DNA of 39,964 nt from Planctomycetota bacterium (GTDB lineage: Bacteria > Planctomycetota > UBA1135), in assembly GCA_014382805.1 (NCBI GenBank), contig JACNIZ010000175.1:1-39964 (forward strand), given 5' to 3'. A model generated the notes under the pieces. The model saw only the letters and a list, made by a program, of their open reading frames with translations. It was not told where the DNA came from and made no database searches. The number at the start of each line of letters is the position of its first letter. Within the stretch, counting starts at the first letter, position 1. A program made the translations under genes and the position numbers. Positions 1 through 39,964 of this stretch are shown piece by piece.

Positions 1-1928
1 CATACAAGTTCGGCAATGCCGACGCTGCGAAGCAAATCCTGCGCCATGGTTTTTGCGCTGCCAAAGGCACTGCCAGGACCGTGTTCAGCTTGGCTTTGCG
101 ATTGCCAAAGCACCGCTGCCAGCCAGCGGGTTTCCGTCGGCAAACCGGCTTCTACGGGTGCATAGCCTTTGCCTATTTCAAACAAACAACCATCACCATG
201 CTCGCGCCTATTGCCAGCGACTTGATCCAATATGGATGGAATGGGGTCGCGCCGAATCAGGCGCAATCCATCCTGCACTGGGTTATCGACCCATACAAAA
301 TCGCTCAAGTCCATACCCAAGCGCTGTGCCCATTCCTCCTGTAAAAAGGTGTAGCCCTGGGTTTCATAAGCTTGATGGGCGCCACTGAGCCTGTTGCTCA
401 ACTTGCGACAAAGCTCGCGCATGTGATCTTTGCGCGGCACCTCGATTGGTGCGTGCAACGGCTCCGGCTTAATATTGTGATAGCCGGCCAAGCGCCCGAT
501 TTCTTCCACCAAATCAATTGCGGTGGTGACGTCCTTAGTGGCGCGCCAAGTAGGCACCGAAGCAGTCAAGAGTTCGCCGCGAACGCTGACCTCAAAGCCT
601 AGCCTTTGCAAAATGTCGAGCATGCGCTCAGCCGATAAATCCAAGCCCAGTAATTCAGCGGTCCGCACTGGGTTCAGGCTTAATTCAATTTGCGGCGCAA
701 CATCGCAACCAGCGTGTAATGCCGGTCCCAAAATTTTGGCCTCAGGCCGAATGGTCTTCAATAGGTAGGCAAAACGCTGCAAGGATTGCATCGCGTAACT
801 CGGATCCAATGACTTTTCAAACCGCGCCGAAGCATCGGTACGCAAGGCCAATCGATGGGAAGTCCGACGCACCCGGGTGGCGTGAAATACCGCCGATTCC
901 AACAAGATGCGGCTGGTAGTTTCACTCACCTCAGAGCATTGCCCACCCATTACTCCGGCCAGAGCAACTGCCTTGTTAGCGTCGGCGATGACCAAGTCAC
1001 TGCTTTGCAAGTGGCGATCTTGATCATCCAAAGTACGGAGTACCTCTCCTGCATGAGCTGCTCGGACTTGAATTTGTTTGCCAGCCACTTGATCTAGATC
1101 AAAAGCGTGCGTCGGCTGCCCCAGTTCTAACAAAATATAGTTGCTCAAATCAACCAAGTCATCCAGTGGACGCTGCCCTACCGCCAACAAGCGCCGCTGC
1201 AGCCAATCGGGCGATGCTTTGGGCGGGCCATCCAATTCAATCGGCAGCCCAGCGTAAAAAGCACATCCCTGTTGATCTTGAATTTTGATGCCCAGCAGCG
1301 CATCACCTTGCTCGGTAGCTACATCTTGTTTGGCCAATTCCGCAACCGGCAACGGCTTTAAATCGCGCTGCAAAATTGCAGCTAGTTCGCGGGCAAAGCC
1401 ATAATGGCCCCACAAATCAGGGCGGTGGGTTAGAGACTTGTTGTCCAACTCAAGCACATGGTCCAAAATCCCCAAGTACTGAATAAGCGGCTTCCCAACT
1501 GGAGCGTCATCCGGCAATTCCATAATCCCGGCGTGGCTATCGGACAGCTCTAATTCCTTCTCAGAACAAATCATGCCGCGCGATTCGACGCCACGCAACT
1601 TCGCCTTTTTGATTTTAAAATCCCCAGGCAAACGACTGCCCACGGGTGCAAATGCGATCTTCAGCCCCTGGCGCACGTTGGAAGCGCCGCACACTACGGT
1701 CACGACTTCATCGCCGCCGTATTCCACCTGAGTCACGGACAGTTTGTCCGCTGCAGGATGCTGTTCACACTCCACCACCAAGCCGACTACCACGTCCTGA
1801 ATGGCTTCGCCGAACACCTCAATGCCTTCCACCTCAGCAGTATGCAAAGACAGCAATTCGGACACGCGTTCCGGAGCGACATCGCTCAGGTCGACGTAAT
1901 CATTGAGCCAATTCAGTGAAATCTTCAT
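1..1928 (-). CDS. pheT: Phenylalanyl-tRNA synthetase beta subunit, partial (C-terminus off the window)
   Basis: PheT pairs with PheS as an alpha2-beta2 enzyme that charges tRNA-Phe; the beta subunit binds tRNA and edits mischarged Tyr. The reading frame is open from an ATG at 1928 to the left edge, giving about 642 of the usual ~800 residues. The start MKISLNWLNDYVDLS is typical. An EMAP/OB-type tRNA-binding domain covers about residues 40-150 (HPAADKLSVTQV, VVCGASNVRQG). The B3/B4 editing region follows (DDLVDLSNYILLELGQPTHA), then the B5 domain (SLNPVRTAELLGLDLS) and the start of the catalytic-like core (DLVEEIGRLAGYHNI). The missing part would be the rest of the core and the anticodon-binding domain. 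It begins 39 bases after pheS, as in the usual pheST operon. Identification is firm; only the C-terminus is unseen. Confidence 0.96.
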   Translation of the reverse strand, partial: MKISLNWLNDYVDLSDVAPERVSELLSLHTAEVEGIEVFGEAIQDVVVGLVVECEQHPAADKLSVTQVEYGGDEVVTVVCGASNVRQGLKIAFAPVGSRLPGDFKIKKAKLRGVESRGMICSEKELELSDSHAGIMELPDDAPVGKPLIQYLGILDHVLELDNKSLTHRPDLWGHYGFARELAAILQRDLKPLPVAELAKQDVATEQGDALLGIKIQDQQGCAFYAGLPIELDGPPKASPDWLQRRLLAVGQRPLDDLVDLSNYILLELGQPTHAFDLDQVAGKQIQVRAAHAGEVLRTLDDQDRHLQSSDLVIADANKAVALAGVMGGQCSEVSETTSRILLESAVFHATRVRRTSHRLALRTDASARFEKSLDPSYAMQSLQRFAYLLKTIRPEAKILGPALHAGCDVAPQIELSLNPVRTAELLGLDLSAERMLDILQRLGFEVSVRGELLTASVPTWRATKDVTTAIDLVEEIGRLAGYHNIKPEPLHAPIEVPRKDHMRELCRKLSNRLSGAHQAYETQGYTFLQEEWAQRLGMDLSDFVWVDNPVQDGLRLIRRDPIPSILDQVAGNRREHGDGCLFEIGKGYAPVEAGLPTETRWLAAVLWQSQSQAEHGPGSAFGSAKTMAQDLLRSVGIAELV

Positions 1929-1967
1929 GCGCGTGCTTGAGTCAAAACGCCCGGTTACTCAGGCGCG

Positions 1968-3026
1968 TTAGGCAGGGAACTGGCCAAGGAAGCTCAGAGA
2001 TCCGCTCATAAACCAACGGATGTCAGCGATTCCATAGCGCAGCATGACGATACGCGACAGCCCTAGACCGAAGGCGTAACCGCTGTATTCTTCCGGATCC
2101 AAATCGCAAGCGCGCAGTACATTGGGATGCACCAAACCGCCCGGCATCAATTCAATCCAACCGGAACCTTTGCATACTTTGCAGCCGTTTTTGCAGAACG
2201 GACAGCGCGCGTCTAACTCGAATCCGGGTTCAACGAAAGGGAAGAATCCGGGACGCAGCCGCGTTTCCAATTTGCGCCCCATCACACCCTCAATTAAGGT
2301 GTTCATCGCGTGCAACATATGGGCCACGCCAACGCCTTTATCGACAACCAGACCCTCCATTTGGTGGAAGGTATGCTCATGGGTCGCATCCAAAGTTTCT
2401 TGACGGAATACCCGTCCCGGCGCTACCACTCGCAACGGGGCACCGTATTTACGCAAAGCGCGGATTTGCACTGGCGAGGTATGGGTACGTAGGACTACGC
2501 CACTTCCATCGCCGCTGCGCTGCTCTTCAGGCGTAACCCAAATGGTGTCGTGTGATTCGCGCGCAGGGTGATCGGCAGGAATATTGAGTGCGTCAAAGTT
2601 GTTTTCTTCTAGCTCCACCTCAGGCCCATCCACAACTTGAAAGCCCATGGATAGAAACAAATCTTCCAATTCACGCGTCACCGCGTTGATGGGATGGATT
2701 CCCCCTCTAGGGCCAACTGGCCCAGGCAAGCTAGAGTCAAACCCGTCTGCAGCGAGTTCTGCCTGTAAAGCAGAACTCGCAAGGATTTGACGTTTCTCTA
2801 CTAGCGCCCCGCTCAGCTCCAGCTTCACTTGGTTAGCAAATTGACCAATGCCGGGCCGCTCCTCCGCTGGCAAGGTGCCTAGCGTTTTCAGCAGTCCAGT
2901 GATGGCTCCTTTGCGACCGAGAAGCTCAACTTCTATCGCTTTGAGGCCGACTTCGGCTTCCGCTTCGGCGATGGAAGCTAGCCCCTCGCTGCGGAGTAGT
3001 TCAAGACGTTCCCGCATGAGAGGCAT
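1968..3026 (-). CDS. pheS: Phenylalanyl-tRNA synthetase alpha subunit
   Basis: Catalytic subunit of phenylalanyl-tRNA synthetase, about 352 residues, close to the family norm. It has the N-terminal coiled-coil that grips tRNA (about residues 1-85, LGRKGAITGLLKTL) and a class II core with HPINAVTRELEDLFLSMGF, the RTHTSPVQIR motif, GRVFRQETLDATHEHTFHQ (motif 2) and FGLGLSRIVMLRYGI (motif 3). A CPFC...CKVC cysteine cluster lies just before GSGWIELMPGG. The frame is open further upstream, but that part overlaps rplT and does not resemble PheS. I place the start at ATG 3026, 13 bases after the rplT stop; ATG 3017 is an equally possible alternative. No strong Shine-Dalgarno sequence is visible, so translation is probably coupled to rplT. 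Confidence 0.96.
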   Translation of the reverse strand: MPLMRERLELLRSEGLASIAEAEAEVGLKAIEVELLGRKGAITGLLKTLGTLPAEERPGIGQFANQVKLELSGALVEKRQILASSALQAELAADGFDSSLPGPVGPRGGIHPINAVTRELEDLFLSMGFQVVDGPEVELEENNFDALNIPADHPARESHDTIWVTPEEQRSGDGSGVVLRTHTSPVQIRALRKYGAPLRVVAPGRVFRQETLDATHEHTFHQMEGLVVDKGVGVAHMLHAMNTLIEGVMGRKLETRLRPGFFPFVEPGFELDARCPFCKNGCKVCKGSGWIELMPGGLVHPNVLRACDLDPEEYSGYAFGLGLSRIVMLRYGIADIRWFMSGSLSFLGQFPA

Positions 3027-3039
3027 TCGGGCAAAGGTC

Positions 3040-3399
3040 TTAAGCCGCGAGGGCTTGCTTGGCGCGTGCTGCGACCTCGGCAAAAGTAGCCGGATCATGG
3101 AAGGCCAATTCGGAAAGAGCACGACGGTCGATGTCAATGCCGGCTTTCTTGACGCCGTACATAAACTTCGAGTAGCTCAAACCGTTGGCGCGGGAAGCAG
3201 CGTTAATACGCTGGATCCACAGCTTGCGGAAATTACGCTTCTTAACCCGACGGTCGCGGTAGGCAAAATTGCCAGCGCGTAGCAAGGTCTCCTTAACCGT
3301 GCGCAAAAGCTTGCGACGGCCACCCCAATAGCCTTTGGCGCGACGCATTAAGCGGCGGCGGCGACGAAGACGTGGGACTACGTTACGTGCGCGAGTCAT
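3040..3399 (-). CDS. rplT: 50S ribosomal protein L20
   Basis: Early-assembly 23S rRNA-binding protein of the large subunit, 119 residues, the usual length. It begins MTRARNVVPRLRRRRRLMRR and carries the family stretch AKGYWGGRRKLLRTVKE, then RNFRKLWIQRINAASR and GLSYSKFMYGVKKAGIDIDR. It follows rpmI by about 50 bases in the near-universal infC-rpmI-rplT order. In other bacteria L20 represses this operon by binding its mRNA. I could not recognise that leader structure here. Confidence 0.98.
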   Translation of the reverse strand: MTRARNVVPRLRRRRRLMRRAKGYWGGRRKLLRTVKETLLRAGNFAYRDRRVKKRNFRKLWIQRINAASRANGLSYSKFMYGVKKAGIDIDRRALSELAFHDPATFAEVAARAKQALAA

Positions 3400-3452
3400 T
3401 GTTTTTCCTCAGTTCCTTTTTCGATTTCTGGATTACAGCTTTGGTATCGGCC

Positions 3453-3647
3453 TTACGCACCCATCAAACGACGGTAGTTGGCAGCGATCTTTCCTGTCAA
3501 GATAGACTGCTGGCGTAAACGCCGACGTCGCTTGGAGGACTTGGAGCTGAGGAGGTGACGGGTCATTTGATGCCCGCGCTTGACTTTGCCGGTTTTGGTC
3601 AATTTGATTCGACCGGCGACTGCTTTTTTAGTTTTTTGCTTGGGCAC
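3453..3647 (-). CDS. rpmI: 50S ribosomal protein L35
   Basis: Small basic large-subunit protein of 64 residues. The frame is open further upstream to 3704, but family members begin (M)PKxKTKKA. That point coincides with a GTG at 3647, giving VPKQKTKKAVAGRIKLTKTG; a GTGAGA stretch about 5 bases upstream is a weak ribosome-binding site. The central KTGKVKRGHQMTRHLLSSKS and terminal AANYRRLMG are characteristic. The 87 bases between infC and this gene contain only short inverted repeats (for example CTTGG/CCAAG), too weak to call a regulatory element. Confidence 0.95.
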   Translation of the reverse strand: MPKQKTKKAVAGRIKLTKTGKVKRGHQMTRHLLSSKSSKRRRRLRQQSILTGKIAANYRRLMGA

Positions 3648-3734
3648 GGCTGTCTCACGTGGCTTGGTTCCAAGGGAAGGAAGCGGAGAATTGTAGCTTC
3701 TCACGCCTGAAAGTCAACTTAGAGATGACCTTGG

Positions 3735-4541
3735 TTAATCGCCAGCCTCTTTTTCGGGCTTGGGCGCAGTGGTTGTATCGGCGGGCTTCGATGCGGAAGC
3801 AGCCTCAGGCTCTTCTGCGGCAGCTTGGGGCTTTGTAGTCGCTTCTGGCTCTGCCGCTGGGGCTGATTCTACCTCGGGTGTTTCGCCATCCGCTGTTACC
3901 GTGGATTCGGCTTCGGCCGGTTCTGGCTCATAGGATTCCTGCCGTTGAGAGCCGTCGTCCACCGCCGATTCTTCAGCCTTAGTAGGCTTGGATTGAGCGC
4001 CTGGAATTCGGGCCAACAGCAAGTTCATGCGCCGTCCCTCCATCCGTGGAGTCCGCTCCAAACGAGCAAGGTCGCTGAGCATTTCGACCACCCGCATCAG
4101 CACATCGCGACCTAGACTTTGGTAAGCCATTTCACGACCGCGGAACAAGCAAGTCACCTGGACCTTGTTACCGGCTTCTAGAAATTGGCGAGCTTTGCGC
4201 ACCTTAATTGCAACGTCGTTGACGTCGATCTTAGGACGCACTCGGATTTCCTTGAGCACGGAACTGGTCGATTTTGGCTTTCCGCGCGCCTTTTTCTTTT
4301 GCTCGTATTTGAATTTTCCGTAATCCAAAATTCGGCAGACTGGCGGGCGTGAGTTCGGAGCTACCTCGACCAAGTCAAGGCCAGCATCTTCTGCCATGCG
4401 CAGCGCCTTGGAGGTCGGCATTGCGCCGATCTGGTCTCCATCAGGGCCAATGACAAATACTTCGCGGATTCGAATCCGCCTGTTCACCCTGTATTTTTCT
4501 TTTTCGGGTGGCCCAAATCTTCTTCTTCTTCTCGGTGGAAT
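3735..4541 (-). CDS. infC: Translation initiation factor IF-3 with AUU start and long acidic tail
   Basis: IF-3 binds the 30S subunit, prevents premature 50S joining and proofreads start codons. A GTG exists at 4487 (VNRRIRIREVF). However, the frame continues upstream through EKEKYR, which matches the usual pre-VN residues of the family, to an ATT at 4539-4541. An AGAGGT Shine-Dalgarno sequence sits 6 bases before it. I therefore call the AUU start, giving 268 residues. The order is: a basic N-terminal extension (PPRRRRRFGPPEKEKY), the IF3-N domain (about 19-88, EVAPNSRPPVCRILDYGKFK), the IF3-C domain (about 95-180, KEIRVRPKI, FLEAGNKVQV, FRGREMAYQSLG), then an ~85-residue Ala/Glu/Pro-rich tail absent from E. 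coli IF-3 (about 180 residues). It starts 29 bases after aspS. Confidence 0.95.
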   Translation of the reverse strand: MPPRRRRRFGPPEKEKYRVNRRIRIREVFVIGPDGDQIGAMPTSKALRMAEDAGLDLVEVAPNSRPPVCRILDYGKFKYEQKKKARGKPKSTSSVLKEIRVRPKIDVNDVAIKVRKARQFLEAGNKVQVTCLFRGREMAYQSLGRDVLMRVVEMLSDLARLERTPRMEGRRMNLLLARIPGAQSKPTKAEESAVDDGSQRQESYEPEPAEAESTVTADGETPEVESAPAAEPEATTKPQAAAEEPEAASASKPADTTTAPKPEKEAGD

Positions 4542-4547
4542 GGTGTT

Positions 4548-4553
4548 ACCTCT
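4548..4553 (-). promoter_or_regulatory. Shine-Dalgarno sequence of infC that fixes its AUU start
   Basis: On the minus strand AGAGGT lies 6 bases upstream of ATT 4541 and in the gap after the aspS stop. No comparable site precedes the downstream GTG at 4487. AUU at infC is the known device by which IF-3 limits its own synthesis in several bacteria, which supports this reading. Confidence 0.8.
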
Positions 4554-4570
4554 TAAATTTCAAGTTGGCC

Positions 4571-6358
4571 TTATTCGGTTGGCGTCGGCTGTTTAAGCAA
4601 GGCCAAGCCCAATTCTGCAAGTTGCGCCGCATCTACCGGCGCGGGGGCTTCGGTCAGCGGGCATGCCGCCGAAGCAGTTTTCGGGAACGCAATCACATCT
4701 CGGATGGAATCGGCCCCAAACATGAGTGCATAAAGTCGATCCAGTCCGATCGCGAAGCCACCGTGAGGTGGAGCGCCATAGCGGAATGCTTCGAGTAAAT
4801 GCTGGAATCGGCGTTGCGCCTCTTCGGGCTCCATACCAATGGAGGCAAAAATCGCTTCCTGCAATTCACGATCGTGAATTCGAATGGAGCCAGAGCCGAG
4901 TTCAACGCCATTGAGCACTAAGTCGTAGGCGCGCGAACGAATGCCTTCTTTTTGGCCGCCCAACAAGGCTTCCAAATCTTCCGAAACCGGAGCGGTAAAG
5001 GGGTGGTGAGCCGGAGCCCATTCGCCATCATCACCTTGTTCGAACAATGGGAATTCGGTAATCCAAACCAAACGATCCTTTTCGCCCACCATACCCATCA
5101 TTTCACCAGCCGCCCGACGGATGGCGTCGACCGCAACCAGGGTGCGGCGCGGTTGATCGGCGATGGTCAGAATCAGGTCGTCCGTTTCGGCGCCTAGAGT
5201 GGCAATGAAATCCGCACCGGCTTGCTCGCCGAGGAAACGTCCTAATGGACCAGTAGCTCCATCAGCGGTGACTTTGCACCAAGCTGCGCCGCCAGCCCCT
5301 GCGTCTCGGGCAGTTTGCTCCAGGCTAGTGATTTGCTTGCGTGATAGCGAACCGCCACCTGGCACGCGGAATCCGCGAACCCAACCGCCAGCTTCGAGAA
5401 CTGAACGATAAACACCAAAACCGATCATGCCGGCAACTTCGCCGAGGTCCACGATTTCGATGGGTATGCGCAAGTCAGGCTTGTCCGAGGCGAAGCGATC
5501 GATAGCTTCTCGGTACGACATACGCTCCACCGGCAATTCCAATTCGCGGTCGAGTAAATCCCGATACAAACTCGCCATAACCTGCTCCACCATGGCTAGA
5601 ATTTCATCCTCCGTCACGAAGGACATTTCCATATCCAATTGGCTGAATTCAGGCTGACGATCTGCACGCAAATCTTCGTCGCGCATGCAGCGAGCGATTT
5701 GAAAGTAGCGATCTAATCCCCCCACCATGCACAATTGCTTGAACACCTGCGGCGATTGCGGCAAGGCGTACCAAGTACCTGGCCGTACCCGGCTTGGGAC
5801 CAAATAGTCACGGGCACCTTCGGGAGTGGACCGAGTCATCATTGGCGTCTCCACCTCGGTGAAGCCCTGATCCACCAACGCGCAGCGCACTGCATGATTC
5901 GCTTTGGAGCGCAACTCCATTAAACGCTGCATCGGCCGTCGACGCAAATCCAGGTAGCGGTATTTCATCCGCAGTTGCTCGGGTACATCGAGTTCGTCCT
6001 GAATTTCGAACGGCAGGCGCTGAGACTTGGAAAGCACACTGACTTTCTCGACCAACAACTCGACCTCGCCAGTGGCGCGATCTTTGTTTTTCTGCCCCTC
6101 GATGCGCGGCCGAACCACGCCATGCACCTGTACCACATACTCAGGGTGTAATGAGCCAATTTGGTCTCGTGCCTCCTGGGTGGCGTCATCGTCTGCGATG
6201 AGCTGCAAAATTCCAGCACGGTCGCGCAGGTCTACGAAGTACACCCCGCCGTGGTTCCGTCGGTTGGCAACCCAACCACATACCACAACTTTTTCGCCTA
6301 TGTCCGATGCACGAAGATCACCACAGCGATGGGTCCGCCAAGTAGCGGCTGGACTCAT
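4571..6358 (-). CDS. aspS: Aspartyl-tRNA synthetase, probably non-discriminating
   Basis: Class II synthetase of 595 residues charging tRNA-Asp, the usual bacterial length. The N-terminal OB-fold anticodon-binding domain (about 15-115) contains VCGWVANRRNHGGVYFVDLR. It is followed by RYLDLRRRPMQ, the class II core (ETPMMTRSTPEGARDYLVPS, ALPQSPQVFKQLCMVGGLDR, ARCMRDEDLRADRQPEF), the bacterial GAD insertion (about 290-410) and motif 3 (GGFAIGLDRLYALM). His36 and Gly88 correspond, by my hand alignment, to the two positions associated with the non-discriminating enzyme of Pseudomonas, which also charges tRNA-Asn. If correct, this predicts a GatCAB amidotransferase elsewhere. Its ATG overlaps the atpC stop by four bases (ATGA), so it is translationally coupled to the ATP synthase genes. 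Confidence 0.97.
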   Translation of the reverse strand: MSPAATWRTHRCGDLRASDIGEKVVVCGWVANRRNHGGVYFVDLRDRAGILQLIADDDATQEARDQIGSLHPEYVVQVHGVVRPRIEGQKNKDRATGEVELLVEKVSVLSKSQRLPFEIQDELDVPEQLRMKYRYLDLRRRPMQRLMELRSKANHAVRCALVDQGFTEVETPMMTRSTPEGARDYLVPSRVRPGTWYALPQSPQVFKQLCMVGGLDRYFQIARCMRDEDLRADRQPEFSQLDMEMSFVTEDEILAMVEQVMASLYRDLLDRELELPVERMSYREAIDRFASDKPDLRIPIEIVDLGEVAGMIGFGVYRSVLEAGGWVRGFRVPGGGSLSRKQITSLEQTARDAGAGGAAWCKVTADGATGPLGRFLGEQAGADFIATLGAETDDLILTIADQPRRTLVAVDAIRRAAGEMMGMVGEKDRLVWITEFPLFEQGDDGEWAPAHHPFTAPVSEDLEALLGGQKEGIRSRAYDLVLNGVELGSGSIRIHDRELQEAIFASIGMEPEEAQRRFQHLLEAFRYGAPPHGGFAIGLDRLYALMFGADSIRDVIAFPKTASAACPLTEAPAPVDAAQLAELGLALLKQPTPTE

Positions 6359-6765
6359 CGGCGGCGGGCGAGTCTTTCGCGTATTAGGGCGCGGCGCAGG
6401 GCTAGTTCGGCCCGTGCAAAATCGACTTCGGTTTTGCTGCCTTGCAATCTGCGGCGGGCACGCTCAGCAGCGCGGGTGGCGCGATCGAGGTCAATTTGTT
6501 CCGGTTTTTCGGCCGACCGGGTCAAAATTGTAACCACGTTGTTGGCCACCTGGGCAAAACCATCATGGATGATCATCTCCATGCTTTCGCCCTCGGTTGC
6601 TTTGGCGCGGAGCAGGCCACTTGTGGTCAGCGAAGTCATCGCCGCATGCCTAGGTAAGATGCCGAACAGGCCGTCATCACCAGGGAATTGCACAGATGCT
6701 GCCTCCATTTCCAGGAGGATGCCTTCGGGGGAGACCACCTTGAGAGTCAGGTTAGACGTGCTCAC
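6355..6765 (-). CDS. atpC: ATP synthase F1 epsilon subunit
   Basis: Central-stalk subunit of F1, 136 residues. It joins gamma to the c-ring and can inhibit ATP hydrolysis through its C-terminal helices. The N-terminal beta-sandwich (about 5-85) shows LKVVSPEGILLEMEAASVQFPG and GLFGILPRHAAMTSL. The C-terminal helical hairpin (about 90-136) is rich in Ala, Arg and Glu (DLDRATRAAERARRRLQG). It lies 9 bases after atpD and ends in the ATGA overlap with aspS. Confidence 0.95.
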   Translation of the reverse strand: MSTSNLTLKVVSPEGILLEMEAASVQFPGDDGLFGILPRHAAMTSLTTSGLLRAKATEGESMEMIIHDGFAQVANNVVTILTRSAEKPEQIDLDRATRAAERARRRLQGSKTEVDFARAELALRRALIRERLARRR

Positions 6766-6774
6766 AGCTTAACT

Positions 6775-8202
<1,428 letters not shown>

Positions 8203-8222
8203 TCAGACGGGGATGTGACGCA

Positions 8223-9101
8223 TCAAAGGGCTTCAGCCCCGGAGACAATTTCTGAGATTTCGGCCGTAATCTTGGCCTGGCGAGCTCGGTTGTAAACCCG
8301 CGTAATGTCCTTCTTCATATCACCGGCAGCGTCGGTTGCATTAGTCATTGCGAAGCGACGAGAGGCGTATTCAGAAGTGATGGACTCGAGCAATGCATGG
8401 AAAATGCAAGTCTCGAGGTAGCGCGGAACCAGCCGGCCCAGCAACTCTGGACCGCCTGGTTCGAGGATGGATTCGGTTGCTTTGTGTTCGGTCGCGGCCG
8501 GAGCGATGGGCAAGAAATGAGCCACTTGTGGCTTATATTTAACCATCGAGATGAAACTGGTGAATGCCAGTTTCAATTCAGACAGCTCGCCGTTGCGGAA
8601 CGCTGAAACCAGCATGTGGCTCACGCTTGCAGCATCCATGAAATTCAACTGTTCCAGATTAAGGTCTTCCAGGTAGGACTCTACTGGGTGCCCGACTCTG
8701 GTAGCGTGATCCATAGCTTTACGACCAATCACGTAGAGCTTGAATCCACGGCCGGAAGCTCTGAGTTCGGCTATGTAGCGATCCACTTCCTTTTGGATGT
8801 TGGAGTTGTACGCACCACACAAACCTCGATCCGAGCCTACAGAAAGAATTCCGACCGGCGCATCTGGCGCATGGACCGAAAACAAAGGCCCAGCATCTCC
8901 AGCGGCTTCGGGTTCGGCTGCTACAGCCCCAGACAAGCCCCGAACGAGGTGTTCGATTTCCTCGGTGTAGGGCTTGGCGGCAACTGTATGTTCCTGGAAT
9001 CGGCGCAGTTTGGTGGTCGCCACCATCTCCATTGCACGGGTAATCTTTTGGATATTCCCAATGCTGGCGATGCGCTGACGAAGGTCACGAATGTTTGCCA
9101 C
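8223..9101 (-). CDS. atpG: ATP synthase F1 gamma subunit
   Basis: Rotor shaft of F1, 292 residues. Both diagnostic coiled-coil ends are present. The N-terminus is MANIRDLRQRIASIGNIQKI followed by TRAMEMVATTKLRR, and the C-terminus is RRFAMTNATDAAGDM with ARQAKITAEISEIVSGAEAL. The central Rossmann-like part includes GILSVGSDRGLCGAYNSNI. Spacing is 21 bases to atpA and 23 to atpD, in the standard A-G-D-C order. Confidence 0.97.
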   Translation of the reverse strand: MANIRDLRQRIASIGNIQKITRAMEMVATTKLRRFQEHTVAAKPYTEEIEHLVRGLSGAVAAEPEAAGDAGPLFSVHAPDAPVGILSVGSDRGLCGAYNSNIQKEVDRYIAELRASGRGFKLYVIGRKAMDHATRVGHPVESYLEDLNLEQLNFMDAASVSHMLVSAFRNGELSELKLAFTSFISMVKYKPQVAHFLPIAPAATEHKATESILEPGGPELLGRLVPRYLETCIFHALLESITSEYASRRFAMTNATDAAGDMKKDITRVYNRARQAKITAEISEIVSGAEAL

Positions 9102-9122
9102 GGTTCCTTAGGTGCAGATGGA

Positions 9123-10694
9123 CTAGGCGAATTGTGCCAAGAAGGACTTGCAGGAATCAGTCACCTGCGCGGCCATTTCATCCGTCCACTTCGTTTCCCA
9201 TTTCTCCAACTCAGCCATTAATTCGGGCTGGGTGGAAGCCATGTATTCAACGAAGCCTAGAGCGAATTCAGGTACCTTCTTTAGATCCAGATCATCTAGA
9301 AGGCCACTAGTACCTGCGAAAATCGAAACAATTTGCTCCGAGTTACGCAATGGGCGGTATTGGCCCTGCTTCAACAATTCAACCAGGCGTGCACCTCGGC
9401 TGAGAGTTTGCTGGGTAGAGGCATCTAGGTCGGAACCGAACTGGGCAAAAGCCTCGAGTTCGCGGAACTGAGCCAGGTTAATGCGCAAACCGCCCGCAAC
9501 CTTTTTCATTGCAGGAGTCTGAGCAGCCCCCCCCACTCGAGAAACTGAAATACCAACGTTTACCGCCGGGCGAATACCACTGTAGAAGAGGTCTGCCTCG
9601 AGGAAGATCTGGCCATCTGTAATGGAGATCACGTTCGTTGGGATGTATGCCGAAACGTCGCCCTCCTGGGTTTCGATCACCGGCAGAGCGGTCATCGAAC
9701 CGCCTCCTTTGGAGTATTTCTCCGGGTTAAGCTCGTGGGCGGTTCTGGAAACCTTGGCCGACCGTTCCAACAACCGGCTATGCAGGTTGAATACGTCACC
9801 AGGGTAGGCTTCACGTCCAGGAGGACGCCGCAACAGCAACATCACCTGGCGATAGGCATAAGCCTGCTTGGTGAGGTCATCGTAAGCAATCAGAACGTGG
9901 CGACCTTCGTCGCGGAAACGCTCTCCCATTGCTGTGCCCGAGTAAGGGGCCAAGAACTGCATGGCCGCTTCTTCAGCCGCAGAAGCATTCACGATGATGG
10001 TGTAATCCATCGCGCCTTCCGCTTCCAGGCGACGCTGCACTTCCACTACGGTGGACTGCTTTTGGCCTACAGCAACGTAGATACACAAGACCTGCTCAGG
10101 ATTCTTGGGATCAGCCCCACCAGTGTGCTTCTGGTTGATGATCGCATCAATAATCAAAGCGGTTTTGCCAGTCTGACGGTCACCAATAATCAATTCCCGT
10201 TGGCCACGGCCGACGGGGATCATGGCGTCCAAGCTCTTGATACCGGAAAGCATCGGCTCTGTTACTGGCTCCCGTTCTACCACCGAAGGAGCCGTTTGCT
10301 CAATCGGACGCAGATCTTCATCAGTAGTTTTCAGTGCACCTTTGCCATCTATGGTCACGCCAAGTGCATCGACCACGCGGCCAAGCAAGATGTCACCAGT
10401 GGGTACGGAAATGATTCGTCCGGTGCTTTTAACGGTGTCGCCTTCTTTAACAGAAGCAGCGTCACCGAGTAGTACACAACCTACGTTGTCCTCCTCAAGG
10501 TTCAGGGCCATGCCCATGACACCGTTGGGGAATTCGACGAGTTCAGACATCATGCAGTCTTCCAGGCCGTACACGCGGGCGACACCGTCACCTACTTGTA
10601 GGACTTGGCCGACCTTTTCGGTCGAGGCAGAAGCCTCAAAGCCTTCGATCTCTTTCTTGAGTACCGAGGTGACTTCGGAGGGTTGAAGTTCCAT
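9123..10694 (-). CDS. atpA: ATP synthase F1 alpha subunit
   Basis: Non-catalytic nucleotide-binding subunit, 523 residues. It starts [20 protein letters not shown], with a Walker A loop GDRQTGKT at 171-178 and [16 protein letters not shown] and [20 protein letters not shown] downstream. The catalytic-site contribution lies in [20 protein letters not shown], which holds the alpha Arg finger. The codons for VGG create a run of eight G (8 C on the plus strand near 9537-9544). The reading frame is intact across it and the surrounding protein is fully conserved, so there is no frameshift in this copy. It follows atpH by 52 bases. Confidence 0.98.
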
Positions 10695-10746
10695 GGCTAT
10701 TTTTTGTGCGTGCGGAGCAGCGTTGAGTCAAAGATGGTCAAGTGCT

Positions 10747-11304
10747 TCAGCCGAGTTCGACTGCCGCAAGGCGTTTGGTGATCTGGTCTAAACGGCCGCG
10801 AGCGGAACCGTCGTAACGAGTGCCGGCGAGGGTGACACGCACCCCGCCAAGCAGGTCAGGCTGGACTTTGGCTTGTAGTGAGACCTCTTTGCCTGTACCA
10901 CGCGAGAGCGATTGCTCCAGCGCGGACAAGGCAGCCCCATCGAGTTCCTGGGCCGATTCAACAACTCCGCGGACACGGCCTGCGGCTGCGTCTGCTAAGT
11001 CTTGAAAGGCGCTGGGAATTTCAGCCAAAAGTGCAAAGCGTTTGCGACGTTGAAGCAGCGCTAACAAACCGCCCAAAGTTCCAGTGCCATCGGCTCCGAG
11101 ATACTCTTGGATAGCGCTAGCTTTGCGTTGATCGGTCAGTCTTGGATCCAACAGTAATGCGCGGAACTCAGCGTCATCGGCGAGTTGACCCAAACGCTCG
11201 ACGCCAGCTTGCACTGCTTGAAGCTCCCCTTTTTCGGAGGCGAGTTCAAACAAAGCACGGGCGTAGCGACGTGATGCAGGACTGGAATGCTGGGACTGAG
11301 TCAG
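10747..11304 (-). CDS. atpH: ATP synthase F1 delta subunit, likely CUG start
   Basis: Peripheral-stalk subunit connecting F1 to the b subunits, about 185 residues if begun at CTG 11304. Family members start just before the motif RRYAxALFELA. That motif is encoded here (SRRYARALFELASEKGE), but the only ordinary start codon in frame is the TTG inside it at 11253, which would delete half the motif and give 168 residues. Between the atpF stop (11308-11310) and that TTG there is no ATG, GTG or TTG. The CTG at 11304 gives LTQSQHSSPASRRYARALFELA. The C-terminal domain (VQPDLLGGVRVTLAGTRYDGS) is standard. The 3-base gap after atpF suggests translational coupling. Confidence 0.9.
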   Translation of the reverse strand: MTQSQHSSPASRRYARALFELASEKGELQAVQAGVERLGQLADDAEFRALLLDPRLTDQRKASAIQEYLGADGTGTLGGLLALLQRRKRFALLAEIPSAFQDLADAAAGRVRGVVESAQELDGAALSALEQSLSRGTGKEVSLQAKVQPDLLGGVRVTLAGTRYDGSARGRLDQITKRLAAVELG

Positions 11305-11307
11305 AGC

Positions 11308-11877
11308 CTAGTTTTTGGCAACTTCGTTTTGGAAGTCGTCGACGAGGCGCTGTTGATCAGCTTCAGAGAACTCACGCACAATGACGCGTTCTGCTACATC
11401 GATCGCGAGAGCGACGGCTTCTTTGCGCAAAATTTCCCGAGCACTCGCAAGCGAGTTTTCGATTTCCTGGTGCGCACGAGCCCGCTCGCGTTCGGCTTCT
11501 GCTTTAGCGGCAGACATGAGTTCTTGTTCGCGCTCTGAAGCGCGGATCTTTGCTTCAGCCACCTGATTGGCGGCCTCGCGGCGAGCTGCATCCAGGTCTT
11601 CCTGAATGGCAGCTTTCATGCGCTCGGTCTCCTCTCGCGCCGCCTCAGCTGCGCGGGCGGATTCACGAGCCGCATCCTCGCGCTCTTCCAAAGCGGCCAC
11701 GATCGGGCCAAAGACCATCTTCCACATGAATGGAAGGGCCAGTAGGAAGATCGCTAGAGTCCAGTAGAAGGAACTCTTGCCGACATCGAACATTTGCGCG
11801 ATGCCTGAGTGTTCCTGTTCTGCAACGACTGCTAGGAGAAGCGTGTACATGAGGATTGATTCGGGAGCCAGATTCAC
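11308..11877 (-). CDS. atpF: ATP synthase Fo b subunit
   Basis: Peripheral-stalk b subunit, 189 residues from a GTG at 11877; ATG 11850 (MYTLLLAVVAEQEHSG) is a possible alternative. The first hydrophobic stretch (YTLLLAVVA) may be a cleaved or accessory N-terminal segment. The main membrane helix is about residues 36-57 (SSFYWTLAIFLLALPFMWKM). A long charged amphipathic coil follows (about 60-160; Ala, Glu, Arg rich), ending in AIDVAERVIVREFSEADQQR, typical of the delta-binding end. It lies 49 bases downstream of atpE. Confidence 0.93.
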   Translation of the reverse strand: MNLAPESILMYTLLLAVVAEQEHSGIAQMFDVGKSSFYWTLAIFLLALPFMWKMVFGPIVAALEEREDAARESARAAEAAREETERMKAAIQEDLDAARREAANQVAEAKIRASEREQELMSAAKAEAERERARAHQEIENSLASAREILRKEAVALAIDVAERVIVREFSEADQQRLVDDFQNEVAKN

Positions 11878-11926
11878 CGCGCCTGAGGATGTACCTCAAC
11901 CGCGGCAAAGACTTCCCGAGTGAGGT

Positions 11927-12172
11927 TTACTTGATGGCGAAAAGTAGTCCAACTACAACGCCAAAGAAGGCAACACCTTCAATCAGCGCGGCCAAAATCA
12001 GCGAGGAACCACGGATATCACCAGTGGATTCAGGCTGACGCGCGATTGCGCTGTTTGCATCGCCACCGATTTTACCGATGCCAATACCTGCGCCTATTAC
12101 AGCGAGGCCAGCACCGATTGCGGCAATTGCGTGGGAAGGATCACCGGCGGCTTCAACCAGGGTGTGCAACAT
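11927..12172 (-). CDS. atpE: ATP synthase Fo c subunit, proton type
   Basis: c-ring subunit of 81 residues forming a two-helix hairpin. The polar loop RQPE is at 45-48 and the ion-binding carboxylate is Glu65 in AALIEGVAFF. The helix-1 position that is Gln in sodium-binding rings (Ilyobacter type) is Ile here, and the residue after Glu65 is Gly rather than Ser. I infer proton coupling. An AAAAGGA sequence lies directly upstream of the ATG, one of the better Shine-Dalgarno sites in the cluster, consistent with the need for many c copies per complex. Confidence 0.97.
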   Translation of the reverse strand: MLHTLVEAAGDPSHAIAAIGAGLAVIGAGIGIGKIGGDANSAIARQPESTGDIRGSSLILAALIEGVAFFGVVVGLLFAIK

Positions 12173-12201
12173 CGTTCCTTTTAAGCTTGGGAAGTTTTTG
12201 T

Positions 12202-13020
12202 TTAGTGGTCAGGATGCATACTGTGACTCACAAAGATGATGGACAGCAATGTGAAGATGTATGCCTGCAAGAGAGCAACAAAGCCCTCAATGATCATGAT
12301 GAACACCGCCAAGGCGAGGCTCACTGGGGTCACGGCCAATCCGACTCCGATTCCAATCGTGGAGCCAAAGTAGAAAGCAAGACCCATGAAGGACAAGAGG
12401 ACCAAGTGTCCGCCTGTCATGTTCGCTGCAAGACGAACGGTAAGTGCGATAGGCTTAATTAGTAAGCCAATCAGCTCAAGCGGGTAAATCAGCGGCAGAA
12501 GCCAGCCTGGGGTCCCGTGCGGCACCAAATTAACCCAATACTTAATTGGGCCTTGAGCAATCATGCCTCCGATGACCATCATCGAAAATGTGATCGTGGC
12601 CAGCGCCAGACAAACATAAACACTGGCTGTTGCCGACGCCCCTGCCGGAATCAAACCAAAGGCATTCATAAACAGAATAAAGAAAAACAGCGACAAGAAA
12701 AACGGCAAGAACTTGCGGCCTTCCTTCTCCCCCATATTGGGGTAAACCATTTCATCTCGAATCCAAGTCACCCAACCGGCCAGAACCTTGCTGTGAACAC
12801 CGCCGTTACCCTGCTGCACCGATTTCCGCACTGGCGCAAACACCAGGAATACCAACACGATAGCTGCGACCTGGAACCACTGAAAGTTCCACCACTGCAT
12901 GCCGAGAAACTCGACTGGCGACTGCGCCACAATGTGGCCGTACAGCACCTCAAACGGGTTCTGCGATTCACCGCCGGATGAGGCGGAGATGGCGAGCGGG
13001 GTGTACGAGAGCAAGCTCAC
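12202..13020 (-). CDS. atpB: ATP synthase Fo a subunit
   Basis: Proton-channel subunit, 272 residues, with five to six membrane helices. The essential Arg is Arg196 in ALTVRLAANMTGGHL. The last helices carry IMIIEGFVALLQAYIFTLLS, which supplies the other channel residues. The start is GTG at 13020, 12 bases after the preceding small membrane gene; no clear Shine-Dalgarno sequence is seen. Other landmarks are FLPFFLSLFFFILFMNAFGLIP and LELIGLLIKPIALTVRL. Confidence 0.97.
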   Translation of the reverse strand: MSLLSYTPLAISASSGGESQNPFEVLYGHIVAQSPVEFLGMQWWNFQWFQVAAIVLVFLVFAPVRKSVQQGNGGVHSKVLAGWVTWIRDEMVYPNMGEKEGRKFLPFFLSLFFFILFMNAFGLIPAGASATASVYVCLALATITFSMMVIGGMIAQGPIKYWVNLVPHGTPGWLLPLIYPLELIGLLIKPIALTVRLAANMTGGHLVLLSFMGLAFYFGSTIGIGVGLAVTPVSLALAVFIMIIEGFVALLQAYIFTLLSIIFVSHSMHPDH

Positions 13021-13032
13021 GGTGGGAAGGGG

Positions 13033-13431
13033 TTAATGGTCCTTTGCCCTCGATCGCGCTCGGTCCTGTTGGACCAGCCGTCGATGCAAAAGAGTAAGAG
13101 AGATGGTTTCGCCCCACACCAGAGCTGCCAAGAAGGCAAACATGAATGGCTTGGGTGGAAAGAGTTGGAAGAAGTGGGCGAGCAATCCGATGCCAGCCAA
13201 CGCCGCCAGCTTGACAGCAAAGCCGCCAGTCAAAACAATGGCAAAGGCAGTGCTGGACGAGCCTGGAGCTAGCACCGCAAAGCGACGTCTCATGAGCACC
13301 GATTCGAGGGTGGCGCATAAGAGCCAGCCGACGTAGCAGCTGAAGCGGGTGGCACGATCAAGGTCCCAAATGGCAAACAGAACAAAACCAAGCAAATAAC
13401 CAACCCAAAAGATGGTGATGCCCAATTTCAT
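13033..13431 (-). CDS. AtpI-like small membrane protein of the ATP synthase operon
   Basis: A 132-residue protein with four predicted hydrophobic helices (about 5-22, 28-45, 62-84 and 90-110) and a basic, polar tail (RRLVQQDRARSRAKDH). Its place between the AtpZ-like gene and atpB, and its size and topology, fit the AtpI/AtpR group of accessory proteins. Those proteins help assemble the c-ring or import Mg2+. Sequence similarity is too low for me to give a symbol. Its ATG overlaps the previous stop by four bases (ATGA). Confidence 0.75.
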   Translation of the reverse strand: MKLGITIFWVGYLLGFVLFAIWDLDRATRFSCYVGWLLCATLESVLMRRRFAVLAPGSSSTAFAIVLTGGFAVKLAALAGIGLLAHFFQLFPPKPFMFAFLAALVWGETISLTLLHRRLVQQDRARSRAKDH

Positions 13432-13823
13432 TGCTGCCCGCGATCTTGGTCCAGAGACTGGTCTTCAGCTTCCGCTTTAGCTTGGCGCTGTCTACGCACC
13501 CATGCATTCAACTGATAGTTCATGCGGTAGATGCCAAGAGCCATGCCCAGGAGAGTTCCGACCAACAGAAAGATGGGAAAAACTTGGATCAATCCTAAAA
13601 CCGAATCCAATTTCCAACCCAAAAAGCCCATAACGCCAACCGTGAGCGCGAATTCAACGCCTAAGCTTGAAATGCGCGCCCAATCTCGCTGGTTTTGTTG
13701 GCCATTCACTGGACGGGAAGACCTGCTACCAGACGGCGGTTTAGGAGCCTGTTCTGACAAGTTTCTTCCGAAGGGGCGAAAGAGCGGTCCCTTCTGTATT
13801 CTTGAACTCGGAGTCCTAGTCAT
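13428..13823 (-). CDS. AtpZ-like two-helix membrane protein, first gene of the ATP synthase operon
   Basis: A 131-residue protein starting at ATG 13823 (MTRTPSSRIQKGPL). The polar, basic, Pro/Ser-rich N-terminal half (about 1-55) is followed by ISSLGVEFALTVGVMGFLGW and FPIFLLVGTLLGMALGIYRM. These two helices have the spacing and Gly pattern of AtpZ/F1Fo gene-1 proteins. The C-terminus is charged. The frame is open a little further upstream (ATG 13862), but that extension overlaps the probable promoter. AtpZ-type proteins, with AtpI, are linked to ion supply or assembly of the synthase. The family call is by pattern and position. Confidence 0.75.
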   Translation of the reverse strand: MTRTPSSRIQKGPLFRPFGRNLSEQAPKPPSGSRSSRPVNGQQNQRDWARISSLGVEFALTVGVMGFLGWKLDSVLGLIQVFPIFLLVGTLLGMALGIYRMNYQLNAWVRRQRQAKAEAEDQSLDQDRGQQ

Positions 13824-13837
13824 TAGAAGGGGCGGGT

Positions 13838-13865
13838 ATTTTAGAAGCGCCGCCAATTGCATCAA
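13838..13865 (-). promoter_or_regulatory. Candidate sigma70-like promoter for the atp-translation operon
   Basis: On the minus strand TTGATG (13865-13860) and TAAAAT (13843-13838) are separated by 16 bases and lie directly upstream of the AtpZ-like gene. The -10 element ends 14 bases before ATG 13823, which would leave a leader of only about 6-8 bases. No Shine-Dalgarno sequence precedes that ATG, in keeping with a near-leaderless message. This is pattern matching only. Confidence 0.35.
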
Positions 13866-13924
13866 CGGGAAAGTGGCGAACTTTGTGCGGTACTTTTATG
13901 CTTTCGCGGCTCACCCTTCCTTTC

Positions 13925-13929
13925 AAGGA
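13925..13929 (+). promoter_or_regulatory. Shine-Dalgarno sequence deciding the ndk start
   Basis: AAGGA ends 7 bases before GTG 13937 and selects this GTG over upstream in-frame ATG codons (13883, 13898). Those would add residues not found in the family. Confidence 0.7.
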
Positions 13930-13936
13930 CCAAACC

Positions 13937-14392
13937 GTGGAAACCACACTCATTCTCTTCAAGCCAGATTCGCTGCATCGCGGCGTGGTCGGGCGAATTC
14001 TGTCCCGTTTCGAGGACAAAGGCCTTCAAATCGTCGGCATGCGCCTCATGCAAATGACTGACGAAATCGCAGCTGAACATTACGCAGAGCACGTCGACAG
14101 ACCATTTTACGCTGGATTGGTAGGTTTCATGACTTCTTCGCCAATCATTGCTTTAGCCCTACACGGCCCAAACGCAATTGGCGTCGCTCGTAAGCTGATG
14201 GGCAAGACCTTCGGCATTGACGCAGAAGCTGGCACAATCCGCGGCGATTTCGGCTGCTCAAAGTCCTACAATTTAGTGCATGGCTCAGATTCGCATGAAA
14301 GCGCCGCTCGCGAGCTCGGAATTTACTTCCCGGACGGCTTGTTGAAATGGGACGGCATCCAAGCGCCTTGGCTGTGGGATTCCGGCGAGTAA
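13937..14392 (+). CDS. ndk: Nucleoside diphosphate kinase
   Basis: Transfers the gamma phosphate from ATP to nucleoside diphosphates through a phospho-histidine, in the cytoplasm. It has 151 residues from GTG 13937, giving VETTLILFKPDSLHRG, the normal N-terminus. The active-site His115 lies in NLVHGSDSHESAARE, and RGDFG precedes it at about 102-106. The nucleotide-binding segment FYAGLVGFMTSSPIIALALHG is intact but slightly divergent (family consensus often ends MxSGPVVAMVLEG). It is divergent from the atp operon and followed by a strong hairpin at 14416-14448. Confidence 0.96.
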   Translation: METTLILFKPDSLHRGVVGRILSRFEDKGLQIVGMRLMQMTDEIAAEHYAEHVDRPFYAGLVGFMTSSPIIALALHGPNAIGVARKLMGKTFGIDAEAGTIRGDFGCSKSYNLVHGSDSHESAARELGIYFPDGLLKWDGIQAPWLWDSGE

Positions 14393-14415
14393 CCGCCCAC
14401 CCTGATCGAGTTACA

Positions 14416-14460
14416 GGGGGGGTAGGCCTCATGCGAGCATGCCCCCCCACTTCCTTTTTG
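14416..14460 (+). terminator. Intrinsic terminator after ndk built on G7/C7 arms
   Basis: Seven G (14416-14422) pair with seven C (14442-14448). An inner ATG/CAT pair closes a CGAG loop, with an asymmetric bulge between. The sequence then runs into TTCCTTTTT (14451-14459). It ends only a few bases before the next gene's ATG at 14466, so it insulates ndk from the lipoprotein gene. Confidence 0.6.
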
Positions 14461-14465
14461 GATCC

Positions 14466-15443
14466 ATGTCATTCCCCCGCCTGATAACTGTACTTTGCGC
14501 CCTTCCACTCTTGGCCGCCTGCTCCCTTTCCCAGGAGGAGCTGGATCGAATCGCCGACTATCGGCAAAGAGCCGCGCAATATTACGACGTAAACGATCTC
14601 ACTCGGGCCGAGCAACAAGCTCGCCTTGGATTAGAGGTAGACCCTGAAAACGGCGAATTACAGCACCTACTTGGTCGGACCCTTTTGAAAAAGGGAGACC
14701 ATAAATCGGTGCAATTGGCATTTCAGCACCTTGAGATTGCCCATCGAGAAGTCGGCGACTTCAAAACAGCCTATTCCTTAGGGGAATATCACCTACGGCA
14801 TGCTGAATTACTGATTGGATCCGCGGCCATCCTGCGTGACAAAGCGCGCCTACTTTCTGTCGACGAAAAAGGCACGCTTGCCAGCATGCAAGCGGACATT
14901 GACGACCGCCAAGATCGCGCCGTCACCCACCTCGAAACCGCTCTCGATCTACTCGATGAAGCTCTAGGTCAGCGCCAGGAATGGGTCGAGGCTTTACAGC
15001 ACCGGGCATCCACTCTAGCTCACCTAAATCGCGACGAAGAGGCATTGGTGGCCATTGAGGATTTATGCACCGTACTCAAACGGTCGCGGGAAAATAAAAA
15101 CTCGCGGCTAGCAACCCAAGACTTTGACCTTCCGCAGGAAACATTTTGGCGCGACTCTCTACGTCGGGATATTTTGTGGGAAGTGGAAGCTCGCGGCTTG
15201 GCGAGTAGTATCTTGATGAATGATAAAAATTGGGCCGCAGCTGAGATTCAGCTATCCAAAATTCTCATGCTTTCTCCGGACCGTGCAAGTGAGTTCTATA
15301 ACCGCGGACTGGCCAGATATTTCCAAGGTTCTCTACAAGGCGCTGCCCATGACATGCGCAGCTTTCTCGGCAAAACTAAACTTGAGCCAGAATCCGAACA
15401 GGTCATAAAGGCCCTGTCCATCCTGCAGGAATTTGAAGGCTAG
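14466..15443 (+). CDS. TPR-containing lipoprotein
   Basis: A 325-residue probable outer-membrane or periplasmic lipoprotein. The start at ATG 14466 gives a lipoprotein signal MSFPRLITVLCALPLLAACS with lipobox LAAC and lipidated Cys19. A more upstream ATG (14439) would sit inside the ndk terminator and spoil the signal peptide. The mature part is helical with TPR-type repeats: YYDVNDLTRAEQQARLGLEV and GELQHLLGRTLLKKGD near the start, ALQHRASTLAHLNRDEEAL in the middle, and ASEFYNRGLARYFQGSLQGA near the end. TPR lipoproteins scaffold envelope complexes, but the partner cannot be deduced. It converges on the pseudo-HtrA gene with 36 bases between stop codons. Confidence 0.85.
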   Translation: MSFPRLITVLCALPLLAACSLSQEELDRIADYRQRAAQYYDVNDLTRAEQQARLGLEVDPENGELQHLLGRTLLKKGDHKSVQLAFQHLEIAHREVGDFKTAYSLGEYHLRHAELLIGSAAILRDKARLLSVDEKGTLASMQADIDDRQDRAVTHLETALDLLDEALGQRQEWVEALQHRASTLAHLNRDEEALVAIEDLCTVLKRSRENKNSRLATQDFDLPQETFWRDSLRRDILWEVEARGLASSILMNDKNWAAAEIQLSKILMLSPDRASEFYNRGLARYFQGSLQGAAHDMRSFLGKTKLEPESEQVIKALSILQEFEG

Positions 15444-15482
15444 GGATGCGGGTTGATTACCGCCGGCATCAGAGTTTCCCTA
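15441..15482. terminator. Possible bidirectional terminator between convergent genes
   Basis: TAGGGA (15441-15446) and TCCCTA (15477-15482) are inverted copies that include the stop codons of both converging genes. An inner GATGC (15445-15449)/GCATC (15466-15470) pair offers a second stem. No long T-run is present, so this is tentative. Confidence 0.4.
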
Positions 15483-16670
15483 ATCCTTATCTTCTTGCAA
15501 CGCGGGCGGAGTCAGCATCAGGCGCCCAGGATTGGGCGTTTGCGTGAGCTGGGCTTCACCCGCCGGAGGGAAGTTTAAGTGCAGATCCAACGCTTGGGAT
15601 TCACGTAACACTTGCAAGGATGCACTACTGCGGACCAGCCTCAATGCATAAAATAAGGAGGCAAAGTCTTCGGTCGGATAACCCTCTAAGCCAAGCAAGT
15701 AGTCGCCGCTCTCCACTTTCGCAGCTGCAGCAGGCCCGTTTGGCTCCACGTGCAAAACTCTAAGCCCAGTGCGCATGGCCAGCCCTAAATCACGACGTAT
15801 GGCTGGTGGAATCACGGCGACTTGAACTTCAATCCCTAGAGTCGGGCGAGGAAGCTCAGGAGGCAATGCCAAATGCTCCCCGAAAAGATGAAGCACCTTA
15901 TGCAGAGGAATGGCGAAGCTAATGCCAGAAGATTGGCGCGCTCCAACCAAAGCTTCGGAGCTGCCTTGACCGTCCGCGGAAAGCAGCCGGAAATCACTTA
16001 GCGATGACATCGCGATGGCGATGACTCTGCCTTTGCAATCGGCAATCATGCCGCCACCATCACCTGGATTCATCGGGTTCGTGACCTGAATTAAATCGGT
16101 GGACTTGCCTATATTGCGGGCCCTACCGGAAAGCATGCCCATTCCAAAGCTGCCGTCTAGCCCGAATGGATTACCCAACGAAAAAGTGATCGACCCTATT
16201 GGCATAGCTTCGCAGATGCCAAAGGGCGGGGCTTCCAAACGTAGGCCTGGCACGTTGATCAAACTCAAGCCAAAGCCCTCGGCATGGGCGATTGGAGTTC
16301 CGGGATAGTGCTGACCATCCAAATCGACCACCTGCACAGCAGCGTCCGCGCCAATTTGCCAAATTCCCGGAATGACCACCATGCAGCCATTTTCGGTCTC
16401 CCTAAGCACGACCCCGGAAACCACAAAATTGGTGGTCTTTTTCTCTTCGTTGGGTTTAGGCAAGGCAGCAGGTCCGATGCCGGTCAATTGCACTTGAACC
16501 AAACTCGGGCGCAGTACACGATAAATTTTTATGTACTCGCGCTCACACTGACCGAGCTGGCTGAATTGATTTTCCAACTCCAGCGGCCCAGGGCGGAGCA
16601 TCGATTCAGGGCAGGGTTCCACCTGCTCCACCGCAACGGCACAGGCGTAAAGAAGGAATGCGGTTATCAC
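15480..16670 (-). CDS. HtrA/DegP-like pseudoprotease with PDZ domain
   Basis: A 396-residue exported protein with trypsin-like fold landmarks of HtrA. These are FVVSGVVLR (family: GSGVII), SITFSLGNPFGLDGS, TDLIQVTNPMNPGDGGGMIA, GRVIAIA and GISFAIPLHKVL, followed by one PDZ domain (about 285-375; LRVLHVEPNGPAAAAKVESG). All three catalytic positions look lost. The His segment reads MVVIPGIW instead of TNNHVV, the Asp segment reads GFGLSLINV instead of DLAVLKV, and the Ser motif GNSGG is GDGGG (Gly205). The start is GTG 16670 with a short hydrophobic N-terminus (MITAFLLYACAVAVEQ). It is the third gene of a sigma/anti-sigma operon, 13 bases after the anti-sigma gene. That is where active MucD/DegP-type proteases occur in other bacteria, so a peptide-sensing role is my inference. 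Confidence 0.8.
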   Translation of the reverse strand: MITAFLLYACAVAVEQVEPCPESMLRPGPLELENQFSQLGQCEREYIKIYRVLRPSLVQVQLTGIGPAALPKPNEEKKTTNFVVSGVVLRETENGCMVVIPGIWQIGADAAVQVVDLDGQHYPGTPIAHAEGFGLSLINVPGLRLEAPPFGICEAMPIGSITFSLGNPFGLDGSFGMGMLSGRARNIGKSTDLIQVTNPMNPGDGGGMIADCKGRVIAIAMSSLSDFRLLSADGQGSSEALVGARQSSGISFAIPLHKVLHLFGEHLALPPELPRPTLGIEVQVAVIPPAIRRDLGLAMRTGLRVLHVEPNGPAAAAKVESGDYLLGLEGYPTEDFASLFYALRLVRSSASLQVLRESQALDLHLNFPPAGEAQLTQTPNPGRLMLTPPALQEDKD

Positions 16671-16683
16671 CGTTTAACTGCGC

Positions 16684-17232
16684 CTAGAATTCCTTTTTCT
16701 CTGGAGGCGCCACATCCAATCCCTGCGTATCGTGATGCTTAGTAGCAGGCTCGGAAACCAAATCTGGATTGGGAACCGCAGCGGGGTTCACGCGCAGCAT
16801 GTGCAAAAGATCAGGGAAGCTTGCAGGGTGCAGGCCAGGCTCTTCGTTCTCAGCTGGCTGAACGACCACTGGATTCTGATCGCCGCTGCCGGGACCGACA
16901 TCAGCCTTGGGGTAAAAAATCACCGCCAACATCAAAGCAGCTGCAGTCATCAAAACCGGCGCAAAAGCACCTCGGCGGAACCACGGCAAACGATGGCGTC
17001 CAGCAGCATCTACGGCGTCTAAACGAGCATCGAGCTCACTCCAGAGACTTTCGCTCGGCCGTTCGGTTTCACGAATTTCCTGAAGGGCAACCCGAGCATC
17101 TCGGAAAGCTGAAAGCTCGGCAGCGCATAACGCGCAAGAAGCGATGTGAGCCTCCACTTGGGAAGCTTCGGCAACTGTTAGATCCCCACCAGCATGGAGG
17201 GCGAGTAGTTCTTCGGGAAGATTACAGCTCAT
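16684..17232 (-). CDS. Zinc-finger membrane anti-sigma factor
   Basis: A 182-residue single-pass protein. The cytoplasmic N-terminal ZAS-type domain has Cys3 and HIASCALC (His29, Cys33, Cys36), the HxxxCxxC signature of RsrA/ChrR-type and RsiW-type anti-sigma factors. A membrane helix spans about 89-107 (AFAPVLMTAAALMLAVIFYP). The periplasmic C-terminal part (about 108-182) is Pro/Asn/Glu rich and unrecognised, and is probably the signal-receiving side. Its ATG overlaps the sigma-factor stop by four bases (ATGA), so it should bind that sigma factor. The zinc site may be redox-sensitive, but the sequence cannot show that. Confidence 0.88.
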   Translation of the reverse strand: MSCNLPEELLALHAGGDLTVAEASQVEAHIASCALCAAELSAFRDARVALQEIRETERPSESLWSELDARLDAVDAAGRHRLPWFRRGAFAPVLMTAAALMLAVIFYPKADVGPGSGDQNPVVVQPAENEEPGLHPASFPDLLHMLRVNPAAVPNPDLVSEPATKHHDTQGLDVAPPEKKEF

Positions 17233-17876
17233 AGCAAATCCGCTCCTTCTTCTTTACCTAGCATGCGTTCCCAGTGCTCGCGAAACAGTTTCCGAGCATG
17301 ATGCAAACGCCACCGAACTGTACCAGGAGTGGCACCCACTCGGTCCCCAATTTCGCCACAGGACAGTCCTTCCAAATCCCTTAATGCCAAAACGACGCGG
17401 AATTTGTCCGGTAAATCCGCCAGGATGTTGCGAACCAATTTTTGGCGCTCGGTGGCAGAGGCTTCCTGGGCTGGACTACGGCGATTGGAATCCCAGTCGC
17501 CGCTAAGCTCCACTGCCGCTCCTGGAGTACCTGAGGCTTGACGTCGAGCCCGGTCAACCGCCTGGTTGCGCAGGATTCGGTAAAACCAAGTGCTGAACTT
17601 CCGTTTCAGGTCAAACTTAGCCCGGTGGGCATAGACCTTGAGGAAGGCCTCCTGTGCTACTTCTCGTGCCGTTTCGTAGCTACCTACGATGGCACGGGCG
17701 GTGTGGGTAGCCTTGCCCTCATACCGTTCGACAAGTTGACGGAAAGCGCTGCGGTCGCCATCAATACAGAGGGCGAACAACTCTTCATCCGTCAATTGCG
17801 CACGAGGATCTGAAGCGGCCTCGGGCGGTGATTCAAGGGAAGGTGTACGGACCAATCGCAAAGCGGGGGAACTCAT
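17229..17876 (-). CDS. ECF RNA polymerase sigma factor
   Basis: A 215-residue group IV sigma factor. Region 2 (about 28-105) has SAFRQLVERYEGKATHTARA, AREVAQEAFLKVY and FSTWFYRILRNQAVDRAR (-10 recognition). Region 4 (about 148-205) has LADLPDKFRVVLALRDLEG and SCGEIGDRVGATPGTVRWRL with a helix-turn-helix (-35 recognition). The ~25 residues before region 2 are a disordered extension. It lies 59 bases after accA and is coupled to its anti-sigma gene. A TGAACC/TCAGCG pair with a 17-base spacer occurs upstream and could be an autoregulated ECF promoter, but I do not consider it established. Confidence 0.94.
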   Translation of the reverse strand: MSSPALRLVRTPSLESPPEAASDPRAQLTDEELFALCIDGDRSAFRQLVERYEGKATHTARAIVGSYETAREVAQEAFLKVYAHRAKFDLKRKFSTWFYRILRNQAVDRARRQASGTPGAAVELSGDWDSNRRSPAQEASATERQKLVRNILADLPDKFRVVLALRDLEGLSCGEIGDRVGATPGTVRWRLHHARKLFREHWERMLGKEEGADLL

Positions 17877-17935
17877 GTTCTTGCCCGGCTTACGCTGAGC
17901 AAAGACAGAATGTTAGGTTCATTCAGGGATTTTCG

Positions 17936-19060
17936 TTAAGTGCGGCGCCTATTTCGAGGCGAACCTGGGGTGCGACGCACTGGGCCACTTGAATCCGGCT
18001 CCCCTGGAACCACAGGAGAAGGATTGGGCGTAGCTTGCCCCTTTAATTGGGCGTTGGATTGCGCCTGTTTCTCAATTTTCGCCTCAATTTGGGCGATATT
18101 CCTGAATTTTCGATAGCGATTTGCCAGCAAATCATCAATCGGCAATTGCCCTAAATGGGTCAACTGTAAATCTAGGAAATCCCCAACAAGGTCCATTGAT
18201 TGTTTCGGGTGAGCGTGCGCCCCACCAACCGGTTCGTCAACGATTTCGTCCACGAGACCCAAACCAAGCATGCTTTCGGCGGTGAGTTTGAGAGCGTCGG
18301 CGGCTTTTTCTTTGCCCTCGGCGCTGCGCCAAAGAATGGAAGCACAGCCTTCAGGCGAAATGACCGAATACCATGAGTTCTCTAACATGGCGACGCGGTC
18401 AGCAATGGCAATTCCCAATGCACCGCCCGAACCACCATCCCCGATCAAAAGCGCGATGATGGGAACTTTTATTCGAAACATTTTGTAAATATTTTCAGCG
18501 ATGGCCCGAGCCTGGCCGCGCTCTTCGGCCCCTACCCCGGGGTAAGCACCTGGCGTATTGACAAAACAAACAATCGGCAGGGCCATGCGTTCGGCTAGCT
18601 GCATTTTAAGCAAAGCTTTGCGGTAGCCCTCAGGGTGGGCAGAACCGAAGTGGCAGGCCAAACGTTCCTTGGTATTGCGCCCCTTGCGGTGCCCAATCAC
18701 CATGACACGGTGACCGCGGATGGTTGCGAAACCGGTCACAATTGCCCGATCGTCGCCGAATTGGCCATCTCCGTGCAACTCAACAAATTCCTGGCAAAGG
18801 TATTCGACGTAATCCCCGGTTAGCGGCCTTTTCGGATGGCGAGCCACCTGGACCCGGTTCCAAGGACTCAAATTGGAATAAACCTCTTGGGTCAAACGCT
18901 TCAAGCGCTCTCGATAAAAGCTCAACTCCTCACTTAAATCATGAGTGGTTTGCTCAGCCAGCTCCTCCAATTCGAGAAGGCGAGAGCGGACGTCCTCAAT
19001 CGGCTGCTCGAAGGGCAGCACCGATGGCGGGTTAGAAGTTCTTTTAGCTTTGCGGGCCAT
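17936..19060 (-). CDS. accA: Acetyl-CoA carboxylase carboxyltransferase alpha subunit
   Basis: With AccD it transfers CO2 from carboxybiotin to acetyl-CoA, the first step of fatty acid synthesis. From ATG 19060 it has 374 residues, about 50 more than E. coli AccA. The conserved body includes RVQVARHPKRPLTGDYVEYL, VIGHRKGRNTKERL, FVNTPGAYPGVGAEERGQA, IGDGGSGGALGIAIADRV and SVISPEGCASILWR. An N-terminal basic stretch (MARKAKRTSNPPS) precedes the helical region. After LPIDDLLANRYRKFRNI there is a ~50-residue Pro/Ser/Arg-rich tail ending RRTPGSPRNRRRT. The frame is open upstream to 19144, but that would collide with purL. The 72-base gap to the divergent purL must hold both promoters. Confidence 0.96.
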   Translation of the reverse strand: MARKAKRTSNPPSVLPFEQPIEDVRSRLLELEELAEQTTHDLSEELSFYRERLKRLTQEVYSNLSPWNRVQVARHPKRPLTGDYVEYLCQEFVELHGDGQFGDDRAIVTGFATIRGHRVMVIGHRKGRNTKERLACHFGSAHPEGYRKALLKMQLAERMALPIVCFVNTPGAYPGVGAEERGQARAIAENIYKMFRIKVPIIALLIGDGGSGGALGIAIADRVAMLENSWYSVISPEGCASILWRSAEGKEKAADALKLTAESMLGLGLVDEIVDEPVGGAHAHPKQSMDLVGDFLDLQLTHLGQLPIDDLLANRYRKFRNIAQIEAKIEKQAQSNAQLKGQATPNPSPVVPGEPDSSGPVRRTPGSPRNRRRT

Positions 19061-19132
19061 GACGAAGTGGCGTAGATCCGGGGCACGGACCCCTCTAGAA
19101 TATCCGCTACGGCCACCGAATGGCCACTGTCC

Positions 19133-22033
19133 ATGGAAACTCAAGCCTGGCGCATCGAGCTGGAACTAGATCCCAGCCGTCCTGACCCCGTTGGCGATTC
19201 GGCGCGTTCTGCGCTCAGCCATCGAGGTTTACCCATTGAACACAAGGTCCGTAGTGGCCGCGGTTTCCTGCTGCCCGCCAGCCTGAGCCGTGCCGATGTC
19301 GACCGCATTGCTAGCCAATTGCTTGCCGATCCGGTAACAGAACGGGTCAAGGTATTTGAACCTGGCCAGGCCGATAGCAAAGGAGGCACCACGCTGTTGG
19401 TCCGTCGCCTGCCTGGTGTCGCCGACCCAGAAGCCGACTCGGCGCGGCGAGCGCTCTCTCTGTTTGATGTGAAGGTTGCTGCCGCCGACCCGGTTCAATG
19501 TTTCCGCATTTTCCGGGTTGAGGGTGAAATTAATTCGGATGAGTTGGTCCGCATTGGATCTCGCGCCCTAGCCAATCCGACCATTGAGAGCGCCGCTTTG
19601 GGGGATCAACCAGTTCACCCCCACCCAGTCCCTTCCCTACGCAAATTCCCACGCATGGAGGTGGCGCTTCGCGAGGCCGACGACGTCAGGTTGGATTTGG
19701 TTTCCAAGGAAATGAGCTTGGCGCTTAGCACTTTGGAAATGCGCGCAATCCAAGAGTTCTACGTCGCCGAAGGGCGCGAGCCAACAGACATCGAACTGGA
19801 GACTTTGGCCCAAACTTGGTCGGAGCATTGCAAACACAAGACTTTGACCGGACCGGTTTGCTTTCGCGAATTTGCCGCTGATGGTGAATTAATCCGCGAA
19901 CGCAATTTCGCCAACTTGCTCAAGGAAACTGTGTTTGACGCCACGCGTAAACTATCGCCTGAGTGGTGTTGGAGTGTATTTAAGGACAATGCTGGGGTGA
20001 TTGCGATGACCGATGAAATTGGTATAGCGATCAAAGTTGAGACCCATAACCATCCATCGGCGTTGGATCCTTATGGTGGCGCTGGCACTGGAATTGGCGG
20101 AGTCATCCGGGACATCCTTGGCACCGGCTTGGGGGCGCGGCCATTCGCCGCCATTGACGTTTTCTGCGTCGGCCCTAAGGATTTCCCACGCGATCAAATC
20201 CCGCCTGGCACGCTGCATCCTGACCGGGTATTGGAGGGAGTCATTGCTGGCGTCCGTGACTACGGCAACCGGATGGGAATTCCGACCGTGGCCGGCACTG
20301 TCATTCGACATCCAGGGTACGTCGCCAACCCGTTGGTTTTTGCCGGCTGTGTCGGCGAGATCCCGCGCGACAAAGTTGAAAAATTGGTGAGCCCTGGAGA
20401 CCGAATTGTTTCCATCGGTGGACGCACTGGGCGGGACGGCATTCATGGCGCAACCTTCTCTAGTGAAGCATTGCACGAAGAGTCAGACACCATCGATTCG
20501 ACCGCAGTGCAAATCGGGGACCCTATCACCGAGAAGAAAGTTCTGGATGTCATGATCCAAGCTCGTGATCGCGATTTGTTCAGTGCAGTGACTGATTGCG
20601 GAGCAGGTGGATTCAGTTCCGCCGTCGGCGAAATGGGGGAAGACTGTGGGGCCGAAGTTGAATTAGCGTCAGCTCCTTTGAAGTACCCTGGTCTAAGCTA
20701 TTGGGAAGTTTGGATTAGCGAAGCGCAAGAACGTATGGTGCTGGCGGTTCCACCGGCCAAGTTGAAAGAGATGCACCAATTGTGCGATCTGCACGAAGTT
20801 GAGTGCACCGAAATCGGCACCTTCACTGACACCGGCCGCTTGAAACTCACCTGGCATGGCGATGTCGTCGGCGATTTGCCGATGGAATTTTTGCACGGGG
20901 CGGTGCCCCAGCCTTCGCGTAAAGCAGATAGCCATCGCCTGCCTTTGCAGGCCACAGCTTGGGCGCAAGAAGTGCCTGAGCGAGACTTGCTTTTGAAAGC
21001 TTTAGCTCACCCATCATGTGAAAGCAAAGAATGGGTGGTTCGCCAATATGACCATGAGGTTCAGGGCGGAACCGTGGTCAAGCCATACCAAGGTCCGTAC
21101 GGCCGTGGCCCTGGCGACGGCACTGTGGTCAAGCCGCGCTTGGACCTGAAAAATGGCGTCGCCATTGGTTGTGGCATTGCTCCAAGTATGGCCCTGTTGG
21201 ATTCCTATGCCGGCACGGCTTGCGCCATCGATGAAGCCATTCGCAACGTCGTCGCCGCTGGCGGCAATCCGAACCGAACCGCGCTGTTGGACAACTTCTG
21301 CTGGGGCGATTGCCGTAAACCAGATCGACTTGGCTCCTTGGTACTTGCGGCGGAAGCCTGTTACGACGCCTCCATTGCATATGGCGCTCCTTTCGTGAGT
21401 GGCAAAGATTCCTTGAACAATGAATATCGGGTCGGTGATGAAGAAACTGCCATCCCGCCAACCTTGCTGGCCACAGCAATAGCCCCGGTCAACGACACGA
21501 AACGCTGTCCTACCACACCATTGAAGAAGGCTGGCAACGTACTGCTGTCTTTGGGAGTGACCCATACCGCAGGTGGCGGTTCAGTTGCTGCGGAAATCCT
21601 GGGCCTTGAAGATTCCGAAGTTCCTCGCCCAGACTTCAGCACTGCACCAGCGTTGTTTGACGCCTTGTATCAGGCAATCCAATCCGGTTACGTCGCCTCA
21701 TGCCATGACCTAAGTGAAGGTGGACTCGCAGTCGGCCTAGCGGAAATGGTCTTGGGTAGTAATTTGGGTTGCCGCGTTGACCTTCAGCGCATTCCGGGTG
21801 CCGACGACATGCCTGTAAGCGCCACTCTGTTCGCTGAAACTCCTACTCGCTTCGTGCTGGAAATTAGCCTCGACCACCTCGAGGCTGTCGCTGAGTTATT
21901 CCGCACTCTGCCCTGGTCCACCGTCGGTGAAGTGCAAGACAACGGTGGCAAATTGCTCATTCATTCGGGCGACGACTTGTTGCACCAATACACAATTACC
22001 GAGCTCCTGCACGCTAACGGAGCAAGCGCATGA
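19133..22033 (+). CDS. purL: FGAM synthase PurL with two fused N-terminal PurS-like domains
   Basis: Phosphoribosylformylglycinamidine synthase synthetase subunit (FGAR + Gln + ATP to FGAM) of de novo purine synthesis, 966 residues. That is intermediate between small PurL (~740) and eukaryote/gamma-proteobacterial large PurL (~1300). Residues about 5-76 and 88-157 look like two tandem PurS domains (DPVGDSARSALSHRG with LLADPVTERVKVF; then LPGVADPEADSARRALSLF with ALANPTIESA). The linker helix and catalytic HisTrp segment follow (TLAQTWSEHCKHKT). The FGAR/ATP sites are AIKVETHNHPSALDPYGGAG, and in the second half VSGKDSLNNEY and SCHDLSEGGLAVGLAEM. The glutaminase is separate (purQ, ATGA overlap), so the PurS component appears to have been absorbed. 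Confidence 0.95.
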   Translation: METQAWRIELELDPSRPDPVGDSARSALSHRGLPIEHKVRSGRGFLLPASLSRADVDRIASQLLADPVTERVKVFEPGQADSKGGTTLLVRRLPGVADPEADSARRALSLFDVKVAAADPVQCFRIFRVEGEINSDELVRIGSRALANPTIESAALGDQPVHPHPVPSLRKFPRMEVALREADDVRLDLVSKEMSLALSTLEMRAIQEFYVAEGREPTDIELETLAQTWSEHCKHKTLTGPVCFREFAADGELIRERNFANLLKETVFDATRKLSPEWCWSVFKDNAGVIAMTDEIGIAIKVETHNHPSALDPYGGAGTGIGGVIRDILGTGLGARPFAAIDVFCVGPKDFPRDQIPPGTLHPDRVLEGVIAGVRDYGNRMGIPTVAGTVIRHPGYVANPLVFAGCVGEIPRDKVEKLVSPGDRIVSIGGRTGRDGIHGATFSSEALHEESDTIDSTAVQIGDPITEKKVLDVMIQARDRDLFSAVTDCGAGGFSSAVGEMGEDCGAEVELASAPLKYPGLSYWEVWISEAQERMVLAVPPAKLKEMHQLCDLHEVECTEIGTFTDTGRLKLTWHGDVVGDLPMEFLHGAVPQPSRKADSHRLPLQATAWAQEVPERDLLLKALAHPSCESKEWVVRQYDHEVQGGTVVKPYQGPYGRGPGDGTVVKPRLDLKNGVAIGCGIAPSMALLDSYAGTACAIDEAIRNVVAAGGNPNRTALLDNFCWGDCRKPDRLGSLVLAAEACYDASIAYGAPFVSGKDSLNNEYRVGDEETAIPPTLLATAIAPVNDTKRCPTTPLKKAGNVLLSLGVTHTAGGGSVAAEILGLEDSEVPRPDFSTAPALFDALYQAIQSGYVASCHDLSEGGLAVGLAEMVLGSNLGCRVDLQRIPGADDMPVSATLFAETPTRFVLEISLDHLEAVAELFRTLPWSTVGEVQDNGGKLLIHSGDDLLHQYTITELLHANGASA

Positions 22034-22824
22034 AACCAAAGGTCCTCCAACTATTTGCTGCCGGCATCAACTGCGACCGAGAATTAGCATTCGCCTTCCG
22101 CTGCGCTGGAGCTGAGGTCGAAGAAATTCATATTCGAGAGCTGATTCAAAATCCCGACCGGATTTTGGATTACCAGTTGTTCGCTATTCCGGGCGGCTTC
22201 ACCTACGGCGACGACCTTGGCGCTGGACGAATTCTTTCGGTCGAGGTGGTTGCTTTTCTGCGCGACACCTTGCTGAAATTTCACCAGCAAGGCGGCACCA
22301 TTTTTGGCGTCTGCAACGGCTTCCAAGTGCTGGTGAAGGCGGGCTTGTTGCCTGGAATTGATGGCGTCGACGTTTCGCTGAGCTGGAATGACACTCACCG
22401 TTTTGAATGCCGTTGGAGCCGACTCTTAGTGGATCCTGCTCTCGGCCATGTGTTGCCCGCAAACAGCATCTTGCCGGCCGGAAGCGCGCATGCCGAAGGC
22501 AAATTGGTTCTTGCTCATCCCGAGCAAGCGCAAACATTGGCAGACGCCGACTGCATCGCGTTGCGTTATGCCAACCTTGATGGCGAGGCCACCGAAGAAT
22601 ACCCTGATTGCCCGAGTGGAAGTGAAGCCGGCATTGCGGGCCTAATCTCACCTAGTGGACGGATTTTGGGCTTAATGCCGCACCCCGAACGCTGCCTTTC
22701 CGAGCAGTCCCTGCCAGACCGGGGATTTGGCGCCTGGGGTGAAGGAAATACGGGCATTGACTTCTTTCGCGGCCTTTTAAGCCGCTACCTTAGCCAAGCC
22801 GAAACCACGGTAGCGTCAAGCTAG
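22030..22824 (+). CDS. purQ: FGAM synthase glutaminase subunit
   Basis: Class I glutamine amidotransferase of 264 residues that supplies ammonia to PurL. The nucleophile Cys lies in FGVCNGFQVLVKAG, the oxyanion loop in IPGGFTYGDDLGAG, and the His-Glu pair in GLMPHPERCLSEQ. It is longer than B. subtilis PurQ (~227) and resembles the ~260-residue type. It starts by a four-base overlap with purL, so the two are made in fixed ratio. There is no separate purS gene beside them. Confidence 0.96.
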   Translation: MKPKVLQLFAAGINCDRELAFAFRCAGAEVEEIHIRELIQNPDRILDYQLFAIPGGFTYGDDLGAGRILSVEVVAFLRDTLLKFHQQGGTIFGVCNGFQVLVKAGLLPGIDGVDVSLSWNDTHRFECRWSRLLVDPALGHVLPANSILPAGSAHAEGKLVLAHPEQAQTLADADCIALRYANLDGEATEEYPDCPSGSEAGIAGLISPSGRILGLMPHPERCLSEQSLPDRGFGAWGEGNTGIDFFRGLLSRYLSQAETTVASS

Positions 22825-22850
22825 GTAAGGCCAGGCGTCGATAGGCAGAT

Positions 22851-24233
22851 ATGGGTCCGTCCCTCCGTCTGCCGCTGCAGGAAGAACTGCGCAAACTGGA
22901 ACGCCGACTACGTCGTAAGTGGTCAGGTTTGCACGGACATGCGCCGCGCGGCCTGAAAACCTATCGAGCCAATTGGCTCACTTCGTTTCAGGGCGAATAT
23001 CAATCTTGCGATCGCCAAACCTTGTGGCAACAGTTACCTCAAGGCAATCCACTATTGATAAGTGATTTTCACCCACTACGTCGTTCGACGCGCATGCTGG
23101 AAACGCTGTTGGCTGAAGTTCAATGGCCACGGACCCCCTGTTTGGTTTTGGAATTCCTGCCAGAAATGGAACCCATCGCCGCCAAACAACTGCTAGGCGA
23201 CCATCCCGACTTCCGTCTCGTGGACGGCAGACGCTTAGTGGATGTTTATGGCGGCGTGGTGGATGAATTGATACGTCAGGATGGTGCCCTAGCCGGTGTT
23301 TGGACCGCGGGCAGCCCAGACGAACGTGACTTGGCAGCGGCCCGAAAATGGCAAAACTGGCAACAAAGCCAGCCGCACCTATTTTGTATTTTTCATTTCG
23401 GAGATTGGCACATGGCGGAACCTCACCTGCCCGCAGCCCTGCGCGATTTAGGAGCGGCGCCCAAAATTCTCCACCAATCCCCCGAGCCATTATGGGACCG
23501 GGCTCGCCCCGAGAGCGGCGAATCCTTCTTGCAATTGGCCGGCGGCCATTTTGCCTGGCTGCACACGCCACCGATGGCCCAGTGGACCAGCGTGGCGCAA
23601 GCGGAAGACCAGGATTTCAGCACCCAAACCCTTGAGGCAGCTTCGGACATCATCGAAGAAATTGCCCACGCCTTGGCTGACGGACTTCAAGTGTCACCGC
23701 CCACCGGGGTGCCATTTGTATTGGGCCCAAAAGACTGGCGTGATTTCCAATTCTCGTCGCCGCAAGAATGGAGCAGCGCGTTCCATGCCGACTTCCCGCC
23801 CACTAGGTTTCTAAGCCACCCCCATGAACCACTTTTTTGGATTCCAGCGCATCCGTCTTGGAATTTGCTGGTGGAAATGGCTGCGCACCTGCTGCTCCCC
23901 GCACTGCCAGCCGGCGCAGTTCGGAAACAATTTGCAGCCAGAACCAGCTTTTGCCATCTCCTACCCTTAGCCTGGAATCCGTTTTTGCGACCTCCTAGCA
24001 ATCAGCAGATCCGAATGGCGTATGGATCAACTCCCGATTTGGCGTGCTCGGCCAGCCAACGCGAGTTTTTCGTCACTCAAACTCAATTAGGCATGCAGGC
24101 GGCTCAAGCCATGCTGCAGTTTTCGCTGCTGGGTCCAGGAAACGCAAGAGAACTGCTTATTTCTGCACACCGCGCTTTTATTTGGTACTTCGCATTAGGT
24201 ACAATTCAGGCGTCCGCAGTGAGCGCATCATGA
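22851..24233 (+). CDS. ChaN/EreA-like family protein (cytosolic, function unknown)
   Basis: A 460-residue protein without a signal peptide. The N-terminal half resembles the ChaN-like/erythromycin-esterase-like fold: PLLISDFHPLRRSTRMLETL (about 67-86), CLVLEFLPEMEP (97-108) and FHFGDWHMAEPHLPAALRDL (about 185-204). These match the family's H-containing strands and its late G-x-x-H motif. ChaN itself binds haem; other members act on very different substrates, so I assign no reaction. The C-terminal half (about 290-460) is unrecognised, rich in Trp, Phe and Pro. It is 26 bases after purQ and overlaps the next gene by four bases (ATGA). The family call rests on motifs read by eye. Confidence 0.6.
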   Translation: MGPSLRLPLQEELRKLERRLRRKWSGLHGHAPRGLKTYRANWLTSFQGEYQSCDRQTLWQQLPQGNPLLISDFHPLRRSTRMLETLLAEVQWPRTPCLVLEFLPEMEPIAAKQLLGDHPDFRLVDGRRLVDVYGGVVDELIRQDGALAGVWTAGSPDERDLAAARKWQNWQQSQPHLFCIFHFGDWHMAEPHLPAALRDLGAAPKILHQSPEPLWDRARPESGESFLQLAGGHFAWLHTPPMAQWTSVAQAEDQDFSTQTLEAASDIIEEIAHALADGLQVSPPTGVPFVLGPKDWRDFQFSSPQEWSSAFHADFPPTRFLSHPHEPLFWIPAHPSWNLLVEMAAHLLLPALPAGAVRKQFAARTSFCHLLPLAWNPFLRPPSNQQIRMAYGSTPDLACSASQREFFVTQTQLGMQAAQAMLQFSLLGPGNARELLISAHRAFIWYFALGTIQASAVSAS

Positions 24234-24646
24234 AGCAGTTTGCATTCCTACTCCTCCTCCTTCCTTTACTCGGTTCTTGTGTCGCAGCACCTTTCGTAGC
24301 AGCAGCTGCGATTGGTGCCTGGACAGTCGGTGAATACGCCGACCGCACAGGCTCCATAGCAGTTGAGGCCCCTGGTCAAGATGTCTGGTTAGCCGCAAAA
24401 GCGGTAGCTATGGATCACGCCATAGAAGGCAAAGAACTCGATATCAACGATGGGGTTCGCCGCATTGAAGGACGTCTGCAGGTGACCTTGGATAATCGAG
24501 TCCAAGATGCCACAGTTTTGATCAGCATCCTTCCCTTCACTAACATTGATAAAGCCACCGAGATTAAAGTCACCGCCCTGCAGGGCGCGCGTGGCCGCGT
24601 CGAAATCGCCCAGATGTTGGCTGAAGAAATCGCGAATCGCCTTTAA
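24230..24646 (+). CDS. Small lipoprotein, DUF3568-like
   Basis: A 138-residue lipoprotein with signal MKQFAFLLLLLPLLGSC, lipobox LGSC and lipidated Cys17. The next ~25 residues are Ala-rich (AAPFVAAAAIGAWTVGEYAD). The mature alpha/beta domain shows EAPGQDVWLAAKAVAMDH, RIEGRLQVTLDN, VLISILPFTNID and EIKVTALQGARG with a final helix. This looks like the DUF3568 group of small envelope lipoproteins, whose function is unknown. The start is chosen by the ATGA overlap with the ChaN-like gene, and the frame upstream is only that gene's alternative frame. A 13-bp stem-loop follows at 24711-24744. Confidence 0.75.
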   Translation: MKQFAFLLLLLPLLGSCVAAPFVAAAAIGAWTVGEYADRTGSIAVEAPGQDVWLAAKAVAMDHAIEGKELDINDGVRRIEGRLQVTLDNRVQDATVLISILPFTNIDKATEIKVTALQGARGRVEIAQMLAEEIANRL

Positions 24647-24710
24647 TCGCCTGGATTACACAGGTGCCTGAGGAGGCGTGGAAGGCCTAAGAAACGTATT
24701 CCTCACCATA

Positions 24711-24744
24711 GCCCAGGGCTCGATTTACTCGTCGAGCTCTGGGC
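24711..24744 (+). terminator. 13-bp stem-loop after the purL-purQ-lipoprotein operon
   Basis: GCCCAGGGCTCGA (24711-24723) pairs with TCGAGCTCTGGGC (24732-24744) over all 13 positions. One is a G-U wobble in the plus-strand RNA (it would be C-A in the minus RNA). The loop is 8 bases, and GAAACTTTT follows. It lies over the 3' end and stop codon of the convergent fur gene. Confidence 0.5.
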
Positions 24745-25183
24745 GAAACTTTTGCCAGCAAGAGGAGCAATACCCCTCTAAGGTCAACGTATGATGCACC
24801 ATGTGGAAGCCGGATTGAGCAGCTTCCTGTTCCTGCAAGGCTTCTATCTCTTGGTTGCGGAATTCCAAGATCGAGGAGCAACCGAGGCAGATCATGTGAT
24901 CGTGATGGCGATGACCAAGGATGTGCTCGTATAGCACCTGGCCCTGACCGCGTTCAATCGCTGCCAAAAAACCGCCCTCAACCAATAGGCCCAAGGTGCG
25001 GTAAACCGTCGCCCTGGAAGCTTTGCCGCCTCCATCTTTCACCCAGTCATACATTTCCTCGGCGGTGAAATGGGAATGAGTCTTCCAAGCTTGAACCAAA
25101 ACCTCTTTGCGCGGCTCCGTAACCCGCAGGGTCTTTTTCTTGAGGAAGTCTTCAAACTTATGCAGTGCTTCTTTGGCTTCCAT
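24725..25183 (-). CDS. Fur-family metal-dependent repressor
   Basis: A 152-residue winged-helix regulator of the Fur/PerR/Zur family. The DNA-binding domain (about 1-85) has TEPRKEVLVQAW and the recognition helix SRATVYRTLGLLVEGG. The dimerisation domain has GHRHHDHMICLGC (His93, His94, Asp95, His96; Cys99, Cys102) and a second structural-zinc pair YCSSC (Cys139, Cys142). This is a full Cys4 site plus His-rich regulatory site. Whether it senses iron, peroxide or zinc cannot be fixed by eye. Its ATG overlaps the purD stop (TAATG), so it is cotranscribed with purD and faces the ChaN-like/lipoprotein genes. Confidence 0.9.
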   Translation of the reverse strand: MEAKEALHKFEDFLKKKTLRVTEPRKEVLVQAWKTHSHFTAEEMYDWVKDGGGKASRATVYRTLGLLVEGGFLAAIERGQGQVLYEHILGHRHHDHMICLGCSSILEFRNQEIEALQEQEAAQSGFHMVHHTLTLEGYCSSCWQKFRPELDE

Positions 25184-26472
25184 TAGTAATTTTGGGTGGC
25201 TTCCAAGGCCGCCAAGCCGATGTCGGTGCGAAAGGTTTTGCCCTCGAATTCGATTTTCTCAACTGCTTGATAAGCGCGCTGACGGGCTTCGTACAAATCG
25301 GAGCCTAATGCAGTCACGGCAAGGATACGGCCGCCTGCAGTCACAATCTGTCCAGCCACCTCTGCAGTGCCGGCATGGAAAATCTGCAAAGCATCGCCTT
25401 GTTCAACGTCATCCAGGCCGTGAATGGGAATTCCAGTGGGATAGCTCGCCGGATAGCCGCCCGCAGCAAGGACGACGGTGATAGATGGCCGCTCATCCCA
25501 TTCCGGGGCTTCCAGTTCTTCCAAATTGCCATTGGCACATGCCAATAGATATGGAACCAAATCGGACTTGAGACGGGGCATCAATGCCTGGCACTCTGGG
25601 TCGCCGAAGCGCACGTTGTACTCCAGAACTTTTGGACCAGCGGCAGTCAGCTTTAGACCGGCAAATAGCACGCCTTGAAAGCGGCGGCCTTCGTGGTTCA
25701 TGCCATGGATGGTAGGAAGAATGACTTGCCGTTCCACCGCGTCGCGAGTGCGCGGACTGAGCAATGGGTTCGGGCATACCGCGCCCATACCGCCAGTATT
25801 AGGGCCGACGTCGCCATCGCCGAGCTGCTTGTGATCCATGCAACTTTCTAACGGCATAAAGGTGCGGCTGTCAGTTAGTGCAAAAATGGATGCTTCTGGG
25901 CCATCCAGAAACTCTTCCACCAAAATGGTTTTGCCGGCTTTCCCGTGGCGCCCGCCTTCCAGCATGTCTTTGGTTGCCTCACGCGCTTCGCGCACATCTT
26001 TGCAAATGACCACGCCTTTACCAGCCGCCAATCCGGAGGCCTTGACGACGACCGGATACCGGGCGCCGCTTTGCAAATAAGAAATCGCTGAATTCAGGTC
26101 ACTGAAAACTCGGTAAGCCCCAGTGGGTACACGGTGACGCACCATGATGTCCTTGCAAAAAGCTTTCGAGCTTTCTAATTCGGCGGCAGCAGCGCGCGGC
26201 CCAAAAACGGGCACTTGAATTTCATGCAGCTGGTCAGCCAAACCCGCAGCAAGCGGATCTTCAGGGCCAATCACCACCAATCCGACGTCATTCGCCCTGC
26301 AAAAACTGACGATACCATCTAAATCGTCAGCGGCCAGATTTAAGTTCTCCCCGAGCTGAGCCGTGCCTGGGTTGCCAGGAGCGAACCACATGCCTTCGAC
26401 CATTGGCGATTGGGAAATTTTCCAAGCCAGGGAATGTTCCCGGCCACCAGATCCGACAAGCAGAACGCGCAT
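25183..26472 (-). CDS. purD: Phosphoribosylamine-glycine ligase (GAR synthetase)
   Basis: ATP-grasp enzyme of 429 residues making glycinamide ribonucleotide in purine synthesis. Landmarks are the N-terminal MRVLLVGSGGREHSLAWKIS, the ATP-grasp segment RYPVVVKASGLAAGKGVVIC, EEFLDGPEASIFALTDSRTF, and the signature VLEYNVRFGDPECQALMPRL. The C-terminal domain includes VVLAAGGYPASYPTG. It is the full family length. It diverges from the sensor-kinase gene (42-base gap) and is translationally coupled to the downstream fur-family gene. Confidence 0.97.
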   Translation of the reverse strand: MRVLLVGSGGREHSLAWKISQSPMVEGMWFAPGNPGTAQLGENLNLAADDLDGIVSFCRANDVGLVVIGPEDPLAAGLADQLHEIQVPVFGPRAAAAELESSKAFCKDIMVRHRVPTGAYRVFSDLNSAISYLQSGARYPVVVKASGLAAGKGVVICKDVREAREATKDMLEGGRHGKAGKTILVEEFLDGPEASIFALTDSRTFMPLESCMDHKQLGDGDVGPNTGGMGAVCPNPLLSPRTRDAVERQVILPTIHGMNHEGRRFQGVLFAGLKLTAAGPKVLEYNVRFGDPECQALMPRLKSDLVPYLLACANGNLEELEAPEWDERPSITVVLAAGGYPASYPTGIPIHGLDDVEQGDALQIFHAGTAEVAGQIVTAGGRILAVTALGSDLYEARQRAYQAVEKIEFEGKTFRTDIGLAALEATQNY

Positions 26473-26514
26473 TACCGCAGATTCTACGTGCTCCCTAGTG
26501 GTGAGAAAAGTCTA

Positions 26515-27663
26515 GTGGTCGCGGCCTCCTGGCGGCGTTACACCAGAGGAGTGAGTTCCCCAACGAACACCGCTGATCTAGAGCATTCCGCCGACGGCCC
26601 GCTCGGACCCGAACAGCTGGCGCGGATAGTCGATCTGAGCCCCGACGCGATAGTTCTGCTGGATAAAGATCATGTGATTCGGGTGTGGAACCAAAGCGCG
26701 GAACGCATTTTTGGCTACCCCGCTGCCGAGGCTATCGGCCAGTCCTTCGATTTATTGGTGCCGCCGGATTTACTTAAAAGCAAAGAGTTGCAGCGCATAA
26801 AAACTGCTACCGATGCAGAGGGAGAATTGCGCGACTATCGAACCCGTCGGCGGACCCGGGATGGGCGCGAGATTTTGGTTTCCCTAGCGCGACGTCGGTT
26901 GTTGGATTCAACTGGAGAATATTCTGGCACCATCGCAATTCTGCGCGACATTTCAGAGTCGGTGCGCTTGCGTCAGGAGGCCGCCGATACTCGTCATTTA
27001 GCTTCGATTGGAAATATTGCTTCCCAGGTCGCGCATGAAATCCGCAATCCATTGGCCGGTATCCATGGTGCTCTGCAAGTATTACGGCGGCGCTTTCCGC
27101 CGAATAGCAATGAGCAAAATATCTTTGTGGGCCTAACCGAGGAAATTCGTCGACTGGATGGATTGGTCACCGACTTGCAACGTTTTGGCCGCCCGATTAA
27201 AGCACGATGGCAAGCTTTTGATTTGTGTCAATGGATGCAGCAAATCGCCAACGAATTAACCTGCAACTATTCGCCCGCTGTGGAACTGCAAATGCAATTG
27301 CCGGATGAACTTAAATTGCAAAGCGACACGACTTTGCTGAAAGAGATCCTCGCCGCCTTATTTGATAATGCAGTGGATTATCATGGCGCTACCGACCCAC
27401 CCACTAGCGTGCAAATTGTCATTACTCATTCTGGCTCGCACGCTCAAATCGACTTTTACGATAACGGTCCAGGCATTTCCGACGACATGGTGGCAAGTTT
27501 ATTCGAACCCTTCGTCACCACTAAAGTACGCGGCTCCGGCTTGGGCCTAGCCATCTGCCGACGCCATGTAGAGGCTTTGGGCGGCAAGGTGCTGTGGGAG
27601 CCCAATCGCCCCAACGACGCCTTTCAAGGCGCCCATTTTAAGATTCGTCTTCCGCTGGCCTAG
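26515..27663 (+). CDS. PAS-domain sensor histidine kinase, NtrB-like
   Basis: A 382-residue soluble histidine kinase. The PAS domain (about 30-150) has LSPDAIVLLDKDHVIRVWNQ, ERIFGYPAAEAIGQ and GTIAILRDISE. The HisKA dimerisation helix has phospho-acceptor His174 in QVAHEIRNPLAGIHGALQVL. The HATPase_c boxes are LFDNAVDYHG (N box), FYDNGPGI (G1) and GSGLGLAI (G2). No membrane segment or signal peptide is present, so it senses an internal cue. The start at GTG 26515 is supported by GGTGAG nine bases upstream. GTG 26551 is an alternative, though the AGAGGA before it is too close. Its 3' end overlaps the response-regulator gene by 26 bases, tail to tail. Confidence 0.92.
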   Translation: MVAASWRRYTRGVSSPTNTADLEHSADGPLGPEQLARIVDLSPDAIVLLDKDHVIRVWNQSAERIFGYPAAEAIGQSFDLLVPPDLLKSKELQRIKTATDAEGELRDYRTRRRTRDGREILVSLARRRLLDSTGEYSGTIAILRDISESVRLRQEAADTRHLASIGNIASQVAHEIRNPLAGIHGALQVLRRRFPPNSNEQNIFVGLTEEIRRLDGLVTDLQRFGRPIKARWQAFDLCQWMQQIANELTCNYSPAVELQMQLPDELKLQSDTTLLKEILAALFDNAVDYHGATDPPTSVQIVITHSGSHAQIDFYDNGPGISDDMVASLFEPFVTTKVRGSGLGLAICRRHVEALGGKVLWEPNRPNDAFQGAHFKIRLPLA

Positions 27664-29041
27664 AATCGCGATCAAGGCCGAACTTTTCGATGCGGTAGCG
27701 AATCTGGTCACGCTTCATGCCAAGCAAACGTGCAGCCTGGCTGCGGTTGCCATCACAGCGCCTTAAAGCTTCTTGCACCCAAGACTTTTCTAGATCTTCC
27801 AACGAGCAACCGTGCTTGGGCAAGGCGGGTAAACCACTGGCATTGATGCGACTGCTCATGCCACTCAATTCAGGTGGCAAATCGGGCAAATCAATCCGCT
27901 CGCCAACCACCAACAATGCTGCGCGCTCGATAGCGTTACGCAACTCCCGCACATTGCCGGGCCACGGGAATGCATCCATCGCAGCCAGTGCGGCATCGGT
28001 AAACCCGGTTGCAGGGCTGCCGAATTCTTTGCGATAAACGTCGAGAAAGTGTTCAGCCAGAGGACGAATATCTTCGAGTCGATTTTTTAATGCCGGAATA
28101 ACCACCGGCAGTACGCGCAGGCGATAAAACAAATCTGCGCGGAATCGACCTATACTGACGTCGGCTTGCAAATCGCGGTTGGTGGCGGCAATCACTCTTG
28201 CTTCCAATCTCAGTTGACGGGTGCCGCCGACCCGGCGGAAGGTTCGATCCTCAAGCAAAGTCAACATTTTCGCTTGAACTCCCGGCGGTAAATCGCCAAT
28301 TTCATCCAAGAATAAAGTGCCGCCATATGCAAGTTCGGCCAAACCAGGCTTGGCAGTTTTGGCGTCGGTAAAGGCGCCTTTTTCGTGGCCGAATAATTCT
28401 GATTCCAGCAGTGATTCGGGGATGGCGGTGCAGGGAACCGAAATGAATGGGCGCGTTTTTTCGCCGCCAAAACTATGCAGCAATCGCGCGGCCAAGCCTT
28501 TACCAACGCCGCTATCACCAGTAATCAGCACCGTTGAAGCTTCACTACGACCGATCCGTTTGAGCAGACGAATGACGTCTACGAAAGAAGGCGACTCTGC
28601 GATCAAACCCACAGAACTTGGATCGCGACGTTGCATTTCTTCAATGCGTCGCAAGCGGCTTCGATCGAAAATACGCGCTGCCTTGGCTAAAATTTCATCC
28701 AAGTCAAATGGCTTGCCGACGTAATCCTGTGCGCCCGCTTGAATGGCGTCGACCGCGGCGTCGAAGGATCCGTAAGCGGTGATCATTAACACCGGCAGTT
28801 CACCGTCTTTTTCCAACACCTCGCTTAACAAATCCATGCCCAATCCATCGGGCAGGCGTTGGTCCAGCAATAACAGGTCCGGCCATTCTTCGTCTAGGCG
28901 ACGCCGCGCTTCGGCCAGGTTCGCGGCTTCTTCCACGATGGCGCCCGCGTCTTCAAAACCGGCGCGCAAACTCCAGCGAATCATCTGCTCGTCGTCGACG
29001 ACCAAAATTCGGGGAGCGGGCGTAGGGAAACGTATATCCAC
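27638..29041 (-). CDS. NtrC-family sigma54-dependent response regulator
   Basis: A 467-residue enhancer-binding activator. The receiver (about 10-125) has acidic pair DD at 16-17, phospho-acceptor Asp60 in LLLLDQRLPDG, and Lys110 in YVGKPFD. The AAA+ domain (about 145-385) has Walker A GDSGVGKG (175-182), the sigma54-contact loop GAFTDA (222-227; E. coli NtrC has GAFTGA) and Walker B with DEIGDLPPG. It also has the arginine-finger segment RFRADLFYRLRVLPV. A Fis-type helix-turn-helix ends it (RCDGNRSQAARLLGMKRDQI). The start is GTG 29041. The neighbouring PAS kinase is its likely partner, which implies this organism has RpoN. Confidence 0.95.
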   Translation of the reverse strand: MDIRFPTPAPRILVVDDEQMIRWSLRAGFEDAGAIVEEAANLAEARRRLDEEWPDLLLLDQRLPDGLGMDLLSEVLEKDGELPVLMITAYGSFDAAVDAIQAGAQDYVGKPFDLDEILAKAARIFDRSRLRRIEEMQRRDPSSVGLIAESPSFVDVIRLLKRIGRSEASTVLITGDSGVGKGLAARLLHSFGGEKTRPFISVPCTAIPESLLESELFGHEKGAFTDAKTAKPGLAELAYGGTLFLDEIGDLPPGVQAKMLTLLEDRTFRRVGGTRQLRLEARVIAATNRDLQADVSIGRFRADLFYRLRVLPVVIPALKNRLEDIRPLAEHFLDVYRKEFGSPATGFTDAALAAMDAFPWPGNVRELRNAIERAALLVVGERIDLPDLPPELSGMSSRINASGLPALPKHGCSLEDLEKSWVQEALRRCDGNRSQAARLLGMKRDQIRYRIEKFGLDRDSRPAEDES

Positions 29042-29086
29042 AGGAAGCGATCCGCGGCCTAAAGGCCTGCGCCTTCAAAGTATGGC

Positions 29087-29623
29087 TTAGCGGAACATGC
29101 GGCGCATCATCAAGGCCGCAAAAATCGCGACTCCGGCAATGCCTGCAATCAGAAAGGTGATGGATGATTGCATTTTTTCACCGACTTGTTCGGCGCTGTT
29201 GCCGTCAGTCAATTCACGCCCAATTTCAGCACTGTCTTTGGACCCGTAACGTTTTTTGGGCGCCGCCTCGGGGGTGGCCTCATCAAGAGCACGCAAACGT
29301 CGCACCGCCTCGTAAGTCACAGCAGCGGTGCCTGAAATGAACACCGCGTGTGAAGAACTCACTGGCTGCATCGACGGCACATTGGGACGATCAAAGGTGC
29401 GCGCAACACTGGATGACGCGCTGACGACGTCGGCGCGAAGCAGAGTCAGCAAGACGGTAACCCTTTCTTCGCCTGGATCCGCCAATGACGCCAAACGCTC
29501 TAACTCAGCCATTTCAATAAGCTTGCCGTCGCCAGAATTTTGAGCCATGGCGGGCATGGCCGACAGCGCCAATGTGCACAAGACCCATGCCAGCCAATTC
29601 CATGCTGTGGAGATTATTTGCAT
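29087..29623 (-). CDS. Secreted small protein with C-terminal membrane anchor, unknown
   Basis: A 178-residue protein I do not recognise. The N-terminal signal peptide runs to about residue 28 (LAWVLCTLALSAMPAMAQ). The middle (about 30-150) is soluble, Ala/Ser/Glu rich, with MAELERLASLADPGEERVTV and VTYEAVRRLRALDEATPEAA. A C-terminal hydrophobic helix (about 155-172, SITFLIAGIAGVAIFAALMM) ends in RRMFR, which would keep the tail inside. It overlaps the pepN stop as TAATG, so it is coupled to pepN, and lies 45 bases before the response regulator. Function is unknown. Confidence 0.7.
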   Translation of the reverse strand: MQIISTAWNWLAWVLCTLALSAMPAMAQNSGDGKLIEMAELERLASLADPGEERVTVLLTLLRADVVSASSSVARTFDRPNVPSMQPVSSSHAVFISGTAAVTYEAVRRLRALDEATPEAAPKKRYGSKDSAEIGRELTDGNSAEQVGEKMQSSITFLIAGIAGVAIFAALMMRRMFR

Positions 29624-32295
29624 TAGGCCAAGCTCTTAGAAACCATTTCGAAAGTATCGTTGGACAAGCTACCTCGGTCCTGAATGCGTTGTAATTGGGC
29701 CTTCATCGCCGACGCCCACGGTTCGCGGTATCGTTTCCACCGCCCAAGAGGTGCCACTAAGCGCGATGCAATTTGCGGGTTAATTTTGTCTAGCTCTAGA
29801 ATGCGATCGGCAAGAAATTGGTAGCCAGCACCGTCTGCGCGATGGAAACCACAATTGTTGGCGGCGAAACTTCGCAGCAAAGAGCGCACCTTGTTTGGAT
29901 TGCTCATGCTGAAATTAGGATGCCCCATCAAAGCAATCACTTGATCCAGGACCTGCTCATTGGCGGCGCCGGCCTGCAGCGCGAACCACTTATCCATGAC
30001 CAACGCATTATCGAGCCAACGTTTTTCAAAAATTGCCAGCTCAGCTTCGGCCGCGGCAGGTGAATGGTCAACCAAGCAACCCAATGCCGCCAACGAGTCG
30101 GTCATGTTGTCGGCGTCGGCAAACTGTTGTTTGGCCAAAGCAACAGCGCCATCGACGTCAGCGCCATCGACGTCAGCGGCAACTAGGTAGGCTAAACAAA
30201 GGTTGCGCAACTGGCGACGACCGATTTCGCTGGGAGTCAGTTGGTAGTCGCCATTCCCGGCCAACTGGTGATAAAGCTGAAGTAGTGAACTGTGTAGAGC
30301 ATGACCTAGTTTGTTGCGCAAACCACAGCGCGTCAAATGCAAACCGCGCGGATCAATTTTCTCCATTTCTTCGCCCAATCCAGCCGTTGCTGGCAAGACC
30401 AAGGCGTAAGCCCGCAGCGCCGCATCCAAGTTTTGATCCTGTAGAGTCTGAGCAAACGCAACGCGCAAAGTATCAGGAAGGGTGACCTCTGCGCCGGTTG
30501 CGACGGCGTCAACTTGCTCCAGTATGGTGCGAGTTGCTAGTTCTTGACCGGCTTCCCAGCGGCAGAAGGAATCCGTATCCAAAGCAAATAGCTTGGCCAA
30601 TTCCGCACTACTACGCTGCATGCGCAACTTCACTGGTGCAGAAAAGCCTCGCGACACGGAGGCGATTGGTTCAGCTGGAATGTAGTCGAAGTGAAAATCT
30701 TGCTCGGTTTTTGTGAGCTGCAAAACTTGGGTGCCAATCAAATCCTTACCCGCATCATCCAACAAACCTATAGCTAGTGGAATGTGGAATGGCAGCTTTT
30801 GTTCTTGTCCAGGGGTGGCCGGGCAGCTTTGCTTGCAACTCAAGGTGTAGCGTTGAGCCGCCGCGTCGTAGCTTCCTTTGGCTTCGACCACTGGCGTGCC
30901 AGCTTGTGTGTACCAGCGCTCAAATTGAGTGAGGTCGACTTGGTTAGCGTCGGCCATGGCGGCACGGAAGTCATCACATGTGACGGCTTGACCATCATGC
31001 CGTTCAAAGTACAAATCCAAACCTTTGCGGAAGCCGTCGCGACCGAGCAACGTTTGGTACATGCGGATGACTTCGGCACCTTTGATATAAACCGTGGCGG
31101 TGTAGAAATTATCCATCGCGATATAAGAATCAGGACGGATCGGATGCGCCATAGGGCCAGCGTCTTCTGGGAATTGGCCATTGCGCAAAGTTCGCACAGC
31201 ATCAATACGCTGCACCGCCCGGGAGCCCATATCCGCCGAAAACTCTTGATCGCGGAATACCGTCAACCCTTCTTTCAGCGTTAATTGAAACCAATCGCGG
31301 CAGGTCACGCGGTTGCCAGTCCAGTTATGAAAATATTCATGGCCAATCACACTTTCGACACCATCAAAATCGGAGTCGGTGGCAGTGTCACGACTGGCCA
31401 ATACATAAACCGTATTAAAAACATTGAGACTCTTATTTTCCATGGCGCCCATGTTGAAGTCTTCCACCGCAACAATGTTGTAAATATCCAAGTCGTATTC
31501 AAGACCAAAAACATCTTCATCCCATTTCATCGATCTTTTCAACGAATCCATGGCATGCTGCAAACGGTCGACGTTGCGATGTTCAGAATAAATGTACAAG
31601 TCCACGTCGCGGCCGCTGCATGTAGTGAACTTTTCCTGAATAAAGCCTAAATCGCCAGCCACTAATGCAAACAGATAACTAGGTTTCGGGAATGGATCTT
31701 CCCAAATTGCATAATGACGCCCCCCTTGCTCGGCCGCACCGGACTCAATCAAGTTGCCATTGCTCAACAAGACCGGACATGCTTTTTGATCGCCTTCCAT
31801 GCGCACCCGGTAGTGGGTCATGATGTCGGGCCGATCCATAAACCAGGTAATGCGACGGAATCCTTCGGCTTCACATTGGGTGCAATAATTGCCAGAAGAC
31901 AAGTACAAGCCGGATAGCTGAGTATTCAACCCAGGGTAGATTTTGACCTGAATTTCCAACAAAAAATTGGCAGGTAAATCGCGCACCGTCAAATTCTCTT
32001 TCGCGACCGTGTATTGCTGGACGCTTAATTCAACTCCATCCACCCGCACGCTCAACGTTTCTAGACCTTCGCCATCCAACACTAAGTCAGCGTTTGTGTC
32101 GGCTCCATCCCTGCGCTGCATCTGCAACCGGGACTGCACCACCGTGAACTCCGCTTGTAAATCAAAATCCAATTCCACACCATTGATTTGGAACGGATGA
32201 ATTTGATAGTCCTTGCGGAATTTTTCAACAGGCGCGCTGGCTGCGCTGATTTCTAAGGAAGTTGCTTGTGGAGTCGCCGACGTGGAATCTGCCAT
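29623..32295 (-). CDS. pepN: Aminopeptidase N (M1 family)
   Basis: Zinc aminopeptidase of 890 residues, matching E. coli PepN (870) from end to end. The N-terminal domain includes CTQCEAEGFRRITWFMDRPD and EDPFPKPSYLFALVAGDL. The exopeptidase motif is GAMEN (283-287). The zinc site is HEYFH (His319, Glu320, His323) with Glu342 in LKEGLTVFRDQEF. The C-terminal helical bowl ends in SNPNKVRSLLRSFAANNCGF and NPQIASRLVAPLGRWKRY. There is no signal peptide, so it acts in the cytoplasm in peptide turnover. A 15-bp tandem repeat encodes DVDGADVDGA in the C-terminal part. Confidence 0.97.
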   Translation of the reverse strand: MADSTSATPQATSLEISAASAPVEKFRKDYQIHPFQINGVELDFDLQAEFTVVQSRLQMQRRDGADTNADLVLDGEGLETLSVRVDGVELSVQQYTVAKENLTVRDLPANFLLEIQVKIYPGLNTQLSGLYLSSGNYCTQCEAEGFRRITWFMDRPDIMTHYRVRMEGDQKACPVLLSNGNLIESGAAEQGGRHYAIWEDPFPKPSYLFALVAGDLGFIQEKFTTCSGRDVDLYIYSEHRNVDRLQHAMDSLKRSMKWDEDVFGLEYDLDIYNIVAVEDFNMGAMENKSLNVFNTVYVLASRDTATDSDFDGVESVIGHEYFHNWTGNRVTCRDWFQLTLKEGLTVFRDQEFSADMGSRAVQRIDAVRTLRNGQFPEDAGPMAHPIRPDSYIAMDNFYTATVYIKGAEVIRMYQTLLGRDGFRKGLDLYFERHDGQAVTCDDFRAAMADANQVDLTQFERWYTQAGTPVVEAKGSYDAAAQRYTLSCKQSCPATPGQEQKLPFHIPLAIGLLDDAGKDLIGTQVLQLTKTEQDFHFDYIPAEPIASVSRGFSAPVKLRMQRSSAELAKLFALDTDSFCRWEAGQELATRTILEQVDAVATGAEVTLPDTLRVAFAQTLQDQNLDAALRAYALVLPATAGLGEEMEKIDPRGLHLTRCGLRNKLGHALHSSLLQLYHQLAGNGDYQLTPSEIGRRQLRNLCLAYLVAADVDGADVDGAVALAKQQFADADNMTDSLAALGCLVDHSPAAAEAELAIFEKRWLDNALVMDKWFALQAGAANEQVLDQVIALMGHPNFSMSNPNKVRSLLRSFAANNCGFHRADGAGYQFLADRILELDKINPQIASRLVAPLGRWKRYREPWASAMKAQLQRIQDRGSLSNDTFEMVSKSLA
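30148..30177. repeat. 15-bp tandem duplication inside pepN
   Basis: GCCATCGACGTCAGC occurs twice in direct succession (30148-30162, 30163-30177). It is in frame and adds five residues to the surface-exposed helical domain. Confidence 0.85.
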
Positions 32296-32327
32296 GATGC
32301 TCAGATTCTAAACCTATCCAAGGCTCA

Positions 32328-33623
32328 TTACCGCGGCTCCTGCTCAGATTCCGTCAACTTAATCAAATGAACCTGCCCAACTTCGGCCTCGCGAGCGGCA
32401 TCGTCTTGTTCAATCCATTTCGCTTCCATCTTCAGGCGGCGCTTACGCTTACGCCACCATACGAATGGCAGCAGAAAACTTGCTAAAACGAATAAAAAGG
32501 AAAAAAGGTGCTGATAAAAGTCGCGCGCCAAGGTGCGGAACCCGCCCAAACGCTTGCGCATCACCTCCTCCAAAGCAACTAATGACTGACCAGTGGTACG
32601 AATGAGCGCATGCTCCAATTTTGCCCCGTCGCTGACCTCCTTCAAAATTTGGCCAATAATAACGTCGCCGTAGTCCTCGACCAGCATGGCTACGAAAGCG
32701 TGACCCTGGGCGTATCCCTCGGCGGCGTGCAAGCCGCTATGGCCGAAACTTTCGTCGAATTCGGACAGCCAATGCAGATTGCCGGATATGGCCATCCAGG
32801 ACAATGAGATGCCCGAATCTGAAAGATATATTTCGCCGCTAAACTGCTCGGCCAAGCCTTCGTGGAACCAGGCCGGAAGGCTTTGGAAGGCGTCGGCGCC
32901 GATGGCTCCTAGGGCGTGGTGTACCAACTCGTGGCGCAAGGTGGAGCGCAGGCGGTAAACGTCGCCGGCGGCTTGGACGGACAGCAAAATTTCACCACGC
33001 GACGGCACTGCGACGGCGGCCGCCCACTGCGGTACCGGTTGCTTCAAATACTTTTCAATATCCTCACGCGTGGCCACCCAAATCATTTTGCCTGAGCGAG
33101 GTTGAGCCTTCATTCCAGGAATTGCATGCAAACCCAACCATTGATGGGCCTGCTGTAAAATTCCATCCGCTTCGGCGGTCATGCTTCGAGCCAATTCGGC
33201 ATTGCCGGATGGGGCTTGCCATTGAAAAAACTGGCTGTTTCCACGTGCAAGCGAGGGGTCCTGATCGACCGAGTCCAGAGCGATTCTTGAAGCCGTTGGA
33301 GTTGGTTGACCAGGCAACTTGGCGAGCGGAAGACTCAAGGCCAAAAGTAACATCAAGGTCGACACCACCCACTGCAATCGACCTTTACCCTTCAACTTTT
33401 TGACCCGCGCTTCGGCGATGCACGCTTCGCTGCGATTATCAAATGGCCCATAGGTGGCGGCCAACTTCCAAGGCCGATAGGCACGAGTTGAGCGCGCTCC
33501 GCCAACCCGAATTCCATTGTGTTCCTGCAGACGTTTTTGCGGATCCAATGCGATGCCAACGTATGTCCGCTCGGCACGCTCACTGGTGAGGACGTAAACG
33601 TGCCAAGCGGCAGAGTCAGACAT
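32328..33623 (-). CDS. GIY-YIG nuclease domain fused to a membrane gluzincin metallopeptidase
   Basis: A 431-residue protein joining two unrelated domains. Residues 1-82 are a UPF0213-type GIY-YIG domain: HVYVL (8-12), TYVGI (20-24), catalytic-type Arg31 in RLQEHN, and EARVKKLKGKGR at its end. A membrane helix follows at once (about 85-101, WVVSTLMLLLALSLPLA). Residues about 140-345 form a peptidase-MA-like domain with HELVHH (His231, Glu232, His235) and the third-ligand motif WFHEGLAEQ (Glu255), so the gluzincin site is complete. A second helix (about 366-386) and the basic tail WWRKRKRRLK follow. An internal start at GTG 33368 behind AAAGGT (33381-33386) could also yield the peptidase alone. 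The domain calls are firm; the joint function is unknown. Confidence 0.85.
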   Translation of the reverse strand: MSDSAAWHVYVLTSERAERTYVGIALDPQKRLQEHNGIRVGGARSTRAYRPWKLAATYGPFDNRSEACIAEARVKKLKGKGRLQWVVSTLMLLLALSLPLAKLPGQPTPTASRIALDSVDQDPSLARGNSQFFQWQAPSGNAELARSMTAEADGILQQAHQWLGLHAIPGMKAQPRSGKMIWVATREDIEKYLKQPVPQWAAAVAVPSRGEILLSVQAAGDVYRLRSTLRHELVHHALGAIGADAFQSLPAWFHEGLAEQFSGEIYLSDSGISLSWMAISGNLHWLSEFDESFGHSGLHAAEGYAQGHAFVAMLVEDYGDVIIGQILKEVSDGAKLEHALIRTTGQSLVALEEVMRKRLGGFRTLARDFYQHLFSFLFVLASFLLPFVWWRKRKRRLKMEAKWIEQDDAAREAEVGQVHLIKLTESEQEPR

Positions 33624-33632
33624 GCAATGAGC

Positions 33633-34442
33633 TTACAGCTCTTCCTCGGTTCCCGGTTTGGGGAATGGCGACGGAATGTCTACTTGTTTGTTGGAACTGC
33701 TTATTTGGCGTATCGAAATGGAGTGAATGTCACCCTCAAATTCTACCTTGACGTCCTCGCCATATTCGGCAATGGCTTGATCAATCAGAGTTTGGCGTTC
33801 CTGCTGCGGCGTGTTTTCCGGATAGCGAATTTCTACCTCCTTGCTAGTTTCGCCGTCGCGGAGAAACTCAAAATCAATGTCAGGTAACTGCAGGCTCTCT
33901 CCCCACTTGGGCCATCCAGGCAAAGCCGGGAATTTTGGCATGGCAGGAAACTCAGGCATACCAGGAAACTCAGGCATACCAGGAAATTCTGGCATTACCG
34001 GGAACCTGGGCATTGCCGGAAATTCCGGCATAGTCGGAAATTGTGGCCATTCGGGAACCTCGAACCCTGGACCCAAATCCCAACTGGGCTGCGGCCGGCT
34101 ATAGATCTGGCGATCTTCCGGTTTACGTCCCAAAATGCCAGTCAGCTTCAGCTCTTCTAATTTGCGGAAGATGGTGATTTCGACGATCTCCCCCGGCAAG
34201 CGCTGACTTAACGTGGCCAGCAAGGCCTCCACCGTTTCGGTTGGGGTGTCATCGACCGCCAGAATGACGTCGCCCTTTTGCAGACCCATCAACGAAGCCG
34301 CCGATGGCTGTTCGACTCCAGCAATGCGAGCATTTGCGGTTGCTGATTGAGGCGCCTCCAATTGCACTCCCAGGAACGCACCCTGGGAGTACGCAAGTGG
34401 CGCAAGAGCGTAAATGAAAGCTATGAACAGTAGTTTGCGCAT
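33633..34442 (-). CDS. Secreted PDZ protein with Met-Pro-Glu-Phe-Pro repeats
   Basis: A 269-residue exported protein. The signal peptide is MRKLLFIAFIYALAPLAYSQ, with cleavage near 20. A PDZ domain covers about 22-105 (ARIAGVEQPSAASLMGLQKG, DVILAVDDTP). A low-complexity segment (about 130-180) is built of seven hexapeptides of the type xMPEFP. The C-terminal domain (about 185-269; KEVEIRYPENTPQQERQTLI, SISIRQISSS) is unrecognised. No protease domain is attached, so it is likely an adaptor or binding protein. It ends 9 bases before the GIY-YIG/peptidase gene, so the PDZ protein and the membrane peptidase may work together; that link is inferred from position only. Confidence 0.82.
   Translation of the reverse strand: MRKLLFIAFIYALAPLAYSQGAFLGVQLEAPQSATANARIAGVEQPSAASLMGLQKGDVILAVDDTPTETVEALLATLSQRLPGEIVEITIFRKLEELKLTGILGRKPEDRQIYSRPQPSWDLGPGFEVPEWPQFPTMPEFPAMPRFPVMPEFPGMPEFPGMPEFPAMPKFPALPGWPKWGESLQLPDIDFEFLRDGETSKEVEIRYPENTPQQERQTLIDQAIAEYGEDVKVEFEGDIHSISIRQISSSNKQVDIPSPFPKPGTEEEL
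33909..34034 (-). repeat. Seven 18-bp repeats encoding xMPEFP hexapeptides
   Basis: Consecutive codons give TMPEFP, AMPRFP, VMPEFP, GMPEFP, GMPEFP, AMPKFP and ALPGWP (residues 137-178 of the PDZ protein). The central copies are nearly identical at DNA level, while outer copies have drifted, which is the pattern of repeat expansion by slippage. Confidence 0.9.
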
Positions 34443-34457
34443 GCCTTTAAAATATAA

Positions 34458-34760
34458 TTATTGCACGGTCATCGCAAGTGGATTGCTCCAAACTCCAGTA
34501 ACGCCATTGCTTTCAATAACTTGGGTCCAGATTTGCGCACCCTGAGCTGCCAGCGGAACCCATTTAGTCTCGTGAACCTCACCGTTGGCAGTCGGCGTAT
34601 ATGAGCCCACTTCGGTCAGTGGCGGGGTCATGAAAGCGTCGCCAAAAGGAGTGGAAACTGGACCCGGCCCGTGCGGGGAGAAGAACACCGTGACCAAACT
34701 GCCAGGGCGCAGCGCACCGACGACGTCGATGTTGGAATATTGGCCGGCGACCAGATTGCT
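34458..34760 (-). other. Shared C-terminal domain, copy C
   Basis: Hundred-residue tail starting SNLVAGQYSN, with GPGPVSTPFG in the middle, QIWTQV, and the end NPLAMTVQ. It is the most divergent of three copies in neighbouring genes. Confidence 0.75.
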
Positions 34761-35855
34761 CAACGAATATTGCAAGGTGCTCTGGGTAGTCTCGATGCGG
34801 ATGTCATCGACGATGATGCCGTCGTGCACACCGAACGGGTAATTATCAGCCTCCGCGATGGCTAAGAAAAAATCGCCGCCGAGGTCAACCGGAGATTGGC
34901 CCAAATCGACGCTAACGTCAGTCCAATCGGCGCTGCCGGCTGTCATTTGAGCCCAGTCGGTGGCAACCGGATGCCATAGATTGCCATCTTGGCTGATGAA
35001 AATACCGTCGTCCGGGTTCCACTCTTCCATGAACTGCTTGACCTTGAGGTGCAAGTTCATACCCAGAAAGCCGGTGCCATCCAAAGCGTAAATCAACGCG
35101 TTGGAAACATGGTGTGGACCGCCGATGCTGCTATCCAATCCCATTTCCAAGGAATAGGTGCCAGAAAATGCTTCGATGCAAGGTGCCAATTGGCCGATGT
35201 TGCACCAGGCGTCGGCGTCGGTCAAGCGAGTGACCGAATCCAAATTGTTCAACGCAATCCAACTTGGAATGGTGCCGGCTAGGCTTTCAAAATCTTCATT
35301 CAGTGAAGTTACCACCAAGTGGGTAGTCGGCAAGTTGGGCCAATACTGCGACGGCGGTGGGGTTTGTTCGGCGATCTGCACGCTTTCCAACCACCATTCA
35401 TTGGCGTCATCGCCTTCGTAAAAGAAGGCCAAGCGCACGTCCGCATTGCCAATCAATGCATTCAAATCCAAGTCCATGGACTGTGCGCCGCCACTTAAAT
35501 TCCCCGCCATTTGGTGCAAGTCAAGGAAAGTCAAGCCGCCGTCCACGGTGGCTTGAATTTTGTTGATGTAGCGGTAATTCGGATAGCGTTGCCCAAAGCC
35601 CAGGTGCAGCCAACAAGCAGTTGCCGCGGACAAGTCCATCGCCAAGGTTGCCAGGGTGCTTTCACTCAATCCTTGGAAATCATCGTGGAAAGCGCCAAGG
35701 CCGACGTCGCCCTCCCAACCGGCGGTAACGCCAGATTGAAATTCTACCCAGCCACTAGGAGGGAATACACCGCCACTGAAATCTTCGTCTAAGAAAGTGG
35801 TTTGGGATGCGAGTGGAGCCGCGAGTAAAACTGCAGTGATGGGGATGAATTTCAT
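34458..35855 (-). CDS. Secreted two-domain adhesin-like protein with shared C-terminal domain
   Basis: A 465-residue exported protein with signal MKFIPITAVLLAAPLASQ. It carries two jelly-roll/choice-of-anchor-J-like modules. The first is TFLDEDFSGGVFPPSGWVEF with GFGQRYPNYRYINKIQATVD (about 20-160). The second is LNEDFESLAGTIPSWIALNN with NALIYALDGTGFLGMNLHLK and HDGIIVDDIRIE (about 185-355). Residues 366-465 are a domain also found at the end of the next two upstream genes (GPGPVSTPFG, WSNPLAMTVQ). Such modules occur in surface or secreted binding proteins; I see no catalytic motif. It is 15 bases upstream of the PDZ gene, with an A/T-rich junction. Confidence 0.78.
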   Translation of the reverse strand: MKFIPITAVLLAAPLASQTTFLDEDFSGGVFPPSGWVEFQSGVTAGWEGDVGLGAFHDDFQGLSESTLATLAMDLSAATACWLHLGFGQRYPNYRYINKIQATVDGGLTFLDLHQMAGNLSGGAQSMDLDLNALIGNADVRLAFFYEGDDANEWWLESVQIAEQTPPPSQYWPNLPTTHLVVTSLNEDFESLAGTIPSWIALNNLDSVTRLTDADAWCNIGQLAPCIEAFSGTYSLEMGLDSSIGGPHHVSNALIYALDGTGFLGMNLHLKVKQFMEEWNPDDGIFISQDGNLWHPVATDWAQMTAGSADWTDVSVDLGQSPVDLGGDFFLAIAEADNYPFGVHDGIIVDDIRIETTQSTLQYSLSNLVAGQYSNIDVVGALRPGSLVTVFFSPHGPGPVSTPFGDAFMTPPLTEVGSYTPTANGEVHETKWVPLAAQGAQIWTQVIESNGVTGVWSNPLAMTVQ

Positions 35856-35868
35856 CGTTTCGTCAGCG

Positions 35869-36159
35869 CTAGAGCGTGTTCACAAGATTGTTCGTGAAGC
35901 TGGACGTAGTCAAGTTAAGCGCCTGAGTCCAGACAGTTACGCCAGTTGCCCAAACCGGCAATGGGGAGGAGTACGAGGCGGTGCCGAGGGCGTCGGCGGT
36001 ACTCGTACCGAGTTGGTTGATGGGCATACTGAGGTCCGCCAATCCGTAAGGAGTGGTGGTCGGACCCCCGCCAGTAGTGGAATAAGCAAACAGGACGACA
36101 TCTGCGGCATTTGCACCGACGACTTGCAGCAGCGCGGTTTCGCCAGCGACCATATTGCG
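35869..36159 (-). other. Shared C-terminal domain, copy B
   Basis: Ninety-six-residue tail of the CotH protein: RNMVAGETALLQVVGANAAD at the start, GGGPTTTPYGLADLSMPINQ, then VTVWTQALNL and NNLVNTL. It is closely similar to copy A and aligned over the full length. Confidence 0.8.
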
Positions 36160-38541
36160 CGCAACCAATGCTGGGCCGGTGGTGGTATTGACCAAAATGC
36201 CAAGCTGGTCAAACAGCTGCAGTGAGGCGTTCATAGGCAAGTCGCCGTTGTAGGGTCCGATCGCCTGCATGGCCTGCCCGGCCGACGGCCCGCTGGCGCG
36301 AGCGCGGAAAGTAGGTAAATCGCGACACAAGTAAATGGAATCCCCCCCCGCCAGCACCGTGCCGTAAGGGAAGCGCATACTGATATGGCCAGCAATCGAC
36401 CAATTGCTTAAGTCAATCGCCAACGGGTACGGGTTGTAAAGTTGCTGATACTCCTCGAGCACATTGCCGGAAATCGGATTCGGATCAGAATCACCGAAGC
36501 CGATGCCAATGCCTTCAGGTTGCGGAATCGGAATGACGCCGCCAGAGGGAGGACCATGAGTGGTGTACAGGTGGCTACGACGCTGCGGCAGGAATTCATT
36601 CAGCAGTTGGTCAAGTCCACCTTGGAAGTCTAATGGCAGTCCCCATCCAGTGCCCCAAAAGGCGTAATCCAAGGCTACATCGGCATCCATCAGCGCCTGT
36701 AATTCTGCAACGCGTTGTTCGATCAAAAGATTGCCAGGCGGCGTCCACGGAGCTTGCAGTTGCTCATCCATCAAGGATCGCAAGCGACGCATCACCATTT
36801 GCTGGAGACGTGGCTCGGCGTAAAAAGCGTCGATGATGATGTTCCAAACATTGTCTACTTTGCGGTGATAGCGGTCACCGAACAATGGGTGGCTAAAAGG
36901 GTCGACGTCGGCCCAAATTTCATCGTTTAGCACTAAGCCGGTGATGGTGTAATTGCGACCAAAGGTCAGATCTTTGTCCCACGCCAGGAAACGCCACTCG
37001 CCATCTCCGTCGCTGTCGCGATAAAGATAGTGGTTTTTGGACAGGTGGTCGTTGTCGTGAACCAAACTGGTTGCGGCCAAATAATTGACCATTGCCGGCA
37101 AGTCGGAATGATCAAACAAATAATCCGAGCGCGTCGCACTTGCAATCGCAACGCCATCTAAAAACGCTTGCAGGTCGGAATGATCTTCGTGCAGTCGAGT
37201 CTTCTTTTCGACGTCGATTACGGCGCTGGATCCAGGGTTGAACATTTTGTACAACGCACCTTGCTCGTCCAAACCATTGCGCTTCAGCAAATCCTCGTCG
37301 GGCTGCTCGATAAAGGTGGCAACCGAATAAAAGGAACCATTTTGCTGGACGCGCATTGGGATCGCCAAACAATGGTCAGCACCAGCTTTGGCATAGGTTT
37401 CCCAGGCCAGCAAGCGACGGATGTAGCTTTTATCCGAATAGCTGCTATTCAAATTAAATTCCTCAATCTTGCCTTCTTGCGGATCGAACTGAAAATGGTA
37501 GCCGCTATGGAAATCAAACTTAAAGTTCGGCTTTGGCCAAAGCAGGGAGCTACCGCCGCGTATCCGCACAAAAACGTTGTCATAAAATTCGCCTGCAAAA
37601 TAAAGTGAGCAGTTGGTACCAGTTATGGTTGCTGCCGCCTGCGGATCTTCCACAAACCATTGCAGCACTTGCATGGGTGTGCTCAGCAACGGATCGGTAA
37701 CCATGGTGCCGAAGTACTCTGGCGAATTCTGAGGATCCTGGAACAGCGGAGCACGCCCAATTTGACCGCGTGCATTTTGCACCACCACGTACCAGCGCAA
37801 CATTTCACCCGCCTGAGCTGAGCCGCCGGGAATGATCGCGGTCCACAAATCGTCGCCGGCAAAAGCGTCGCCGTTGAGACCATCATCGTGCATGGTGATG
37901 GCGTTCTGTGGGTTGTACATGCCGCGCCAATAAAGCGTGGCAGTAGTGGAATCTGGAGTCAAGCTAGCGACTACGGTGACGTCTACACCGTAGTTCGGTT
38001 GCAACGGGCTGTGAGTGACTGAATCAACCACTGGTTCGCCCAAACCGTTGGCGGCCCATGGTGTTGGGCTCACAAAATAAGAGTGATCACTGGTTGGACC
38101 TGGGTCGTAAACAATGCCATACGACACGTCGGTATATTGGGTCGGAAAGGCAGGCGCGTATTCATATTCGACACTTACCCCGTCGGGCTGCACTAATGCT
38201 AAATACTCACCGTCGGCTTTTAATTTGAAATTGGTGTGCAACTCCTGGCCGGCGACGGCGCGATCTTTGTTCGATGCAAAAACAACTAAGTATTCGCTGT
38301 TGTTTAATGCCGTCGGCAAAGGGAATTGCCATTTAGTGAGGTTGCTGGCATCGTCGGTGAGATACCAGCCACCAAGATCCGTTGCTGCTCCGAGATTGCT
38401 GAGTTCGATCCAATCGGAGTAATCGCCATCTACGTCGGCGAGTACCTTGTCGTTGGAGGCGAGGAACTCAGTGATCCCAATTTGCGCCGGCAGTAGCGGG
38501 CACAACAGGAGCAAAATCAGAGCAGCAAGGACTTGTTTCAT
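35869..38541 (-). CDS. Secreted CotH-kinase-type protein with lamin-tail domains
   Basis: An 890-residue exported protein with signal MKQVLAALILLLLCPLLPAQ. Domain order: a lamin-tail domain (about 21-130; GITEFLASNDKVLADVDGDY, SDWIELSNLG), a beta-rich spacer, a CotH protein-kinase-like domain (about 290-660; FVRIRGGSSLLWPKPNFKFD, SLVHDNDHLSKNHYLYRD, FLAWDKDLTFG), a second lamin-tail-like domain (about 690-795; YNPYPLAIDLSNWSIAGH) and the shared C-terminal domain (795-890). CotH proteins are atypical kinases that phosphorylate secreted proteins in spore-formers; many in marine bacteria occur in this LTD-CotH layout, and their substrates are unknown. It has 13 bases to the downstream and 9 to the upstream gene. 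A G8 run lies in frame near 36342-36349. Confidence 0.88.
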   Translation of the reverse strand: MKQVLAALILLLLCPLLPAQIGITEFLASNDKVLADVDGDYSDWIELSNLGAATDLGGWYLTDDASNLTKWQFPLPTALNNSEYLVVFASNKDRAVAGQELHTNFKLKADGEYLALVQPDGVSVEYEYAPAFPTQYTDVSYGIVYDPGPTSDHSYFVSPTPWAANGLGEPVVDSVTHSPLQPNYGVDVTVVASLTPDSTTATLYWRGMYNPQNAITMHDDGLNGDAFAGDDLWTAIIPGGSAQAGEMLRWYVVVQNARGQIGRAPLFQDPQNSPEYFGTMVTDPLLSTPMQVLQWFVEDPQAAATITGTNCSLYFAGEFYDNVFVRIRGGSSLLWPKPNFKFDFHSGYHFQFDPQEGKIEEFNLNSSYSDKSYIRRLLAWETYAKAGADHCLAIPMRVQQNGSFYSVATFIEQPDEDLLKRNGLDEQGALYKMFNPGSSAVIDVEKKTRLHEDHSDLQAFLDGVAIASATRSDYLFDHSDLPAMVNYLAATSLVHDNDHLSKNHYLYRDSDGDGEWRFLAWDKDLTFGRNYTITGLVLNDEIWADVDPFSHPLFGDRYHRKVDNVWNIIIDAFYAEPRLQQMVMRRLRSLMDEQLQAPWTPPGNLLIEQRVAELQALMDADVALDYAFWGTGWGLPLDFQGGLDQLLNEFLPQRRSHLYTTHGPPSGGVIPIPQPEGIGIGFGDSDPNPISGNVLEEYQQLYNPYPLAIDLSNWSIAGHISMRFPYGTVLAGGDSIYLCRDLPTFRARASGPSAGQAMQAIGPYNGDLPMNASLQLFDQLGILVNTTTGPALVARNMVAGETALLQVVGANAADVVLFAYSTTGGGPTTTPYGLADLSMPINQLGTSTADALGTASYSSPLPVWATGVTVWTQALNLTTSSFTNNLVNTL

Positions 38542-38550
38542 CAGCCTCGA

Positions 38551-38850
38551 TTACTGAATGGTCATGGCCAACGAGTTGGTCAAAGTGCCACTGGTGGCAG
38601 TCAATTCCACTGCTTGAACCCAAACCGAACGACCAGCGGTGCCGGCGGGAATGTTAGCGGTGGTGCTCGCTACACCGGAAGCGTCGGCGGTTAGCGGCGG
38701 CAGCTGAGAAATCGGGAACGACAAGTCGGCCATGCCGTATGGGGTGTTGGTTGGACCAGCGCCTGCCAGCGAGTAAGCGATGACACAGGTTGCGCCAGCT
38801 GCTGCATTGGAAACAGCCAAGTCAGCTACACCGCCTGCAACCAAATTATT
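38551..38850 (-). other. Shared C-terminal domain, copy A
   Basis: Ninety-nine-residue tail: NNLVAGGVADLAVSNAAAGA, GAGPTNTPYGMADLSFPISQ, SVWVQAVELT and the end NSLAMTIQ. It matches copy B best and copy C at the ends. Confidence 0.8.
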
Positions 38851-39585
38851 GACGGCGAGCGAGGGACCGAATTCCGGCGTGTGGATGGCGAAGTCATCAA
38901 AATGGAAACCAGTGATCAGGCCGGTTCCCGATCCAAACTTGATTTCATTGAAGTGAATGTCTGGCATCAACTGATCGATGTCGGCGACCGTGGTCGGGAA
39001 ATCGACGCCTGGATTCGCCCAAACTTGCACGCGATCGTCGCCAGTCAAAAAATCAATGCGGGTGACGATGGTGTTTTCCACGTCAACTGAGGTGCCAGGG
39101 ATCACAGTGGGTCCGGTTACCCATGGCTTTTCAATGCCGAGCTCATCGCTACCCCATGGGCTACCGATGAAAAGCTGCTCGGAATTCCATTGCCAGTTCA
39201 AGGTCACACCACCGTAAAAATCGTCGCCACCAGCAGCACGCTGCAAGGTGAAGGAAATCCAAACCGTAGTGCCATCCTTGCCCAGAGTGCCGCCATCAGA
39301 GATTGGACCAAGTGGTGCCATGTCGATGACGCGGTAGGAGCCTTCGTGCTCGATTGCGCTGGTGAGCATGCCGCCGAGGCCGTCCATTCCTGGAACCTCA
39401 ACAATGCCACCGTCGGCAGTAGCACCGGACCACCAAGTGCCGGTCCAGCCTTTGCCACCATCTAGGCCGCCGATTGGACCGGCTGCGTATTCAAAAGAGT
39501 CGTATACAATTTCTTGGTTCTGCGCCAACGCGGTTGGGGCAACCATTAAAACTGCGGGGATGATTAGAGTCAGGGATTTTTTCAT
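38551..39585 (-). CDS. Secreted lectin-like (jelly-roll) protein with shared C-terminal domain
   Basis: A 344-residue exported protein. The start at ATG 39585 gives the signal MKKSLTLIIPAVLMVAPTAL-AQ; the frame is open to 39654, but that part overlaps the amylase gene and lacks export features. The N-terminal module (about 25-240) opens IVYDSFEYAAGPIGGLDGGK and GWTGTWWSG and contains TTVWISFTLQRAAGGDDFYG and FHFDDFAIHTPE. This is typical of concanavalin-like beta-sandwich anchoring domains in secreted planctomycete and verrucomicrobial proteins. Residues 246-344 are the shared C-terminal domain. No enzymatic motif is visible. It follows the amylase-family gene by only 4 bases. Confidence 0.78.
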   Translation of the reverse strand: MKKSLTLIIPAVLMVAPTALAQNQEIVYDSFEYAAGPIGGLDGGKGWTGTWWSGATADGGIVEVPGMDGLGGMLTSAIEHEGSYRVIDMAPLGPISDGGTLGKDGTTVWISFTLQRAAGGDDFYGGVTLNWQWNSEQLFIGSPWGSDELGIEKPWVTGPTVIPGTSVDVENTIVTRIDFLTGDDRVQVWANPGVDFPTTVADIDQLMPDIHFNEIKFGSGTGLITGFHFDDFAIHTPEFGPSLAVNNLVAGGVADLAVSNAAAGATCVIAYSLAGAGPTNTPYGMADLSFPISQLPPLTADASGVASTTANIPAGTAGRSVWVQAVELTATSGTLTNSLAMTIQ

Positions 39586-39589
39586 GGGT

Positions 39590-39964
39590 TCACTGTGAGA
39601 AAATGACTGCGCTGTAAGGCCCGATGCTAATCGAGGCGCTGGCCGGCAAGCCATCCCACGGGATTGAGGAGGTCGCGTTTACGTCGACGGTGGGATGGCC
39701 GCCAAAGAAGGCGTCGTAGCCGGAGTAATCGCTATTGAAACGCACCTTCCAAGTGCCGGTGCGCGGGAAGCCAATCCGGTAATTACTCCAGGATTGGTTG
39801 GCAAAATTGGCCACGATGATGACGTCGTCGCCGGCGCCGCCAGAGTCGTAGCGATGGTAGGCGATCATTTTGTCGCCATCATTGACGTGATAAACGTTGG
39901 TGTTTTGGCCCTTGAGTCCGCTGCTATTGTTGAACCAATCGCGGCGCAAGTGAATCAGGTCGCG
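39590..39964 (-). CDS. Alpha-amylase/branching-enzyme family protein, C-terminal end only
   Basis: The frame is open through the right edge (codons RDLIHLRRDWFNNSSGL), so this is the last ~124 residues of a longer gene whose start lies outside. It includes the end of the barrel's accessory helix, then the all-beta C-terminal domain of GH13 alpha-amylase/GlgB-type enzymes: MIAYHRYDSGGAGDDVIIVA, NFANQSWSNYRIGFPRTGTW, KVRFNSDYSGYDAFFGG and ISIGPYSAVIFSQ at the end. The catalytic barrel is not in the window, so substrate specificity cannot be read. It is 4 bases upstream of the lectin-like gene and probably cotranscribed. Confidence 0.85.
   Translation of the reverse strand, partial: RDLIHLRRDWFNNSSGLKGQNTNVYHVNDGDKMIAYHRYDSGGAGDDVIIVANFANQSWSNYRIGFPRTGTWKVRFNSDYSGYDAFFGGHPTVDVNATSSIPWDGLPASASISIGPYSAVIFSQ

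Follow-up and report, generated by a model that had tools for sequence, protein, structure and literature searches.

What might an HtrA-like protein do beside a membrane anti-sigma factor once it has lost the residues with which HtrA proteases cut? The question is raised by three genes on the minus strand, at positions 15480-17876 of a planctomycete contig of 39,964 nucleotides (JACNIZ010000175.1, assembly GCA_014382805.1; the whole stretch analysed is referred to as the window), which code for a sigma factor of the ECF type, an anti-sigma factor with a zinc finger and an HtrA-like protein predicted to be exported. The comparisons reported here point to a predicted pseudoprotease whose PDZ domain may hold the C-terminus of the anti-sigma factor.

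An ECF sigma factor operon with a third, HtrA-like gene

The sigma factor (215 aa; 17229..17876, minus strand) has regions 2 and 4 only, both above the Pfam cut-off (Sigma70_r2, 3e-16; Sigma70_r4_2, 4e-9), which places it among the ECF factors, and it scores 101.7 with TIGR02937 (3e-29; cut-off 42.9). Its gene overlaps that of the anti-sigma factor (182 aa; 16684..17232, minus strand) by 4 bp, and the HtrA-like gene (396 aa; 15480..16670, minus strand) starts with a GTG codon after a gap of 13 bp; the open reading frames thus bear out the tight coupling that a first-pass annotation of this DNA had described. The anti-sigma factor matched zf-HC2 (7e-4; 20.0 bits, cut-off 22.2 bits) and NF052375 (4.5e-12), both below cut-off. 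It carries the zinc motif H29-x3-C33-x2-C36 (17125..17148, minus strand) and is encoded next to an ECF sigma gene, the combination by which ZAS-type zinc-binding anti-sigma factors are recognized, and C3, H29, C33 and C36 are invariant among the aligned anti-sigma factors. Its place in the operon suggests that it binds the cognate sigma factor, and a hydrophobic run at about residues 88-107 (16912..16971, minus strand) is predicted to form a single transmembrane segment. One orthologue (L146 of genome G034, family f6) has lost the H-x3-C-x2-C motif, yet its operon is retained and its end, GGVDL, is still hydrophobic.

HtrA fold and catalytic positions of the third protein

The third protein consists of a signal-like N-terminus (a short, putative signal peptide), an inactive trypsin fold and one PDZ domain, in this order. 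Pfam placed Trypsin_2 above its cut-off (2e-9) and PDZ_2 just below, and found a trypsin fold followed by PDZ in 21/21 members. The NCBIfam model degP_htrA_DO matched at 1e-27, but with 97 bits against a cut-off of 416, and the DegS model TIGR02038 matched at 7e-15 with 54.9 bits, below its cut-off of 422.95 bits. When a profile of the orthologues was compared with the PDB, it matched DegP (3e-51), AlgW (about 1e-40) and DegS (about 1e-37). An AlphaFold2 model made from 10 sequences reached a mean pLDDT of 72, with low confidence at both termini and at residues 67-78 and 224-247; Foldseek matched it to DegP, Deg1, DegQ, AlgW and DegS, with E values of 1e-20 to 1e-17 and TM-scores of 0.4-0.56, and we attribute the large rmsd of these matches to the relative orientation of the domains.

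Two references, DegP and a paralogue from the same genome that is active and has the full triad (TNYHVV, TDLAVI, NPGNSGG), were aligned with the window protein, and they confirmed the earlier reading that all three of its catalytic positions are replaced. The equivalent of TNNHVV is VVIPGIW (residues 98-104; 16359..16379, minus strand), which contains no His; the catalytic His falls there at I103/W104, with the exact column uncertain by 1-2 residues. The Asp position is taken by G134 (16269..16271, minus strand) and the Ser position by G205 in NPGDGGG (16056..16058, minus strand), so that the His-Asp-Ser triad which defines the S1C proteases HtrA, DegP and DegS is absent. Across 21 orthologues the Asp column holds Gly in 18, Arg in two and Asp in one, and the Ser column, flanked by Asp204 (almost invariant) and Gly206 (fully invariant), holds Gly in 12, Ala in three, Ser in two and His, Cys, Asn and Arg in one each. 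Three otherwise dead orthologues (L042, L049 and L040) carry a lone Ser (GDSGG, ADSGG) or a lone Asp at a catalytic position, none has an intact triad, and the sole His aligned within the His region, which aligns imprecisely, lies in a variable loop insertion of L049. A search for a conserved His, Cys or Lys across the 21 orthologues found none. With no conserved His at any position, a triad at shifted positions is ruled out on the ground of conservation. The two findings that the first-pass annotation had named as refuting its reading, a shifted intact triad and orthologues with a triad, were thus both looked for, and neither appeared. Taken together, these alignments show that the third gene encodes a conserved HtrA that is, as predicted from its residues, non-catalytic, a pseudoprotease referred to below as pseudo-HtrA.

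Conservation and distribution

The syntenic operon recurs in another 20 genomes from the GTDB family to which this one belongs; an intact triad is present in none of them, and the neighbourhood of purL, accA, sigma factor, anti-sigma factor, pseudo-HtrA, TPR lipoprotein, ndk and ATP synthase is shared wherever the contig reaches. The dN/dS of pseudo-HtrA is about 0.07 (close pairs, dS not saturated), a value which, with the deep synteny, rules out a decaying pseudogene. The first-pass annotation had proposed that the protein is selectively retained without catalysis, and the family-wide synteny, the low dN/dS and the want of both a conserved His and any intact triad support this. A locus search with alignment subset A2 gave 9 named loci, all of them in Planctomycetota MAGs; the same kind of search with the single window protein as query gave no relatives.

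Beyond the family, an accA-linked sigma/anti-sigma pair occurs in most of the order. In families f2, f4, f6 and f7 a diverged and likewise non-catalytic trypsin-PDZ protein is third in the accA-linked operon; the f4 homologue matches directly, and hhalign over both domains gave 1e-33 for f7, 1e-19 for f6 and 3e-15 for f2. At the loci examined in f5 and f8 the only PDZ protein, where there is one at all, is of the HEAT-like kind, and genus g12, inside the family, has lost pseudo-HtrA and carries the TPR gene directly after the anti-sigma gene. A search at class level for an operon of this kind with an active HtrA supplied no outgroup, since among the genomes compared the class is represented by this one order only. 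In the order's other families the genes are followed by one for a second protein of the periplasm, which combines HEAT-like repeats with a PDZ domain (L090, on the minus strand, and L130, L131, L132, L134, L135, L137, L138, L146, L147 and L149) and could serve as an additional anti-sigma partner. At the f3 locus (L134) this HEAT-PDZ protein is the only PDZ neighbour, and the anti-sigma factor still ends in Phe. The window genome also has three M50 loci, one of which is RseP-like with a PDZ match.

A candidate autoregulatory promoter

Just 5' of the sigma start codon lies an ECF-type candidate autoregulatory promoter, CTAAC-N16/17-CGTAA (CTAACATTCTGTCTTTGCTCAGCGTAA; 17890..17916, minus strand). 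The motif YAAC-N16/17-CGTA, which we take to resemble the SigW type, precedes the sigma gene at almost every locus of the family (as an AAAC variant in one), usually 13-18 nt from the start codon, compared to a background density of 0.11 per kb elsewhere, and similarly placed copies occur in several further families. Because this conserved motif precedes the sigma gene, the sigma factor very probably transcribes its own operon, pseudo-HtrA included. A stricter form of the pattern had 14 matches genome-wide versus 46 for its reversed control, which suggests that it is depleted elsewhere in the genome, and a search for a regulon by promoter pattern across the genome yielded few convincing targets. 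In genome G002 the motif lies 24 nt 5' of an active HtrA gene (L198, G002:C35:137635-137660) and 9 nt 5' of a peptidase-like gene identified by eye (L192, G002:C35:63612-63637), both of which are candidate members of the sigma regulon; the link to an active HtrA is clear in G002 only and not in the window genome. At the f8 loci that lack pseudo-HtrA, the motif occurs a second time, just 5' of the anti-sigma gene (L092, L139, L140, L141, L142, L143, L155, L160, L162, L163, L165 and L169).

The anti-sigma C-terminus and the PDZ domain

The anti-sigma factor of the window ends in the tetrapeptide KKEF-COOH (16687..16698, minus strand), a candidate PDZ ligand. Among 32 anti-sigma factors partnered with a pseudo-HtrA, the last residue is Phe in 19, Tyr in five, His in four, Leu in three and Trp in one; the position before it (-1) is Asp in 13, Ser in six and Glu in five, and positions -2 and -3 are 44-47% Arg or Lys, giving the consensus [RK]-x-[DES]-F-COOH. 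Phe, Tyr or Trp thus ends 78% of the partnered proteins, compared to 3.9% of the C-termini of long ORFs at these loci. The periplasmic parts vary in length and align poorly, yet they close with the same kind of residue. Because KEF is encoded by AAGGAATTC, it was considered whether the [RK]-x-[DE]-F end had arisen from a Shine-Dalgarno sequence, and this was ruled out: the aromatic end is kept with intergenic gaps of 26-117 nt and with CAT, TGG, CTC and TAC codons, and since the terminal residue is independent of both codon and gap (-1 to 117 nt overall), no buried ribosome-binding site accounts for it.

The distribution of this end follows that of pseudo-HtrA. Phe, Tyr or Trp is terminal in 25 of the 32 anti-sigma factors with pseudo-HtrA and in 3 of the 34 orthologous ones without (Fisher p about 1e-8, and 4e-7 at genus level, both ignoring ancestry), and with His and Leu added, a set widened after seeing the data, the counts are 32/32 and 6/34, whereas Arg or Lys is terminal in 0/32 and 22/34, respectively. 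The exceptions without pseudo-HtrA are f3 (...NQGRF) and genus g40 of f8 (...PRW). On the sigma tree the presence of pseudo-HtrA changes four times; the tail changes along with it in f8, f5 and g12 (the last without an aromatic end, GHPRR) and is unchanged in f3, so that three changes are in the predicted direction and none in the opposite one, a number too small for an independent-contrast test to reach significance. Wherever a pseudo-HtrA partner is encoded, the anti-sigma factor keeps a free C-terminus that is aromatic or, rarely, Leu.

The PDZ domain of pseudo-HtrA (about residues 276-366; 15573..15845, minus strand) was delimited by Pfam PDZ_2/PDZ_6 and by the strands and helices of the model, and position 279 in its carboxylate-binding loop, TLGIE (15828..15842, minus strand), is occupied by Gly in all 23 of the sequences aligned. 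R-P-T-L-G-I-E, the loop of the window protein, corresponds to R279-G-W281-L282-G-V284-E285 of AlgW, three residues of which (W281, L282 and V284) touch the aromatic end of the peptide (PMC8545111), and the PDZ domains of both DegS and AlgW bind aromatic C-termini of outer-membrane proteins (OMPs) or MucE (PMC8103513, PMC8545111). The new element of this operon is an anti-sigma factor which is paired with a pseudo-HtrA and which, judged from its residues, ends in what looks like a conserved aromatic PDZ ligand.

Discussion

On balance, and by a modest degree, we consider it probable that pseudo-HtrA is a periplasmic partner of the anti-sigma factor, the PDZ domain of which holds and shields the anti-sigma C-terminus until competitor peptides release it. 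In resting cells the PDZ domain would grip the [RK]-x-[DES]-F-COOH end, and because pseudo-HtrA cannot cut, it would shield the tail from the true proteases, namely the RseP-like site-2 protease and the active HtrA paralogues of the genome. A competing C-terminal peptide, for instance of unfolded outer-membrane proteins, could then take the PDZ domain, or the partner could be titrated away, upon which the tail would become accessible and be degraded, and the sigma factor would be released. From its own promoter the released sigma factor would provide more of the pseudo-HtrA partner and so close a negative loop. The suggestion of the first-pass annotation that the protein is a peptide-binding sensor which may shield the periplasmic part of the anti-sigma factor is strengthened by the PDZ-ligand-like C-terminus and the invariant carboxylate loop, from which we infer binding, shielding and ligand. 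A more specific and rather tentative version holds that the anti-sigma tail mimics OMP ends and that misfolded OMP C-termini displace it from the PDZ domain, so that competition between peptides would be sensed without a protease; if this is true, much of a planctomycete order would have converted DegS-type sensing by cleavage into a form based on binding.

The same components could also work with the opposite sign. Pseudo-HtrA might be an adaptor that presents the anti-sigma tail to an active protease and promotes sigma activation, in the way in which the pseudoprotease MamO activates MamE-dependent proteolysis (PMC4794232); the genome encodes an active HtrA paralogue with full triad as well as an M50 protease that is RseP-like and has a PDZ match, and the active HtrA gene of G002 shares the promoter motif 24 nt upstream. 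We regard this as unlikely: these data fit shielding as well and do not distinguish the sign of the effect, and the promoter link is clear only in G002 and not in the window genome. It is also conceivable, but distinctly doubtful, that the PDZ domain binds OMP ends as in DegS, that a change in shape of the dead domain reaches the anti-sigma factor through another surface, and that the aromatic end serves a different protein, e.g. RseP. The aromatic OMP/MucE ligands of DegS and AlgW (PMC8103513, PMC8545111) agree with such a sensor, as does the Phe end of f3 without pseudo-HtrA, and RseP is reported to require that RseA end in a hydrophobic residue (reference 40 of PMC8545111). However, a role for RseP only predicts aromatic ends also where pseudo-HtrA is missing, and 28 of the 34 such anti-sigma factors end otherwise, mostly in Arg.

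That tail and pseudo-HtrA were merely inherited together within families, their correlation having no functional basis, is very unlikely. The few independent transitions on the sigma tree (four) would allow it, but the terminal residue class is kept in 32/32 partnered proteins though the rest of the tail aligns poorly and codons and lengths vary, and g12 changed both traits inside the family. Most improbable of all is that the protein is a remnant enzyme working with a different catalytic set, or a pseudogene in decay: the nearly invariant Asp204 beside the lost Ser and the lone Asp or Ser of three orthologues might hint at one or the other, but no His, Cys or Lys is conserved across the orthologues and the Ser position holds seven different residues, and the dN/dS of about 0.07 speaks against decay.

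If the shielding partner is the right reading, a stress-sensing pathway known for its proteolytic switch would here have its site-1 protease turned into a pseudoenzyme and its anti-sigma factor carrying the PDZ peptide. The natural presence and loss of pseudo-HtrA, together with its diverged families, would offer a comparative system in which PDZ binding by HtrA is separated from catalysis, and the operon a testable way into envelope-stress regulation in Planctomycetota. In the open-access literature (subscription papers lay outside the search) we found HtrA proteins that regulate sigma factors and HtrA pseudoproteases, but not their combination.

The mycobacterial sigE-rseA-htrA operon has the same gene order, in another phylum, and its HtrAs have been studied as serine proteases. 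With the RpoE-RseA-DegS-RseP system of E. coli and the AlgU-MucA-AlgW system of P. aeruginosa the window system has in common an ECF sigma factor, a membrane anti-sigma factor, an HtrA protein of trypsin-PDZ type, a site-2 protease and a PDZ type that accepts C-terminal aromatic residues. In contrast, DegS and AlgW are active site-1 proteases with OMP or MucE ends as PDZ ligands, while the HtrA protein of the window is dead and encoded inside the sigma operon, and its candidate ligand is the anti-sigma factor's own C-terminus. By function pseudo-HtrA would resemble RseB/MucB, a periplasmic protein encoded in the operon to which protection of the anti-sigma factor is attributed, but no homology between them was found: for the window protein, Pfam and the structure matches listed give trypsin-PDZ proteins only, and not the RseB fold. 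Like MamO of magnetotactic bacteria it is an HtrA-family pseudoprotease for which non-catalytic roles come into question (PMC4794232); MamO, however, acts in magnetosomes, binds metal via a di-His motif and has no link to a sigma/anti-sigma pair, and a TauE domain, a MamO-type feature, was absent from the window protein in the Pfam scan. Although it lacks the S1C triad and is not RseB, the window system thus resembles a regulator of the DegS/RseB type.
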